This document shows, piece after piece, positions 1 to 60,371 of a DNA stretch of 60,371 nt; positions within the stretch are counted from its first letter, which is position 1, and every line of letters starts with the position of its first letter. This stretch comes from Roseiflexus sp. Its GTDB lineage: Bacteria > Chloroflexota > Chloroflexia > Chloroflexales > Roseiflexaceae. The notes under the pieces were generated by a model, which saw only the letters and a list, made by a program, of their open reading frames with translations, searched no databases and was not told the DNA's origin. The DNA lies in contig JAGHYV010000021.1 of assembly GCA_017743475.1 (NCBI GenBank), forward strand, positions 1-60,371, in the 5' to 3' direction. The translations under genes were made by a program, and so were the position numbers.

Positions 1-34
1 TCTTGATAATGGTGATCCCTAAACTTTCTGTAAC

Positions 35-65
35 TTGACGAATTGACACTGTATATAATTATAAT
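35..65 (+). promoter_or_regulatory. putative promoter of the PD40 protein gene
   Basis: TTGACG (35-40) lies 19 bases before TATAAT (60-65). A second TTGACA (43-48) and an overlapping TATAAT (54-59) sit inside the same AT-rich stretch, so the exact pairing is uncertain. The distance to the GTG start at 135 leaves a leader of about 65 bases. Confidence 0.35.
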
Positions 66-134
66 TTTTGATGCACAGTCTCGTTATTACTGATGACAAT
101 GGCTGATGAGCACGCATCATTCCAGGAGGTTACT

Positions 135-1811
135 GTGGTTTCTCTCAAAACCATCGCTCGCTTTTGTTCGATGCTTTTGCTGCTGGCGTTGATACTGACA
201 CCGGCGGGGTCTGTTCGCGCTGCGCCGGGGAATACCACCCGCGTCTCAGTCGCTTCGGATGGAACGCAAGCAAATGGCGGGTCTTTCACTCCTTCCATCT
301 CTGCCGACGGGCGCTATGTGGCATTTGCATCAATTGCTGTAAATCTGGTGAGTGGGGATACAAATGGCGTCCAAGACATCTTCGTTCACGACCGGCAGAC
401 GGGCCAGACGACTCGCGTTTCAGTCGCTTCAGGCGGAGCGCAAGCGAATGGCCCTTCATTTGATCCCTCCATCTCCGCCGACGGGCGCTATGTGGCGTTT
501 GCATCGCTTGCCACCAACCTGGTGAGCGGGGATACGAATAACGAACAAGACATCTTCGTCCACGACCGGCAGACTGGTCAGACCACCCGCGTCTCGGTGG
601 CTACAGGCGGAGGACAAGCCAACGGCAATTCGTCTAATCCTTCCATCTCTGCTGATGGGCGCTATATAGCATTTGATTCGAATGCCAGCAACCTGGTGAG
701 TGGGGATACGAACAATACTGGAGACATCTTCGTCCACGACCGGCAGACAGGCGCCACCACCCGTGTCTCTATCGGTCCGGGAGGCACGCAAGCGAATCGC
801 GGGTCACTCGCTCCCTCTATCTCCGCTGACGGGCGCTATGTGGCATTTCATTCATCTGCCACAAACCTGGTGAGCGGGGTTACGAATGGCACCACACACA
901 TCTTCGTCCACGACCGGCAGACAGGTGCTACCACTCGCGTCTCTGTCGCTTCTGATGGAACGGAAGGGAACAGTTTATCAATTAGACCCTCCATCTCCGC
1001 CGACGGGCGCTACGTGGCGTTTCAGTCGATAGCCACAAACCTGGGGTGTACGAATGGTACCCAACACATCTTCGTTCACGACCGGCAGACCGGCCAGACC
1101 ACCTGCGTCTCTGTCGCTTCTGATGGAACGGAAGGAAACAGTGGGTCAAATGATCCCTCCATCTCCGCCAACGGGCGCTATGTGGCATTTCAGTCGCAGG
1201 CTAACAACCTGGTGAGCGGGGATACTGGTTTCATCGCAGACATCTTCATTCATGATCGGCAGACTGGGGTCACCACCCGTGTCTCTATTGCTTTCGACGG
1301 GACGGAAGCGAACAATGTGTCATCTGCTCCTTCCATCTCTGCCGATGGGCGCTATATAGCATTTGAGTCGAATGCCAGCAACCTGGTAGACGGGGATACG
1401 AATAGTATCCGAGACATCTTCGTTCATGATAGAGAAGACAACACTGCCCCCACTGTTGTCTCTATCACTCGCGCCGACCCGAACCCGACCAGTGCCGCCA
1501 GCGTGCGCTTCACGGTCACATTCTCTGAACCTGTGACTGGCGTGGACGCAAGCGACTTCGCCCTTACTACCACCGGCAGTCTAAGCGGCATGAGCGTCAC
1601 GAGCGTCAGCGGTTCGGGCAACACTTACTCCGTCACGGTAAGCACCGGTACAGGCACAGGCACGCTGCGGCTGGACGTGATCGATAACGATACTATTATC
1701 GATGCAGCTGGCAATCCCCTCGGCGGTTCGGGTTTCGGCAATGGGAACTTCACCGATGGGGAGATCTACACCATCCAGAAGGCCATCTTTTTGCCTTTGA
1801 TCGTTCGTTAG
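135..1811 (+). CDS. secreted PD40/TolB-like beta-propeller protein with C-terminal Ig-like domain
   Basis: A signal peptide (hydrophobic run ending around GSVRA) is followed by seven repeats of about 59 residues. Each repeat carries TRVSVAS.GTQANG, then SISADGRYVAF, then DIFVHDRQTG, typical of PD40/WD40-like propeller blades as in TolB. A domain of about 100 residues follows, starting at APTVVSITRADPNPT and rich in Ser/Thr, resembling bacterial Ig-like/SwmB domains. The protein ends in IFLPLIVR, a hydrophobic-plus-arginine tail that I recall from other exported Chloroflexi proteins and that may be a sorting signal. I chose the GTG at 135 because AGGAGGT (124-130) precedes it; an ATG at 93 would add 14 residues without an RBS. 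Probable role: extracellular or surface binding protein. No catalytic motif is visible. Confidence 0.8.
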   Translation: MVSLKTIARFCSMLLLLALILTPAGSVRAAPGNTTRVSVASDGTQANGGSFTPSISADGRYVAFASIAVNLVSGDTNGVQDIFVHDRQTGQTTRVSVASGGAQANGPSFDPSISADGRYVAFASLATNLVSGDTNNEQDIFVHDRQTGQTTRVSVATGGGQANGNSSNPSISADGRYIAFDSNASNLVSGDTNNTGDIFVHDRQTGATTRVSIGPGGTQANRGSLAPSISADGRYVAFHSSATNLVSGVTNGTTHIFVHDRQTGATTRVSVASDGTEGNSLSIRPSISADGRYVAFQSIATNLGCTNGTQHIFVHDRQTGQTTCVSVASDGTEGNSGSNDPSISANGRYVAFQSQANNLVSGDTGFIADIFIHDRQTGVTTRVSIAFDGTEANNVSSAPSISADGRYIAFESNASNLVDGDTNSIRDIFVHDREDNTAPTVVSITRADPNPTSAASVRFTVTFSEPVTGVDASDFALTTTGSLSGMSVTSVSGSGNTYSVTVSTGTGTGTLRLDVIDNDTIIDAAGNPLGGSGFGNGNFTDGEIYTIQKAIFLPLIVR

Positions 1812-1819
1812 CAGTGTTT

Positions 1820-1878
1820 CTGGTGCAAAACTCTCGAACGGACTGCCTGAACAGGCGTCATGCTGAGTTTTGCACCAG
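1820..1878. repeat. long inverted repeat downstream of the PD40 gene
   Basis: Two 14-base arms (1820-1833 and 1865-1878) are perfectly complementary. The 31-base loop contains its own small hairpin (1845-1849 with 1852-1856). It begins nine bases after the stop codon. No T-run follows, so it is a weak candidate for a terminator; a decayed mobile-element end is equally possible. Confidence 0.55.
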
Positions 1879-2022
1879 GTCATCCGGCTCTTGGGTGGCG
1901 CCTTTACATTGCCATCTTATGAGTCTCGCGCAAGAAGAAAGGTTGTTTTGCCGCAGAGGCACACATAGAGCGCGCGTGGAGAAAACCGTGTCCAGGTTTG
2001 CTGACCCATCCACCAATTCGCT

Positions 2023-2048
2023 TATTGCGTAACGTATCGTTACCAATA
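2023..2048. promoter_or_regulatory. palindromic putative operator before the photolyase-like operon
   Basis: GTAACG-TAT-CGTTAC (2029-2043) is a perfect 6+6 palindrome. Allowing one bulged C at 2028, the arms extend to 11 bases each (TATTG.GTAACG / CGTTACCAATA). It lies 15 bases upstream of the ATG of the FAD-domain gene and just before the AGGAAG ribosome binding site, a position where a bound repressor would block transcription or translation. The regulator is unknown. Confidence 0.5.
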
Positions 2049-2062
2049 GCAGGAAGTTGCCT

Positions 2063-2875
2063 ATGTCCTCCAACATGCGCCGGGAGTTTGCCAGCCGCGA
2101 TGAGTTGATCGCCTACCTGTGCCGTGAGTTTCCGCAGGCTGCGGCACGGAGCGGTGAGGTGAGCGCGATCCGTGGCGGACGGCAGGAAGCGGAGGCGCGC
2201 TTGCAGCGCATCGACCCGCGTCGCTACGCTGCCACACGCAACTATCTGAATGGTGCGGTCACCCATCTGTCGCCCTACATTCGCTATGGCGTGCTCAGTC
2301 TGGCGGAGGTGCGCGACGCTGCGCTCAGTCGGGTGCGCCGCCCCGCCGATGCCGCCAAACTGGTGAGTGAACTGGGGTGGCGCGACTACTGGCAGCGGCT
2401 CTATGAACGCCTTGGCGATGATGTCTGGCGCGATCAGGAGCCGTATAAGACCGGTTACCGCGCCGACGAGTACGCTGCCGAACTGCCAGACGACATTATC
2501 GAAGGGCGTACAGGGCTGGCGTGCATGGACGCATTCAGTCGTGAACTGCGCTCCACCGGGTACCTCCACAACCATGCGCGCATGTGGCTGGCATCGTATG
2601 TGGTACACTGGCGACGAGTCGCCTGGCAGGCGGGTGCGCGCTGGTTTCTCGAACACCTGCTCGACGGCGACCCGGCAAGCAACAATCTGTCGTGGCAGTG
2701 GGTGGCGAGCACCTTCAGCCATAAACCGTACATCTTCAATCGCGAAAACCTGGAACGTTTTACCGATGGCGTCTACTGCCGCACATGCCCCCTCTACGGA
2801 CGCTGCGATTTCGAAGGAACTTACGAGGCGCTGAACCGGCGTCTCTTTCCTGATGCAACCGACGCTGGAAGATGA
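2063..2875 (+). CDS. FAD-binding domain of photolyase/cryptochrome type, lacking the N-terminal antenna domain
   Basis: About 270 residues match only the helical FAD-binding half of DNA photolyases. Seen in order: LSPYIRYGVLS (about 70), LGWRDYW (about 103-109), TGYLHNHARMW (about 165-175), DGDPASNNLSWQWVAS (about 201-216) and KPYIFNREN (about 223). The DGD..NN..WQW block is a flavin-pocket signature of the family. The Rossmann antenna domain that normally precedes it (about 130-200 residues) is missing; a separate gene two positions downstream appears to encode such a domain. The ATG at 2063 is chosen because AGGAAG (2051-2056) lies six bases upstream; a TTG at 2057 is the alternative. It overlaps the next gene by 23 bases, so this is an operon. 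Role: probably light-dependent DNA repair or blue-light sensing. Activity cannot be read from sequence. Confidence 0.85.
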   Translation: MSSNMRREFASRDELIAYLCREFPQAAARSGEVSAIRGGRQEAEARLQRIDPRRYAATRNYLNGAVTHLSPYIRYGVLSLAEVRDAALSRVRRPADAAKLVSELGWRDYWQRLYERLGDDVWRDQEPYKTGYRADEYAAELPDDIIEGRTGLACMDAFSRELRSTGYLHNHARMWLASYVVHWRRVAWQAGARWFLEHLLDGDPASNNLSWQWVASTFSHKPYIFNRENLERFTDGVYCRTCPLYGRCDFEGTYEALNRRLFPDATDAGR

Positions 2876-3878
2876 ATATGCGATGGGCTTTTATACACTA
2901 CGCAGAGAGCGCGATCCCGAACAACTCGATGCAGTCACCCGTCTGAATATTGAAGACCTGATCGCTTCGTTCAAACTCGACCGTATCCGGCGCGGTCGCC
3001 GCCTGCTGGAGTTGATCTGCTGGCTCCCTGCGCGCCGCTTTGCGCATCAGATCCTGGCGTATGAACAGATGGTCGGCTCGTGTGGTCTGCACGTCGGCGC
3101 ATCGTGGATCGTGCATACCTTCGCCCGTCGTCTCGAAATCTATGGGGCAGAACTGGTTCCCCGGCGAGGTCCGCTGCTGGCGCTCTCGAACCATCCAGGG
3201 ATGTCGGACGCGATGGCGCTGTTCACAGCGTTGTGCCGCGCCGATCTGAAGGTCATCGCCGCCGAGCGCAAACTGTTGCGTCTGCTGCCGAACATCAGCA
3301 GCCATCTGGTGTTCATACCGGAAGGCGAAGACGAAAGCCGCGGACGTATGAGCGGCATGCGCGCAATCGCGGCACATCTCCGACGCGGCGGCGCGGCGCT
3401 GATCTACCCTGCCGGCAGGATCGAACCCGACCCGCTGGTCATGCCCGACGCCATCGATGCTCTGGCGAACTGGTCGGAAAGTGTGACCCTCTTTGCGCGG
3501 CTGGCACCGGAGACGCTCATGTTGCCGGTTGCAGTCGGTGGAACGATTTCGGCTGCCGCGCTGCGCAATCCGATACCGCGTCTCTACCGCAAACGGCGCG
3601 ACCGTGAGTGGGCAGCGGCAACGCTCCAGGTGCTGATACCAGCATACCGACCGCCAGTGGTGCGCGTCGTTTTTGCCGAACCGTTTCAGGCTACTGACCT
3701 TGTGAAACTCGGCAGTCCACCCGATATGATGCGCGCCATCACCGGGCGCGTCGCCGATGCCATGCGGCGAATGCAGATGCCGGATCCAATGAATGTCGTC
3801 CGGGCAGGTGATGAGTCAATCATCGAGCAACCGGCACGTCTGGCGTCATCACGCGAGCACATCGGTGTACGTCAGTGA
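2853..3878 (+). CDS. PlsC-like glycerolipid acyltransferase family protein
   Basis: The acyltransferase HX4D motif is seen as SNHPGMSD (His about 114, Asp about 119), followed by FIPEGEDESRGR (about 155) and ALIYPAGR (about 181), which corresponds to the acceptor-binding block. These place it in the 1-acyl-glycerol-3-phosphate acyltransferase (PlsC/LPLAT) superfamily, membrane-associated enzymes of phospholipid synthesis. At 341 residues it is longer than a minimal PlsC (about 240), with an N-terminal extension of about 90 residues. The start is uncertain: ATG 2853 lacks an RBS, whereas ATG 2883 has GGAAGA (2867-2872) at a reasonable distance. It sits between two photolyase-like domains in one overlapping operon, which is unusual. 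Substrate unknown. Confidence 0.75.
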   Translation: MQPTLEDEYAMGFYTLRRERDPEQLDAVTRLNIEDLIASFKLDRIRRGRRLLELICWLPARRFAHQILAYEQMVGSCGLHVGASWIVHTFARRLEIYGAELVPRRGPLLALSNHPGMSDAMALFTALCRADLKVIAAERKLLRLLPNISSHLVFIPEGEDESRGRMSGMRAIAAHLRRGGAALIYPAGRIEPDPLVMPDAIDALANWSESVTLFARLAPETLMLPVAVGGTISAAALRNPIPRLYRKRRDREWAAATLQVLIPAYRPPVVRVVFAEPFQATDLVKLGSPPDMMRAITGRVADAMRRMQMPDPMNVVRAGDESIIEQPARLASSREHIGVRQ

Positions 3879-3958
3879 CGGGCTTACGGGCGCAGGAGAC
3901 TGTCATACAGGACGAGCATGCTAGGACAGGTTTTCTTCCGATGGAACGTGAGAATACC

Positions 3959-4414
3959 ATGACACTACGCCAATTCACACGCCCGATTGTGTGGGTTCAC
4001 GGTGACTGCCTGAGTCCGTATGGACCGGCGCTCACGACGTATCCCGGCGCGCCCGCGATCTGGGTGTGGGACGATGCCCTGATCGAGGAGTGGCGGCTCT
4101 CGCTGAAGCGCATCGTCTTCATCTACGAGTGTCTGCTCGATCTGCCGGTCGTCATCCGTCGCGGCGATGTGGCGACCGAAGTTCTGGCATTCGCCCGCGA
4201 GCATGACGCCGATGGCATCGCAACCGCTTCGAGTCCCAGCCCGCGCTTCCGCGCGATCTGCAACCGTCTGCGCAATGAATTGCCCGTCGCCGTTTTGCCG
4301 GTCGAGCCATTTCTGACGTATACTGGTCACCTGGATCTCCGCCGTTTTTCGCGCTACTGGGCAACGGCAGAGAAGTACGCTTTTGGGCAGAAGCCACTCT
4401 TCGACGAACAATGA
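3959..4414 (+). CDS. photolyase N-terminal (antenna) domain-like protein, stand-alone
   Basis: The protein reads like the Rossmann-type antenna domain of DNA photolyases: an initial strand IVWVHGDCLSPYGPAL, then AIWVWDD, then LPVVIRRGDVATEVLAFAR with EHDADGI, and a strand ending AVLPVEPFL. In classical enzymes the equivalent order is LVWFRRDLR, then VRRGDP, then AREHGAD. It lacks any FAD-binding half, which lies two genes upstream. The ATG at 3959 starts just before the first strand. An in-frame GTG at 3875 would overlap the acyltransferase stop codon (GTGA), and an ATG at 3941 is also possible. It overlaps the following amylase gene by ATGA. Inferred role: partner domain of the upstream FAD protein. 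The family call rests on motif spacing only. Confidence 0.6.
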   Translation: MTLRQFTRPIVWVHGDCLSPYGPALTTYPGAPAIWVWDDALIEEWRLSLKRIVFIYECLLDLPVVIRRGDVATEVLAFAREHDADGIATASSPSPRFRAICNRLRNELPVAVLPVEPFLTYTGHLDLRRFSRYWATAEKYAFGQKPLFDEQ

Positions 4415-6195
4415 AAGCCCATGTTCTTGCACTCTTCCTGAGTATTGTTCTCATCATTGCCGGTTGCGGCGCGTCACCCGCAGCTGCGCCCCCAACTGCT
4501 GAGCCGACCGTCGCGCCCCCCGCGACACTGCTGAGCGAAGAAGCACTACTCGCTACCATAGCAGCCAATGCGCCATCTTCCGCCGCAGTGACGCCCACCG
4601 TCCCACTGCCGACCCCGTTCCCGACCATCACCCTCGGACCGACAGCCGAACCGCGCCCATTGCCGGAAGGGTGGTGGGATACTGCGGTGTGCTACGAAAT
4701 CTTCGTTCGCTCGTTCTACGATAGCAACGGCGATGGCATTGGCGACATCAATGGGTTGATCGAGAAACTTGACTACATCAACGACGGCGATCCAACCGGA
4801 GGCAATGATCTGGGCGCCACCTGCATCTGGTTGATGCCGGTGGCAGAAGCAGCCAGTTACCACGGTTATGATGTCATCGACTACTACACCATCGAAAAAG
4901 ACTATGGCACAAACGACGATTTCAAGCGTCTGATCAAAGCGGCGAACAGGCGCGGCATCCGGGTGATCGTCGATCTGGTGTTGAACCACACCTCCAGTGC
5001 GCATCCCTGGTTCCTCTCGGCGTTGAACGACCCGTCATCACCCTACCGCGACTGGTATATCTGGTCGCCAGTTGATCCGGGTTACCGCGGACCGTGGGGA
5101 CAACAGGTGTGGCACCGTTCGCCGGCGCGCAACGAGTACTACTACGGCATCTTCGTCGCTGAAATGCCTGATCTGAACCACCGCAACCCGGAAGTTGTCG
5201 CCGAGGCGGAGAAGATCGCCGCCTTCTGGCTAAATGAGATGGGAGTCGATGGCTTCCGCCTCGACGCAATCAAGCACGTCGTCGAAAACGGTTCCGAACA
5301 GGAAGGCACGCGCGAAACCCACGCCTGGATGCGCTCGTTCGAGGCGGCTATCGAGCGGATCAAACCGGGCGCGTTCACGGTCGGCGAAGTGTTCGGCGGG
5401 CGCGCCGGTTCGCTTGCTGCGTACTACCCCGACCAGCTCGACACCTACTTCGAGTTTGGCGTTGCAGAAGGGATCCTGCGTTCGGCAAACACTGGCGCGC
5501 CCGGACCATACCTCACTGCCGTGGAAGAAGCGCTGGCGCGCCTTCCCTACCAGCGCTGGGCGCCATTTCTCACCAACCACGATCAGGAACGCGCCATGAC
5601 CGTCCTCAACAGCGATGTCGGCAAAGCGCGCGTTGCGGCAATTGCGTTGCTGACCCTGCCTGGTCTCCCGTTCATCTACTATGGCGAGGAGATCGGCATG
5701 ACGGGCGCAAAACCCGATGAGCGCATCCGCACGCCAATGCAGTGGACCAGCGAACCCAGAGCGGGGTTCACGACCGGTACACCCTGGCAGGCGCCACAGA
5801 GCGACTTCACGACGGTGAATGTTGCTGCCCAACAAGCCGATCCCGACTCGTTGCTCAACCTGTATCGCACCCTCATCCGGCTGCATACCACCCGATCGGC
5901 GCTCGGCAAAGGCGATTTCACACCTGTGAGCGCAACCGGCGGCGCAGCGGCTTTTCTCCGTCGCCACAACGACGATGTTGCACTGGTCGTTATCAACTTC
6001 AGCGCCAACCGTTTGTCGGGCGTCACCCTTTCAGCAGCGCGAAGCAACCTTGAAGCGGGTACGTACAACCCTGATGTTCTGTTCGGCAGCGACAACCTCC
6101 AACCGCTGACCATCGGCACTGATGGATCGATGAGCGCATATACGTTACCCGACATTCCACCACAGCATGCACTGATTGTTAGTCTTGCCAAATGA
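4411..6195 (+). CDS. GH13 alpha-amylase family lipoprotein
   Basis: The N-terminus ends in a lipobox (LIIAGC, Cys about 19), followed by a Pro/Thr/Ala-rich linker to about residue 85, so the enzyme should be anchored outside the cytoplasmic membrane. The GH13 barrel has all key regions: DLVLNHTS (region I), GFRLDAIKH with nucleophile Asp about 285, FTVGEVFGG with acid Glu about 326, and TNHDQERA with Asp about 391. The N-terminal CYEIFVRSFYDSNGDGIGD resembles oligo-1,6-glucosidase and trehalose-synthase-like members, suggesting an alpha-glucosidase or amylase acting on short oligosaccharides. A small beta domain (LVVINFSA) closes the protein. It overlaps the preceding gene by ATGA and is the last gene of the photolyase-like operon. 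Confidence 0.9.
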   Translation: MKAHVLALFLSIVLIIAGCGASPAAAPPTAEPTVAPPATLLSEEALLATIAANAPSSAAVTPTVPLPTPFPTITLGPTAEPRPLPEGWWDTAVCYEIFVRSFYDSNGDGIGDINGLIEKLDYINDGDPTGGNDLGATCIWLMPVAEAASYHGYDVIDYYTIEKDYGTNDDFKRLIKAANRRGIRVIVDLVLNHTSSAHPWFLSALNDPSSPYRDWYIWSPVDPGYRGPWGQQVWHRSPARNEYYYGIFVAEMPDLNHRNPEVVAEAEKIAAFWLNEMGVDGFRLDAIKHVVENGSEQEGTRETHAWMRSFEAAIERIKPGAFTVGEVFGGRAGSLAAYYPDQLDTYFEFGVAEGILRSANTGAPGPYLTAVEEALARLPYQRWAPFLTNHDQERAMTVLNSDVGKARVAAIALLTLPGLPFIYYGEEIGMTGAKPDERIRTPMQWTSEPRAGFTTGTPWQAPQSDFTTVNVAAQQADPDSLLNLYRTLIRLHTTRSALGKGDFTPVSATGGAAAFLRRHNDDVALVVINFSANRLSGVTLSAARSNLEAGTYNPDVLFGSDNLQPLTIGTDGSMSAYTLPDIPPQHALIVSLAK

Positions 6196-6305
6196 CGGAG
6201 GACGCCATTTCTGTCCACATGCGTCTGTAAGCAAAGGCACGTTCCGCCTGTCGGCTTATGTAAAAATCAGTCACACAGCACTGTATCGCTCTATAGAGGA
6301 AGACA

Positions 6306-6821
6306 ATGAACGTGAGAGTACGCTCCACCAATCGCATCAGCAGTCTCTGGGCTGGGCCAATCATACTCGTTTTCGGGTTGGCCTTTCTGTTTCCGGGATG
6401 GCTAGTGCACACCTCAACCCAAAATCGGATCGCCACAATGCTAGCAACAGAGGGTCGGGTGGTCGACTTCGTTTCTCGCACCACAACATCGGATGGTCAG
6501 CGCAAGACTTACTTCTATCCGGTCGTGGAGTTTCGCACGGCGAACGAGGAGGTTATCCGCTTCGAGGGCGGCGCGGGCAGCAATCCACCGTCGTACCGTG
6601 TCGGCGATACGGTCCGGGTGCTCTACGATCCACAAACGCCACAGTCAGCGTTGATCGATTCGTGGGAACTCTGGTTGCTGCCGGTTATCTTTATAGGGGT
6701 TGGCGGCTTTTTTGCGTTGATAGGCATCTTCGTCTTGCTTGACGCACTGGCGGCTCTACTGAAATTGGGGGGACTGCTCGCATTGCTCGGCATCCTTCTG
6801 CTGCGGCGGAAACGCACGTAG
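6306..6821 (+). CDS. DUF3592-like membrane protein
   Basis: An N-terminal membrane helix (PIILVFGLAFLFPGW) leads to an extracytoplasmic beta-rich segment, YFYPVVEFRTANEEV then YRVGDTVRVLYDP, which is the hallmark order of DUF3592 proteins. One or two C-terminal helices follow (LLPVIFIGVGGFFALIGIFVL) and an Arg/Lys end RRKRT. AGAGGAAG (6295-6302) is a good RBS before the ATG. It is separated from the amylase gene by 110 bases and may be transcribed on its own. No enzymatic function is indicated. Confidence 0.7.
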   Translation: MNVRVRSTNRISSLWAGPIILVFGLAFLFPGWLVHTSTQNRIATMLATEGRVVDFVSRTTTSDGQRKTYFYPVVEFRTANEEVIRFEGGAGSNPPSYRVGDTVRVLYDPQTPQSALIDSWELWLLPVIFIGVGGFFALIGIFVLLDALAALLKLGGLLALLGILLLRRKRT

Positions 6822-6841
6822 CGCGTTCCTGCCCCGATCTG

Positions 6842-7078
6842 GGTGGATTTCGCACTAATTTCGCCGATAACGTGTTCAATGCGCACACGAACCGCTGATA
6901 CGCGCCGATGATCCGCTTTTTCTTGCGGCGCGAGCGTTCTATGGCGCGGCTTCTTCTTCGGTTGCATCACTAGTACGCCGTGCATGTTACATTCCTTGAA
7001 ACCCTGCGCTTGATCCAGCAAATGTGCTGTTGGGAGAGTATACTGCGCTTCATCAGCGATACATATGCCTGATAATAA
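6842..7078 (-). pseudogene. remnant of an IS5/DDE-type transposase C-terminus
   Basis: On the minus strand an open stretch reads ADEAQYTLPTAHLLDQ, then QPKKKPRHRTLAPQEKADHR, then RVSAVRVRIEHVIGE. The KKKPR, EKADHRR and RVRIEHVIG order is the C-terminal part of DDE_Tnp_4/IS5-like transposases, including the region around the last acidic catalytic residue. A stop codon (7079-7081) precedes it and the similarity fades after EHVIGE, so both the N-terminal catalytic core and the true C-terminus are missing. It fills most of the gap between the DUF3592 gene and menE. No terminal inverted repeats were found. Confidence 0.65.
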
Positions 7079-7135
7079 TCATTCAGGGGGTAAGCCGCAT
7101 GATTGGCGCTAGTTGACCCGTCACAGCCGTATGCA

Positions 7136-8611
7136 CTACCCTTCCAGCAATTCTGCCACTGCCGCCCGGTGGATCTTCCCTGATGCGGTGCGCGGTAACT
7201 CGTCAACGACCCGGACGATGCGCGGTTGTTTGTAGCCTGCCAGTCGGGCGCGACTGAACGCCAGGATCTCGCGCACGTCCGCAGCTGGATCGCGCAGCAC
7301 GAGCACAGCGCCGACCTGTTGCCCCCATTCCGGCGAAGGAACGCCGACGACCGCAACATCGGCGACGGCTGGATGCTGACGCAGCACCTGTTCGATCTCA
7401 GCCGGGTAGATATTCTCACCGCCACTGATGATCAGATCGCTGCGTCGCTGCACAACCCACAGATCGCCGTCGGCATCGAGATAGCCGATGTCTCCCGTCG
7501 CAAACCAGGCGTCGGCTCCGAGCGGTGGTTCGCCGAGATACCCGTGCATCAGGGTCGGTCCGCGTATCAGAATATTGCCGTAGACTCCGGGCGGTTGATC
7601 ATGCCCCGCTTCATCGACGACACGCACACTGGTGAATAGCAGTGGTCGTCCGACGCTGCCGGGTTTGCGTCGCACCTGTTCGGGCAGCGCGGTCGCCACC
7701 TGCGATGCCGCCTCGGTCAATCCATAGGTTGTGGCGAGGGGCCATCCCGCCTGCAATGCGCGCTCCAGCAGGTCAGGCGACGCGGCAGCCCCGCCGAGCA
7801 GCACGAGTCGCAGGCGTGACGGCGGCGGTTCATCGCCGAACAGTTCTAACAGGCGGTGGAGCATTGTCGGCACGAGTGAGATCAGCGTCACCGGTGCGGT
7901 TGTCATCCGGTAGGCAATGGCTGCGGCATCGAAGCGTTGCCAGAGATCAACAGCGGTTCCGTAGAGACAGGATCGGAGAAGAATGCTGAGTCCGCCGACG
8001 TGGTACAACGGCAGCGCACAGAGCCAGCGGTCGTCGGGGAGAACGCCAATACGATAGGCTGATGCCATCGCGCTAGCGAAGAATGCGCTACAGGTCAGGA
8101 CTGCGCCCTTGGGACTGCCAGTTGTTCCCGATGTGAATATGATTGCAAAAGGCGCATCAGGGTCGATCACACCTTCACGGAACGCTGCGGGATTGCCCGT
8201 CAACCGGTCAAGATACGTCGGGTGTGGGTCATCGACCGGATCGACACAGAGTAGTCGGGGCGCAGATGGCAGCGCTAGCGCTGTTGGCAGGGTGTCACGG
8301 TCACATATCAGGAAGCGGCACCCTGCGCTGCGCACCTGTATATCAAGTTCTGCCGACGTGAGCCGGGTGTTGAACAGCGCCAGCGCTACCCCGAGGCGCG
8401 GCGCGGCATGAACCGCCAGCGCCGCTTCTAGACGGTTTGGCAACAGAATGCCCAACACATCGCCGCGCGACACGCCGCACACGAACAGACGGGCAGCAAA
8501 CTGCGCCGTCTGTTCGTTCAGTGCTCTGTAGGTCAGCGTCGTCTCGCCGACGATCAGCGCTACCCCATCGGGGCGCGCCATCGCCTGAGCCGAGAGCCAG
8601 TCATGCATCAT
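7136..8611 (-). CDS. menE: o-succinylbenzoate-CoA ligase
   Basis: This is an adenylate-forming enzyme of the ANL superfamily. The P-loop-like motif [15 protein letters not shown], the [12 protein letters not shown] motif and the C-terminal hinge block [19 protein letters not shown] are all intact, and the protein ends in a [10 protein letters not shown]-type lysine motif. It activates o-succinylbenzoate with ATP and loads it onto CoA, the substrate of MenB. The family contains many acyl-CoA ligases; assignment to menE rests on the 4-base overlap with menB and the men operon context. At 491 residues the length is normal. It is the last gene of the operon, and the next sequence downstream is the transposase remnant. 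Confidence 0.9.
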
Positions 8612-9471
8612 GGGCGGCGGGGGAATTTCGAGAAATCGGGCTTGCGCTTCTCAAGGTAGGCTTTCCTGCCCTCGTTGCCTTCTTCGGTCATGTAGAAGAG
8701 CATCGTCGCATCGCCTGCCAGCACCTGGATACCGGTCTGTCCATCCAGAGCGGCGTTGAAGCCAGCCTTGAGGAAGCGGATGGCAATCGGACTCTTCTCA
8801 AGAATCTCCTGCGCCCAGCGCACCGCTTCATCTTCCAGTTCATCAACCGGCACCACCGTGTTCACTAACCCCATCTCCAGCGCCTGCTGCGCGTTGTATT
8901 GGCGGCAGAGGTACCAGATCTCGCGCGCTTTCTTCTGCCCAACAATCTCCGCAAGATAACTTGCACCAAAACCGGCATCGAAACTGCCAACAATCGGCCC
9001 CGTCTGTCCAAAAATGGCGTTGTCTGCCGCAATCGTCAAATCGCAGATCACGTGCAGGACATGTCCACCGCCGATAGCGTACCCGGCAACAGCAGCGATC
9101 ACCGGTTTGGGTATGGTGCGAATGTAGCGTTGCAGTTGCAAGACATTCAAACGGGCGACACCCTGGTCGTCGATGTACCCCGCATGCCCGCGCACTGTCT
9201 GATCGCCGCCGGAGCAGAAGGCATATTTGCCATCCTTCGGGCTTGGACCGTTGCCAGTCAGAATGACAACGCCAACTTCCTGGTTGTGCCAGGCGCTCAG
9301 AATGGCTTCAGTCATCTCGTCAATCGTTTTCGGACGGAAGGCATTGCGGATTTCCGGTCGGTTGAAGGCGATGCGTGCAATGCCGCCGCCGATGTGAAAG
9401 GTAATATCTTCGTACTCCTTCACCTCGGTCCATTCAACCAGCGATGAGAGTTTGGGCGTGAAACGTGCCAT
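8608..9471 (-). CDS. menB: 1,4-dihydroxy-2-naphthoyl-CoA synthase
   Basis: This is a crotonase-fold enzyme with the MenB-type active-site region [13 protein letters not shown] and the oxyanion segment [33 protein letters not shown] is also typical of MenB. It closes the second ring of the naphthoquinone from o-succinylbenzoyl-CoA. The start is fixed by AAGGAGGAG (complement of 9479-9487) seven bases before the ATG at 9471, giving 287 residues. A longer reading from 9492 would include the ribosome binding site. It overlaps menE by four bases and is separated from menD by about 160 bases, in which I see no gene. Confidence 0.95.
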
Positions 9472-9634
9472 ATTGCTGCTCCTCCTTATCATTCAGCTTT
9501 TTTGCGTCAGCACGTACCGGTCTTGATCCAGAAGAGAGTTCCAGATATGCGTCGATGCCACGCCTACGCGGTCACAGTTCAATATTTCAATCATGCAGCG
9601 GTACGATCACATCAGTCTGCCAGATGCATATGTC

Positions 9635-11386
9635 CTACAAGCCGCGAACATCGGATGCTTTTGCGGACCGCATCAGTGCCTGACGACGGGCGAGATCAGT
9701 GCGCGCATCGGTGCGGAGTTCGATGATCGTTGCAGCGCGCGCTTCGATGCTCTCACGGAAGGCGCGCCGGAATGCCTCGCGATCCCGCACCTGCACGTAG
9801 TCCAGACGGTACATTCTCGCCGCGTGAGCAAAATGCAACCCATGCGGCGTCACAAAATAGTCGGTGAATTCCGGCTCGAAGCGGTTGATCGGCAGACGAT
9901 GAAAGATACCGCCGCCATCGTTGTTGAGCAGGACGATCGTTATTGGAACACCACAGCGCCGCACTGCTAGCAAGCCATTCATATCGTGGTAGAATGTAAT
10001 ATCGCCAACAATTGCAGCGATTGGCGCGCTGGGTCGCCCTGCGCCGATGCCAAGCGCAGTCGAGATATTTCCATCAATGCCCGACGCGCCCCGGTTTGCG
10101 AAGGTATGGATACGCCGGGCGCCTGGTTTCCCGAACTGATCGAGATGACGTACCGGTAGACTGTTGCCGACGAAGAGCGCCGCGCCTTCTGGCAGCAGAC
10201 TTACAGCATCGTAGACAGCGGCGCCGTCGAAATACGGTTCGTCGGCAATACCCGCTTCAACTGCCGACCAGACCTGAGCTTCCGCTTCATCGAACATTCG
10301 TGTCCATTCACTCCGGCGCACCTTCAGGTGCGGCAATAGTGCATGAATGAAGGCAGACTCATCCGCTGCGATGAAATGGCTCACCCGATGACTATCATCC
10401 GCCCATACACCGCTGGCGCGTACATGGATAACCACTGATGGCGCCGCTGTGTCGAGATACTGGTTGAGCCACTTCGAGGTGGGAACCGCGCCGAATCGCA
10501 CAACCACATCGGGGGGCGGAAACGAGTGTTCGCCAAAGAGGAATGTCTCGTACCCGCCAATCACACCCGGATAGCCAAAACGGATCCCTGATACACCATC
10601 AACCAGTGCCGGGTAGCCGGTACGATACGCCAGTTCGCTCACCAGCGCGCCAAACTCCCCGCCTGGGCAGCGTGGACCACAGACGATCAGACCGCGTTCG
10701 TGCTGTTGAAGGAGGGGTGTAATCTGCTCGATGACTGTTTCCGGCACTCCAGAGCGCGTTGCAGTCAAGCAGTGCGTGTAGGGCGCACCCGCCTGACGTG
10801 GTTGCGCTGCGTCCGGGGGGGCGGTTATGTCTCCAGCGACCGGCGTCGGTTCGAGCGGTGGACGAAAGGGAAGGTTCAGATGCACCACACCTGGCGGTTC
10901 ACCGCCAGCGACTGCCATCGCTCGCGCCGCCAGCGTCCGCAGGGAGCGCACCACAATCGGCGGCGGGGTCGCTTCCGGCAGCGCCAGATCGACACTCCAG
11001 CGCACAAAGCCGCCAAACATTTTCACCTGATCAATAGTCTGGTTTGCGCCGCTATCACGTAGTTCGTGGGGGCGATCCGCCGTCAGCACCAGCAGCGGCA
11101 CACCTGCCTGGTGCGCCTCCACAATCGCCGGAAAGAAATTCGCTGCCGCTGAACCGGATGTGCAGACAACCGCAGCTGGCGCATCGGTTGCCAGCGCCAG
11201 ACCCAGCGCAAAAAACGCTGCGCTGCGCTCGTCCAGGTGCGAAAAGACTTTAATTGCGGGATGGCGCGCGCATGCCAGCACCAGCGGCGTATTGCGTGAA
11301 CCGGGCGCCAGGCACACAAAGCGTAACCCCGCGCGAGCAAGTTCATCCACCAGTGTCGTTGCGTAAAAAATGTTGCGATTGGTCAT
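9635..11386 (-). CDS. menD: 2-succinyl-5-enolpyruvyl-6-hydroxy-3-cyclohexene-1-carboxylate synthase
   Basis: This is a thiamine-diphosphate enzyme with the usual three-domain layout. The N-terminal pyrimidine-binding domain contains LAPGSRNTPLVLAC and the SGSAAANFFPAIVEA block; the C-terminal domain has ALGIGAG and GDITFYHDMNGLLA, the diphosphate/metal-binding GD...N motif, followed by ITIVLLNNDGGGIFH. It condenses isochorismate with 2-oxoglutarate. Its 583 residues are normal for the family. The gap to menF holds a heptamer repeat array, so co-transcription with menF is likely but not proven. Confidence 0.95.
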   Translation of the reverse strand: MTNRNIFYATTLVDELARAGLRFVCLAPGSRNTPLVLACARHPAIKVFSHLDERSAAFFALGLALATDAPAAVVCTSGSAAANFFPAIVEAHQAGVPLLVLTADRPHELRDSGANQTIDQVKMFGGFVRWSVDLALPEATPPPIVVRSLRTLAARAMAVAGGEPPGVVHLNLPFRPPLEPTPVAGDITAPPDAAQPRQAGAPYTHCLTATRSGVPETVIEQITPLLQQHERGLIVCGPRCPGGEFGALVSELAYRTGYPALVDGVSGIRFGYPGVIGGYETFLFGEHSFPPPDVVVRFGAVPTSKWLNQYLDTAAPSVVIHVRASGVWADDSHRVSHFIAADESAFIHALLPHLKVRRSEWTRMFDEAEAQVWSAVEAGIADEPYFDGAAVYDAVSLLPEGAALFVGNSLPVRHLDQFGKPGARRIHTFANRGASGIDGNISTALGIGAGRPSAPIAAIVGDITFYHDMNGLLAVRRCGVPITIVLLNNDGGGIFHRLPINRFEPEFTDYFVTPHGLHFAHAARMYRLDYVQVRDREAFRRAFRESIEARAATIIELRTDARTDLARRQALMRSAKASDVRGL

Positions 11387-11390
11387 GGGT

Positions 11391-11455
11391 GAGAACCAAG
11401 AACCGAGAACTGAGCGCCAGGAACCGAGAACTGGGCGCCAGGAATCTGAGAACCT
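11391..11455. repeat. heptamer-type repeat array A (menF-menD gap)
   Basis: Imperfect tandem units of seven bases of the form GAGAACC / AAGAACC / GAGAACT, interrupted by two GCGCCAG insertions. The array fills nearly the whole gap between the menD start and the menF end. The same unit recurs at several other sites in the window. Confidence 0.75.
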
Positions 11456-11458
11456 CGC

Positions 11459-12847
11459 CTACTGATGCCTATTGGCGGGCAAACCCAGCGCATCCAGCAT
11501 CGGACGAAACTTGAGATTTGTCTCGTCCCACTCGCGCTGTGGATTGCTTTCCGCAACGATACCTGCCCCAGCATATAGCCAGGCGCGCGTCGTTTGTACG
11601 ACTGCCGAACGAATGGCGACCCCAAACTGTCCATCGAGCCGCCGGTCGATCCAGCCGACCGGTGCTGCGTACCATCCGCGCGGCGCTGGTTCTAGTTCAT
11701 CGATCAGACGCATCGCTGCCTCTCGTGGCTCACCGCCAAGCGCTGGCGTTGGATGCAGGGTTGCGACGAGCGGCAGAACACCGCGCGGTTCGCGCAGTAT
11801 CCCATTAATCGGTGTGTACAGGTGCTGAATATTGCTTAGCGTCATCACACCCGTCGCACCGACTTCCAGGTGACGGGTCAGTGGAGTCAGGCGGGCGCGC
11901 ACCTCATCCACCACAATCTGATGTTCATGGCGATCCTTAGCGCTATCAAGCAGCGCTGCGGCAAGACGCTCATCTTCGTCGGGCGTCGCACCGCGCCGGA
12001 TGCTGCCAGCCAGCGCCATCGTCATCACCCGATCACCCTTTACCTGTACCAGCAATTCGGGTGTTGCCCCAAAGAACACACGACCTGGACGCGGCTCGAA
12101 CAGAAAGCGATAGGTACCGGGATAGCGTCGTTCCAGATGTGCCAGTGCACCGTCAACATCTGCCGGTTCGTCGAACGATGCCTCAGCAATACGTGCCAGC
12201 ACAACTTTCTTCAACACGCCAGTGCGGATCTGCTGCACAATCCGTTCCACGCCACGCGACCACTGATCGAACGGCATAGGATAGACAATACGCGCCGATG
12301 AATGACGGGCAGCGAGAGAAGCAGATACACTCCGCAATTGAGCAGATACACTCCGCAACTGATCGATCTTTGCCAGCAACGCCTCGCGCAGATCGAGCGC
12401 CAGCGCGTGCGGATCTTCGTTGAGCGGTGCATGGACATTCAACGTCAACCAGAAGGAGTCACGGACACGCACCAGTTGATAATGCGGCAACACAAAGTGC
12501 GCTGGCAGAAAATCAGCCCATGCCAGGTCGGGCACAAAATCATCGCGGAACGAAAAGCCGCCGAAGAGACGCGGTGCAGCGAGCGGCTCATATTCATCGA
12601 TCATGACTGCATGCTCGAACAACGCCCGTGCCTGCTGTTCAATCTCAGCAAAACGGTTGCTTCCCCATGCCATCAATTCAACCGCGATCCCCATGCCAGC
12701 GAATGCAATCCTATCGCGCGCACTCTCCCAGTACGACCGCGGTTGTCCGCGTGCAAGATGCAGGAGATCGGCGGGAGACACCCCAGGGCACGGCAGGCTC
12801 ATGCTGATCAGGCGGCCGTAGTGTTGTTGGTACGAGTTACGATGCAC
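11459..12847 (-). CDS. menF: isochorismate synthase
   Basis: This is a chorismate-utilising enzyme (462 residues). The C-terminal catalytic domain has MTMALAGSIRRG, KDRHEHQIVVDEV, HLYTPINGIL and PTPALGGEP, ending in the segment GWYAAPVGWID. The Lys of the isochorismate synthase KDRHE region and the Glu residues for Mg2+ are present. It converts chorismate to isochorismate, the entry into menaquinone synthesis; the same fold includes salicylate and siderophore enzymes, but the men neighbours settle the role. The GTG at 12847 overlaps the end of the tetR gene by 11 bases. An internal ATG at 12802 is possible but would shorten the conserved N-terminus. Confidence 0.9.
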   Translation of the reverse strand: MHRNSYQQHYGRLISMSLPCPGVSPADLLHLARGQPRSYWESARDRIAFAGMGIAVELMAWGSNRFAEIEQQARALFEHAVMIDEYEPLAAPRLFGGFSFRDDFVPDLAWADFLPAHFVLPHYQLVRVRDSFWLTLNVHAPLNEDPHALALDLREALLAKIDQLRSVSAQLRSVSASLAARHSSARIVYPMPFDQWSRGVERIVQQIRTGVLKKVVLARIAEASFDEPADVDGALAHLERRYPGTYRFLFEPRPGRVFFGATPELLVQVKGDRVMTMALAGSIRRGATPDEDERLAAALLDSAKDRHEHQIVVDEVRARLTPLTRHLEVGATGVMTLSNIQHLYTPINGILREPRGVLPLVATLHPTPALGGEPREAAMRLIDELEPAPRGWYAAPVGWIDRRLDGQFGVAIRSAVVQTTRAWLYAGAGIVAESNPQREWDETNLKFRPMLDALGLPANRHQ

Positions 12848-13466
12848 TGCTCTGATTCTCCTCTACGGGATAGTTGACGCTTCTCAGCAATAGCGGCACC
12901 AGAGTTGGCGGGATGCGCTCGGCGGGCGGGTCTCCGGTCATCACCCAGCGGATCACCAGATTGTAGATAGCGCCCATCCAAGCGTGCGCCACGACTGTCG
13001 TATCGATCGGCTGAATCTCACCGACTGCAACCGCCTCATCGAGATGGCGCTTGATCAGCGCAGCAAAGCGATCGGTCACTTCGAGGCGTTTCTTCTCGAA
13101 CGCCGCCCCCAGCCCCACCGCCTGAACAAGCAGGATTTTCGCTGGACGACGATACCTGCCGAACGTCTCGATTACCGCCATCACCGCTGCGCGCACCCGG
13201 TCGATCCCGACCCGCGGTTGCCGCGCGATGGCTTCGGTGGCGCGCCGCTCGATCAGATCAGCGAACTGATCGACCAGCGCCAGGAAGAGACGCTCCTTAT
13301 TGGGAAAGTAAAAGTAGATCGACCCCTTCGAGATATGAGCTGTCTCGACAATGTCGTCCAGACGTGCGTCGTGATACCCCTTCGACGCAAACACATCGAG
13401 CGCGGCTTCCAGAATGCGCTCACGGGTGCTTGCTGACCCAGAACGTTTTTCAGTGGAGTGAGGCAT
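12837..13466 (-). CDS. TetR-family transcriptional regulator
   Basis: The N-terminal helix-turn-helix is clear: TRERILEAALDVFASKGY, then ARLDDIVETAHISKGSIYF and YFPNKERLF, a classical TetR DNA-binding domain. The C-terminal ligand domain is variable, as expected. The ATG at 13466 is preceded by AGAAG; a GTG at 13472 is an alternative. The gene overlaps menF, so it is the first gene of the men operon, and a palindrome lies just upstream. I infer autoregulation and probable control of menaquinone synthesis; the ligand is unknown. Fatty-acyl-CoA-responsive TetR members have similar HTH sequences but no specific assignment is justified. Confidence 0.9.
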   Translation of the reverse strand: MPHSTEKRSGSASTRERILEAALDVFASKGYHDARLDDIVETAHISKGSIYFYFPNKERLFLALVDQFADLIERRATEAIARQPRVGIDRVRAAVMAVIETFGRYRRPAKILLVQAVGLGAAFEKKRLEVTDRFAALIKRHLDEAVAVGEIQPIDTTVVAHAWMGAIYNLVIRWVMTGDPPAERIPPTLVPLLLRSVNYPVEENQSSAS

Positions 13467-13481
13467 GATCACTTCTAGTCG

Positions 13482-13510
13482 ACTGACTGGTCAGTACTGT
13501 TAATAGTATA
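13482..13510 (-). promoter_or_regulatory. tetR-men promoter -10 with TetR-type operator
   Basis: On the minus strand TATACT (complement of 13505-13510) fits a -10 element. Immediately downstream lies ACTGAC-TG-GTCAGT (13482-13495), a 6+2+6 palindrome of the kind bound by TetR/AcrR repressors. A dimer bound there would cover the transcription start, which fits autorepression. No convincing -35 was found. Confidence 0.55.
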
Positions 13511-13666
13511 GCATGGAAGTGGATGTCTTTCTGCACCATTATGCTTTCCAACTGGCGTTAAATTAACGGCAACATGTGAGACCCCCTTGATTATCGGCTC
13601 AGCACACGGCATCGGTTATAGTCTCGCCTTCCAGCCACGTGCCCTAATTCTGTACGGAGAACGATT

Positions 13667-14797
13667 ATGAAACGGCTTACGGCAATTCTTATGCTCTGCC
13701 TGAGCGCTCTGCTCCTACCGCAGGCTGTGTCTGCCAGCAATCAGGAGCGTTGCTTCCGCGAAACCGGTTATTGCATCTCCGGACCGATTCTGCGTTACTG
13801 GGAGCGAAACGGTGGTCTGAGCACCTTTGGCTTTCCCATCAGCGGTCAGGGGATGCAGATGGCTGAGGATCGGATGTTGCAGGCGCAATGGTTTGAACGT
13901 GATCGCCTGGAGATCCAGGCGAACGGACAGATCACGGCCGGTCGTCTCGGCGCACGCTACCTGGAATTGCAGGACCGCCCCTGGCAGACATTCCCGACCG
14001 TCGACCAGGCAGATCCGGGGTGCGCATATTTTGCCATCACCCGTCATCAGGTGTGCGAACCATTTCTGAGTTACTGGCGCACTCGCGGCGGTCTGGAGCG
14101 GTTCGGCTATCCGATCACGGAACGCATACGTGAAGAGATTGAGGGCAAGGTTTATGAGGTGCAGTACTTTGAGCGCCGACGGATGGAATTCCATCCTGAA
14201 CTTGCTGGCACCCCTTATGAAGTGCTGCTGGGACGGTTAGGGGTGGAAGTCATGCGCATCGACAGTTGCGTTTCCCTTGAGCCGATGTATGAACCGACCG
14301 CCTACGCCTACCGGCGATTGCTCGGATGCCCGATAGCATCATCACGTGAACTGGTCAGTCCGACAGGTCCGGTTCAACTGAGGATGCGCCCTGTACCGCT
14401 CGCCGTCCAGCGTTTCGAGCGCGGCATCATGCTATGGACGCGACGCTGGGGCGACGTGCCGGTCCCCAGCGAAATCTTCGTTCTCACTTCCAGTTCGACC
14501 GATCCCCAGCGTTTTACCTGGCAGATGTTCACTGATGAATGGCCGGAAGGAACGCCCATAAAATTCAGCGAAACGCCGCCTCCTGGACGGTATGTGCCTG
14601 AACGCGGGTTTGGCTATGTATGGGTGCACAATGCGGAGGTGCGTTCGCGTTTGGGGTGGGCAATTGAAACGGAACAGGGCGAAACAGGCGGACACCGGCA
14701 GTTTCAGCGTGGTTTTATGATAACCCGTCCTTCAAACGATACGGTGTTCATCATCCTCGACGGGGGCGAGGCGCTTCTAGTACCGCGCAAGAACTGA
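13667..14797 (+). CDS. secreted FGYP/LGFP-like repeat protein
   Basis: A signal peptide (ending about VSA, residue 23) precedes two or three copies of a unit of about 65-70 residues. Unit one has ILRYWERNGGLSTFGFPIS, then WFERDRLE, then GRLGARYLE; unit two has FLSYWRTRGGLERFGYPIT, then VQYFERRRMEFHPE, then VLLGRLGVEVM. A third, weaker copy starts around residue 210 (YAYRRLLGCPIA, later VQRFERGIMLW). The pattern resembles LGFP-type repeats of cell-surface proteins. A truncated relative lies at 59.3 kb. A TATAGT hexamer (13617-13622) may be its -10. The stop codon falls inside a heptamer repeat array. Function unknown; probably an envelope or extracellular protein. Confidence 0.75.
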   Translation: MKRLTAILMLCLSALLLPQAVSASNQERCFRETGYCISGPILRYWERNGGLSTFGFPISGQGMQMAEDRMLQAQWFERDRLEIQANGQITAGRLGARYLELQDRPWQTFPTVDQADPGCAYFAITRHQVCEPFLSYWRTRGGLERFGYPITERIREEIEGKVYEVQYFERRRMEFHPELAGTPYEVLLGRLGVEVMRIDSCVSLEPMYEPTAYAYRRLLGCPIASSRELVSPTGPVQLRMRPVPLAVQRFERGIMLWTRRWGDVPVPSEIFVLTSSSTDPQRFTWQMFTDEWPEGTPIKFSETPPPGRYVPERGFGYVWVHNAEVRSRLGWAIETEQGETGGHRQFQRGFMITRPSNDTVFIILDGGEALLVPRKN

Positions 14798-14857
14798 GGA
14801 CTGAGAGCTGAGAACCAAGAACTGAGAACCAAGAACCAAGAACCGAGAACCGGGAAC
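14791..14857. repeat. heptamer repeat array B
   Basis: About nine tandem units of seven bases (GAACTGA, GAACCAA, GAACCGA variants). The array begins inside the last codons of the preceding gene, so its stop codon TGA is part of the first repeat unit. Confidence 0.8.
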
Positions 14858-14893
14858 GTCGCCTATCTTATCGACTCTGATCTCTCATCTCTT

Positions 14894-14910
14894 CCCCAAG
14901 ATCCTTGGGG
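14894..14910. terminator. short hairpin after array B
   Basis: CCCCAAG and CTTGGGG form a perfect 7-base stem with a 3-base loop. There is no T-run on either side, so termination is only a possibility. Confidence 0.35.
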
Positions 14911-15002
14911 TCGGCAACGTCCCCAGACTGGGCGTGACCTCTTCTGCGAGCGACGTTCACGACAGGAACCGCATCCACAGCAGAGACCTCAAGGATCGGG
15001 GA

Positions 15003-15030
15003 CCTTCAACTTTCAACCTTCAACCTCTCA
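15003..15030. repeat. heptamer repeat array C (TTCAACC type)
   Basis: Three to four units of TTCAACT/TTCAACC in tandem, next to the 3' end of the STAS gene. This is a second sequence class of seven-base repeat, related in spacing but not sequence to array B. Confidence 0.65.
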
Positions 15031-15041
15031 CTCACGCCCCA

Positions 15042-15392
15042 CTACCGATACGCCGCGAGATCACGCTCCTCGATGGGGGGCATATAGCGCGACATCTCGA
15101 CCATCTTGAAGACCTTCTGGTGATGCGGCGTTACATTCATAGCGTACAGGGTATAGCCTGACTTCTTTGCCGACACAACAAACTTGAGCAGAGCCGAGAT
15201 ACCTGCCGAGTTGATAAATGCCACATTTGCAAAATCAAGCACCGTGATCGGGCGCATAGCAGTTGCCGTTGCGACTGCCTCAATCGCGCTGGCCGACACA
15301 GCATCAACGCTATTGGTCATTATGTGGAGCACCGCGACATCGCCAAACTCCTCACGGCGGATCACTTCGTTTATTTCATTCGTCATGGTCAT
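15042..15392 (-). CDS. STAS-domain anti-sigma factor antagonist-like protein
   Basis: A single STAS domain of 116 residues. The strand-loop VLDFANVAFINSAGISALL holds the Ser of the N-S-A-G motif, the position phosphorylated in SpoIIAA/RsbV-type antagonists. In partner switching the unphosphorylated form binds the kinase and frees its target. GGAGG (complement of 15397-15401) lies four bases before the ATG at 15392; an ATG at 15386 is possible. It overlaps the kinase gene upstream by 17 bases, so the two are translationally coupled. It is the last gene of the signalling cluster. Confidence 0.9.
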   Translation of the reverse strand: MTMTNEINEVIRREEFGDVAVLHIMTNSVDAVSASAIEAVATATAMRPITVLDFANVAFINSAGISALLKFVVSAKKSGYTLYAMNVTPHHQKVFKMVEMSRYMPPIEERDLAAYR

Positions 15393-15810
15393 GGTTCCTC
15401 CGATAAAGACGTAGTGTCAGCGTTGTACCCGACTGTGACGAATTGACCTCGCAATCATCAACCAGTGCGCTGATCAAATACATGCCAAAGCCGCGATGCA
15501 TACCGGCATCGAGATTCTGCTCATCAATGACTTTCCGCGAGAAATCGATGGTATCGATGCCTCCGCCCTCATCGGTGACGTGCACCTCGAGTTTATCGTT
15601 ATGCAGCGCAAAGACAACCTCCACCAGTTTACCGGGCTGACGTTTATTGCCATGGTCGATCGCATTGTTCACCGCCTCGCTTACCGCCAGTTTCAGATCC
15701 TCGACCCGTTCGGCGCTGAACCCCAGCGCACGTCCGACCTCATCGGCGCTGGCGCGGACGACGCGCTCAAAAATCGGCACAGACGGAATATTTACAAGAA
15801 CCTGCTGCAT
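15376..15810 (-). CDS. RsbW-like serine kinase (GHKL ATPase)
   Basis: This is a GHKL ATPase domain of the anti-sigma kinase type. The N-box is LAVSEAVNNAIDHG, the G1 box VTDEGGGID and the G2 box HRGFGMYLI. At 144 residues it is a stand-alone kinase with no dimerisation extension. It should phosphorylate the Ser of the overlapping STAS protein and sequester a target when the antagonist is phosphorylated. No sigma factor gene lies beside it, so the target may be something other than a sigma factor, or be encoded elsewhere. Upstream genes encode a TPR protein and a phosphatase that fits the opposite reaction. Confidence 0.9.
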   Translation of the reverse strand: MQQVLVNIPSVPIFERVVRASADEVGRALGFSAERVEDLKLAVSEAVNNAIDHGNKRQPGKLVEVVFALHNDKLEVHVTDEGGGIDTIDFSRKVIDEQNLDAGMHRGFGMYLISALVDDCEVNSSQSGTTLTLRLYRRNHDHDE

Positions 15811-15831
15811 GGACCCGTTACTCCTTGCAAT

Positions 15832-17400
15832 TTACGACGACTCTAGCATGCCGACACTGCGCTGGCGCATGGTCCGGCGCGACACGGGCGCACTCGACTG
15901 TTCCTGGCTCACCAGGTAGTCGTAGCGCCTGAGATACGCTTTGCCAAGAGATGTATTGCCGATCTGGAGGTATGAAGCGCCGAGATAATAGAGCGCCTGC
16001 ACGTGGCGCGGATTGCGGCGCAGCACTTTTTCAAACAGCGGAATAGCACGCGCTGGCTCCATCAGCTCTTTGTAGCACAATCCAAGCATAAAGTTCGTCT
16101 CAACGTCATCGGGCCAGAACTGGAGCACGCGAGCAAATTCTTTTGCTGCCAGGTCATAGCGGTTGCGTCGCACATACATGTAGCCAAGGTCGTAGCGCAG
16201 AGAGTGCGCGTCCGGTGCGAGTTCCACAGCCTTGCGCCACGCTGCCAGCGCCCATCCTTCGCGCCCCATGAGGTTGTACATAAACCCTAGCAGGTAGTGT
16301 GCCTGCGGATCGTTGGGAAGCAGTTGCACAGCGCGCTCAAATGCTTTGACAGCGCCAGCATGTTTGTTCATATCATAGAGCAGCTTGCCCATGTTCAGAA
16401 ACAACTGACCATTGGTCGGGTGCAGTTTGGCGCATTCAAACAGGGTATCATATGCTTCGCGCATCTTGTTCTGAAGCTTGAGAATTGCACTGATCCGAAT
16501 GCGTGCATCGACATAATATTTATCCTGTGGTGGAATCTGGGCGTACTCTTCAAGCGCTTCATCAAGACGTCGCGCACGCGCCAGCAGATTGCCCAGCAGG
16601 TAACGGGCATAGTGTTCTTCGGGACGCCATTGGAGCAGTGCACGGTAGATCCGTTCCGCCTCTTCCTCGTACCCCTGCTGCTTCAGATCGTTACTAAGAC
16701 GGTAATACCATTGGGCGACTTCTTCTTCCGAACGATTGACCAGCACCTCGTCCTGCAATTCTGGCGAGACGAAGGTCGGCTCAACGCGCAGCGCCTCGGC
16801 AAAGCAACGCTGCGCCAGTTCGTGCGCACCATGACTCTGGTGCATCAAACCCATGTAGTAGCGCGGTTCTGCAGCCTGCGGACGCGCCTGACATGCCTGA
16901 TCGTAGTGAATGTACGCGCGACCAGCATCATCCAGGCGCTGATAGCAGCGCCCCAGCGAGAAGTGCGCCTCGTACAGGCGCGGATTGTGTTCGATGGCTT
17001 CCTTGAACGCGGCAATAGCGCGGTCGAGCCGCCCCTGTGCCGCAAACGCCACCCCCAGGTTATAGTGCGCCTCAGCCAGTTGCGGATCGGTCTGCACAGC
17101 TTCGAGATACTCGCGCAGCGCCCCTTCCCAATCCTCCTGATACGCCAGCGCATTGCCGATGTACAGATAGATGATTGCCCGTTCACGATCATAAATCTGA
17201 GCGCGTTCTTCACCTTCGATGTATGCAGCAATCAAAGCGGCTTTGAAATGCTCGATCGCATTAGCGTAGTCAGCGCGCAGGTAGGCGCGGATACCCTGAC
17301 CGAACGCCGCGCCCAGACGCGTCCCGGCCATGAATCGCTCGCTCCCGCTGAACGTGTCCAGATCGAGCGGCATGAAATTGAGCGGTTCCGTCGAACTCAT
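15832..17400 (-). CDS. large TPR-repeat protein
   Basis: The 522 residues are almost entirely tetratricopeptide repeats, for example LAEAHYNLGVAFAAQGRLD, then LYEAHFSLGRCYQRLDDA, PQAHYLLGFMYNLMGREG and VQALYYLGASYLQIGN. I count roughly ten to twelve units. There is no signal peptide or membrane helix. TPR proteins scaffold protein complexes; here the gene sits between the SpoIIE phosphatase and the RsbW-like kinase, so it may organise the partner-switching complex. This is inference from position. The 295-base gap upstream is largely filled by a MITE-like palindrome, so the gene may have its own promoter. Confidence 0.85.
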   Translation of the reverse strand: MSSTEPLNFMPLDLDTFSGSERFMAGTRLGAAFGQGIRAYLRADYANAIEHFKAALIAAYIEGEERAQIYDRERAIIYLYIGNALAYQEDWEGALREYLEAVQTDPQLAEAHYNLGVAFAAQGRLDRAIAAFKEAIEHNPRLYEAHFSLGRCYQRLDDAGRAYIHYDQACQARPQAAEPRYYMGLMHQSHGAHELAQRCFAEALRVEPTFVSPELQDEVLVNRSEEEVAQWYYRLSNDLKQQGYEEEAERIYRALLQWRPEEHYARYLLGNLLARARRLDEALEEYAQIPPQDKYYVDARIRISAILKLQNKMREAYDTLFECAKLHPTNGQLFLNMGKLLYDMNKHAGAVKAFERAVQLLPNDPQAHYLLGFMYNLMGREGWALAAWRKAVELAPDAHSLRYDLGYMYVRRNRYDLAAKEFARVLQFWPDDVETNFMLGLCYKELMEPARAIPLFEKVLRRNPRHVQALYYLGASYLQIGNTSLGKAYLRRYDYLVSQEQSSAPVSRRTMRQRSVGMLESS

Positions 17401-17541
17401 CGTCTACCTGTGCTCTTCACCGGTTGGCATGTGCACGTCGCTCCGAATCGACGCTTCTTCTATTCTACTACGAACCCTTTCGTTATTGAAAGACGACTCG
17501 ATTGCAGTTTAGTAGCGCATTGGTCCATATTTTTCAAGATC

Positions 17542-17695
17542 GAGTCCACTGCAAAAAGGGCATGTCACCGCAGCGGCGCAGCGTTCGCGGAGGACGATGC
17601 CAGAGCGAGTCGCTCCAACGCATCATGCTTCACCGCGCATATTTTTGAAATTCTCTGCGCGCTCGGCGTCTCGGCGGTGCGTTTTTGCGGCGAAG
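17542..17695. repeat. MITE-like palindromic element, copy 1
   Basis: The element starts with GAGTCCACTGCAAAAAGGG and ends with GCGTTTTTGCGGCGAAG. Its two arms (ACCGCAGCGGCGCAGCG... near the left, ...GGCGTCTCGGCGGT near the right) are complementary over about 27 bases with mismatches. The right end abuts the stop codon of the phosphatase gene. A second copy with the same ends but a different centre lies at 32.6 kb. Confidence 0.75.
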
Positions 17696-18766
17696 TCATG
17701 ATCGGTATTCTTCGAGCGTCAGACGGATCTGCGCGTTCAACTCGCGCGCCAGACCTCGTCCGAAACGACTCTGCACTGCTTTGACGATCTCCGGCAGGGC
17801 TTCTGTCCAGGCATCGGCGCCTTCGTGGTCATCCGGACGCGGCAACGTCCCCCATGCCTGTCCGGCGCGGTCATCACCCAGGACATCGCGGAGAACGCTG
17901 TACAACTCATCGGCGAGTCGTTCGAATCGTCGTCGCACTGCCACAACGGTAATATCGTCATCCTGACCGGCATCGCTCCAGGCGCGCAGTTCGTGCAGCA
18001 ATCGCGCAACCAGGGCACGCGGCTTCAGGGTTGCGCTTTCGATCAACAGTCGCTCCAACCGTTCATACCCGAAGTATTCGCCACTGCTATTTGTCGCCTC
18101 GACCACGCCATCGGTGTACATCATCACTGTGGCGCCCGGTTCGATATCGGCGCATATCTCTTCGTAATCAGCATCGCCATCGACGCCAAGCGGCAATCCT
18201 GAGAGTTCCAATTCGCTGACGCGCCCATTGAGAAGCAGCGGATAGTGATGCCCAGCATTCGCCACCTGCACAGTACCGTGGCGCAGATCGAGCACGGCAT
18301 ACAGCATGGTGATCATGCCCTGTGGAATATCGGCGATGATCCCGCGATTAACGTCCGCAAGCGTCGGACCGGGCGTTGCGCCGCGTCGGGCAGCATAGCG
18401 AAACACGGTACGTGCGACAGCCATACGGAGGGCTGCTGGCAATCCTTTTCCCGAAACATCACCGATCATGATCCCGTGGCGCCCCTCACCGAGCGGCAAA
18501 AAATCGTACAGGTCGCCGCCCAGATCGCGCGCTGGCAGCGAAATGGCATGAATTTCCCATCCTGGCAGGTGTGGCACCGCTTCGAGCAGCAACCCTTGTT
18601 GAATATCACGCGCCAGGAGCAGTTCGTGCTCGATTTCCGCCTGACGACGCGCTTCCTCTGGGGTAATCCGCGGTTGTGCAGGTCGCTCCCTGCGGCGCAG
18701 TCGACCGGTCGCTGCGTGGCTAAGCAGCGTGAAACGGTGAAAAGATCGTTTGCGTTGACTTTGCAT
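17696..18766 (-). CDS. SpoIIE/RsbU-type PP2C serine phosphatase
   Basis: The phosphatase domain starts at ARDIQQGLLLEAVPHLPGW and carries the metal-binding blocks ARDLGGDLYDF, IMIGDVSGKGLPAAL, YTDGVVEATN and SDAGQDDDITVVAV. These are the conserved PPM motifs I to XI in order. It should dephosphorylate the STAS antagonist encoded downstream, switching the partner complex on. An additional 85 residues at the C-terminus (after VAVRRRFERL) are predicted helical and not part of PP2C. There is no sensory domain in the protein itself, so input probably comes from the chemosensory proteins just upstream; the gap to cheR is only six bases. Confidence 0.9.
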   Translation of the reverse strand: MQSQRKRSFHRFTLLSHAATGRLRRRERPAQPRITPEEARRQAEIEHELLLARDIQQGLLLEAVPHLPGWEIHAISLPARDLGGDLYDFLPLGEGRHGIMIGDVSGKGLPAALRMAVARTVFRYAARRGATPGPTLADVNRGIIADIPQGMITMLYAVLDLRHGTVQVANAGHHYPLLLNGRVSELELSGLPLGVDGDADYEEICADIEPGATVMMYTDGVVEATNSSGEYFGYERLERLLIESATLKPRALVARLLHELRAWSDAGQDDDITVVAVRRRFERLADELYSVLRDVLGDDRAGQAWGTLPRPDDHEGADAWTEALPEIVKAVQSRFGRGLARELNAQIRLTLEEYRS

Positions 18767-18772
18767 AGAGTT

Positions 18773-20278
18773 CTATGTTTCAGGCGATGCTAGGTGCTGT
18801 TCACACGTGGCGCGTAACCAGCCGACTTCAACGCCTTCGAGGAGATCCTCTGGACGATACACTGCCAGTTTACGCAGCGCGCTACGAAATTCACGGGCAG
18901 CCTGTTCCTTCTTTCCTGCCTGACGGTATGCCATCGCCAGATGGTAGGAGACCAGCGCGGCGCCGGGATTCAGGTAGCGTGCCCGCTCAAGCGCCTGAAT
19001 TGCGTCGTGCCACTGACCCTGCTGCACATATATGGTTCCAAGCAAAAGGTAGGCATCGTCGCGCAATGCATCAATTTCGAGAGCACGGCGCGCCTCGGCA
19101 ATCGCCAGATCGAGTTCGCCGCGATTAGCGTGCACCCGTGCCACCAGCGTCAGCGCACGCGATGCCAGCGATGAGTTGGGAGGAATGGTGCGCAAGACTT
19201 CCATTGCATCATCGAGTCTGCCAGCGTCGACCAATGCTTGTGCCCGATCAAGATCAACGTCGGCTTCGGATGAGGTTAGTTTAGGCGTGATCGGCGCAAT
19301 CGGAGACCGTCGTCCGTGCGAAGCAGTGTGCGGCGTGGCAGCGACTGGTGTCAGGCGCTGCGGCGCCTCCGCCGTTGTTGCCAGTTGACGCGATGCGGTG
19401 CGGCACTGCGACGGCGAGAGCGGAAGTTCAACCTTCTGGTAGACATACGCGCCCGACACTTCACGTGAGCGAAATCCATCGAAGACATTCCAGAGCGTCT
19501 CTGAAAAACCGAGAAACAGCAATCCGTGGGACGGCAGACAGCGATAGAAGCGCTCGATCAATGAACGCCGCGTTTCCGGTTGAAAGTAGATCGTCACATT
19601 CTGGCAAAAAATGGCATCGACCTGATATGCGGTCGGCGGAAACGGTTCGAGGAGGTTCAACTGATCGAAGCGCACCAGCGCCCGCACAGCGTCCGTAACG
19701 AGAAAGCCATCGCCGCGTTTCACAAAATAGCGGCTGAGCAGCGACGGTGCGACATTGTTGAGCGAACGACCACGATAGAATCCGGCGCGCGCTTTTTCGA
19801 GCGCCAGATCACTGAGATCTGTCGCCCAGATCTCTACCGGTCGGATCATTGTCGACCCAAAGGTTTCCAGTGCGGTGATTGCCAGCGAATACGCCTCCTC
19901 GCCGGTTGCGCATCCGGCGCTCCAGATGCGGATTGGCTCACCAGCAGGCTTGCGACGGTGTAACTCGAACAGCAACGTATCGCGTAACGCCTTCATATGC
20001 GGAGCATTGCGAAAGAAGCAGGTTTCGTGGTTGACGACCAGCTCCGTTAGACGGTGCAGCTCGTCTCGACCTGCAGGCGCCGTGATGCGACGCTCATACG
20101 CTTCAAGCGTCTCTTCCAGCGCTGCCAGGCGTTGCGCCAGACCGGACTCCAGCACCCGTTGCTGCGCTGTGTCGAGGTAGACGCCGCTGTACTCCGCCAG
20201 CAGGTTGCGCAAACGATCAAACGCTTCCTGTGACAGACGCACTGGCGGAGGAGGAAAGAGATCGTGCGCTGCGCTCAT
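18773..20278 (-). CDS. cheR: CheR methyltransferase with C-terminal TPR domain
   Basis: The N-terminal part is a chemotaxis methyltransferase: ELVVNHETCFFRNAPHM, the SAM-binding loop IWSAGCATGEEAYSLA, WATDLSDLALEKARAG and FCQNVTIYF (usually FCRNVLIYF). It methylates glutamates of the chemoreceptor. After a Pro/Thr linker (about 285-345) follow four TPR units (ALVDAGRLDDAMEVL to YHLAMAYRQAGKKEQAAREF). CheR-TPR fusions are known in gliding bacteria, where the repeats contact partner proteins. It lies between cheB and the SpoIIE phosphatase, six bases from the latter. No clear RBS precedes the ATG. Confidence 0.9.
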   Translation of the reverse strand: MSAAHDLFPPPPVRLSQEAFDRLRNLLAEYSGVYLDTAQQRVLESGLAQRLAALEETLEAYERRITAPAGRDELHRLTELVVNHETCFFRNAPHMKALRDTLLFELHRRKPAGEPIRIWSAGCATGEEAYSLAITALETFGSTMIRPVEIWATDLSDLALEKARAGFYRGRSLNNVAPSLLSRYFVKRGDGFLVTDAVRALVRFDQLNLLEPFPPTAYQVDAIFCQNVTIYFQPETRRSLIERFYRCLPSHGLLFLGFSETLWNVFDGFRSREVSGAYVYQKVELPLSPSQCRTASRQLATTAEAPQRLTPVAATPHTASHGRRSPIAPITPKLTSSEADVDLDRAQALVDAGRLDDAMEVLRTIPPNSSLASRALTLVARVHANRGELDLAIAEARRALEIDALRDDAYLLLGTIYVQQGQWHDAIQALERARYLNPGAALVSYHLAMAYRQAGKKEQAAREFRSALRKLAVYRPEDLLEGVEVGWLRATCEQHLASPET

Positions 20279-20382
20279 ACAAACCGTCCGGCTATCGTGA
20301 CTCAGCGTTCTAAAATTTGTGCTATGTTATAGCAGGCGCTTGCGAAGATCGAACGGGATACTCCTTCGTCCCGTTGCTACAC

Positions 20383-21531
20383 TCACGTGTTCACCCTGAA
20401 ACCCATACTTGCCACCAGTTCCACCAATCGTCCCGCAATCGCGGTCGGCGGCAACACCTCCCGCACTGCACCAAGCTGGATGGCTGCACGCGGCATGCCA
20501 AAGATCGCGCAACTTGCCTCGTCCTGCGCAATTGTATAGGCGTTACGACGGTAGAGCGACAACATTCCATACGCACCATCGCGTCCCATACCGGTCAGCA
20601 GCACACCAATCGCGCGCGATCCGTAGACATCGGCAATCGCCTGCATGGTAATATCAATCGACGGGCGCTGCATAAGCAACGGCGCCTCGCTCAGGTGGAT
20701 CGTTCCCTGGGGCGTCACTAGCAGGTTACGCTGATCAGGCGCGATCAGCGCTTCTCCTGGTCGCACCGGCGCTCCCTGCTGCGCAATGTGCACTGGCAGC
20801 GTACCGGCGCTTGCCAGCCATTCAGCCATTCCTTCGCTGAACCCCTCTGCAATATGCTGCACAATCAGTACAGCCGCCGGAAATGATCGCGGCAATCCGG
20901 CAATGATCTGATAGATGACACGTGGACCGCCAGTACTGGCGCCAATGACGACGACTGGACAGAGCGAAGCGTCGGGCACACCGGCTGATGCCAGAACAGA
21001 CAATGGCACAATTGCAGGGTGTGATTGTACTACCGCTGGCAGCGTCTGATAGTTGAGCAACGCTGACGATGATGGCGATCCATCGTTGAGCGCGCGGCGG
21101 CGACCGCGCAGATGGGTTACGACTTTGACGCGCGACAGGATTTTGACGCGCCTCACCAGATCGCGCGCGGCGCGTTCGAGCGCCTGCGGGTCGCTGCCGC
21201 GCGGTTTCTCGACCACTTCGAGAGCACCGGCGCCGAGCATCTTGAATGTGATGTCCACATCATAACTGGCAAGCGATGCCGTCAGCACCAGAATCGGCGT
21301 GGGACAATACGCCATCAAATGCTCAGTTGTGGCCACCCCATCCATCACCGGCATGCGCACATCCATCGTCACAACATCGGGACGCAACTGCTGCACTACC
21401 TCAATCGCCTCACGACCGTTCGACGCCACACCGACAACCTGGATGGCAGGGTCGCGTTGCAGCATGTCGATGATGAAACGCCGAATCATAGCAGAGTCGT
21501 CAACAACGACGACACGGATGGGTCTGGTCAT
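20383..21531 (-). CDS. cheB: CheB protein-glutamate methylesterase/deamidase
   Basis: The N-terminal receiver domain has the acidic pair VVVVDDSAM, the phosphoacceptor DVRMPVMDG and the Thr/Lys positions TAS and VEKP. A linker of about 50 residues leads to the catalytic domain with VIGASTGGP (nucleophile Ser), VQHIAEGF (His) and LLTGMGRDGAYGM (Asp), a complete triad. It removes methyl groups added by CheR after phosphorylation by CheA. At 382 residues it is standard. It has a 165-base gap to cheY upstream. Confidence 0.95.
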   Translation of the reverse strand: MTRPIRVVVVDDSAMIRRFIIDMLQRDPAIQVVGVASNGREAIEVVQQLRPDVVTMDVRMPVMDGVATTEHLMAYCPTPILVLTASLASYDVDITFKMLGAGALEVVEKPRGSDPQALERAARDLVRRVKILSRVKVVTHLRGRRRALNDGSPSSSALLNYQTLPAVVQSHPAIVPLSVLASAGVPDASLCPVVVIGASTGGPRVIYQIIAGLPRSFPAAVLIVQHIAEGFSEGMAEWLASAGTLPVHIAQQGAPVRPGEALIAPDQRNLLVTPQGTIHLSEAPLLMQRPSIDITMQAIADVYGSRAIGVLLTGMGRDGAYGMLSLYRRNAYTIAQDEASCAIFGMPRAAIQLGAVREVLPPTAIAGRLVELVASMGFRVNT

Positions 21532-21696
21532 GCGTCAACTCATTTCGTCTCAACGCAAACGACACGCGATAACAGAACCGGCAAGCATGCCAGAAAGCCG
21601 CCGAGTGTTCCGGCGGCGCATCTCTGAAACCCAGGATATGCCACAGGTGTATGCGCTGCACGGCATCCGAACGATACCGACCCGATATTGCACGCG

Positions 21697-22059
21697 CTAG
21701 TCCATCTCCAGGATCATCTTGACCCGATTGGGAAGATTGAGGAGATCAACATCTTTGTTCAGGTAGTCATCAACGCCTGCCTCGAATGCTGCATGCTTGT
21801 CGTCACTCGAGGTCAGCATAATAATGCGCAGATCATCGAATGCCGGATTGTTGCGCAACCGACGACAGACTTCGTACCCGTCAATCCCCGGCATATGTAC
21901 GTCGAGCACCAGCAGATCTGGTACTTCTTCCTCGATTGCTTTGAGCGCTTCTTCGCCACTATGCGCCAGTCGCACCTCGTAGCCGTACATGCCAAGCCGC
22001 ATCTTGACAATATCGGTGACCAGTTTGCTATCATCGACGACCAGGATCTTTTCCGCCAT
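21697..22059 (-). CDS. CheY-like response regulator
   Basis: A single receiver domain of 120 residues: KILVVDDSKLV, LLVLDVHMPGIDG with the phosphoacceptor Asp, IMLTSSDD with the switch residue, and YLNKDVDL with the Lys. No output domain is present. The ATG at 22059 is chosen because GAGG lies about seven bases upstream and the domain starts immediately; an upstream in-frame start would add 17 residues of no similarity. It should receive phosphate from the CheA encoded just upstream. Its effector in this organism is unknown. Confidence 0.9.
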   Translation of the reverse strand: MAEKILVVDDSKLVTDIVKMRLGMYGYEVRLAHSGEEALKAIEEEVPDLLVLDVHMPGIDGYEVCRRLRNNPAFDDLRIIMLTSSDDKHAAFEAGVDDYLNKDVDLLNLPNRVKMILEMD

Positions 22060-22129
22060 AGTAAACCTCGTGTCCTTTCGCGTCGCAACCGGCTTGTCGG
22101 GCCCGAGCAACGATAGAAGACAGGAATGA

Positions 22130-24373
22130 TCACATGCCGATCAACTGCCGGATCGTCTCCAGCAGATTGTTTTGGTTAAATTGACTTTTGACAATGTACG
22201 CCTGCGCACCAACTTCCAGCCCTCGCCGACGATGCGCCTCTGATGCAAGACTGGTCACAATAATGACCGGCAGGTCGGTCTTGCCCAGTTCGCTGCGGAT
22301 GCGACTGGTCAGGGTAAAGCCATCCATGCGGGGCATTTCGATATCGCTGACGACGAGATCGTAGGTCTCGGCGCGTAACCTGTCAAGCGCATCGAGTCCA
22401 TCGACGGCAGTTGCCACATCGTATCCAGCAGCGCTCAGAATGCTGCGGATCAATTCGCGGGTGGCGAACGAGTCATCAACGACCAGCAACCGGGCACGGC
22501 GCCGCGCACTTTGATCCTTTGTCGGCGCGATAAGCGCTGTCCCCCGCCCAAGCTGGATGAGCATCGACGGATTGAGCAGCAACGCCAGTCTCCCATCGCC
22601 AAGTTGCAATGCGCCACTATAGCGACGCTGCTTCTCCAGCAGCGGTCCCAGCGGTTTGATGACCGCCTCGCGTTCATCAACCATGCGGTCAACCAGCAGC
22701 GCCATAGGTCGCCGTGCGCCGCCGACCAGGAGCGCCAGCGCGCGCGTTGCAGCGGCAAACGGGTGACCGTTCGCAATTCCCAGCAATTCGTCCAGCCGGA
22801 GCAGCGGCGTGAGCGTCTGATGATGCTGGAAGACCGCCCGCCCTTCAACAGTGCGAATCTGATTGCGTCGCACCCATACTGTCCCCTGACATCCAGACGC
22901 CGGGAAACCGAACAGTTGACCGCCAGCTTCGATCAACAATACCCGCGTAGTGATCAGCGTCAGCGGCAATGAAAGGGTCACTTTCGTGCCGACGCCTGGT
23001 TGCGACTCTATCTGCACTTCGCCACCGATGTCGGCAAGGTTGGTGCGCACCACGTCCATCCCAACGCCTCGCCCGGAAACGTCAGTGATCAGTTTTGCTG
23101 TCGAAAACCCTGGCATGAAGATCAACTCCAGCGCCTCCTGATCTGAGAGCGCAGTTGCTGCCTCGCTGCTGATTAACCCCTTGCGCACTGCCGTTTCGCG
23201 CAACTGCTGCGGATCCATGCCGCGCCCGTCGTCGCGCACCGTGATCAGAACTCTGCCGCCATACGCCTGCGCTGCGATCTCGATCACTCCCTGGCGTGGC
23301 TTCCCCAACCGCTCCCGTTCATCAGCTGGCTCGATACCATGGTCGATGGCGTTACGGATAAGATGTACCATTGGATCAGCGAGCGCTTCGATAACTTTGC
23401 GATCCAGTTCAGTTGTTTCACCTGCCAGCAACAACGTCGCTTCCTTACCAAGATCGCGTGCTAGTTCACGCACGGCTCGCGGAAGGTTGGCATAGAGAGT
23501 GGAAACTGGAGTCAAACGGATTGCCATAACCTCCTGCTCGAGATCATTGGTCAATTGCGCTTTGTGGGTATTGTGCTGTCCAATGCGTTCCAGTTGCATC
23601 CGGACAAGCGCACCGATACGTTCGCCCGCATTGAGGGCGACATTCATTTCACGGTCAAAGAGCTCTCGCTGAGCTGGCGGCAGCCGCATCCGCCGCAACT
23701 CTGATTCAAGGCTTAACAGTGCGCGCTGCTGCCGTTCAATGATCGCTTTCACTTCCTCTAGCGCCTGAAGATGCGCCTCTTCAATCTGCCTGCCGATCGA
23801 CAGTTCACCTGTCAGGTTCAGCAACCGATCCAGCCTATCTACCCGCACGCGCACCGTTTGTCGCGCCCGTTCGCGCCCGCTGCGTGGCGGAGATAGCGAG
23901 GAACTCTCATTACCCGGCAGGCGTGATTCAACGAGAGGTGCAACCGGACTTTCGGCAGCAGACGACTGTTGCGGCGAGCTTCGTCCAAGCCGACTCGTCA
24001 GCGCATCGACGTCGATTGACGAAGGCTTGCCGTCAATCGCAGCCGCGACCAGTTCCAGAATTGCATCGCTGCCCTTCAACAGTTCATCGATTAGAAAACG
24101 ATCAAGCGAGCGCCGCCCATCACGGACTGCCGCTAGGATGTGTTCGCAAGTGTGCGCAACTTTGCTAACTGCTTCCAGCCCAAGCATCCGCGCCGAGCCT
24201 TTGATCGTGTGCATAGCGCGGAAAATGGTATCGATCCGCTCACGGCGCGCCTCTCCCTCCGGCTCATTGCCCTCGAGCGCCATGAGACTTTCAGTGACAA
24301 TGCGGATGTTTTCCGCAGTTTCGTCACGAAATTGACTATAGAATGACGCCAGATCCATAGGTTTGAAGTTCAT
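22130..24373 (-). CDS. cheA: hybrid CheA histidine kinase with C-terminal receiver domain
   Basis: Domains in order: an Hpt domain with the phosphorylated His in FRAMHTIKGSARMLG (about 53-67); the dimerisation and kinase core with HLIRNAIDHGIEPADERER (N box), VRDDGRGMDPQQL and GRGVGMDVVR; a CheW-like regulatory domain (GQLFGFPASG onward); and a receiver domain RLLVVDDSFATRELI with DIEMPRMDG, ending about residue 747. The layout is that of hybrid CheA proteins found in pilus-linked and Frz-type chemosensory systems. AGGA precedes the ATG by about six bases. The P2 CheY-binding domain seems to be missing or very short. Confidence 0.95.
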   Translation of the reverse strand: MNFKPMDLASFYSQFRDETAENIRIVTESLMALEGNEPEGEARRERIDTIFRAMHTIKGSARMLGLEAVSKVAHTCEHILAAVRDGRRSLDRFLIDELLKGSDAILELVAAAIDGKPSSIDVDALTSRLGRSSPQQSSAAESPVAPLVESRLPGNESSSLSPPRSGRERARQTVRVRVDRLDRLLNLTGELSIGRQIEEAHLQALEEVKAIIERQQRALLSLESELRRMRLPPAQRELFDREMNVALNAGERIGALVRMQLERIGQHNTHKAQLTNDLEQEVMAIRLTPVSTLYANLPRAVRELARDLGKEATLLLAGETTELDRKVIEALADPMVHLIRNAIDHGIEPADERERLGKPRQGVIEIAAQAYGGRVLITVRDDGRGMDPQQLRETAVRKGLISSEAATALSDQEALELIFMPGFSTAKLITDVSGRGVGMDVVRTNLADIGGEVQIESQPGVGTKVTLSLPLTLITTRVLLIEAGGQLFGFPASGCQGTVWVRRNQIRTVEGRAVFQHHQTLTPLLRLDELLGIANGHPFAAATRALALLVGGARRPMALLVDRMVDEREAVIKPLGPLLEKQRRYSGALQLGDGRLALLLNPSMLIQLGRGTALIAPTKDQSARRRARLLVVDDSFATRELIRSILSAAGYDVATAVDGLDALDRLRAETYDLVVSDIEMPRMDGFTLTSRIRSELGKTDLPVIIVTSLASEAHRRRGLEVGAQAYIVKSQFNQNNLLETIRQLIGM

Positions 24374-24405
24374 CGATTGTCCTAACCGGACATTTGCACT
24401 CCGAG

Positions 24406-25923
24406 TCAGGCTGCTTGACCGGCGCCATCCTGTGAAAGTCCATGCAACCGATTGGCAATCGCAGTCAGACGCTGGGCAGCGTCCTGCACCTGACGCGCAC
24501 CGGCAGCCGTGCGACGCGCCACGTCGGCGATCTCGCGCATGGTTTCCACTACCTGCTCGCTGGCGCTCTGCTGTTGTGCAGTCGCCAGATTGATCTCGGC
24601 GCTGCTCTGGGCAGTGCGCTCCGCTGCCATCACAATTATGTCCATCACCTGACCGGCGCTGTGCGCCAGTTCGACGCCGGCAGCCACTTCCTTGCCACCC
24701 TCCTCCGCCGCCAACACAGCAGCGTTGGTGGCCTGCTGGATTTCAGCGATCACGCCCTTGACCTCTTTGGCAGCGACCAGTGCACGGTTCGCCAGACTTT
24801 TGACTTCGGCGGCGACCACGGCAAAGCGGCGACCATGCTCACCTGCGCCGGCGGCTTCGATGGCGGCGTTGAGCGCGAGCAGATGGGTCTCATCTGAAAG
24901 ATCGTTGATCAGGTCAATAATCTCGCCGATCTGCTGCGACCGCTCGCCGAGATTCAGCACCCGCGCCGATATATCCTGCATACGGCTGCGGATGCGATCC
25001 ATCGCCTGAATGCTTTTATCAACGGCTTCCTGACCTTCACTCAGGTTTTCGAGCGTCTGGCGCGCCGCTTCCGCCACCTGCTCAGCAGCAATCGCAATCT
25101 GGCGTGCGGTGGATCCCAGTTCTTCAATTGTCGTGCTCACCTGCGATACGGCGCTTGCCTGCTCGGAAGCTCCGCTCGCCTGTTCGTGCGAGGCACGCAG
25201 CAGTTCAGCAGCCGCTGCCGAAAGTTCGCTTCCCAGTTCGACCTGCTGGATGTTCTTTTCGATCAGACGCTGGTTGGTTTCATACAACTCTTCCGACTGC
25301 GCGCGAGTCTGCTCCAGGAAGCGCGTGGTGCTGGTTGACCAGAGTGATGCTACGTAGGTGAGCAGTCCGCCAACGCTGGTGAAGAAGATCACGAATGCCA
25401 CGGTGCGTGGCAATCCGGGGATGTCATTCTGTGGTTGCACCACACCAGCAGTTTCGACAACGGCGAGAAGCAGGTACGCAAGCGATGCGACGCCGAACAG
25501 ACGGGGGCTTTCCGCAGCGCGTCCAAATAGACCGGCAACAACCACCGGAAACAGAAACGCCATTCCGGCAGGACCCGTAACACCGCCAGCCAGATAGATC
25601 ATGCCAATAACGTAAACGAGCGAGCCGTACAGGAAAATATTTGACGCGACTGTCGCCGTGCTGAAACGCAACGCGCCAAGTGTGCTACCCACGATCACGG
25701 CGACCATTGCAATGACCCCAGCTGCCGCACCAATAGCCTGCGGCGGCATAATGCCAATCAGGGCAAGAATGATGAACAGTGTGCTGCTAGCGCCGGCAAC
25801 TCCGCCAAACACCATTGCTAGATGGGTTAGCACTCTGACGCGTTCTTCGTCGTGACTCTGCGGATTGGTGATAACGCTTGCGAAAATTTTATGCTTCGAT
25901 GCCTGTTCCATAGCGCTGCTCAC
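24406..25923 (-). CDS. methyl-accepting chemotaxis protein with polytopic N-terminus
   Basis: Residues 30 to about 210 hold around six membrane helices with short loops and no obvious periplasmic ligand domain. No HAMP is apparent. A coiled-coil cytoplasmic domain follows; its tip reads LLALNAAIEAAGAGEHGRRF, then AVVAAEVKSLANRA, the CheA/CheW contact of chemoreceptors. The lack of a ligand domain suggests sensing of membrane or energy state, a family-based inference. The GTG at 25923 overlaps the upstream cheW-like gene (GTGA). An ATG at 25911 is the alternative start. Confidence 0.9.
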   Translation of the reverse strand: MSSAMEQASKHKIFASVITNPQSHDEERVRVLTHLAMVFGGVAGASSTLFIILALIGIMPPQAIGAAAGVIAMVAVIVGSTLGALRFSTATVASNIFLYGSLVYVIGMIYLAGGVTGPAGMAFLFPVVVAGLFGRAAESPRLFGVASLAYLLLAVVETAGVVQPQNDIPGLPRTVAFVIFFTSVGGLLTYVASLWSTSTTRFLEQTRAQSEELYETNQRLIEKNIQQVELGSELSAAAAELLRASHEQASGASEQASAVSQVSTTIEELGSTARQIAIAAEQVAEAARQTLENLSEGQEAVDKSIQAMDRIRSRMQDISARVLNLGERSQQIGEIIDLINDLSDETHLLALNAAIEAAGAGEHGRRFAVVAAEVKSLANRALVAAKEVKGVIAEIQQATNAAVLAAEEGGKEVAAGVELAHSAGQVMDIIVMAAERTAQSSAEINLATAQQQSASEQVVETMREIADVARRTAAGARQVQDAAQRLTAIANRLHGLSQDGAGQAA

Positions 25924-26336
25924 TTCTGTTCCGAAGCGCGGGTTCGCTGTAACAAAATGCTGCGTGCAATCGCTCGCACATCGAGTTGTACGACAGGCTG
26001 GTCATCGATCAGCAGGACACCGGTCGTCCAGGGTTCACGCAGCAGTTCACCCAACAATGGCGGCAGCGGTTGGATGTCTGCATGGTCAATGATGGCATCT
26101 ACGGCATCGACCAGCAACGCAATGCTGCGCCGCCGCAGGGGAATGATCAATGCGTGCCGCCGCTGTGCTGTGCTGACATCGTCTGGATCGATCAGCGGTC
26201 CCAGTTCCACGGCGATCACGGAGGAATCCGCCTCTTCCCGCCTTCCATTGTCGCTTCGCGTCATAGCGCGCAGTGTCGCTACATCTTCCCGCCGCACAAT
26301 ATAGCGACGCCGCGCTGTCCGAACGATGAGTAACAT
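25920..26336 (-). CDS. divergent CheW-like coupling protein
   Basis: About 138 residues: LLIVRTARRRYIVRREDV, then LGPLIDPDD, then IIPLRRRSIALLVDAVDAI and TTGVLLIDDQPVVQLDV follow the order of strands of a CheW domain, though less well conserved than the next gene. The reading frame stays open 31 codons further upstream, but that segment is encoded by heptamer repeat array D and gives a Ser-rich sequence, so the ATG at 26336 is preferred. It overlaps the MCP gene, so the two are coupled. Inferred role: receptor-kinase coupling with altered specificity. Confidence 0.7.
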   Translation of the reverse strand: MLLIVRTARRRYIVRREDVATLRAMTRSDNGRREEADSSVIAVELGPLIDPDDVSTAQRRHALIIPLRRRSIALLVDAVDAIIDHADIQPLPPLLGELLREPWTTGVLLIDDQPVVQLDVRAIARSILLQRTRASEQK

Positions 26337-26346
26337 AGGCTTTTCC

Positions 26347-26400
26347 AGAACCGAGGACTGAGAACCAGGAACTGAGAACCGAGAACTGAGAACCAGGAGA
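26347..26400. repeat. heptamer repeat array D
   Basis: About seven units of GAGAACC / AGGAACT / GAGGACT type in tandem, between the two cheW-like genes. On the minus strand the array remains open in frame with the second cheW-like gene. Confidence 0.8.
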
Positions 26401-26510
26401 TGCGACCCTTGCGAGATTGGGTGGGTCACTCCCGGCAGTCGCCCTGAAATGGCGTCGCCGCGCTGCCGGGAAGCGTAGAATATTCACCTTCAACAACCAC
26501 ATGTTCACCC

Positions 26511-26975
26511 TCAACCCTCCCGCAGCGCCGTTACGATTTCACCGATGTCGAGCAGCGCTACCGTCTGATCGTTATGGTACGCGACAGCGCGAAGGAACCG
26601 GGCGCGCGCCGGATCAAGCCCGGCCGGCGGTTGACCGAAAGCGTCTGCCGGCAGTGATTCCAGATCGATCACCGCATCGACCAGCAACGCCATACCGATA
26701 TCTTCGTGCACGACAGAAATCAGACGGGTCGAGCGAGTTGCTTCGATAGACGGCATTCCCAGAACCAGGCGCAGATCAACAACCGGCAGGATGATGCCAC
26801 GATGACTGACGATACCAGGGATAGCTGGGGGCGCACCGGGAACAGGAGTATATGATCGATACCGCCCGACTTCACGAACATGGATTGACGGAAGCGCGTA
26901 GATCTCGTCTGCGAGACGAAATAGCAGAACATGTTGCTCTGTACGTTCGGCAAGGTCGGGTTGTGCGCCTGTCAT
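26511..26975 (-). CDS. cheW: CheW coupling protein
   Basis: A typical CheW domain: HVLLFRLADEIYALPSIHVREV, then PAIPGIVSHRGIILPVVDLR, LVLGM and MALLVDAVIDLESL. It links the chemoreceptor to CheA. It is the first gene of the signalling cluster. The ATG at 26975 is used; a TTG at 26984 is also in frame. No good RBS is visible. Between its stop and the next gene lie weak TTCAACC-like units (26480-26515) and array D. A promoter candidate lies 45-70 bases upstream. Confidence 0.9.
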   Translation of the reverse strand: MTGAQPDLAERTEQHVLLFRLADEIYALPSIHVREVGRYRSYTPVPGAPPAIPGIVSHRGIILPVVDLRLVLGMPSIEATRSTRLISVVHEDIGMALLVDAVIDLESLPADAFGQPPAGLDPARARFLRAVAYHNDQTVALLDIGEIVTALREG

Positions 26976-27015
26976 AGATAGCAAAAAATGAACAACGACT
27001 CATCTCCTCTGCGAC

Positions 27016-27045
27016 AGCATACTATGGAAGACCGGCGAAGGTCAA
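27016..27045 (-). promoter_or_regulatory. putative promoter of the chemosensory cluster
   Basis: On the minus strand TTGACC (complement of 27040-27045) and TATGCT (complement of 27016-27021) are separated by 18 bases. It faces away from the cydDC-like promoter and would start a transcript about 35 bases before the first cheW. Confidence 0.45.
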
Positions 27046-27099
27046 GCGCCCAACAGTACCAGAACCTGATCGGTTCGCATACGATTCGGTAAACAGGCG

Positions 27100-27146
27100 T
27101 TGGAAGGTTGAAGGTTGGAGCGTTCAACGTTGAACGTTCAACGTTC
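27100..27146. repeat. heptamer repeat array F (GTTGAAC type)
   Basis: Six to seven units of the GTTGGAA / GTTGAAC / GTTCAAC type. It contains a perfect 16-base palindrome (27121-27136). It lies in the divergent region between the chemosensory cluster and the exporter genes. Confidence 0.75.
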
Positions 27147-27154
27147 GGCACTCA

Positions 27155-27183
27155 TTGACATTTCCTATCATTACTGTTACCAT
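27155..27183 (+). promoter_or_regulatory. putative promoter of the cydDC-like operon
   Basis: TTGACA (27155-27160) is followed after 17 bases by TACCAT (27178-27183). The inferred transcript start is about 30 bases before the ATG at 27222. It lies directly after repeat array F. Confidence 0.5.
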
Positions 27184-27221
27184 ACTACTGTCAGTTCAGT
27201 TGAGTATTGATATCGAGTCGT

Positions 27222-28946
27222 ATGCTGGGCATCGACAAGCGTCTGTTCTCCCGTGAAACAGGGAAATGGGTTTTAATCTCCGCCATTGCGGGGTTGGTGA
27301 CGGTAGTCTTGAATATTGCCCTGTTTGCAATGCTGGGTTGGGCGATTGAAAGGCTAATGGTCGGTGCGTCCATCTTTTCCGCCAGTACGCTGATTGTCGC
27401 CTTGACCCTGATTGCAGGCAAAGGTTTGACTGGATGGCTTGAACGCTTTGCTGCAGCCCAGGCGGCAGCCAACACGAAAATTGCAGTTCGCGACGTAATC
27501 TATGCCCACGCCCTGCGAATCGGACCGGTCGGGCTTGATCGCGAGCGCACAGGTGAACTGGTCAATACCTCAGTTGACGGCATGGACTGGCTAGAGCAAT
27601 ACTATAGCATCTACCTAGCTCAGTTTCTTGTCGGCATGATCAGTCCTGTGCTGGTCATCGCCTACCTTGCCACGCAGGATATCGTGACAGCGCTGATTCT
27701 GCTGCTGGCATTGCCGCTGCCGCCGCTCCTGCTGGGAGCGACTTCCCAACGGTTCAAAGCAGTCAGCGATCGCTTTTTTGCAACTGCGAACCATTTGAGT
27801 GCCCAGTTCCTCGATAGCCTGCAAGGATTGACAACCCTTAAGATGTTCAATCAGGGAAAAGCTCGAGGTGAGCAGTTTCGTCAGGAAAATGAGACGCTGC
27901 GCCGGGAGACGATGCGCCTGCTGGCGGTCAATCAGATTATGCTGTTCATCGTAGACGGCGGATTCGCGCTGGCCACGACGACGGCTTTGACGCTCACATC
28001 TCTCTGGCGGTTGTCAACAGACAGCATTACGTTGGGAACAGCCGTTACCTTTGTCCTGCTTAGCTTCGAGCTTGCCCGTCCACTCAATCTTATCGGGCAG
28101 TTTTTCTTCGCTGGCGCTATCGGTCGCGCAGTGGCGAAAAAGATTTCCACGTTTCTCGATACGCCACCAGGAATAGCAGAGACGTCTTCATCGGCGCATA
28201 CAATCACTGCTGTGCCTGACATTCGATTCGAGAGTGTGAAGTTTCAGCATGCGGGAAGAGACAATCCTGCACTAGACAGATTCTCGCTGACCATACGAGC
28301 GGGTGAACGGGTTGCTCTGGTGGGGGCAAGCGGTGCTGGGAAGAGTACGGTCTTCCATTTGCTGCTCCGCTTTATCGCCGCACAACAGGGAACCATTTTC
28401 ATTAATGGAATTCCTGTCTCAGAGTTTTCACCCGACCAACTGCGGGCATTGATTTCACTGGTATCGCAAGACCCCTACATTTTCTACGGAACTGTTGAGG
28501 AAAATCTGCGGATTGCTAAGCCCGACGCAACCGCCGAAGAACTGGAACGCGCTATGCGCGCCGCACACTTCGACGATGTTGTGGCGCAACTTCCCGCCGG
28601 TTTGAGCACTATCATCGGTGAACGCGGCAGCACTCTGAGCGGCGGACAGGCGCAGCGTCTGGCGCTGGCGCGTGCATTCCTGAAGGACGCGCCAATCGTG
28701 CTTCTTGACGAGCCAACGTCGCAACTTGATAGTCAGACTGAAGCAGTTATTCAGGACGCTATCGACCACCTGCTCAAAAATAAGACGGTGATCATCATCG
28801 CCCACCGTTTGAGCACAGCTAGCCGTGCTGATCGTATCGTGGTTATGGAATGCGGACGAATTGTCGAGTCGGGTTCGCCTGCCGAGTTGCTGCGACAGAA
28901 TGGGATATTCGCACGTATGGTTCATCTTGCTTCGGGGGTCGTGTGA
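27222..28946 (+). CDS. CydD-like ABC exporter, fused permease and ATPase
   Basis: An N-terminal six-helix permease domain (about 1-310) is followed by an ATPase with Walker A GASGAGKST, signature LSGGQAQRLALARA, Walker B IVLLDEPTSQLD and the His switch IIIAHRL. The helix sequence ALFAMLGWAIERLM and the domain layout resemble CydD of the CydDC exporter, which moves thiols or heme-related compounds needed for cytochrome bd assembly. No cytochrome bd genes are in the window, so a general multidrug or lipid exporter cannot be excluded. The ATG at 27222 is preferred over the TTG at 27207. It overlaps the next gene by one base. Confidence 0.8.
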   Translation: MLGIDKRLFSRETGKWVLISAIAGLVTVVLNIALFAMLGWAIERLMVGASIFSASTLIVALTLIAGKGLTGWLERFAAAQAAANTKIAVRDVIYAHALRIGPVGLDRERTGELVNTSVDGMDWLEQYYSIYLAQFLVGMISPVLVIAYLATQDIVTALILLLALPLPPLLLGATSQRFKAVSDRFFATANHLSAQFLDSLQGLTTLKMFNQGKARGEQFRQENETLRRETMRLLAVNQIMLFIVDGGFALATTTALTLTSLWRLSTDSITLGTAVTFVLLSFELARPLNLIGQFFFAGAIGRAVAKKISTFLDTPPGIAETSSSAHTITAVPDIRFESVKFQHAGRDNPALDRFSLTIRAGERVALVGASGAGKSTVFHLLLRFIAAQQGTIFINGIPVSEFSPDQLRALISLVSQDPYIFYGTVEENLRIAKPDATAEELERAMRAAHFDDVVAQLPAGLSTIIGERGSTLSGGQAQRLALARAFLKDAPIVLLDEPTSQLDSQTEAVIQDAIDHLLKNKTVIIIAHRLSTASRADRIVVMECGRIVESGSPAELLRQNGIFARMVHLASGVV

Positions 28947-30730
28947 TGAACCGATCTGAGATTCTCAGACGCCTGCTTGATATCCTTCGCCCTATGTATT
29001 GGGTGATGGCGATCTCGATCATAGCACGCATTTTGAACCTTCTTGCCGGAACAGCGCTGTTGGCCATCGGTGTCTATGCTGTAGCGCGTGCTGCTATCGG
29101 CGAACCACTCGCGCTGGAAACGGTTGTGGTCATTCTGGTGACACTGGCGCTGTTCAAAGGTATCGTTCGTTACGTTGAGCAGTACACTGGCCACTATGTT
29201 GCGTTTCACCTGCTTGCCCAACTGCGCTATCAGTTCTATAGTGCGTTGGAACCGCAGGCGCCAGCCGGACTGCAACGCCTGCGCAGTGGTGATGCTGTCT
29301 CGCGCGTGATAGCGGATATTGATCGTATTGAACCTTTCTATGCGCATACGATTGCGCCCTTCTTTGCTGCCATCATCACACCACTGACATTGCTCCTGAT
29401 CCTCGGATTATACGATATTGCCCTTGTATTGGGGTTACTGCCGTTCCTGCTGCTAATCGGCGTTGTCGCGCCATGGATTGCCTATCGCGCAAGTTGCTCT
29501 CCCGCCGCAAAAGCACGAATTGCTGCGGGAGAACTCAGCGCTTTGATGACCGACAGCTTTCAAGGCATGCGCGAAGTTCTGGCGTTCAACTACGGCGAAC
29601 GTCGCCGCGCGCTCCTGCGTGCTGCTGGTGAACGGCTGCGCAATGCCCAGAAAGAGCTGGTTCGTACCGGCACGGTACAAAATGGAGCTATCGAAGCGTT
29701 AATGGCAGGCGGTGTGTTGACGCTCCTCGCTATCAGCGCCTGGCTTGTTCAATCTGACGCGCTGGCAGTCAGCGACGTTCCAGTCGTCGTGGCGCTGGGA
29801 TGGATGGCATTCCAACCGTTATTGGGCGTCAGCGGAGTCGTTAACGATTTCAACAGTGCTATCGCAAGTGCAGAGCGCCTGTTTTCACTAATGGATCAAT
29901 CACCGGTCGTCAGGGAGCCGGTGCATCCGCATCCGTTTCCTGTCAATCAACCGCTGCACCTGCGCTTCGAGCATGTCTCATTTTGCTATCCACAGGAGCC
30001 CGGAAAAGCGAGCGTCCAACCCGCGCTGGATGATGTGACCTTCGAGATACCCTTCGGTCGCTCCATCGCTCTTGTCGGCAGGAGTGGCGCAGGAAAATCA
30101 ACATTGCTCGCACTCCTACTCCGCTTCTGGGACCCGACTGCTGGACGCATAACGCTGAACGGGATTGATATTCGCGAGTTGTCACTGACTGCATTACGCG
30201 ACCATATCGCGGTCGTTTCGCAAAACTCCCACATGTTCAATACGTCAATCCGTGAGAACATCCGACTGGGCAACCCGTCGGCTACGGAACAGGAGATCAT
30301 CGCAGCTGCCAGAACCGCCCGTTTGCATGACTTTGTTATGACCCTGCCGCAAGGTTACGATACACCGGTTGGTGAACTGGGTCATCGATTCTCCGGCGGA
30401 CAGCGGCAACGACTGGCGCTGGCGCGCGCGTTGTTGAAGAAGGCGCCGATCCTTGTGCTTGATGAAGCAACCGCCAACCTGGATCCGGAAACGGAGCATG
30501 CTATCCAGGATGCTCTGCGGGAAACCGCAGGGGAACGCACAACGATCATTATTGCGCACCGTTTGTCGGCAGTCCGCATGGCTGACGAAATTCTGGTGCT
30601 GGACAACGGTCGACTGGTCGAGCATGGCTCTCACGAAGATTTGCTCATGCGCAACGGAGCATATGCGCACCTCTTTGCACAACAGCGCGATGTGTGGGAA
30701 GACCTGCAACAGGAAAGGGTCAGTGTATGA
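28946..30730 (+). CDS. CydC-like ABC exporter, fused permease and ATPase
   Basis: This is the second half of the heterodimeric exporter (594 residues). The permease domain has LDILRPMYWVMAISIIARIL and GLQRLRSGDAVSRVIADID; the latter segment is typical of CydC. The ATPase has Walker A GRSGAGKST, signature FSGGQRQRLALARA, Walker B ILVLDEATANLD and switch His IIIAHRL. The start ATG shares its A with the TGA stop of the upstream gene, so translation is coupled. It partners the CydD-like protein. Confidence 0.8.
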   Translation: MNRSEILRRLLDILRPMYWVMAISIIARILNLLAGTALLAIGVYAVARAAIGEPLALETVVVILVTLALFKGIVRYVEQYTGHYVAFHLLAQLRYQFYSALEPQAPAGLQRLRSGDAVSRVIADIDRIEPFYAHTIAPFFAAIITPLTLLLILGLYDIALVLGLLPFLLLIGVVAPWIAYRASCSPAAKARIAAGELSALMTDSFQGMREVLAFNYGERRRALLRAAGERLRNAQKELVRTGTVQNGAIEALMAGGVLTLLAISAWLVQSDALAVSDVPVVVALGWMAFQPLLGVSGVVNDFNSAIASAERLFSLMDQSPVVREPVHPHPFPVNQPLHLRFEHVSFCYPQEPGKASVQPALDDVTFEIPFGRSIALVGRSGAGKSTLLALLLRFWDPTAGRITLNGIDIRELSLTALRDHIAVVSQNSHMFNTSIRENIRLGNPSATEQEIIAAARTARLHDFVMTLPQGYDTPVGELGHRFSGGQRQRLALARALLKKAPILVLDEATANLDPETEHAIQDALRETAGERTTIIIAHRLSAVRMADEILVLDNGRLVEHGSHEDLLMRNGAYAHLFAQQRDVWEDLQQERVSV

Positions 30731-31146
30731 GCGAGGCAAACAAGACACCAACCACGTCCGCTGCATCTTTGAACCCTCTTTTGCGCACACTTTTACTGGC
30801 AGGCGGAACGTTTTTTCTCCTGCTCGGATTTTTGGGTGCGTTTTTGCCGGTTCTCCCTTCAACACCCTTTTTTCTCCTGGCTGCGGCTCTGTTCTTCCGC
30901 TCTTCGCCACGTCTGCACCGCTGGATGACCGGTCATCCTTTGATCAGACCGCATCTTCAGCGCTTTCAGCAGGATCGTGCGATGACCGTGCGTGCAAAGG
31001 CAACTGTCCTGGGACTTGCCTGGATCGTGCTGCTCACTGCAGCGCTCTTTCTGGTCGATAGCCTTTTTATGCGCGGTTTTCTCATCGGACTTGCGATTGT
31101 CAAGACGATCGTCATTCTGCGTCTCAAGACCGCCCGACTGTCGTAG
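30727..31146 (+). CDS. DUF454 (YbaN-like) small membrane protein
   Basis: The 139-residue protein carries the YbaN/DUF454 pattern: LGFLGAFLPVLPSTPFFLLAAALFF in the first hydrophobic hairpin, then RSSPRLHRWMTGHPLIRPHLQ and a second pair of helices. The function of the family is unknown, but its genes frequently sit beside respiratory and transport operons. It overlaps the cydC-like gene by ATGA and is the last gene of that operon. Confidence 0.85.
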   Translation: MSEANKTPTTSAASLNPLLRTLLLAGGTFFLLLGFLGAFLPVLPSTPFFLLAAALFFRSSPRLHRWMTGHPLIRPHLQRFQQDRAMTVRAKATVLGLAWIVLLTAALFLVDSLFMRGFLIGLAIVKTIVILRLKTARLS

Positions 31147-31184
31147 CATTCGTTCGCGTACATCAGCGCGCCTGACTACGAAAT

Positions 31185-32540
31185 CTACACCATCCGCGCC
31201 AGGCGGTCGGCAAGCCCGGTGTAGGTTTCGGGCGTCAGCGCACGCAGTTCCGCCTTAACGTCGGAAGACACGTCAAGTTCATCGATAAATGCAAGCAACG
31301 CTTCGCGGGTCAGTGCGCGACCGCGCGTCAGGCGCTTGAGCGCCTCGTATGGCTCAGGATACCCGGCGCGACGCAGGATGGTTTGCACCGCCTCCGCCAG
31401 CACTTCTGGATGGGCGCGCAGATCTTCCAGTAACCGCGCCCGATCAACCGCGATCTTTCCCAACCCCCGGCTGACGCGCCGGTAACCGAGCAGACAGTAC
31501 CCGAACACCACGCCGAGATTGCGCAGCACGGTGCTGTCGGTCAGGTCGCGCTGCAAGCGCGAGACCGGCAGTTTGCGACTGAAATGCTCCAGTAGCGCAT
31601 TTGCCAACCCCAGGTTGCCTTCAGCATTCTCGAAGTCGATGGGGTTGACCTTGTGCGGCATGGTGGACGACCCGACCTCGCCGGAGCGCGGGATCTGCAC
31701 CAGGTAGCCATCGCTGATGTAGCGCCACATATCCTGGCACAGGTCGATCAACACCGTATTGAGCCTGCGCAGCGCGTCGCACAGTTCGGCAAGTGTATCG
31801 TGCGGCTCGATCTGGGTCGTCAACAGTACCGGCTCCAGGTCGAGGAAACGGATGAACCCGCGACTGAACGCGATCCAGTCAACCTGTGGCAGTGCTGCGA
31901 CATGGGCAGCGAAGGTTCCGGTTGCGCCGTTCAATTTGCCGGTGAGTCGAATGCCGGACACCTGTTCGTAGGCGCGTTGCAGACGCGCGGCGAAGACTGC
32001 CATCTCCTTGCCGAATGTCGTCGGTGTGGCGGGTTGTCCATGCGTGCGCGCCAGCATGGGCGTTTCGGCTTCGGTAAACGCCATGTCACGCAGCGCGACG
32101 ATGATCTCGCCGACCGCAGGCATAAGCGTCATGTCACGCGCCTCGCGGGTCAACAGTGCATACGCGAGATTGTTGACATCCTCCGATGTCAGGGCGAAAT
32201 GCACCGCTTCCTTCCAGGCACTAAGACCAAGCGCATCAAGACGTTCACGCAACCAGTATTCGACTGCCTTGACATCGTGGTTGACCTGGCGATCCCATGC
32301 AGCAATCGCTTCCGCATCGGCGGAGGAAAACGAGCGATACAGGTTGCGCAGCGCCGCAGCTGCCTGCGGATCGAGTCTCGGCACAAAATCGATGTTCCGT
32401 GCGCGCGTCAGAAAGATCAGATACTCGACTTCGACACGCACTCGGTATCGGAACAACGCCGCTTCGCTAAAGTACGCCTCGAGTTCGGCGACATCCGCCC
32501 GGTAGCGTCCATCGAGCGGCGAGAGTGCAGCCAGCGACAT
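31185..32540 (-). CDS. purB: adenylosuccinate lyase
   Basis: A fumarase/aspartase superfamily enzyme with the signature GSSTMPHKVNPIDFENAEG, the active-site HTHGQPA-like ARTHGQPATPTTFGKEM, and N-terminal SPLDGRYRADV. The length (451) and DGRY start fit the E. coli-type PurB. It splits SAICAR and adenylosuccinate in purine synthesis. It is transcribed alone, convergent with the DUF454 gene and divergent from the zinc-ribbon/TPR gene, with a MITE-like repeat in between. GGGAGAAAGGGA is its ribosome binding site. Confidence 0.95.
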   Translation of the reverse strand: MSLAALSPLDGRYRADVAELEAYFSEAALFRYRVRVEVEYLIFLTRARNIDFVPRLDPQAAAALRNLYRSFSSADAEAIAAWDRQVNHDVKAVEYWLRERLDALGLSAWKEAVHFALTSEDVNNLAYALLTREARDMTLMPAVGEIIVALRDMAFTEAETPMLARTHGQPATPTTFGKEMAVFAARLQRAYEQVSGIRLTGKLNGATGTFAAHVAALPQVDWIAFSRGFIRFLDLEPVLLTTQIEPHDTLAELCDALRRLNTVLIDLCQDMWRYISDGYLVQIPRSGEVGSSTMPHKVNPIDFENAEGNLGLANALLEHFSRKLPVSRLQRDLTDSTVLRNLGVVFGYCLLGYRRVSRGLGKIAVDRARLLEDLRAHPEVLAEAVQTILRRAGYPEPYEALKRLTRGRALTREALLAFIDELDVSSDVKAELRALTPETYTGLADRLARMV

Positions 32541-32644
32541 TCCCTTTCTCCCTCAGTAGCAACTCTATTGCATTTCTGCAATCAAATCGATCACTTCTTC
32601 GTCCACGATCCTGGGTATCATCTGGATGGATTGGAGCAAAACAT

Positions 32645-32807
32645 GAGTCCACTGCAAAAAGGGTATTTCACCGCAGCGACGCAGCGTTCGCAGAGGCAGT
32701 TTCCGTATCGTGTCATGCATATGTATGCTTTGCCGTGCATCCATCGTGGTTCGTTTTTTTGACTCTCTGTGCGCCTGGCGTCTCAGCGGTGCGTTTTTGC
32801 AGCGAAG
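32645..32807. repeat. MITE-like palindromic element, copy 2
   Basis: It has the same ends as copy 1 (GAGTCCACTGCAAAAAGGG at the left, GCGTTTTTGCAGCGAAG at the right) and the same inner arms (CACCGCAGCGACGCAGCG, GCGTCTCAGCGGTGCG). The central 70-80 bases differ from copy 1. It lies upstream of a TPR gene, as does copy 1. Confidence 0.75.
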
Positions 32808-32837
32808 CCAAACGATAATCCAGCATCTGAGGCACCA

Positions 32838-33881
32838 GTGTCGCACACCGTTTCGCCCGACGTCCATCGCATGCTTGCCGACGCCATCACTGCCATCCGC
32901 TCCGGCGACAAAGCGCGGGGACAAACGCTTCTCGCGCAGGTGTTGCGTATCGATCCACGCAATGAAACCGCCTGGTTGTGGATGGCGTCAGTCGCCAAGA
33001 CTCCTGAACAACGGCGTGAGTGCCTGGAACGTGCGCTGACGATCAACCCAAACAATGAAGACGCGCGACGCGCGCTCAAGGCGCTGTCTGATTCGCCGCC
33101 ATCGCGTGCGCCTCGTGACACCGGCGCGCCGGATCAGGCATTCCGTTCATCGTTGTCTTCCGATCTCAAACACGCTCAGACCGTCATGCAGGCAGAAGGG
33201 ACGCTGCCAGACCGGGCGCGCCATTGTCCGCAGTGCAGCGCGCCGGTTGGGGCGCCCGACACAGTCTGTGCGTTTTGCAAAAGCCCGCTTGCGCCGCCGT
33301 CTTCCGCATCCGACACTTTATCATACCCGAAACGCACGCCGTTGACCAGTCAGGAGCGGCGTCAACTCCAGTCTGATCAACATACAACCAGGCGATGGAA
33401 GATGGAGATCTTCAGACCCAGCGCCAGGTGTGCGCTGGTGATGGCTTTTTTAGTTATATTCTCCTGGTTGGTTGGTGCGATATTAGTAGTAAGCAATCTG
33501 GCTATGTTCGAAGGGTATGTAATCCTTATAGGCATCACGTCGGCAATTCTCCCTCTATTAATTCTTGAAAGTCACAAGGCTTATAGTGTTAAGAGATTTC
33601 TAAGCAAATTGACCGCACTTACTGAGTGTCCGGTGCTTGATGTGTGGAACTATGAAGATTACGAAGGCATATTCCACCATTTTGTCGCCTGGGAACTGAC
33701 AGTCATCGACCGATACGGAATGGCCATGCGCTACCGGCAGGCGCAGAAGATCGACAAGGAGCTCTACGAGTGTCTCCAGACGCGCACGACAGTGCATGTG
33801 CGCTATGCACCGGATCAACCCGACACGTCGATGCTAGACGAACAATGGGTGACTGCCATCAAGGGCGCGTCGAGCACGTGA
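32838..33881 (+). CDS. TPR, zinc-ribbon and membrane-segment protein
   Basis: Residues about 1-75 form two TPR-like helical hairpins (ADAITAIRSGDKARGQTLL, then AWLWMASVAKTPEQRRECLE). A zinc ribbon CPQCSAPVGAPDTVCAFC follows around residue 137, then two membrane helices (MAFLVIFSWLVGAILVVSN, GYVILIGITSAILPLLIL) and a C-terminal soluble domain of about 100 residues. GTG 32838 is chosen because GAGG (32829-32832) precedes it by five bases; a longer frame from 32769 would start inside the MITE-like repeat. The TPR plus zinc-ribbon layout is common in Chloroflexi proteins of unknown function. No enzymatic role is indicated. Confidence 0.7.
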   Translation: MSHTVSPDVHRMLADAITAIRSGDKARGQTLLAQVLRIDPRNETAWLWMASVAKTPEQRRECLERALTINPNNEDARRALKALSDSPPSRAPRDTGAPDQAFRSSLSSDLKHAQTVMQAEGTLPDRARHCPQCSAPVGAPDTVCAFCKSPLAPPSSASDTLSYPKRTPLTSQERRQLQSDQHTTRRWKMEIFRPSARCALVMAFLVIFSWLVGAILVVSNLAMFEGYVILIGITSAILPLLILESHKAYSVKRFLSKLTALTECPVLDVWNYEDYEGIFHHFVAWELTVIDRYGMAMRYRQAQKIDKELYECLQTRTTVHVRYAPDQPDTSMLDEQWVTAIKGASST

Positions 33882-33893
33882 GCGCGTGGGTTT

Positions 33894-35630
33894 TCATCCA
33901 TAGAAATCGGTGAACCCATCGGCATCCAGGCGTTCGAGCATACGCCGCACTTTCTCCGCCGATTCGGGGAATGGCGCTTCCGCAATCGTTTCAGCGGCGA
34001 TATGCGCGGCGCGCTTCCAGACACTCTGCGGTACGCCGAGTAGCAGTTCTAGCAGTTCGGTCAGGGCGCGCCGCAAACGTGGCGTATCATCGCCGCGCAG
34101 TTTCGGCAGAATCTTCTGTTTGATCTGAAGATCGAGCGCCTGCTGCGGTTTCATCACCTCCTGCGACTGTTCGATGTAGCGTATTATCTCGTTCAGCACG
34201 CGATACCCGAACGGTTGTCCGGCGCGCGCAACAATGCCGTGCACCGCGACAATGACGTTCCAGATCGTATCGTCGATAGCGCTAGGGTGTGTTGTGCGGA
34301 ATCCTTCCAGATCGACGTCGGTCAACTCAATCACGTTCGCGCGGTCGAGCAGTTTATCGGAGAGCGCATGCGCGCTTTCATCAACATTAACCGTCCCGGT
34401 GATCGCCACATTCGCTGGCAGGCGAAAAGGATTGGACAGCACCTCGCCGGTGACCGTCTCAACAACAGCGCCGGGCGCGCCCAGGTCGATCAGGCGGTCA
34501 TCGGTTTCCATTGCCGACAGGATCGGCGCCAAGTAGTATTCCGGTCGCGCCAGGTTCATTTCATCGAGACAGACAAAATAGCGCGCGGAAGGATCGGCTG
34601 CGGCGCGCAGCAAAAACCGGAGAAACGGCGTTGGATGGTATTTTCCGGTGATCGCATTGTAATAGCCGAGTAGATCGCGGGCGCTATGCCAGTCGGGCTG
34701 CACGGCGACGAGCAGATAGCGCTCGTTTTCCTGACCAGGCGCGAAGCGCTCACCGACCACTGCATCGGCGTACAGACGAGTCAGGCGGGTTTTGCCGGTG
34801 CCGGAAATGCCCGGCAGGATGACAAGCGGACGGGTGCGCAGCGCAACATGGTACGCACGAATGATACGCTCCGACAGGGTAAAACCACGTGCGCGAATGC
34901 GCTCGATAATCACCTCGATAGGAGGCTCTTCCGTCGCCGTATAGACAGCGCGCTGTTCGCGCAACCAGGCGGCGCCGGTCGGATCGCGGGCTTCGGCTCG
35001 CTCCATGAGCGCCTCGTTGAGCGGCAGCAGGGTCAGCGCATCGTCGATCAACCGATCAATAAACTCCGGTTGCAGCACCTGCGGATCGTCCCAGCGATAG
35101 GCGAATCCTGCCAGCAGCGACGATGCCGCACGGTTCGCCAGATAACGGTCGAGCCAGTGCGTCTCCACATCGGAAGGACGTTCGCGTTCGGCAAATCGCA
35201 CGTCGGTGAGCCGTTCGACCAGCGGCGACCAGAAAGCGCGTGACTCCTCCCACAGACGCGCCAGGTCTTCTTTGCGTCGCCGCGCGACGTGCAACGCAAC
35301 AAGGATCAGACGCTCGGCGCCGCTGACCGCCACGTAGACCCCTGCGCCGCGCGGCGGTCGATCAACGACCATGTAATACTCGTCGATTGGATCCCGCACT
35401 CCCCGACCACGGTTGATGGAGCGTTGACTGCGGTAACTGATCTCGTAGAGGTTCCAGATGCGCGGAAAACGCACGGAAGCCTCTGCGCCGAGACGTGCGG
35501 CGCAGGTTGCCAGCACCGGATGCAACCGCTCCTGAATGGCATTCCAGCGTGCTGCGACACCGGGAACCGTCAGCGCAGCAAGCGCTTCTTGCGTGAACAT
35601 GCGCTGATCCGACACAATGGAGAGTGTCAT
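33894..35630 (-). CDS. solitary McrB-like AAA+ ATPase with distinct N-terminal domain
   Basis: Residues about 265-500 are a McrB-type AAA+ module: Walker A PGISGTGKTRLTRLYA (about 270), Walker B YFVCLDEMNLARPEYYLAP (about 351) and the sensor region TGTVNVDESAHALSDKLLDR. McrB is the GTP-driven motor of the McrBC restriction enzyme; related proteins use other nucleotides. No McrC nuclease gene is adjacent. The first 150 residues (FTQEALAALTVPGVAARWNA, then RSQRSINRGRG, VAVSG, LILVALHVARR) follow the motif spacing of UPF0637/DUF1054 proteins such as YktB, but identity is low. Role: inferred nucleic-acid recognition ATPase, possibly restriction. Confidence 0.75.
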   Translation of the reverse strand: MTLSIVSDQRMFTQEALAALTVPGVAARWNAIQERLHPVLATCAARLGAEASVRFPRIWNLYEISYRSQRSINRGRGVRDPIDEYYMVVDRPPRGAGVYVAVSGAERLILVALHVARRRKEDLARLWEESRAFWSPLVERLTDVRFAERERPSDVETHWLDRYLANRAASSLLAGFAYRWDDPQVLQPEFIDRLIDDALTLLPLNEALMERAEARDPTGAAWLREQRAVYTATEEPPIEVIIERIRARGFTLSERIIRAYHVALRTRPLVILPGISGTGKTRLTRLYADAVVGERFAPGQENERYLLVAVQPDWHSARDLLGYYNAITGKYHPTPFLRFLLRAAADPSARYFVCLDEMNLARPEYYLAPILSAMETDDRLIDLGAPGAVVETVTGEVLSNPFRLPANVAITGTVNVDESAHALSDKLLDRANVIELTDVDLEGFRTTHPSAIDDTIWNVIVAVHGIVARAGQPFGYRVLNEIIRYIEQSQEVMKPQQALDLQIKQKILPKLRGDDTPRLRRALTELLELLLGVPQSVWKRAAHIAAETIAEAPFPESAEKVRRMLERLDADGFTDFYG

Positions 35631-35662
35631 TTCCTGGCTTTCTGATGCTTTGAAACCTCTTT

Positions 35663-35671
35663 ATTATATCA
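35663..35671 (-). promoter_or_regulatory. extended -10 promoter of the McrB-like gene
   Basis: On the minus strand TGATATAAT (TGn plus TATAAT). It lies 33 bases before the ATG, so the leader would be about 25 bases. No -35 element is recognisable, as usual for extended -10 promoters. Confidence 0.5.
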
Positions 35672-35778
35672 CCGTTGGCGATGATAAAACTGGGAAGCGA
35701 GAAGGAGCAGAGGATGCAAGTGTCACGTTGTCTAAGGCGAACACTCGTTCATATCCCTCCTCGATCCCTGGCGATATA

Positions 35779-35787
35779 TGGTATAAT
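35779..35787 (+). promoter_or_regulatory. extended -10 promoter of the membrane protein gene
   Basis: TGGTATAAT (TGn plus a perfect TATAAT), 36 bases upstream of the ATG. It faces the opposite way from the McrB-like promoter in the same 190-base gap. Confidence 0.55.
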
Positions 35788-35822
35788 ATTGAGGTTGTCT
35801 GTGACATATTTAGGGCGTCAGT

Positions 35823-36788
35823 ATGCGGCAATCCGCCTCAATTATCGACACGCTGAGCGAAGGGTATCGCGCCATTCACCGGAGGCCGGCTGCGCTGCTG
35901 CTGGTGTTCATCTTTAATCTGGCGCTTCTGATTACCTCACCGGTCTCATTTGCGCCACTTTTCAATCGCTTTGATAGTTTTCTGACCAGGCTGGCAGGCG
36001 CATCGACGGACACAAACAGCGACACACAGGTTCAGATGAGCGCCCTGCTGGCGGAACTTGGTCAGACAGACCTGCGGCAGACGCTGGCGTTGATGAACGT
36101 GATGCCGCGGTTTGTTATTCCGCAGTTTGCGCCCGGCGCTCTGGCGACTGGCAGTGTGAGCACGGTTGTGACCATCGCCAGTGTTCCGGAGGCACTGCTT
36201 ACGTTCGTCCTGATCAATCTAATCGTCTTTCCAATCGGTATTCTGTTTCTCACGCTGGTTGGTGCAGCAGTGCGTGGTGAGCCGGTGTTGCACCGCGATT
36301 TCTGGCGCGTGCTGGTGCACATTGGTGTGGCAGTCCTTGGGGTGATGGCAATCCTCGCCGCAGCGTTCGTGCTGATCGGCATACCGTTCACCTTCGCGGC
36401 TGCCCTGCTGATGGTGGTGAACGAGGTGCTGGGCATACTGGCGTTCAGCCTGATCCTGGTGGTGATCATCTGGGTGCAGATTTATGTTGGTTTTGCCAAC
36501 GAAGCGATTGTTATGAGCCGGGTGGGACCGCTGCGCGCTATTCGGACAAGTTTCGAGGTGGTACGTCGCAACCTGTGGGGCGTCATCGGTCTGTTAATAC
36601 TGTCCCTGATCATCACCCGTGGAACCGAGGTGATCTGGGAAATGTTCAGCAATTCAACAGCGGGCAGCATAGTGGCGGCGCTCGGTAGCGCCTACATCGG
36701 TGCTGGGCTGGCAGCGGCGCGTATGGCGTTCTACCGTGAGCGCCTACGTCGTCTGAGTGAGCAGCATCTGGTCCGACCAGGGGCATAA
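35823..36788 (+). CDS. polytopic membrane protein, unknown function
   Basis: The 321 residues contain about six hydrophobic segments, among them LLLVFIFNLALLITSPV, LLTFVLINLIVFPIGILFLT, VAVLGVMAILAAAFVLIGI and LIILVVIIWVQIYVGFA-like stretches. The sequence SFEVVRRNLWGVIGLLIL near the C-terminus is typical of DUF975/YciC-like or GDPD-anchor membrane domains. It is not recognisable as a transporter. AGGG (35812-35815) is the RBS. It precedes gyrB by 118 bases in the same direction. Confidence 0.65.
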   Translation: MRQSASIIDTLSEGYRAIHRRPAALLLVFIFNLALLITSPVSFAPLFNRFDSFLTRLAGASTDTNSDTQVQMSALLAELGQTDLRQTLALMNVMPRFVIPQFAPGALATGSVSTVVTIASVPEALLTFVLINLIVFPIGILFLTLVGAAVRGEPVLHRDFWRVLVHIGVAVLGVMAILAAAFVLIGIPFTFAAALLMVVNEVLGILAFSLILVVIIWVQIYVGFANEAIVMSRVGPLRAIRTSFEVVRRNLWGVIGLLILSLIITRGTEVIWEMFSNSTAGSIVAALGSAYIGAGLAAARMAFYRERLRRLSEQHLVRPGA

Positions 36789-36906
36789 CAGTGTGACACG
36801 CATTGTGTACATCCGTTGACTGCGTAGCATCCGCTATCGGAACGACACTACTGGTATCGTTCAGACATCTACCGTATCAACCTAACGAAAACGATTCGAG
36901 CCAACT

Positions 36907-38844
36907 ATGACGACAGAACCACTGCAACCAGTCGAAGCAACCGGCTACGACGAAAATCAGATCCAGGTTCTCGAAGGTATGGAGGCGGTACGCCGCCGAC
37001 CTGGCATGTATATCGGCCCGACCGATGTCAACGGACTGCACACTATGGTGCGCGAAGTCGTCGATAATTCGGTCGATGAGGTAATGGCCGGGCGAGCGAC
37101 GACCGTTGAAGTCACCATTCACCGCGACGGTTCGGTAACAGTCGCCGACGACGGATATGGCATTCCCACCGGTCCGCATCCCAAACTGGGCGTCAGCACT
37201 CTTCAGGTGGTGATGACTGTGCTGCACGCTGGCGGGAAGTTCGATAACAAGAGCTATAAAGTCTCATCAGGATTGCATGGCGTTGGCGTATCGGCGGTCA
37301 ATGCGCTCTCGGCATACATGCGCGTGGATGTGCATAATGCACGCGACGGGATGCACTACTTCCAGGAATATCGCTGCGGCGTGCCGCTGTGCGAAGTGCA
37401 GAAGGTGGGTCCAACCACGCGGCGCGGGACGATCACGCGCTTTCTGCCGGATACGACGATTATTCAAACGCTGGATTATAATTTCAAAACGCTGGCTCAG
37501 CGCTTCCGCGAAATGGCGTATCTCAATAAAGGGTTGCGCTTCAAGTTTGTTGACGAACGCGACGGTAACGAGGTCAATTTCTACTTCGAGGGTGGTATTC
37601 GCTCGTATGTACGTCACCTCAACAAAGACAAGAATGTTCTGCATAAACAACCGTTCTATGTTGAGCGGGTCGTCGATGATGTGATGGTGGAAGTGGCATT
37701 GCAGTATACTGAAAGTTTTGATACCGACTCGGTGTATGCATTCGCTAATGGCATCAACAACACCGATGGCGGTGCGCACGTCGCTGGTTTCCGCAGTGCG
37801 CTGACTCGAGTGATCAATGCCTATGCGCGCAGCAAGGGGTTTCTTAAGGAGAACGAGGGGAATCTAACCGGCGATGATGTGCGTGAAGGGTTGACGGCAG
37901 TGATCAGCGTCAAACTGCGCGATCCGCAGTTTAGTTCGCAAACCAAGGAAAAACTGGTCAGTCCTTCGGCGTCCGGCGCGGTTAATACGGTGTTCGGCGA
38001 CGCTTTCAGCGCCTGGCTTGAGGAAAATCCGCAGGAAGCGCGACGAATCGTTGAGAAGTGTATTGCAGCGGCGCGCACGCGCATTGCGGTTCAGAAGGTG
38101 CGTGAAACGGCGCGGAAGAGTGCGATGGAAGGTTTTTCGCTGCCGGGTAAACTGGCCGATTGCTCGGATACCAATCCGGCGCGCACCGAACTGTTCATTG
38201 TTGAGGGTGATAGTGCTGGCGGGAGTGCGAAGCAGGGGCGCGACCGGCGTTACCAGGCGATTCTGCCGCTGCGCGGTAAAATCCTCAATGTCGAGAAAAG
38301 TCGGCTCGACAAGATGCTTTCCAACAACGAGGTAAAGGCGCTGATCACTGCAATTGGCGCTGGCGTCGGCGATCAGTTTGATCTGGCAAAACTCCGGTAT
38401 CACCGGATCATTTTGATGTGCGATGCCGATGTCGATGGAAGCCATATTCGCACGCTGTTGCTCACCTTCTTTTTCCGGTATATGCGTCAGATTATTACTA
38501 ACGGGCACCTCTATCTGGCGCAACCGCCGCTGTACCGGATTGTTCACGGCAAGACGGAAAAGTATGTCTTCACCGATGCAGAGCGCGACCAGTATCTGGC
38601 GACACTTTCGCCTTCCGAGCGCAATAAAGTGACGATCACGCGCTACAAAGGGCTCGGTGAGATGAATGCAGCACAGTTGTGGGAAACGACGATGAATCCG
38701 CTCAACCGTCTGCTGCTCCAGGTGACGCTTGAAGATGCGCAACAGGCGGATGAGACATTTACCATGCTGATGGGCGATCTGGTGCCGCCGCGCAAGCGCT
38801 TCATTCAGACGCACGCGCTGGAGGTGCGGAACCTCGACATTTGA
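36907..38844 (+). CDS. gyrB: DNA gyrase subunit B
   Basis: Type IIA topoisomerase B subunit with all landmarks: VLEGMEAVRRRPGMYIG, the N-box VREVVDNSVDE, the ATP lid GLHGVGVSAVNALS, the TOPRIM Glu in LFIVEGDSAGGSA, PLRGKILNVEKS, and the DxD metal site CDADVDGSHI. It ends in the RRRFIQTHA-type segment PPRKRFIQTHALEVRNLDI. The length of 645 is the short, Gram-positive-type GyrB. With GyrA it introduces negative supercoils. gyrA, dnaA and recF are not in the window, though gyrB often lies near the origin. A hairpin terminator follows. Confidence 0.98.
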   Translation: MTTEPLQPVEATGYDENQIQVLEGMEAVRRRPGMYIGPTDVNGLHTMVREVVDNSVDEVMAGRATTVEVTIHRDGSVTVADDGYGIPTGPHPKLGVSTLQVVMTVLHAGGKFDNKSYKVSSGLHGVGVSAVNALSAYMRVDVHNARDGMHYFQEYRCGVPLCEVQKVGPTTRRGTITRFLPDTTIIQTLDYNFKTLAQRFREMAYLNKGLRFKFVDERDGNEVNFYFEGGIRSYVRHLNKDKNVLHKQPFYVERVVDDVMVEVALQYTESFDTDSVYAFANGINNTDGGAHVAGFRSALTRVINAYARSKGFLKENEGNLTGDDVREGLTAVISVKLRDPQFSSQTKEKLVSPSASGAVNTVFGDAFSAWLEENPQEARRIVEKCIAAARTRIAVQKVRETARKSAMEGFSLPGKLADCSDTNPARTELFIVEGDSAGGSAKQGRDRRYQAILPLRGKILNVEKSRLDKMLSNNEVKALITAIGAGVGDQFDLAKLRYHRIILMCDADVDGSHIRTLLLTFFFRYMRQIITNGHLYLAQPPLYRIVHGKTEKYVFTDAERDQYLATLSPSERNKVTITRYKGLGEMNAAQLWETTMNPLNRLLLQVTLEDAQQADETFTMLMGDLVPPRKRFIQTHALEVRNLDI

Positions 38845-38904
38845 TGGTGTGCACCTACTTTTCCCTGCTCTATGTTCACTCAATGCGCACACTGCATTCC
38901 CTGC

Positions 38905-38931
38905 CTCCTTCTCCTTGTACGGGAGAAGGGG
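38905..38931 (+). terminator. intrinsic terminator-like hairpin after gyrB
   Basis: CCTTCTCC (38907-38914) pairs perfectly with GGAGAAGG (38922-38929), loop of seven bases; one wobble and one further pair extend the stem. It is followed by TCTTCT, a weak pyrimidine run. It lies 60 bases after the gyrB stop. Confidence 0.55.
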
Positions 38932-39025
38932 GTCTTCTAGCGTCATGGCGCCTGAACAGGAGATGGAACGCAAGATCCTCGAGGTGCGTTGTTCCCCAAT
39001 ATTGAGTGCGAAACGGAGGCAGGGG

Positions 39026-39041
39026 TGTTTCACGTGAAACA
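39026..39041. promoter_or_regulatory. parS chromosome segregation site 1
   Basis: TGTTTCACGTGAAACA is a perfect 16-base palindrome and matches the canonical bacterial parS consensus bound by ParB (Spo0J). ParB loading at parS recruits SMC and moves origins apart. It lies in the intergenic region 180 bases after gyrB. No parA/parB gene is in the window. Confidence 0.9.
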
Positions 39042-39046
39042 GGGGG

Positions 39047-39553
39047 CTATTCCACACCCTGTAGATACTTCAAAACCTCTTCCAGCGACATCACATCGCC
39101 ATACTTTGCGTCGATATCGAACAGGTTGGCTTCGTGGGGACCGGGAGCGCGATCCTCGACATACTCGCGCGGAACGATGACTCTGAAACCGTACTGCATG
39201 CCATCAATGGCGCCAGCGCGACACATCCGCTTGTCGAGCATTCGATAAGGGTATCCACCCCAAGCGCCGTGAGTGTGGCAGCGACTGGTGTTCCAAAGAA
39301 CGCGCTGGCATACTTCTTGGTGATTACCAGATTCCCAACACGCGGTGCAAGTTCATCGACAATCTAAGCAAGTGGCGAGTCGGCGGTGAGCCGGAGTAGC
39401 GCTGGCACTTTCCGGACAAACTAATCGCCATCGCGTCTGTCAGGCGCATAACTAACCGTTGCGTAGATCACAGGAATGTCGCGCTCCCGTGCAGACTGAA
39501 GGAGTCGCGCGCTGGCGCGCACTGCTGTCTCTCATCAGGCAACTGCGGTATGG
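39047..39553 (-). pseudogene. decayed isochorismatase-family hydrolase
   Basis: Read on the minus strand in order: RERDIPVIYATVSYAPDRRD, a stop, FVRKVPALLRLTADSPLA, a stop, IVDELAPRVGNLVITKKYAS, then AFFGTPVAATLTALGVDTL, CSTSGCV with the active-site Cys context, and after a one-base frameshift MQYGFRVIVPREYVEDRAPG with PHEANLFDIDAKYGDV. These are the strands and loops of a cysteine hydrolase (isochorismatase / N-carbamoylsarcosine amidase type). Two in-frame stops, a frameshift and a missing N-terminus show it is dead. Its former substrate is unknown; the related enzymes act on amides. Confidence 0.8.
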
Positions 39554-39595
39554 GTGATACCCGATCTTAGCAAAAGGCACTGTGGGATTTCGGAG

Positions 39596-40744
39596 TTATG
39601 GCTGAACCACCAGCGTAGTTACCGTTACCCACTCGCCAGCATTCCCGGCATAGTCGATCGGTTGCACGCGCAGGAAGTATTCACCGGGTGCGAGCGGTGG
39701 GGTCTCGATCTCTGGCAGAGGGGTAAACCATTCCGACATTCCTGCACGATCATTCCCGATATAGATGCGGTAGCCGGCGACGCCCGATGCCGCATCGCCA
39801 GCTGGCGCCCAGGAGATCGGCGTCGGATGTCCAGACCTGAGAGTGACCGGCGCAAGCGCAGGAGGCGGCTCTGGCGGCGTTCGATCATACCCGATCGGAC
39901 CAAATGTGGCAACCGTTGATCGTCCGTTGCGGTCCCAACCGCGCACAAAAAGGGTATGCAACCCTTCACCAGCATCAACAAGACGTACACTGCCATTCGG
40001 CGCCGCAACGTCTGGCGCACTCCCGCCTGGATCGCGCTCCCATGCCACCCGATACCCCGCCGCCATTGCCGCACCGCTGAACTCGATCCGCACATCGCCG
40101 CTGTACCAGCGCCCGACTTCCGCTCCGGCGAATCCGATCCCTTCGACATGTGACAATCGCGTACTTCCGGCAACCAGCACCTTCCCGCCATGCTGACTGC
40201 ACCCGCCAACTTCCGGCAGATCGTACCCTTCAGCAAAGCGCAGTGGCACTGATCGTCGATTGCGCGCCCAGGGACCTTCTGCCGTAAATGCGGTAAAGTG
40301 CAGGTGAGCAAAACCCGGCGATCCGCGATCACCGACGGTACCGATTACCTCACCGCGCGCCACGATCCGCCCGACCTGCGGATTCTCAGCGCGTTGCATA
40401 TGGGTATACATGGTGTAGAGGTTGCCTTCGTGACGCAGAATAAGGGTCCCGCTGCGTGGCGCCCAGACAAAGATGACCCCATCGGCGGCGGCGCGCACCG
40501 GGGCGCCGCCGCTGGGACCGTCGGTGCGCACCAGGTCGAGCGAGTAGCGATCCCAACCGTTGTGCGTGCCACAGGCATACCCTTGAATGATGCGCCATGG
40601 CTCACCAGGAGGCGTCGGCAACCAGAGTTCAGGGGCGACGCCAGCGTGTTCTGCTGCCACAAACGGTGCGGCGGGCGCACATGCAACAAAAAGAAGCACA
40701 AGCGCCAACCAGCGCCACAAGTGGCGTACTGAAAATGCTTCCAT
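39596..40744 (-). CDS. M23-like peptidase lipoprotein with Fn3-like C-terminus
   Basis: The N-terminus has a lipobox-like FVAC (Cys about 22). Residues about 45-160 resemble a LytM/M23 fold: WDRYSLDLVR with the metal Asp, PVRAAADGVIFVWAPRSG, and FAHLHFTAF with the HxH motif. The first metal His of the standard H-x-x-x-D motif is less clear (GTHNGWDRYSLD), so peptidase activity is uncertain. About 200 residues of beta-sandwich sequence follow, with AGYRIYIGN and PGEYFLRVQPIDYAGNAGEW, typical of Fn3-like modules. Role: probably cell-wall or envelope remodelling or a scaffold relative. A strong promoter is visible upstream. Confidence 0.75.
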   Translation of the reverse strand: MEAFSVRHLWRWLALVLLFVACAPAAPFVAAEHAGVAPELWLPTPPGEPWRIIQGYACGTHNGWDRYSLDLVRTDGPSGGAPVRAAADGVIFVWAPRSGTLILRHEGNLYTMYTHMQRAENPQVGRIVARGEVIGTVGDRGSPGFAHLHFTAFTAEGPWARNRRSVPLRFAEGYDLPEVGGCSQHGGKVLVAGSTRLSHVEGIGFAGAEVGRWYSGDVRIEFSGAAMAAGYRVAWERDPGGSAPDVAAPNGSVRLVDAGEGLHTLFVRGWDRNGRSTVATFGPIGYDRTPPEPPPALAPVTLRSGHPTPISWAPAGDAASGVAGYRIYIGNDRAGMSEWFTPLPEIETPPLAPGEYFLRVQPIDYAGNAGEWVTVTTLVVQP

Positions 40745-40793
40745 GCAGTCGTCGTGGACTGTTTACTTTTCTTTTACGTTTTCAGATGGGGCG

Positions 40794-40822
40794 AGAATAC
40801 CATAGAATAGCAGAGGCGTCAA
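40794..40822 (-). promoter_or_regulatory. promoter of the M23-like lipoprotein gene
   Basis: On the minus strand TTGACG (complement of 40817-40822), a 17-base spacer and TATTCT (complement of 40794-40799) preceded by TGG, so an extended -10. The start of transcription would lie about 40 bases before the ATG. Confidence 0.6.
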
Positions 40823-40873
40823 ATCGACTACAGACGATAACTGCTCTCGTGTGGGGTAACGCACGCGCATAAA

Positions 40874-40943
40874 GCAAGGTCGTCCTGCCCTCGTTTCTAC
40901 GAGGGCAGGATGCTCCTGCTCCCAGGAGAACGTGAACACTTAC
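40874..40943 (+). repeat. dispersed ~72-bp repeat, copy 1
   Basis: It runs from GCAAGGTCGTCCTGCCCTCG to CCAGGAGAACGTGAACACTTAC. It contains a perfect 10-base stem (40884-40893 with 40900-40909) and ends inside the stop codon of the membrane STAS gene. A second copy, inverted, lies at 46.9 kb with about 80 percent identity by eye. Confidence 0.75.
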
Positions 40944-42058
40944 TGTGAGCGCGACAACCGGTTCGTAATGGGAAGGGCGGTAGACAGCGCATGGATCGCC
41001 TGTTGCAGATCGGCGTAGGTTTTCATATCGAGCGCAACCCCCAGACCCACAACCGTTTGCGCGACTTCGGGACGGATCCCAACCAGGATGACCTGCGCGC
41101 CAAGCAAACGCACCGCATCCGCTGCCTGGAGGATCATGCGGGCTACCTGCGTGTCGATCAATGGGACGCCGGTCACATCGAAGATCACTTGCTGCGCCCG
41201 CTCGCGCTCGACCGCGCGCAACACATTAGTAACAAACACGGTCGCGCGCGATTCATCGATCGCGCCCACCAGGGGTGCAATCAGCACCCCTGGCAGCACC
41301 GGCAAAACCGGCGCGCTCAACTCACGAATCGTCGCCTGACTTGCCTGGAGATCGGCAAGCACCTGCTGTAACTGCGCCTCGCGCTGCTCAACCGTGCGCA
41401 GCGCTTCCTGAAGCCCGGCAGTGCGTTCGTTGACCGTTGCTTCGAGCGAATCGCGCAAATGTTCGAGTTCTCGCTCACGCGCCAGTGCTGCCATCAGCGA
41501 TTGGCGCAATACCGGACCAAACAGCGCAATAATGGTTGTCATCACAAAGAGGACGAGCAAAAACAGAGCAACTGCAACGATGGTCAGATCGGGCGGCGGT
41601 CGAACCATTGTTGTGAACGGGGCGATCACCGGATTGATCAGGAAGATCGCCACTGCGATCAGAGCGCTCGCTGCCGCGATCAGAAGCAACGGGCGCGTTT
41701 CGATCAGCAAACCGGTCAGAATGACCGGCACGAACATCGCCGGTAAGAAAGGCGTCGCCGCCGGATAGCCGTAGATGACCGTCACGAAGAACACTGCCAC
41801 GATTAAACCGGCGGATGGAATCAGGACTGCGAGGCGAAAGTAGCCGCGACGCAGCGCTGCCACCCCTGCCAGACTGGTCAGCATGACCAGCACGGCGCTA
41901 CCGGCAGGAACTCCGCTGGTTGGATTAACGCCGAGCACGGCGAGAAAGACGAAGAACGCAACCAGCGCTGCGACGCTAATTGCGATCAGGATCATCTGGA
42001 GCGCCGACGCCTGCTGGCGTTCGATAGGATTGGTTGATGGAACGAGAAGCTGGCGCAT
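40940..42058 (-). CDS. membrane-anchored RsbR-like STAS protein
   Basis: Five or six membrane helices occupy residues 20-190 (MILIAISVAALVAFFVFLAV and others). A coiled coil follows (ELEHLRDSLEATVNERTAGL, EALRTVEQREAQLQQVLADL), then a STAS domain with VIFDVTGVPLIDTQVARMIL. The D-T in IDTQVA is the position phosphorylated in RsbR-type stressosome proteins. It may be a membrane input for a partner-switching complex. The ATG at 42058 is preferred; a TTG at 42088 has no RBS. Its stop codon lies inside the ~72-bp repeat. Confidence 0.8.
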   Translation of the reverse strand: MRQLLVPSTNPIERQQASALQMILIAISVAALVAFFVFLAVLGVNPTSGVPAGSAVLVMLTSLAGVAALRRGYFRLAVLIPSAGLIVAVFFVTVIYGYPAATPFLPAMFVPVILTGLLIETRPLLLIAAASALIAVAIFLINPVIAPFTTMVRPPPDLTIVAVALFLLVLFVMTTIIALFGPVLRQSLMAALARERELEHLRDSLEATVNERTAGLQEALRTVEQREAQLQQVLADLQASQATIRELSAPVLPVLPGVLIAPLVGAIDESRATVFVTNVLRAVERERAQQVIFDVTGVPLIDTQVARMILQAADAVRLLGAQVILVGIRPEVAQTVVGLGVALDMKTYADLQQAIHALSTALPITNRLSRSQ

Positions 42059-42414
42059 ATCCTTCTGCCTACTATCTCCGCTGCACAATGTTGAGCGTCC
42101 CGACGCTTCCGGGCATCATCGTTATGGTTCGGTTCCAGCGCCATATCCTGATTCTGTCTGGATACATCACTCAATGGAGAGGCAGAACCGAAGATATGCG
42201 CCTTTATCGAAATTGCTCGATGCTGCACGGACGCGCATCAATGGGCAATTCGGGATATCAGTATGATGCAACGCTGCTTCTGTTGTCAAGATAGTGTTGT
42301 CGAACGTCACAAACGCACCAGACAGGCAGGCAGGGTGTGTAACCTTTCGTGGAGTGGTGCATTTCAAGAGTGATACGATCAGGTTTATCAGGACGACACG
42401 GAAGGAGAGCGTGC
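42059..42414. other. intergenic stretch with no recognised gene
   Basis: About 350 bases between the membrane STAS gene and the DUF2892 gene. Short open frames here have no similarity I recognise and no RBS. No strong palindrome or promoter was seen apart from the RBS of the next gene. Confidence 0.5.
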
Positions 42415-42633
42415 ATGTTCACGAAGAATGAAGGTCTGCTGGATCGCGGTATTCGCGCAGTTTTTGGCGTGCTGGCGCTCATCGTCGGGTTCACTATGCT
42501 GAGCGGCGTCTGGCAGATCGTTGCTGGCGCGGTAGGGCTTGTGCTGCTCGCTACAGCGGCAATCGGTATCTGCCCGCTCTACTCGGTGCTGCGTATCAAC
42601 ACCTGCCCGGTGAAGCCTGAGGTTAGGGGTTAG
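42415..42633 (+). CDS. DUF2892 small inner membrane protein
   Basis: The 72-residue protein has MFTKNEGLLDRGIRAVFGV, then two helices separated by a Gly-rich turn (GVLALIVGFTMLSGV, GAVGLVLLATAAIGICPLYS). This matches the YgaP-type DUF2892 pattern. An AAGGAGAG ribosome binding site lies just before the ATG. The family is small and of unknown function; in some proteins the domain is fused to rhodanese. Here it stands alone. Confidence 0.8.
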   Translation: MFTKNEGLLDRGIRAVFGVLALIVGFTMLSGVWQIVAGAVGLVLLATAAIGICPLYSVLRINTCPVKPEVRG

Positions 42634-42654
42634 ACGTTAAGGGTTACCGTGTCG

Positions 42655-42747
42655 GGCCGTCGAGGTTTTACCCGTAAGTGATGTTCGCTCTGAAGCATCA
42701 CTCGCGGATAGAACGCAGAGCGCTCACAAAGGCGGACCTCGACGGCC
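42655..42747. ncRNA. structured intergenic element, possible small RNA or element end
   Basis: A perfect 12-base inverted repeat (42655-42666 and 42736-42747) encloses a second hairpin (AGTGATG, 42677-42683, with CATCACT, 42696-42702). The nested layout resembles a folded RNA or the end of an insertion element. A further 8-base inverted repeat lies at 42886-42893/42911-42918. No promoter or protein is attached. I cannot assign it to a known RNA family; the rest of the 320-base gap shows nothing else. Confidence 0.4.
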
Positions 42748-42960
42748 TTCTGGCTGGTTTCCCTGTTTATCGAAGTCTGTTCAAGAAGGTTCGCTCCAGC
42801 ACAACGGTACCCTCTCAAGTCACATCCTGACTTCGCCTAGAAGCGACGGTAGCCTGTACACCCCTGTTTGAAAAGCATTGCCTTTAGCGCCTGTCAAAAC
42901 ACCGGACCATCAGGCGCTATTGCGAGAAAAGCGAAGCGATCTCCCGGTTTTGGACAGACG

Positions 42961-44979
42961 CTATGATGCGTGCATACGCTCTCGTTCGCGCACGGATGAA
43001 GGTGCGGGGAGAGGGAAGAACGGCGGCAGTTCACCGACACAGGTAATAGCCAGGCGCTGAGCGGCACGGGTGAATGCCATATACAACTGGCGCGTATTGT
43101 TGCGAATCAGCTCGGCGCGTTCCTCTTCGGACAGGAGCGGGTTCTGTTCTGCCTGATACAGGCGGTGTACGCCCATCACAAAGACGATCGGGCTTTCGAG
43201 ACCGGTGGCGGCGTTCATCGTGCATACCCGCAGATGTTTCCCTGGCGGGACTTTCTTTGGATCGGCAATCGCGGCGCTCCCAAACTCCCGTCGCAGGCGT
43301 TCCAGCATCCGATCAACGCCCTGCCAGTCGGGGTGGATCACCAGCATATGCTCCAACGGTACGCCTCGTTCGTGTAGCGCGCGAATCTCCTGAACAACAC
43401 GGGTCACTTCGTCCTGCTCACTGTCGAGCACGACGACCTGCGGCGGTTCATCGTGCGCTTGAGGCGCGGCGCGTGCGATGATCGCTTCTTCATCATCAGG
43501 CAAACGCATCTGATACATGCGGGAAGCAAAGTCGAGAATGGCGGGAGACGTGCGGTATGATCGGTGGAGGCGCAGGGAACGTCCGCGCACCTCCAATCCA
43601 GCCTCCTTCCACGACTGCCCGCGCCGCAGAAAGCCCTGGGTTGGGTCGGCGACGAGGAACAGATGACCGGCGGGCTTAAGGATCAGCTTAATGATCTCAA
43701 ACCAGATCGGTGCAAAGAACTGTGCTTCATCGATCAGAATGAAATCGTATGGTTGAAAGGATATGCGATCTTCAACCAGCGCGCGCCAGACACGGCGCGG
43801 AACATCGCCCCAATCCAGGCGACCTCGATCTTTTATCTGATCATTGTACGCCAGCATAGCGTCAAACATCCGGTTGCGCATGGCTTCATTCAAACCGAAA
43901 CCTCGCCCTGACCGATTGGCGGCAAGATATTCCCGACGCGTGCTCAATAACCGATCCTTGAACCAATCGATCTCTTCCTGCAACATCCGTTCGGATATCG
44001 ACGTATCTGCCAGGTGCTGACGCCATACATCGGCAATGATCGATGCGCGCTCGCTTTCGTGGATCACGCTCCATCGCTCATCCGACGGCTTATGTTGCCA
44101 GCACCACTGGTGAAAGGTTCGCCACTCGACGCCGGTATCGCCGTTCGTGAGCCGCAGGTAGCGCGCTTCGAGGTCGCGGATTAGCGGACGATTGAATGTC
44201 AACACGAGAATGCGCTTCTGTGGAAAATACTGCCGCAACAGACGGGCGCGATACACGACCAGCAGCGATTTGCCGCTGCCAGCCACACCGCTGACCTGCC
44301 GCACCCCCATGTCACGGCTCGCATTATCGGCTTCTTCCGAAAGTTCCAGATCAACTTTGAGCGCCCATTCCTGCGTCGGGCTGAGGAGATAGTCGGTCAA
44401 CCCGGCGGATGTGTCACGACGCTGACGGACGGTCATCGTTGCGGGGATGACCACCTCAGGCGAGAAGGCTGCGCGCAGGACATTGATCTGATCGTGCGTC
44501 AGGGGGGCGCCGAGATGCGCTTCGATCCAGGCGGGAAACCGCTCAGGACTCAGATCCTCGCGCCCGGCTGCCCAGACGCCCGACGGAAGCGCCTGGCGCA
44601 GATCGCCAGAGGAGATATTCGGAAAGAGAACCACACCAGGAACCTGTTCAGGAGATGGCGCACCCTCGCGTGCGCTGAGCGCAGACCAGAACTGTCGGAA
44701 TGCTTCCTGCTCTGCACCGCCGAACACGATGCCGCTGGCGAACAACTGACCTTGCAGAGCATGTTGCGCATCCTGCGGCGTCGCTGTCGAAACTTTGATG
44801 ATCAGAAATCGCCCGGAGCGGTGGCGCACCAGAAAATCGGGTTCAGGCGCACCGCTGATGACGAGCCGCTGCCAGACGGCGTAATCGTCGTCCGGCAACG
44901 AGCGTTTCAATAATCGAAAGACCTTCCCGGTTTCCGGAGGCAGCGCACCTGCAGGTTTTTCAGGAAACATGGCAGCCAT
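42961..44979 (-). CDS. UvrD-like helicase with degenerate NERD-like N-terminal domain
   Basis: Residues about 25-130 resemble a NERD nuclease-related domain: WQRLVISGAPEPDFLVRHRS, then GRFLIIKVSTATPQDAQH. The Asp of the usual D...ExK is present but the Glu of ExK is replaced by Ile, so it may be inactive. The helicase part has Walker A VSGVAGSGKSLLVVYRARLL (about 230), the DEAQ box FILIDEAQFF, and the motifs RLHRSYRTSPAILDF and LYMAFTRAAQRL, the order of a UvrD-type SF1A helicase. ATG 44979 is chosen; a GTG at 45018 has no RBS. It follows the Upf1-like gene by 45 bases. Inferred role: nucleic-acid remodelling, repair or defence. Confidence 0.8.
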   Translation of the reverse strand: MAAMFPEKPAGALPPETGKVFRLLKRSLPDDDYAVWQRLVISGAPEPDFLVRHRSGRFLIIKVSTATPQDAQHALQGQLFASGIVFGGAEQEAFRQFWSALSAREGAPSPEQVPGVVLFPNISSGDLRQALPSGVWAAGREDLSPERFPAWIEAHLGAPLTHDQINVLRAAFSPEVVIPATMTVRQRRDTSAGLTDYLLSPTQEWALKVDLELSEEADNASRDMGVRQVSGVAGSGKSLLVVYRARLLRQYFPQKRILVLTFNRPLIRDLEARYLRLTNGDTGVEWRTFHQWCWQHKPSDERWSVIHESERASIIADVWRQHLADTSISERMLQEEIDWFKDRLLSTRREYLAANRSGRGFGLNEAMRNRMFDAMLAYNDQIKDRGRLDWGDVPRRVWRALVEDRISFQPYDFILIDEAQFFAPIWFEIIKLILKPAGHLFLVADPTQGFLRRGQSWKEAGLEVRGRSLRLHRSYRTSPAILDFASRMYQMRLPDDEEAIIARAAPQAHDEPPQVVVLDSEQDEVTRVVQEIRALHERGVPLEHMLVIHPDWQGVDRMLERLRREFGSAAIADPKKVPPGKHLRVCTMNAATGLESPIVFVMGVHRLYQAEQNPLLSEEERAELIRNNTRQLYMAFTRAAQRLAITCVGELPPFFPLPAPSSVRERERMHAS

Positions 44980-45024
44980 AGGTTGCACCTGCACCACAAA
45001 CGCACATTGTTCCCGCACTACATA

Positions 45025-46845
45025 CTACCGCACGTGAGGGGCGACACGATACGCACACGATGCAATCAAACCTCGCAATTGCTCAATCAACTCCTGATAC
45101 TCGAGATGTTCCGGCGTCACGGCAAGAAGATAGCTGCTTCCCACAATAATGAGTTTCACCCGAGCGCGAGTGATAGCAACGTTCAACCGTTCCGGTTGCA
45201 GGAAGAAATCGGCGATCCCGGCGGCAAATGCCGGATTCGAGGTTGTCAGCGACAGGAAGATGACATCACGCTCCTGCCCCTGCATTCGCTCGACGGTATC
45301 AACAACAATCGCCTGCCGTTTGTCGCTGTCGGAAACGACCAATCGCAGCAGATTGCGAATGAGACGCCCCTGTGCCCGATATGGTGTGACAACGCCAATT
45401 TCACTGGGTTCGATGCCACATGCCAGCATCTCAGCAATCAGATCGCAGATCAGGTTTGCTTCCTTTGTGCTGCTCGTTGTTGCATTGCGATGCTGCAGAT
45501 CGACGAAAACTTTCGGCGCTTCTGGGTCGAGAATGGTGTTGAAGCGCGCTGGAGGTCGCGGATAGATAATCCGACGTCGGGCGATCTCCTCCGAAGCACA
45601 GCGAAGTTGACCGCCATAGTACTGCCGACCGGGCCATTCGGTTAGTTCGGCGTTCATCCGATAGGTTTCGTCAAGCATCGTGTCGAACCGTCGCCCAACA
45701 AGAGCGCCGAACACCGAGGCGCGGAGCCATGCCTCCTTATGCCGCGCGGTCAGAACCGGCGGCAACTGTTTGTGATCGCCGATGAAAATATACCGTTTTG
45801 CGACCAGCATTCCCATAATGGCGAGAGGCATAGTGATCTGACTTGCTTCATCGAAGATCACCGTGTCGAACTCGACGCCGTTGAGACGCTGCGTGCGCGT
45901 TGCAAACGGCGTGGCGCCAATTGCGTACCTGCCGCTCAACTCAGCAAGCGGCGACCCATCGAACGTCTCGTAGTTCCGAACATCTGCACCTTCGCTGGCG
46001 CTTGCCTGACGCCCGATTTTGCAGAACGACACCGGCGCCGCATCACCGAGACGATCCAGTTCAGCCAGCTTTTCCAGCGCGTTGTTGATCGCCCGGTGTG
46101 TGAAGGCGGTTACGAACACACGTTCGCCATCCTCGACGAGCAGTTGCACAAGACGCGCAAGCACGAGCGTCTTTCCTGTACCGGGAGGTCCCTGGATCAG
46201 CCAGGTCAGGTTGGTGGCATAAGCATTTGCCAGCGCCTCACACTGCGCCGCGTTCAATCCCCACTGCTCTGCGCGCTCATATGCACGCTCATAGCGGGCA
46301 TAGTCGAGCGTCGGGTTCACCTGGCCCATGAGAAGGGGCAGAATGCGCTGCTGACCGATTGTTGTCCCAGCAGTCTGATCGAGGGCGTCGAGGATGTACT
46401 GACTGAAGTCGATATAGCCGTAATCCAGCACCCATCCAGTACGCTGGTGCAGAATTCGTCCCCAATTGACGCTGGGATCGTCAATTGAAACCAGGAGGCG
46501 TGTTTCGTCATCGATTTCAAGTGTACAGAGGGCGCGAGGTTCTTCAAAAGGATTACCGCGGTTCAGCAGCAGGATATCACCTTCGCGGAAGCGCGAGACG
46601 TTGCGGTGGCAGGCAAGTTCGACGATCCCTTCCGGTGTGACGGAAATAACCTGCACCCCTTCGATAGCATCTCCCTGCGCTACGCGCTCGGAAATGGGTT
46701 TCGACCAGGTTTGCACAATCTGCTGGCGCTGGCTGTCGGCTTCGTCGAGCACCAGACGACGCAGTCGGCGAAGGAAATCGGCGGAGGACGATGCAGAACA
46801 CTCTGATGCAGTCACAGGATGCTGCACGCCTTGTACGGTTGTCAT
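45025..46845 (-). CDS. Upf1/Dna2-like SF1B helicase
   Basis: The helicase core starts about residue 200: AAQCEALANAYATNLTWLIQ, then GPPGTGKTLVLARLVQLLVE (Walker A about 219), TAFTHRAINNALEKL, FDEASQITMPLAI (motif II), GDHKQLPPVLTAR, TVERMQGQERDVIFLSL and LNVAITRARVKLIIVG. This is the order of Upf1-type SF1B helicases. The N-terminal 200 residues form a barrel-like domain (VSVTPEGIVELACHR-like) without a known nuclease. AAA_11/AAA_12 family proteins act on RNA or DNA with 5'-3' polarity. It is the first gene of a two-gene operon with the NERD-like helicase, driven by the promoter upstream. Confidence 0.9.
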   Translation of the reverse strand: MTTVQGVQHPVTASECSASSSADFLRRLRRLVLDEADSQRQQIVQTWSKPISERVAQGDAIEGVQVISVTPEGIVELACHRNVSRFREGDILLLNRGNPFEEPRALCTLEIDDETRLLVSIDDPSVNWGRILHQRTGWVLDYGYIDFSQYILDALDQTAGTTIGQQRILPLLMGQVNPTLDYARYERAYERAEQWGLNAAQCEALANAYATNLTWLIQGPPGTGKTLVLARLVQLLVEDGERVFVTAFTHRAINNALEKLAELDRLGDAAPVSFCKIGRQASASEGADVRNYETFDGSPLAELSGRYAIGATPFATRTQRLNGVEFDTVIFDEASQITMPLAIMGMLVAKRYIFIGDHKQLPPVLTARHKEAWLRASVFGALVGRRFDTMLDETYRMNAELTEWPGRQYYGGQLRCASEEIARRRIIYPRPPARFNTILDPEAPKVFVDLQHRNATTSSTKEANLICDLIAEMLACGIEPSEIGVVTPYRAQGRLIRNLLRLVVSDSDKRQAIVVDTVERMQGQERDVIFLSLTTSNPAFAAGIADFFLQPERLNVAITRARVKLIIVGSSYLLAVTPEHLEYQELIEQLRGLIASCAYRVAPHVR

Positions 46846-46890
46846 GCTGGATCGCGTGTGTCATTACAAAATGTGCAGCCGCACTGCATC

Positions 46891-46920
46891 AGTGTACTGT
46901 GAGTATAGGCGTGATGTCAA
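46891..46920 (-). promoter_or_regulatory. promoter of the two-helicase operon
   Basis: On the minus strand TTGACA (complement of 46915-46920), an 18-base spacer, and TACACT (complement of 46891-46896). The start of transcription would lie about 40 bases before the ATG. Confidence 0.55.
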
Positions 46921-46935
46921 GTATTTCTTGCGCCG

Positions 46936-47009
46936 GTAAGTGTTCACATTTCTCCTGGAGGTGAGGGCATCTTGCCCTTGTAGATGCGACGAAGGCAGGA
47001 CGCCTTTGC
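46936..47009 (-). repeat. dispersed ~72-bp repeat, copy 2 (inverted)
   Basis: On the minus strand it reads GCAAAGGCGTCCTGCCTTCG ... CCAGGAGAAATGTGAACAC and matches copy 1 along its length with a few substitutions and a 4-5 base insertion. The two copies face each other and bracket the 6-kb stretch holding the STAS, DUF2892 and two helicase genes. Confidence 0.7.
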
Positions 47010-47182
47010 TTCCAGGCGGCGTGTGTTACCCCAGACAGTTACCCTGCGCTGCGGCACCATCGCAGAGCGTTTGCAGGCGTCGGTCGCTGATGCGCTATAT
47101 GTGCAACCGGTCACGACTGCGCCTTTTCTGAGATCTTCGCTGTCTGGCAGACTCTCAAGAAACGTTTGATAAATTGCCTGAC

Positions 47183-47213
47183 CTCTCCTGCAGACCGGCA
47201 GTCTGCAGGAGAG
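47183..47213. repeat. perfect 13-base hairpin
   Basis: CTCTCCTGCAGAC (47183-47195) and GTCTGCAGGAGAG (47201-47213) are exactly complementary, loop of five bases. It lies 23 bases after the DUF4258 gene's stop and could terminate it. There is no T-run on the expected strand. The rest of the 390-base gap contains only the repeat copy and the helicase promoter. Confidence 0.55.
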
Positions 47214-47236
47214 TGTCCTGTTCATGCCTTCGATCC

Positions 47237-47554
47237 TTAACCGAACATTTCTGCCGACACCTTCCGATCATACTTCTGTTTGCGGCGAATGTCGCGCAGG
47301 GCACGTCGGTTTCGGTAGACGGTAATGAGGACTGGGGCGTAACCCCTGTCGTTAATAACGAGAGTAGCACCCTCTAGATGATGATATTTTTGAAATATTG
47401 CCCGGTCGTCTGGGATGTCCCGCCGCCCCAGGAAAATGTGCAGCGCACCGCCGCTGCGAATGCGACGCCCATGTCGCATGATGAAAGCTACTTCGTCGTC
47501 CGTCAGGTTGCGTTGCGCCTGTCGCACGCGTGCGTGATTGCTCTTGGCGATCAT
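47237..47554 (-). CDS. DUF4258 protein
   Basis: The 105-residue protein has SNHARVRQAQRNLTDDEVAF, then SGGALHIFLGRRDIP and ATLVINDRGYAPVLITVYRN, the strand order of DUF4258, a RelE/toxin-like fold family. A very good RBS (AGGAGGAGG, complement of about 47561-47569) fixes the start at ATG 47554; the frame is open further up but without similarity. No antitoxin gene is adjacent. It is divergent from the sigma factor gene, 240 bases away. Function is unknown; a small RNA-targeting enzyme is one possibility but not supported by residues. Confidence 0.7.
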   Translation of the reverse strand: MIAKSNHARVRQAQRNLTDDEVAFIMRHGRRIRSGGALHIFLGRRDIPDDRAIFQKYHHLEGATLVINDRGYAPVLITVYRNRRALRDIRRKQKYDRKVSAEMFG

Positions 47555-47692
47555 GGCTGCCTCCTCCTGTCTAGATGCGGCGCTCGCTTTGTCTTGAGAT
47601 ACGCAGCGTCTGCACCACATGTTGCGCTCAGCATATCGCGCTTTTATGAACACGATAAGACAGAGGTACGCCTGTTTTTTCATCTTCAGCGG

Positions 47693-47721
47693 TTGACAAT
47701 CGCAGCAGCGTGTGTTAGAGA
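47693..47721 (+). promoter_or_regulatory. putative promoter of the sigma/HTH/ImmA-UvrD operon
   Basis: TTGACA (47693-47698), 17 bases, then TAGAGA (47716-47721). The -10 is weak. A partial heptamer repeat (GAGAACCAAGAACC) overlaps and follows the -10 region. Confidence 0.35.
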
Positions 47722-47796
47722 ACCAAGAACCGACAGGCGCCGAGAGGGGTAATATGCAGTTGAGGCTTTGGCGGTCCGACAAAGGCGGTTGATGCC

Positions 47797-48444
47797 ATGG
47801 CACAGGAACGTTCGTGGTATGAGGTGGTGCAGGAGTGTCAGGAGCGCGTTGCGCGCATCCGCGCGGTGTTGACGACAGGCGGCGCGCTGACGCCTGAGCT
47901 CCAGGCGGACATCAATGCCATCATTCTTGCGATGCGCAACTGGCTCATTGGTCGGTTACGGCAGTATGGATTGACCGAGGATGCATTCGGTGACGTTTTG
48001 CTCGCAGTTATCGAGCAACTCCACCGCGATCTTCGCAGTCCAGGCTTCGGCAGTATGGAGCGCAAGTTCGGCGCATATATTTCAACAACTGTGAACCGCA
48101 TCCTTTACGAAAGAAAACATCGGCAGCAGCACACCTTATCTTCTATCGAGAGCCTGGATGCACCGATTGGCGACGATGGACCGCCGCTCCACGAGGTAAT
48201 TGAAGATACCACACTGGAACGTCTCGCCGAAGAGTATCACGAAAATCAGTTACACCAACAGTTGCACGCAGCAATCGCAGCGCTTCCTGTGATTGAACGG
48301 ATCGTCATCACCTATCGCCTGAGAGGAGTGCGCGGGACCGATATTGCACAAATGCTTGGTATGTCGCCCGCTAATGTTTCACATACCTACAATCGCGCGG
48401 TCAGGCGACTACGTCAGGCGCTCACAACTGGAGATTCATCATGA
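47797..48444 (+). CDS. sigma-70 family (ECF-like) RNA polymerase sigma factor
   Basis: Region 2 is visible in ERKFGAYISTTVNRILYERK, region 4 in PVIERIVITYRLRGVRGTDI with AQMLGMSPANVSHTYNRAVR. The 215 residues and two-region layout fit an ECF or group-4 sigma factor, although the region-2 segment is longer than usual. No anti-sigma factor of the classical membrane type follows. The next gene overlaps by ATGA and encodes an HTH protein. It probably directs transcription of this operon and others; the signal is unknown. Confidence 0.8.
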   Translation: MAQERSWYEVVQECQERVARIRAVLTTGGALTPELQADINAIILAMRNWLIGRLRQYGLTEDAFGDVLLAVIEQLHRDLRSPGFGSMERKFGAYISTTVNRILYERKHRQQHTLSSIESLDAPIGDDGPPLHEVIEDTTLERLAEEYHENQLHQQLHAAIAALPVIERIVITYRLRGVRGTDIAQMLGMSPANVSHTYNRAVRRLRQALTTGDSS

Positions 48445-49046
48445 AAGACCGTTCGTATTTCGTCGAGGCGGCTCTGCGCTACGAGGAGCTGCTTGAGTCT
48501 GGCCAGATCATCAGTCTCGATGAGTTTGTGGCACAGGAACCGCCAGAAGTGCGCGAGGAGTTGCGCGCGTTTCTCGAATTCAATCTGACGCTCGGTGAAC
48601 TGGACGAGCCGGTGGCGCCGACGGCAACAGAGGAATCGCTTACCGATCGCGCGCTGGCACTGGCGCACGCTGCCTGGGAGCGTGAACTCCGCGGCGAACC
48701 GACGCGAAACCTGACCGATCTCCGCCGGGAGCGACAGTTGACTGTCGGGCGTCTGGCGCGACAACTGAGGCTGCCGGCAGGTTTGCTGGCGCGTCTGGAG
48801 CGTGGCAAAGTGAGCGCAACCACTATTCCAGAGCGGTTGATCGAGCGTCTTGCCGGTGCGTTGCACACACCGGTCGCTACAATTCGGGCAGCGCTGCTTG
48901 CGCCGCCGCCGGTCAGCGCTTCAGCCCGGTTGCACGCTGATGATGGCATCATCGAGCCGGAAGAGCCGACAGTCAGTTTTGCACAGGCATTTGCCGACAG
49001 TGCGCCAACTGAGGAAGAGCGCGCCGCATGGGCTGATGTGCTATGA
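48441..49046 (+). CDS. XRE-like helix-turn-helix protein
   Basis: Residues about 90-150 carry a cro/XRE-type HTH: NLTDLRRERQLTVGRLARQL, then RLPAGLLARLERGKVSATTI and PERLIERLAGALHTPVATI. The first 85 residues are acidic and helical (VEAALRYEELLESGQIISLD), the last 50 are acidic and Pro/Ala-rich. It overlaps the sigma gene upstream (ATGA) and the peptidase-helicase gene downstream (ATGA). In ImmA/ImmR and IrrE/DdrO pairs an XRE repressor is cleaved by the M78 peptidase encoded beside it, and that is the inference here. The N-terminal half may instead bind the sigma factor. Confidence 0.7.
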   Translation: MKDRSYFVEAALRYEELLESGQIISLDEFVAQEPPEVREELRAFLEFNLTLGELDEPVAPTATEESLTDRALALAHAAWERELRGEPTRNLTDLRRERQLTVGRLARQLRLPAGLLARLERGKVSATTIPERLIERLAGALHTPVATIRAALLAPPPVSASARLHADDGIIEPEEPTVSFAQAFADSAPTEEERAAWADVL

Positions 49047-52000
49047 GCGTTCGCCGACAACAGATCCGTGCTGCGGCTCGTGATGTGCGCCGCTCCTACT
49101 GTGAGCGCGTCGGCAGTAATGATCTCAACCATCCGCTGCCGCTCGATACCCTTGTAGAGGAAATCTGGGGATTGACAGTCGTCCGGGATGTGCTCGCTGC
49201 CGGCATTCAGGGAAAGGTCGAGCCGGAATACGACGTCATCCGGGTGCAGCGTGATCTTTCACCGACCCGTCAGCGCTTCGTGATAGCCCACGAGATTGGT
49301 CATGTGTGCCTCGAAGGGTTGGATGCCGGTCCGTTCCGCGATACCGACGAAACGCTCGATGAGTGTGCCGCCGGCGCCGACGATGAGACAGCGGTTCGTT
49401 CGTACAACAGGCGCGAGCGACGCGAACAGGAGGCGAACCTGTTTGCACTCGAACTGCTCGTGCCGGCGGAGGAACTCTGGCAGGCGGTTCAGCAGGCGGA
49501 CTGGAGCTTTGAGTCGCTTGCAGCGCGGTTTGCTGTCTCAACCGATGCTATCCGCGCGCAATTGGTGAATGTCTGCTGTCTCGATCCGCTGACCCCATCC
49601 GACGAATCGACCGTTACCCGACATACGTCGTTCACGCTGGACCCGGAGCAACAAGCGGCAGTCGATGCGCCGCTGCCGCTGCTGCTTGCGGCTGGACCGG
49701 GTACCGGGAAGACGCGCAGCATTGTGGCGAAGTATGTGTCACTGGTGCGTCAGGGGGTTGATCCGGCATCGATCCTGGCGCTGACATTCTCGAACAGGGC
49801 CGCGGAGGAGATGCGCGAGCGGATCATTGCTGCACTGCGCCAGGCAGCGCCACGCCTTGCCGGACGTGTCGAGATCAATACGTTTCACTCATGGGGGCTG
49901 AATATCCTGCGCATCTACGGGGCGCGACTGGGGTTGCCGGCAGATGTGCGGCTTCTCGATACTGCCGATCTCTTTCTTCTGCTCTCGAAGCGCCTGGACG
50001 ATCTGCGCCTGGCGTATTTCAAGGATCTGCGCGAACCGACCCGTCATCTGGTGACGATTATTCAGGCGATCAGCCGGATCAAGGATGAACTGTGGTCGCC
50101 GGAAGAGTTCGCGCGTGCGGCAGAGCAGGAAGCGGAGCGCCTGATCAGACAGGCGGAGCAGGATCATCCCGGTGTTTCCCGCAAAGCGACAGAGGCGCGC
50201 GAACGCGTAGTGCGGCAGGCAACCGCGTTACGCGAACTGGCACAGATCTACCCGCGCTACGAAGCGATCCTGCGCGAGGCAGGCGCGCTGGACTATGGCG
50301 ATCTGATCGTATTGCCGGTGAGGGCGCTGCACGATCCGGCAATCGCTGCCGATCTCCGTCGGCGTTACCACTACCTTCTGGTCGATGAATTTCAGGATAT
50401 CAACTACGCTTCAGGCGAGTTGATCCGCCTGCTCGATGGTGGACGCGGACGGGTGTGGGCGGTTGGCGATGCCTGGCAGAGCATCTATCGCTTTCGTGGT
50501 GCATCGGCAGCCAATCTCGATGAGTTCCTGCACCATTACCCGACGGCGCAGGTTCGCCATCTGACGCGCAACTACCGCTCATTGCAACCGATCCTCGATG
50601 CCAGCGCCGCAGTGATGGCCAGCGATCCTCGCGCTGCAACCCGTCCGTTGCTGCAAGCGCAACGCACCGGCGGTGGTCACGCGGTTATCGAACTGGTTGC
50701 ACCGCGTAGCCAGGATGAGTATGCAGCAATTGCGCACGACATTCTGCGCCGGGTGCGATCCGGTCGAGGCAGGAGATTGCCGCGCTGTACCGTACAATCG
50801 TGGATGCTGCACTGCCGGAAGATGCGACGTGCACTGCGTCGTCCACCCCTGGTCATTCGCCGCTGGCGTTTCCGCGACCACGCAGTGCTTTGCCGCACCC
50901 ACGAGCAGGCAAGCGCAATTGCTGCTGTGCTTGAAACGCACGGGATCCCGGTCGATCATCCGGGCAACGTATTCGAGGCGTCAGAGGTCAAGGATGTCCT
51001 GGCAATCTGTGCCCAGATCGGATCGACGAACAGCGCCGGTCTGCTGCGAGCTTTGACGATGCCTGATCACCGTCTTGATCCTGACAACCTCAACCTGCTT
51101 GTCCACCTGGCGCGACAGACGCAACAGGCGCTTCCACGCGCCGCGCGCGATCCGGCGGTTCTTGCGCAGTTGAGTGAAACTGCCCGGCAGACGCTTGCAC
51201 GGGTTCAGACTATCGTCGAAACGCTAGAGAGAGAAGGGGATGTCTGGCACGCGCTGACGACCTATCTTTTCGAGCAGAGTCAGACGATGCGGCAACGGTT
51301 GAACCGTGCTGCGCAGGGTGAGTATGCTGCACAACGGGAACTCGCCACACTCGGTCAGTTGATTACGATTGCGCGCAACTTTGTGCGTCATGCGACGCCG
51401 GAGGAGTGCAGTGCGCCACACTTTATCGCCTACATTCGCGCATTGCGCGCTGCCGGTGTACAACCACGACCGTTGATCGGCGGGCAGGCGGATGCCGTGC
51501 GGGTTATGACCGTCCACGCTGCGAAGGGGCTGGAGTTTCCAATTGTGTATGTACCGGGATTGCAGGAGGGGCGCTTCCCGGCGCGGGGCCATCAGCGTGG
51601 ATTGTCATTGCCTGCCGGTCTTATTCGCGGTTCGGTTGAGCCTGAAGACCGGGAGGAGCGCTACCTTCTCTATGTGGCGATGACTCGCGCACGTGACCGG
51701 TTGGTGCTCAGTCGCGCACTGACGCGGGGCAATGGCGAGAGACCGGCGGAACGTTCTTCACTGTTACCCGGCGATGGTCACGGGAATGGCGCGCCCTGGA
51801 CTGTTCGATCGGTCGTCGGCGCGGCAACCTGTCCGAATCCAGCGCCTGCGATGCGGCTGCACGACACGCCAGCGCCACGGATGCCGTTACCGGCTTCGAG
51901 TATCGATCTCGACGGTTGCAAACGGCGCTTTCTGTATCAGTACGTATATCAGTTGTACGACGATCTTTCGCCGTTTTTACGTATGCATCAGGCAATCCGC

Positions 52001-52576
52001 GAATGCGTCAAGACGCTGACGGAACAGGCGCGTGCGGGTGTTCTTCCCGCCAATGACGATGCAGTGCGATCGCTGGTATACGGTCAGTTGCAACGGTATG
52101 AACTCGACACAGTGCTCTATGCCGGAGACTACGCCGCCGAGGCGTTGCAGCACGTTCAGGTGGTGTGGAATGACCTGCGGAGCGGACGGATTGCGCCTGA
52201 GCGGGTAGACCGGCGCGTGATGGTGCGGCGACCGGCTGGTGTGATCGAAGTGCGGATTGATCGTGAGGAGACGCAGGACGGGGTGACGCGATGGGTATGG
52301 GTGCGACCCGGCGCGCCGCGTGGCGATGATCATCTCTCGGAACGTATGATCCTGTATGCGCTGGCGCGTCAGGAAGTGGGTCATCCCCCTGATGAACTTG
52401 CGATTGCCTTTACCGGAACAGGTGAGACGGTGCGGGTCACACACTCCGAGCGGGTGCTGTCAAACCATACAGCAAAGATTGATCGCCTGCTTGAAGCGAT
52501 GCGTGAGCAACGCTGGGAACCATCGTTTGGTCCACAGTGCGACGCCTGCCCTTTCAACCTGATCTGTCCGGTATGA
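49043..52576 (+). CDS. ImmA/IrrE peptidase-UvrD helicase-Fe-S nuclease-like fusion
   Basis: The 1177 residues show three parts. Residues about 1-185: an M78 zinc peptidase with RFVIAHEIGHVCLE (HEIGH 83-87) and RREQEANLFALELLVP (third ligand Glu about 130), as in ImmA and IrrE. About 195-880: a UvrD/PcrA helicase with LAAGPGTGKTRSIVAK (about 217), ALTFSNRAAEEM, YLLVDEFQDIN, AVGDAWQSIYRFRGA, LTRNYRS, MTVHAAKGLEFPIVYVPG and LYVAMTRARDRL. About 950-1177: a Cas4/AddB-like PD-(D/E)XK domain with Cys in DGCKRRF and CDACPFNLIC at the end, an Fe-S pattern. The nuclease core VIEVRIDRE and WVWVRPG lacks the usual DxK, so cleavage may be lost. It ends an overlapping three-gene operon. Confidence 0.85.
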   Translation: MSVRRQQIRAAARDVRRSYCERVGSNDLNHPLPLDTLVEEIWGLTVVRDVLAAGIQGKVEPEYDVIRVQRDLSPTRQRFVIAHEIGHVCLEGLDAGPFRDTDETLDECAAGADDETAVRSYNRRERREQEANLFALELLVPAEELWQAVQQADWSFESLAARFAVSTDAIRAQLVNVCCLDPLTPSDESTVTRHTSFTLDPEQQAAVDAPLPLLLAAGPGTGKTRSIVAKYVSLVRQGVDPASILALTFSNRAAEEMRERIIAALRQAAPRLAGRVEINTFHSWGLNILRIYGARLGLPADVRLLDTADLFLLLSKRLDDLRLAYFKDLREPTRHLVTIIQAISRIKDELWSPEEFARAAEQEAERLIRQAEQDHPGVSRKATEARERVVRQATALRELAQIYPRYEAILREAGALDYGDLIVLPVRALHDPAIAADLRRRYHYLLVDEFQDINYASGELIRLLDGGRGRVWAVGDAWQSIYRFRGASAANLDEFLHHYPTAQVRHLTRNYRSLQPILDASAAVMASDPRAATRPLLQAQRTGGGHAVIELVAPRSQDEYAAIAHDILRRVRSGRGRRLPRCTVQSWMLHCRKMRRALRRPPLVIRRWRFRDHAVLCRTHEQASAIAAVLETHGIPVDHPGNVFEASEVKDVLAICAQIGSTNSAGLLRALTMPDHRLDPDNLNLLVHLARQTQQALPRAARDPAVLAQLSETARQTLARVQTIVETLEREGDVWHALTTYLFEQSQTMRQRLNRAAQGEYAAQRELATLGQLITIARNFVRHATPEECSAPHFIAYIRALRAAGVQPRPLIGGQADAVRVMTVHAAKGLEFPIVYVPGLQEGRFPARGHQRGLSLPAGLIRGSVEPEDREERYLLYVAMTRARDRLVLSRALTRGNGERPAERSSLLPGDGHGNGAPWTVRSVVGAATCPNPAPAMRLHDTPAPRMPLPASSIDLDGCKRRFLYQYVYQLYDDLSPFLRMHQAIRECVKTLTEQARAGVLPANDDAVRSLVYGQLQRYELDTVLYAGDYAAEALQHVQVVWNDLRSGRIAPERVDRRVMVRRPAGVIEVRIDREETQDGVTRWVWVRPGAPRGDDHLSERMILYALARQEVGHPPDELAIAFTGTGETVRVTHSERVLSNHTAKIDRLLEAMREQRWEPSFGPQCDACPFNLICPV

Positions 52577-52612
52577 ACGTTGGAACGTTGGAACATTGAA
52601 CGTTGGAACGTT
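52575..52612. repeat. heptamer/octamer repeat array H
   Basis: Five units of TGGAACGT / TGAACGT type, seven or eight bases long. It starts within the stop codon of the fusion gene and fills the convergent gap to the MBL gene. Confidence 0.75.
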
Positions 52613-52615
52613 ATG

Positions 52616-53626
52616 TTACCCCCTCCAGTAGCGTGGCGCAACCCCTTCATCGAGGTCAACATCAGACAGATTGGCGATGGTCAGTTCACCGCGCATATCG
52701 AGATATTCGACATACGCCCCGGCTTTCTGCAATGCCAGTAGTTCCTCATACCCGTTGACGCCAGGGTAGAGCGCAGCAGTGAGTTCTGCGATCGTGTGCG
52801 GTTCGCGGCACAAGGCGCGCACCTGATGGAGCCGCTGGTCCTGCGCATCGATAATGCGCATAATCCAGTCGTGGATTTGATCCATTGGCGCACCATGCCC
52901 GCCAAGCGCCAGGCGAATGTCGGGCAGCGCGTCAATCATACGCAATGCCCTGAGGTAGTGGTCAAGACCGGTAGAGAGGGTAATACTCTCTGGCGGCAGG
53001 AAGACCGACGTCTGCGGCAGGACATGGTCGGCGCTAAGGAGCACATCGCCAATCTGAAGGCAGACCTGTCCCGGACAGTGACCGGGAGTATGATAGACGC
53101 GGAAGAGATCATCGATCACATCCCCCTCACGGAACGTTGTGGCGACATCGACCGAACGGAACAGATTCTTGCTCCAGCTATACAGTTGCAGCAGAATTGT
53201 CTGCTTTGCAGGTGACACGCCAGCCCGGCGAAGGAATGCGGCAAGAGCGCGGCGTGCCAGGACAAACCGCTCCTCGTGATGCGTCAGGACACGCCGGTCG
53301 AGTTCATGAACGGCAATCGGGGCGTCGGTCAGGCTGCGCAGCGCCGTCAAACCGCCATAGTGGTCGATATGAGCATGGGTAATAATCACCCGCCGCAGAT
53401 CGGTCCAGGTCAGACGTTCATTCCATTCTGAACGCAGTGCAGCAAATGCAGCGCGCAGATCGGCATCACTGTCGCCCAATCCGCTGCCGGTATCGACAAG
53501 CGCTGCATAATCGCCAGCAATGACCACATACACGTTTGCTGTCATGGTCGGAAAAACACGAATCGGCAGGCGATAGATGCGGACACCGCCAGGCGCTTCG
53601 TGACGGGTAATGGTCTCAGGGAACAC
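52616..53626 (-). CDS. metallo-beta-lactamase-fold hydrolase
   Basis: An MBL-fold protein with RVIITHAHIDHYGGL (the HxHxDH motif), a following HTPGHCPGQVCLQIGD (third His), ADHVLPQ and ALGGHGAP. The two-metal hydrolase family includes glyoxalase II-like, lactonase and nuclease members; the C-terminal 80 residues (HQVRALCREPHTIAELTAAL) resemble a winged-helix tail of LACTB2-like proteins. Start: GTG 53626, preceded by GGAGGAGA; a longer frame (to 53791) would overlap the regulator gene for 176 bases and lacks an RBS. It overlaps the regulator stop by 11 bases, so the two form an operon. Confidence 0.85.
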   Translation of the reverse strand: MFPETITRHEAPGGVRIYRLPIRVFPTMTANVYVVIAGDYAALVDTGSGLGDSDADLRAAFAALRSEWNERLTWTDLRRVIITHAHIDHYGGLTALRSLTDAPIAVHELDRRVLTHHEERFVLARRALAAFLRRAGVSPAKQTILLQLYSWSKNLFRSVDVATTFREGDVIDDLFRVYHTPGHCPGQVCLQIGDVLLSADHVLPQTSVFLPPESITLSTGLDHYLRALRMIDALPDIRLALGGHGAPMDQIHDWIMRIIDAQDQRLHQVRALCREPHTIAELTAALYPGVNGYEELLALQKAGAYVEYLDMRGELTIANLSDVDLDEGVAPRYWRG

Positions 53627-56600
53627 GATAACTCTCCTCCAGACGGGTAGACAGAGCAGATGCCGCTGCAGCGAGCGGCGCAAGTCCGGCACTACGCGCA
53701 AGACGAGCAGCGCTGCGCAGATGTGCCAGTACTGGTACGGGATCGCCGAAGTCGCGTTCGATGCGGGCAACTTCAATGACGGTGCGGACATACTCCGGCA
53801 GGAGTGCCCGTTGCACCGTGTAGTGGAGGGTGTGCAGCAGCATCGCCCGCGCCCCCGGCAGGTCGTTGTGCAGCGCTGCGAGGCGTGCTATACCATGGTG
53901 TGCGCTGACATAGATAAAACCGTACAGTTGATGCGGCGCCCGCAGTGCCTCATGAAAGTACGTACTGGCGCTGGTTAGGTCGCCGCGCGCCAGCGCCACC
54001 ATGCCCATCCCCACGGCGACGCTGGCACGGTGTGACTGAAACGCTGCTACGCCAGCGAGACGCGCTGCCATTTCAATGAAGCGCTGTTCTGCCTGCGCCA
54101 GGCGATCATTGATCAGCCAGAGGAAGCCCTGATGAATGCGGGGCCAGATCGAGGCCCATGCCGCTTCGGATGCTCGCGCGGCAGTTTCCAGGCTGCGCTC
54201 CAGCCAGATGGTTGTTTCGTCAGGCTTGCCAGCAAGTGCGTTCAGGTGCGCCAGTTGCAATGCTGAGACGACGGCAGCTGGCGCCTGACCGGTCTCAACT
54301 GCCAGCGTATATGATTGTGTCAGACAAGGACGTGCGTCGCGTAGCAATCCCTGCATCAACGCTGCCCATCCGATCTGGAACAATGCTGCTGCCGCTTCAT
54401 CAGGACCGAGCAGTTTGGGCAACTCTTCCGCCGGATTGCCTGGAACAGGATCTGCAATCGTAAATGACGGCCATGCCTGCCACATGGTATGCGCGTTATC
54501 GACGGGCAGCGGATCAGTGCAGCGGTTTCGTCGGTCACCTGTTTCACGTGAAACAGTTTGTCCATTGCGCGGATAACCGCCCTCCTCCTGACGGTCGTGC
54601 CGGGAAGCGTGCGAGCGTCGAATACCCTCAGGATAGGCGTCGGGTTGCAGGATCAACGCCGTGCGTCGGAGCATATCGGTAATCGACGGTGCGCGATCCG
54701 ACGTCTGTCCGCGCGCTGCATGAGCAGCGCTGATCGCTGCCGCTCCAGCCAGATCACCCATCAGTGCGCGCAACAGCACTAATCGACGTGGCGCGACGAG
54801 CGCTGGCGGCGTAAGTCCGCGGCGTTCCGCCCACTGCTCGTAGCGCATCGATGTTTCCTCCAATCCCTCCCAATCAAGCAGGGTCTCGCACGTCAGCAAC
54901 CGTCCGGCAAAGGCGCGTTGCATCATCTCGACCGGTGCTTCAGCGCCGAGACGCTCGCCTGCTTCGATAGCGGCATCATAGTGTTGCAGCGCTTGACGGT
55001 ACCCGAACGCACGTCGCGCATAATCGCCAGCATCAATCGCATAGCGCAGTACATCGCGATCAGCAGAACGCCCGGCCTGGCGAAAATGATAGGTGATCTC
55101 AGCAGCACGATCCGGTCGATTCCCTTCAAGCGCTGCCATCGCAGCACCGATCCGATGGTGCAACCGCCGACGCTGTGGGGCAGAGAGGGTGGCCGCAATG
55201 ATCGAGCGTACCAGGTCATGGTTGAACGCAAGGTGTGTGTCGTCGCTCTCGACGAGTATCTGACGTTCAATCAGGATCTGCGCGGCTTCGAGCGCATCCG
55301 CGCCCCCCAGATGTTCGATCAGGTCGAGTGACACTGGACGACTGATCAGCGCCAAATGTTCCGCCAGATCGCGCGCATGCGGCGGCAATCGATCAAAGCG
55401 CGCCCGCACCAGTTCACGCATCTGCGGCGCTTCGGTCGGGTCGGGAAACGGCATACCTGCTTCAAGGTCGGGCAGCAGCGTAGCAAGCGACGTCACCCCG
55501 CGACTCTCCAGTAATGCCTGGACTGTCACCATCAATGCCAGAGGATTGCCACCGGTGCTGGCAACCAGCTGGGGCGCCAGATGCGCGACTCGCCCGGTCT
55601 CGACTCCGGCAAGTCCGGCGAGAAGTTCGGCGACCGCCGATGCATCGAGGCGATCCAGCACCAGCGGGCGCAGGATCATATCGCGTCCCAAGGTGCGCAA
55701 CAGATTGTGGAGCGCCGGATTGTCGCTCAGTTCATCGGCACGGTATGCCAGGATGAGCAACAACGCCCGGCGTGACGCCTGACGGGCAAGACGCCCCACT
55801 GTCGCCAGCGTCGCATCATCCGCCCACTGCGCATCATCGAGTGCAACGACTAGCGGGAGTGTGCGCGCTAGCGCAAGCGCCAGTTCACACAAACCGTCAA
55901 TCTGTCGGTTACGCCGTTCCTCAGGTGGCACATCTGGCAGTTCAGGCAGATCCGGCAGCCGTTCTCGCAACACCGGAAAAAGATCGGCGATCTGCGCCAG
56001 TGCAAACTGCGGCAGTTGACGAAGACGATGATCCGGTACATTACGCAGCAGTGGGCGCAGCATCTCGCCGACTGCAGCAAAGGGCAACCCCTGATCCAGC
56101 GGCGTAGCGCGCAGTTCAAGCGTAAATGCACCCCGCTCAGCGGCAGTGCGCAGCGTTTCTGCTATCAGGCGCGTCTTCCCGATCCCTGCTTCACCAACGA
56201 TGGTGACAATACCGCCGCTGCGCCGATCAAGATCGGCGAGCCAGCTGCGCAGTAACGCCAGTTCCTCCTGACGCCCGACAATCGGTGTTGCTGCCGATCC
56301 CGATAACCGTTGTCCAACATGTGGACTGCGCAGTTCGATCCGCTGTCGATCATGACGGTTTTCACGCAATGGGAAGACCATAGCAGACGCATAGGAACCA
56401 GGATCGCCGCGCAGGATCGCCGTATGCAGCGCCTGTGTCTGAGGGGACGGTGCAGCGCCCAACTCGTGGTCCAGCAGATGACGATAGCGCTCGTAACTTT
56501 GAAGTGCGCCAGCCGTGTCGCCTGACCGCGCCTGCGCCAGCATCAGGATGCGCCAGAGCGGTTCAGCGAGCGGCGCAATGGCAATGCCACGACTGGCAAG

Positions 56601-57173
56601 CGCTGCCGCAGCCATCGGATCGCCACGGTCAAGTTTGATCTCCGCTACACGACGGAGTGCGTCGAGGTAGCGTGCGCGCAATCGCTCGCGCTCCATCGCT
56701 ATCCACGCCAGTTCCTGCTCATCTTCGAGAAAATCGCCGCGATAAAGCGCAATCGCCCGCTCCAGGTCCGCCTCACCCTGCTGCATCGAACCAGTCGCCT
56801 GACCACCAGCGAGTGGCTCGGTCAGCGTCAGAAACTCATCAACATCGATCCAGGCGCCGCTCTCTCTGTTCCAGGCATACCCGCCCGAGCGGGTCAGAAT
56901 GTACCGGCGTGAGGCGCGGTCAGCCTCTGGTTCCAGCACACGACGCAGATTGCTGATTGCGCTCCGCAGGTTCACTGACGCGCTGGCGCTGTCCGAATCG
57001 GGCCACAGCCATTCGCACAATCGCCCGGAAGCAATAACACGTCCTCGGGTTGCAGCAAGAATGGCAAGCAGACGCTGCTCCTGCCGGGAACGCCAGACGG
57101 AGTCGGGTAGCGTGCGATCACCGATCTGCACGGTTAACGAGCCGAATAACGCAATCTTGAGCGGCGCATCCAT
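53616..57173 (-). CDS. SARP-type regulator with BTAD, AAA+ ATPase and TPR-like domains
   Basis: The 1185 residues start with an OmpR-like winged helix (LKIALFGSLTVQIGDRTLPD) and a BTAD helical domain (YRGDFLEDEQELAWIAMERE). An ATPase follows: PIVGRQEELALLRSWL, Walker A IVGEAGIGKTRLIAET (about 330), Walker B LVVALDDAQWADDATL. The C-terminal half is helical and TPR-like. This is the SARP/AfsR-type or MalT-like plan for large regulators controlled by ATP and a ligand. A segment around residues 860-890 (EGGYPRNGQTVSRETGDRRN) is low complexity and encodes a parS palindrome. Target genes unknown; the adjacent MBL gene is likely under its control. Confidence 0.85.
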   Translation of the reverse strand: MDAPLKIALFGSLTVQIGDRTLPDSVWRSRQEQRLLAILAATRGRVIASGRLCEWLWPDSDSASASVNLRSAISNLRRVLEPEADRASRRYILTRSGGYAWNRESGAWIDVDEFLTLTEPLAGGQATGSMQQGEADLERAIALYRGDFLEDEQELAWIAMERERLRARYLDALRRVAEIKLDRGDPMAAAALASRGIAIAPLAEPLWRILMLAQARSGDTAGALQSYERYRHLLDHELGAAPSPQTQALHTAILRGDPGSYASAMVFPLRENRHDRQRIELRSPHVGQRLSGSAATPIVGRQEELALLRSWLADLDRRSGGIVTIVGEAGIGKTRLIAETLRTAAERGAFTLELRATPLDQGLPFAAVGEMLRPLLRNVPDHRLRQLPQFALAQIADLFPVLRERLPDLPELPDVPPEERRNRQIDGLCELALALARTLPLVVALDDAQWADDATLATVGRLARQASRRALLLILAYRADELSDNPALHNLLRTLGRDMILRPLVLDRLDASAVAELLAGLAGVETGRVAHLAPQLVASTGGNPLALMVTVQALLESRGVTSLATLLPDLEAGMPFPDPTEAPQMRELVRARFDRLPPHARDLAEHLALISRPVSLDLIEHLGGADALEAAQILIERQILVESDDTHLAFNHDLVRSIIAATLSAPQRRRLHHRIGAAMAALEGNRPDRAAEITYHFRQAGRSADRDVLRYAIDAGDYARRAFGYRQALQHYDAAIEAGERLGAEAPVEMMQRAFAGRLLTCETLLDWEGLEETSMRYEQWAERRGLTPPALVAPRRLVLLRALMGDLAGAAAISAAHAARGQTSDRAPSITDMLRRTALILQPDAYPEGIRRSHASRHDRQEEGGYPRNGQTVSRETGDRRNRCTDPLPVDNAHTMWQAWPSFTIADPVPGNPAEELPKLLGPDEAAAALFQIGWAALMQGLLRDARPCLTQSYTLAVETGQAPAAVVSALQLAHLNALAGKPDETTIWLERSLETAARASEAAWASIWPRIHQGFLWLINDRLAQAEQRFIEMAARLAGVAAFQSHRASVAVGMGMVALARGDLTSASTYFHEALRAPHQLYGFIYVSAHHGIARLAALHNDLPGARAMLLHTLHYTVQRALLPEYVRTVIEVARIERDFGDPVPVLAHLRSAARLARSAGLAPLAAAASALSTRLEESYRVP
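54540..54555. promoter_or_regulatory. parS chromosome segregation site 2 (inside a gene)
   Basis: The 16-base palindrome TGTTTCACGTGAAACA is identical to site 1. It encodes VSRET within the SARP regulator's central linker. Two exact copies 15.5 kb apart are not expected by chance in this length. Confidence 0.9.
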
Positions 57174-57214
57174 ACCCGTCTTCCCACCGCAACGCCATGA
57201 TGCAATGCAGCATG

Positions 57215-57223
57215 AGTATACCA
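57215..57223 (-). promoter_or_regulatory. extended -10 promoter of the SARP regulator
   Basis: On the minus strand TGGTATACT (TGn plus TATACT), 42 bases before the ATG. No -35 is visible. It is divergent from the typA promoter. Confidence 0.5.
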
Positions 57224-57314
57224 CGCCCGGAATGCGTTCGCAGAGAATGACAGGCGCGGAGTGCAGGCGGAGTATAACGCACCGTAAAGAGCTGCGCAAG
57301 ACATTTCATATTCC

Positions 57315-57343
57315 TGGACGCCTGTCTGGTTCTATGGTACACT
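57315..57343 (+). promoter_or_regulatory. promoter of typA
   Basis: TGGACG (57315-57320), 17 bases, TACACT (57338-57343) preceded by TGG. The transcript would start about 80 bases before the ATG, leaving a leader that contains the hairpin described next. Confidence 0.5.
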
Positions 57344-57389
57344 GATGCTATAAGCTTGAATCAGGCGCATCTGTTGCTTCAGGATTTTC

Positions 57390-57412
57390 GCCCCGACCGT
57401 TGCGGTCGGGGC
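57390..57412 (+). terminator. hairpin in the typA leader
   Basis: A perfect 10-base GC-rich stem (GCCCCGACCG with CGGTCGGGGC) with loop TTG, followed by ATTTTA. It has the layout of a weak intrinsic terminator and could act as an attenuator of typA, or it may protect the leader. Confidence 0.5.
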
Positions 57413-57430
57413 ATTTTACGGGTGAACGAG

Positions 57431-59272
57431 ATGATCCGACGGAACAATATTCGGAACATTGCGATTATTGCCCACGTGGACCATGGCAAGACCACGCTGG
57501 TCGATGGGATGCTGCGTCAGGGTCGCATTTTCCGCGATAATCAGCAGGTTGCTGAGCGCGTGCTGGATTCGAATGATCTGGAGCGCGAACGCGGCATCAC
57601 AATTATGGCGAAGAATACTGCCGTCACCTATCGCGGCGTCAAGATCAATATTGTCGATACGCCGGGACACGCCGACTTCGGCGGGGAAGTTGAACGTGTG
57701 ATGAATATGGTCGACGGCGTGCTGCTGCTGGTCGATGCTGTTGATGGTCCTATGCCGCAAACGCGGTTCGTGCTGCGCAAAGCATTGCAGGCGGGGCATC
57801 GCGCGATTGTCGTCGTCAACAAGATTGACCGTCCCAACGCCCGCCCCAACCACGTCGTCAACGAAACGTTCGACCTGTTCGTTGAACTTGGCGCCACTGA
57901 TGAGCAGGCGGAGTTTGCAACCATTTACACGAATGCGCTCAAAGGGGTCGCCGGTCGATCACCGCTCAAAATCCACGACTCGCTTGAGCCGCTGTTCGAC
58001 GCTATCCTCGACCAGATACCTGCACCAGAGGTCGATCCAGACGGACCGGCGCAACTGTTAGTGACCAATACAGTGTACGACGATTACAGGGGAAAGATTC
58101 TGATCGGACGCCTGCGGCGTGGTGTGTTGCGCAAAGGGCAGATGGCAGCGCGGATTGCGCGCGATGGCAGCATCACCACGGCAAAGATTAGTCAACTCTT
58201 TGTCTTCAATGGGCTGGAGCGGCGTGAGGTCGAAGAAGTTACGGCGGGCGACATTATCGCTATCGCCGGGATTGGCGACGCCAGTATTGGGGATACTATC
58301 AGCGATGCCCATTATCCGGAACCGCTGCCGCCAATCGTCGTCGAAGAGCCAACGGTGCGGATGACCTTCAGCGTGAATACCAGCCCCTTTGCCGGACGTG
58401 AAGGGACACACGTGACGTCGCGGAAACTGCGCGAACGTCTCTATCAGGAACTCGAACGTGATGTGGCGTTGCGCGTTGCCGATACTGCCTCGCCCGACGC
58501 TTTCACAGTCAGCGGACGCGGTGAATTGCACCTCACCATCCTGATCGAGAAGATGCGCCGTGAGGGGTACGAGTTTCAGGTGTCGCGCCCCGAAGTGATC
58601 TTCAAAGAGATCGATGGCGTTAAGTACGAACCGATTGAACAGGTCGAACTGGAAGTCGCCGAACAGTATCAGGGCGCAGTTATCGAGTTGATGGGACAGC
58701 GGCGCGGACAGATGCGCGATATGAGCATCCGTGATGGCGGATCGGTCCACATGATCTTCCACGTTCCTACCCGCGGCCTGCTCGGTTTTCGCCAGACGTT
58801 TCTGACGGCGACGCGCGGCGAGGGGGTGATGAACTCGCTGTTCATCGGTTATGAACCGCTGGCGGGCGAGATCGTCACCCGCACCAATGGCTCGCTGATC
58901 GCTTCCGAAAGCGGCGTCGCTACGGCTTACGCCCTCAACCAGGTGCAGGAACGCGGCACGCTCTTTATCACGCCTGGCACCGAGGTCTACGAGGGTATGA
59001 TCGTCGGACAACACATCCGCGAGCGTGACCTGGAGGTGAATGTCTGTCGTCGTAAGCATCTGACCAACATCCGTTCTTCGACGGCGGAAGAAGGGATCCG
59101 GCTGGAAACGCCGCGCATCCTGAGCCTCGACGATGCCATTGAGTATATCAGTGACGACGAGTTGGTCGAAGTGACGCCAAAGAGCATCCGACTGCGCAAG
59201 CGGTTGCTGACCCTCAACGAGCGTCAGCGTGAGCAGAAACGACGCGAGATGATGCTGGCAGGGGAACGGTAA
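57431..59272 (+). CDS. typA: translational GTPase TypA/BipA
   Basis: G1 is [17 protein letters not shown], the switch region [14 protein letters not shown]3 [16 protein letters not shown]4 [10 protein letters not shown]. The C-terminal blocks [20 protein letters not shown], the [20 protein letters not shown] segment and [20 protein letters not shown] are those of TypA/BipA, a ribosome-associated GTPase with EF-G-like domains, important under stress and cold. Length 613 is normal. The ATG at 57431 is used; longer readings begin upstream in the leader. The last residues ([19 protein letters not shown]) are typical of its tail. Confidence 0.95.
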
Positions 59273-59300
59273 AGAGCGCAGGTGCGCCGGGAAGGGGTGG

Positions 59301-59702
59301 ATGTCACCGGCGCTCTTCTTCTGCTCGTCCCCGGTGCCAGCAGCGCAGCCGCCGCCCCTTCCCGGCAAGAACGAACCATCGCTGTCTTCTTTCGCGAAAC
59401 GCAGAACTGGGTCGCCCCCCTTCCACGACTTCTGGAGCGGGAATGGCGGTCTGCCGATCTTCGGGTATCCCCTCTCCCCGACCGATCTGATGACCAGCCC
59501 CGACGACGGTAAGGTCTACGCCACCCAGATCTTCGAGCGCAATCGCCTGGAGTACTACCCCGAAAATCCGGCGCCGTACCGCGTCCAACCTGGTCGTCTG
59601 GGCGCCGAGGTTCTGCAGAAGCAGGGCCGCAACTGGCAGCATTTCCCCAAGGGCGAGCCAGGCGCGGTTGCGACTTCTCCCAGAGGGACGGAGAGGTTCT
59701 GA
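59301..59702 (+). CDS. truncated FGYP/LGFP-like repeat protein
   Basis: One unit of the same repeat as the secreted protein at 13.7 kb: FHDFWSGNGGLPIFGYPLSP, then YATQIFERNRLEYYPENPAP and VQPGRLGAEVLQKQGRNWQH. The protein stops after 133 residues, about 20 residues past the unit. The N-terminus (LFFCSSPVPAAQ) is hydrophobic but a poor signal peptide. The end coincides with the break of a facing integrase gene, suggesting a rearrangement. A second open frame on the same strand starts at 59282 but has no similarity. Function unknown. Confidence 0.55.
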   Translation: MSPALFFCSSPVPAAQPPPLPGKNEPSLSSFAKRRTGSPPFHDFWSGNGGLPIFGYPLSPTDLMTSPDDGKVYATQIFERNRLEYYPENPAPYRVQPGRLGAEVLQKQGRNWQHFPKGEPGAVATSPRGTERF

Positions 59703-59920
59703 TTCCGGGGAGAGGCAGCGATGTTCTTATGCACAGCCAGGCGAGTGTGGAAGGATTCAATCCCGGCTGCGCCGATGTCGGCGGGGTGGCATTTGTGGTA
59801 GAACTGGATGGAGCGTCGGACACAGTCCACGTAAGCATTCTCGGTGCGGATGGAATAGTGTTTGAGGCGCAGCGCATCCCGGACCTGGTCTGACAGTTTC
59901 CTGGGTTTTTGTTCCATCAT
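59690..59920 (-). pseudogene. truncated tyrosine recombinase (integron-type integrase) N-terminus
   Basis: On the minus strand KPRKLSDQVRDALRLKHYSI, then RTENAYVDCVRRSIQFYHKC and HPADIGAAGIESFHTRLAVH match the N-terminal core-binding domain of IntI/XerC-like integrases, ending around NIAASPRNQN. The catalytic domain with RHRHRY is missing: the frame runs on into unrelated sequence overlapping the FGYP gene. AAGGAGG precedes the ATG. It marks a former integrase, and the junction lies at about 59690. Confidence 0.75.
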
Positions 59921-60060
59921 TCCATCAGATCCTCCTTGACAGATGGCTATTCTGGTGTTACGTTACATCGGGACGCTGTTCGTATAAAGTAGCATAGTAG
60001 TCGCCACGAGTTACGATACAGGAACAGGATAATCTCCGCAAACGCAACCTCAGGGGCGGA

Positions 60061-60079
60061 TTATACGGAATCCGTATAA
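60061..60079. promoter_or_regulatory. 19-base palindrome before the repeat lipoprotein
   Basis: TTATACGGA-A-TCCGTATAA, nine-base perfect arms around one central base, 25 bases upstream of the ATG and just before the RBS. It is a candidate operator; no regulator is known. Confidence 0.5.
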
Positions 60080-60104
60080 GGCGTCCTGGAGGGGAGAATT
60101 TTCG

Positions 60105-60371
60105 ATGATGAAAAAATATATTTTGTTTAGTCTCCTCATCGGAATAATAGCATTATCCGCGTGTACTTCAGGTCCATCTACGGTTGGGACGGCAATCACC
60201 ACTACTTCTTCCCTGCCGACACAACAAACTTCTCCAACGTTCACACCTGAACCCACTGCTGAGCCGTATCTAACGGTTGGGGCAACCACTACCACTACTT
60301 CTTCCCTGCCGACACAACAAATCTCTCTAACGCTCACACCTGAACCCACTGCTGAGCCGTATCTCATAAAT
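60105..60371 (+). CDS. repeat lipoprotein, partial (runs off the window end)
   Basis: The sequence MMKKYILFSLLIGIIALSAC is a lipoprotein signal with lipobox LSAC (Cys 20). The rest is Thr/Pro-rich linker: a 31-residue unit (SSLPTQQTSPTFTPEPTAEP core) is repeated in tandem twice, the DNA units being 93 bases (60178-60270 and 60271-60363). GGAGGGG (60088-60094) is the RBS. Codon choice here is more AT-rich than the rest of the window, hinting at recent acquisition. The folded domain expected after the linker is beyond the edge, so no function can be given. Confidence 0.75.
   Translation, partial: MMKKYILFSLLIGIIALSACTSGPSTVGTAITTTSSLPTQQTSPTFTPEPTAEPYLTVGATTTTTSSLPTQQISLTLTPEPTAEPYLIN

Follow-up and report, generated by a model that had tools for sequence, protein, structure and literature searches.

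Three genes in a 60,371-nucleotide stretch of Roseiflexus sp. DNA (the window) encode a sigma-70-like factor, an XRE-like HTH protein and a fusion of an M78 (ImmA/IrrE) peptidase, a UvrD helicase and an Fe-S domain (Table 1). In the window the ORFs are joined by ATGA overlaps in the order sigma, HTH, fusion. Open reading frames and domain searches agree with the original prediction on these three products, their overlaps and the 1177-residue length of the fusion, and its placing of HEIGH at residues 83-87 was correct.

Table 1. Features of the locus in the window.
Feature	Coordinates	Strand	Remarks
Sigma-70-like factor P0001	47797..48444	+	215 aa; TIGR02937, Sigma70_r4_2; HTH gene conserved beside it
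XRE-like HTH protein P0002	48441..49046	+	201 aa; HTH_31; predicted peptidase substrate
Fusion P0003: M78 peptidase, UvrD helicase, inactive PD-(D/E)XK/Fe-S domain	49043..52576	+	1177 aa
M78 (ImmA/IrrE) domain, aa 63-174 of fusion	49229..49564	+	Peptidase_M78 (Pfam) E 4.7e-18; capP profile E 1.1e-17
UvrD/PcrA-type SF1 helicase core, aa 199-891	49637..51715	+	GPGTGKT and DEFQD intact
Degraded PD-(D/E)XK domain and four-cysteine Fe-S motif, aa 959-1175	51917..52567	+	AdnA alignment
DUF4258 gene, divergent from sigma gene	47237..47557	-	106 aa; PF14076 E 7.5e-4, below cut-off
Divergent intergenic region common to DUF4258 and sigma genes	47558..47796	.	TTGACA block

In Roseiflexus, gyrB and a gene for adenylosuccinate lyase lie to one side of the locus and typA to the other. 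Since it sits among housekeeping genes and is syntenic across species, a defence-island location was rejected. In the window, the trio has neither a ubiquitin operon nor another effector operon beside it. All six Roseiflexus loci have a DUF4258 gene next to the trio and divergent from the sigma gene; such a gene is also next to the trio in L033, L034, L154 and L155, and downstream of the fusion in L153, L181 and L190. The divergent gene is the nearest and best candidate for a target of the trio in Roseiflexus. The intergenic region of some relatives contains TTGACA-N18-TAT(T/C)AT, a housekeeping-type promoter; the upstream regions of the trio look housekeeping-like, with no sign of autoregulation by the trio's sigma factor. 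Two more helicase genes at 42961-46845 (UvrD-like P0006 and IGHMBP2-like P0004) are transcribed away from the trio. Several Roseiflexus loci conserve them, but in G004 neither was found near the trio, and they are thus optional.

The metal-site residues of the M78 domain in the window are H83, E84 and H87 of the HEIGH motif, together with E128, which, going by the family, is the probable third metal ligand. H83, H87 and E128 are present in 34 of 34 M78-containing members and E84 in 33. In all aligned members the M78 domain is joined to UvrD, and there is no stand-alone peptidase of about 200-250 aa among them. In one locus from Abditibacteriaceae (L042, fusion at 6773-10426), HAIGH stands in place of HExxH and the catalytic glutamate is lost. 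No HTH partner gene was found in that genome, a single case that is as would be predicted if the glutamate were needed to cut the HTH protein.

The helicase part of the fusion matches UvrD-helicase (E 9.8e-60) and UvrD_C (E 4.9e-35) in Pfam, and its motifs are invariant across aligned members. A model of the whole fusion protein (mean pLDDT 80.7, pTM 0.78) gave UvrD/AdnB-like structural matches, and its C-terminal domain was reached by AddA, AdnA and RecB alignments. This domain matches PDDEXK_1 in Pfam (E 8.2e-5), and a profile of it matches AdnA (E 2e-12). Its four cysteines (C959, C1166, C1169 and C1175) are kept in 34 of 34 members with a complete region. The D-x-K motif, on the other hand, is absent in every M78 fusion in which the region is present, and the lysine alone survives in two. 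In place of the PD-(D/E)XK motif "DYK", the window has WVR, and relatives have QVK, RIK, LVH and others. No equivalent of AdnA D934, which is changed to alanine in PDB entries 6ppj and 6ppr, exists in the family. An M78-less relative (L180) retains ITDYKSS, and therefore the loss of D-x-K is not an alignment artefact. Thus, of the Cas4/AddB-like Fe-S nuclease that had been predicted, the four cysteines stood, but the catalytic aspartate and lysine did not, and an active Fe-S nuclease was rejected because the motif is lost in all M78 fusions examined. UvrD-Cas4 fusions with nuclease domains were already known (PMC5704561), and the M78 form is, judging from its motifs, a nuclease-dead branch of them. 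After the nuclease was lost, the role of the Fe-S domain is probably DNA binding or ssDNA handling.

The sigma factor scored 47.3 bits against the TIGR02937 sigma70-ECF model (cut-off 42.9) and matched Sigma70_r4_2 (E 2.6e-8). Region 4 was detected; for region 2 the signal in the window came from TIGR02937 alone, with a Sigma70_r2 match in L267, and this region is weak in many members. The HTH protein matches HTH_31 with E 7.5e-6, just under the Pfam cut-off. Its AlphaFold model has a pLDDT of 83.5, and the protein comprises an N-terminal helical module (about residues 1-50), the HTH (about 88-153) and, at the C terminus, a tail (about 163-197) that is conserved. The HTH matched CapH (7t5u, Z 8.0), DdrO (6rnz, Z 7.9) and other XRE domains, which is a generic fold. 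The 201-aa protein did not match the capH profile, and its likeness to CapH is confined to the HTH core. This resemblance of the DNA-binding domain to CapH and DdrO and the complete HExxH...E site of the peptidase bear out the ImmA/IrrE-type likeness that was first proposed. The tail is not a specific signature of a peptidase site, because it is also conserved in G029, where the pair precedes a helicase without M78. The sigma factor of the closest genome (G002, L007 255-902) is about 90% identical to that of the window over residues 1-100, and about 45-75% per 20-residue block over residues 101-215, the region 4 side. The HTH proteins and fusions of the two genomes are 94-95% identical, unlike this C-terminal half (95% for the fusion). 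From these alignments, the promoter-recognition half of the sigma factor looks to have been exchanged.

Another Roseiflexus contig carries a fusion homologue with 77% identity. The trio is kept in relatives whose fusions range from 95% down to 39% identity, and its conservation over this range indicates that it is more than chance. The HTH and fusion genes are not joined by ATGA everywhere: in other Roseiflexus genomes, gaps of up to about 500 bp separate them. In 158 Chloroflexia genomes, 14 had both HTH and fusion, one had the fusion only and one the HTH only, and the trio is conserved in 13. In a sample of 151 Chloroflexota genomes, the fusion was found in 21 (19 from the first pass, together with G166 and with G282, which is truncated at a contig end), and all 21 also have the HTH gene. 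Only one of the 151 genomes (G187, 87% complete) has the HTH gene without the fusion. With the stricter first-pass counts, and with phylogeny ignored, the co-occurrence of fusion and HTH gave a Fisher p of 2e-21. G084 (91% complete) has an intact fusion, and no HTH gene was found in it.

The original prediction asked whether the sigma and HTH genes always adjoin the fusion, and named homologues without such neighbours as a refutation. Such homologues do occur, and constant adjacency was rejected: in Ktedonobacterales and their allies the fusion stands alone. With a wider HTH profile, however, the HTH gene was found elsewhere in the same genomes. A gene for a sigma-region-4 protein precedes the unlinked HTH gene in 10 of 10 pairs tested. 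Since the genomes with a stand-alone fusion carry the sigma-HTH pair elsewhere, the link between fusion and pair is strengthened. In G203 the fusion and the HTH gene are about 225 kb apart, and in three genomes of one genus (G203, G219 and G289) the distance from the pair to the fusion is constant at 223-226 kb. No special promoter common to the unlinked fusion and sigma genes was seen by eye, both being housekeeping-like. The adjacent arrangement occurs on both sides of the family trees and the unlinked one in a single clade, and thus adjacency is probably ancestral, although midpoint rooting is weak evidence for this.

Other neighbours were seen at individual Chloroflexota loci. In G029 (L151 1-4327), the helicase after the sigma-HTH pair is of UvrD type, has no M78 and contains a segment resembling an exonuclease, apparently of the DnaQ type, indicating that the pair can persist without the M78 peptidase. 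In Chloroploca/Viridilinea (L031 2875-9460 and L155 1-5950), a large UvrD-like, possibly HelD-like, protein and a coiled-coil protein follow the trio; L031 also encodes a dynamin-like GTPase, and L155 a SNF2 helicase further on. In G035 (L035 666-6724), the gene after the fusion encodes a ThiF and Prok-JAB protein, and those beyond it encode a HerA-like protein and a 470-aa product. G216 (L178 4503-6469) has a second, weaker match to the HTH profile between the HTH gene and the fusion.

Outside Chloroflexota, a plasmid search gave fusion matches on 91 records, of which 77 cover at least 80% of the fusion and 45 of the 91 are from Acinetobacter; phage records and viral contigs gave none. Twelve plasmid loci were inspected. 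Upstream of the fusion, each of the 12 has an HTH gene (profile E 1e-10 to 1e-23) and, before that, a further gene. The latter is sigma-like in most by profile, Pfam or annotation, with a weak signal in several. HExxH, the helicase motifs and the cysteines are present in all 12, and D-x-K is absent. In 11 of the 12, the trio is directly before or beside ubiquitin-like genes, which are either multiubiquitin-ThiF-DUF6527 or a small ubiquitin-like protein with DUF7665, JAB and ThiF. In L272, DUF7665 alone was identified by Pfam among the genes of this operon, and in Robbsia (L271) the operon is divergent from the trio. Multiubiquitin-ThiF-DUF6527 follows the trio in Agrobacterium, Cereibacter, Mesorhizobium, Rhizobium, Acinetobacter, Klebsiella, Leptolyngbya and Escherichia coli CP61. 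In E. coli CP61_Sichuan (L276/L277 comparison), the six-gene form is on the chromosome near fimH, which makes the cassette directly testable in laboratory E. coli. E. coli ES2 retains the ubiquitin-like genes, but sigma, HTH and almost the whole helicase have given way to an IS1 element.

The same ubiquitin-like genes have other neighbours elsewhere. In Enterobacter, multiubiquitin-ThiF-DUF6527 is preceded by a CapK/CapS-like pair (weak Pfam support; layout as in PMC13373217), and its neighbours in Synechocystis include an M78 and an HTH protein that match capP and capH. Therefore, the trio takes the place of known DNA-damage controllers. On plasmids, the adjacent ubiquitin-like conjugation operon is probably its target.

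Because fusion and HTH gene co-occur, and because the trio occupies the same position as CapH+CapP- and CapK+CapS-like genes, the trio is likely to be a transcription controller that responds to DNA damage or foreign DNA. The UvrD motor and the Fe-S domain would engage damaged or processed DNA, and ssDNA made or held by the motor would activate the attached M78 in cis, as free ssDNA does for PprI/IrrE and CapP. The activated peptidase would then cut the HTH protein, a putative repressor and/or anti-sigma partner, and this cleavage would lift repression of the operon or release the sigma factor to transcribe target genes. We consider it reasonably probable that this explanation holds as a whole, from a damage-responsive fusion through HTH cleavage to a freed sigma factor. 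Of its parts, the HTH protein is a fairly likely substrate of the peptidase. That ssDNA gates the peptidase of the fusion has about an even chance of being right; this step is drawn by analogy, and the suggestion that a sensor is built into the helicase fits PprI and CapP, both of which are activated by ssDNA (PMC10904395). Release of the sigma factor by HTH cleavage is a possible step that we hold with slightly less than even confidence. Several observations speak against the explanation: the sigma-HTH pair of G029 lacks this peptidase, G084 seems to have an intact fusion with no HTH gene, the HTH tail is no specific cleavage signature, the window has no effector operon next to the trio, the upstream regions give no hint of autoregulation, and sigma region 2 is often weak. 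If the explanation is true, it would account for the predicted Fe-S cluster that the Cas4-like domain kept after its nuclease was lost.

Alternatively, the fusion might be an effector in its own right, working as an anti-phage or repair helicase of Gabija/RecB-like type. M78 and HTH would then control only the expression of the fusion, as in ImmA/ImmR, and the sigma factor would drive the operon. The helicase core does score against GajB and DRT helicase models, its motifs never vary, G029 retains the sigma-HTH pair with a different helicase, and HerA, SNF2 helicase, dynamin or HelD-like neighbours occur at some loci. However, the nuclease motif is dead in every M78 fusion, and no GajA (OLD/TOPRIM nuclease) was seen among the neighbouring genes examined. 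The plasmid trio also precedes or adjoins a ubiquitin-like operon where CapK/CapS or CapH/CapP are found elsewhere, and the regulator pair is unlinked in Ktedonobacterales, so that self-control of an operon alone does not explain the co-occurrence. We regard an effector role as unlikely.

Less probable still is that M78 is a protein- or DNA-binding platform with no protease activity, and the trio a structural repair complex with RNA polymerase, the helicase being brought to transcription complexes by sigma and HTH. Going by the titles of PMC5397179 and PMC3797733, RNA polymerase can be bound by PcrA/UvrD, sigma and HTH are paired wherever tested, and L042 still carries a fusion without the catalytic glutamate. 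On the other hand, HExxH with E128 is conserved in 33 of 34 members across several phyla, and the genome of L042 appears to lack the HTH partner, as expected if cutting it requires the glutamate. A toxin-antitoxin-like unit, in which DUF4258 is the toxin and the peptidase degrades an HTH antitoxin on damage, is very improbable despite DUF4258 being beside the trio in many Chloroflexota loci, since it has no match in Chloroploca (L031, L032), in stand-alone fusion loci or in unlinked HTH loci, was not seen in plasmid annotations, and the separated HTH genes pair with sigma instead.

The damage-responsive controller can be compared with systems already described. Three DNA-damage controllers were listed in 2026, namely CapW, CapH+CapP and CapK+CapS (PMC13373217). 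No description of the sigma-HTH-fusion set was found in the literature searched on M78/IrrE/ImmA-UvrD fusions or on multiubiquitin, though Bub papers may mention it. The view that no such system had been described fits the literature searched, but the set is no isolated Roseiflexus oddity: related trios are present in at least four phyla. We conclude that the trio, which is widely distributed, is probably a peptidase-HTH controller to which a motor and a sigma factor have been added. Tentatively, and with somewhat less than even confidence, it could be a fourth controller class for ubiquitin-like and other stress operons of bacteria, in which a motor reads DNA damage mechanically, a peptidase in the same chain cuts a repressor or anti-sigma factor, and a dedicated sigma factor is turned on; the class would be old in Chloroflexota and plasmid-spread through Proteobacteria and Cyanobacteria.

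CapH+CapP, which control CBASS/Bub operons (Lau et al. 2022, as cited in PMC13373217), resemble the trio in having an M78 peptidase and an HTH protein, and the M78 of the fusion also has HExxH and the putative third metal ligand. CapH+CapP are promoter-proximal to immune or ubiquitin-like operons, a placing that the trio has in 11 of the 12 plasmid loci but was not seen to have in the window. In the trio, however, the peptidase shares its chain with a UvrD helicase and an Fe-S domain, and the HTH protein of about 200 aa has extra N- and C-terminal parts and is paired with a sigma factor. IrrE(PprI)/DdrO of Deinococcus shares the M78 peptidase with an XRE partner and the DNA damage logic, but has no sigma factor and a different HTH protein, and in PprI HTH and GAF-like parts follow M78 where the fusion has UvrD. 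CapK+CapS and CapW respond to ssDNA/DNA damage and precede the same kind of ubiquitin-like operon (PMC13373217), but act by a kinase/STAS or WYL mechanism with no protease, helicase or sigma factor. For the motor and Fe-S part of the fusion, UvrD-Cas4/AdnAB-type proteins are the best structural and profile matches. UvrD-Cas4 (PF12705) and AdnAB/AddAB/RecB likewise have a UvrD motor and then a Cas4-like Fe-S PD-(D/E)XK domain, whereas the fusion has lost D-x-K, gained an N-terminal M78 and has sigma-HTH partners. In the trio, a single chain combines sensor, motor and protease, and there is a sigma output that is absent from CapW, CapH+CapP and CapK+CapS.
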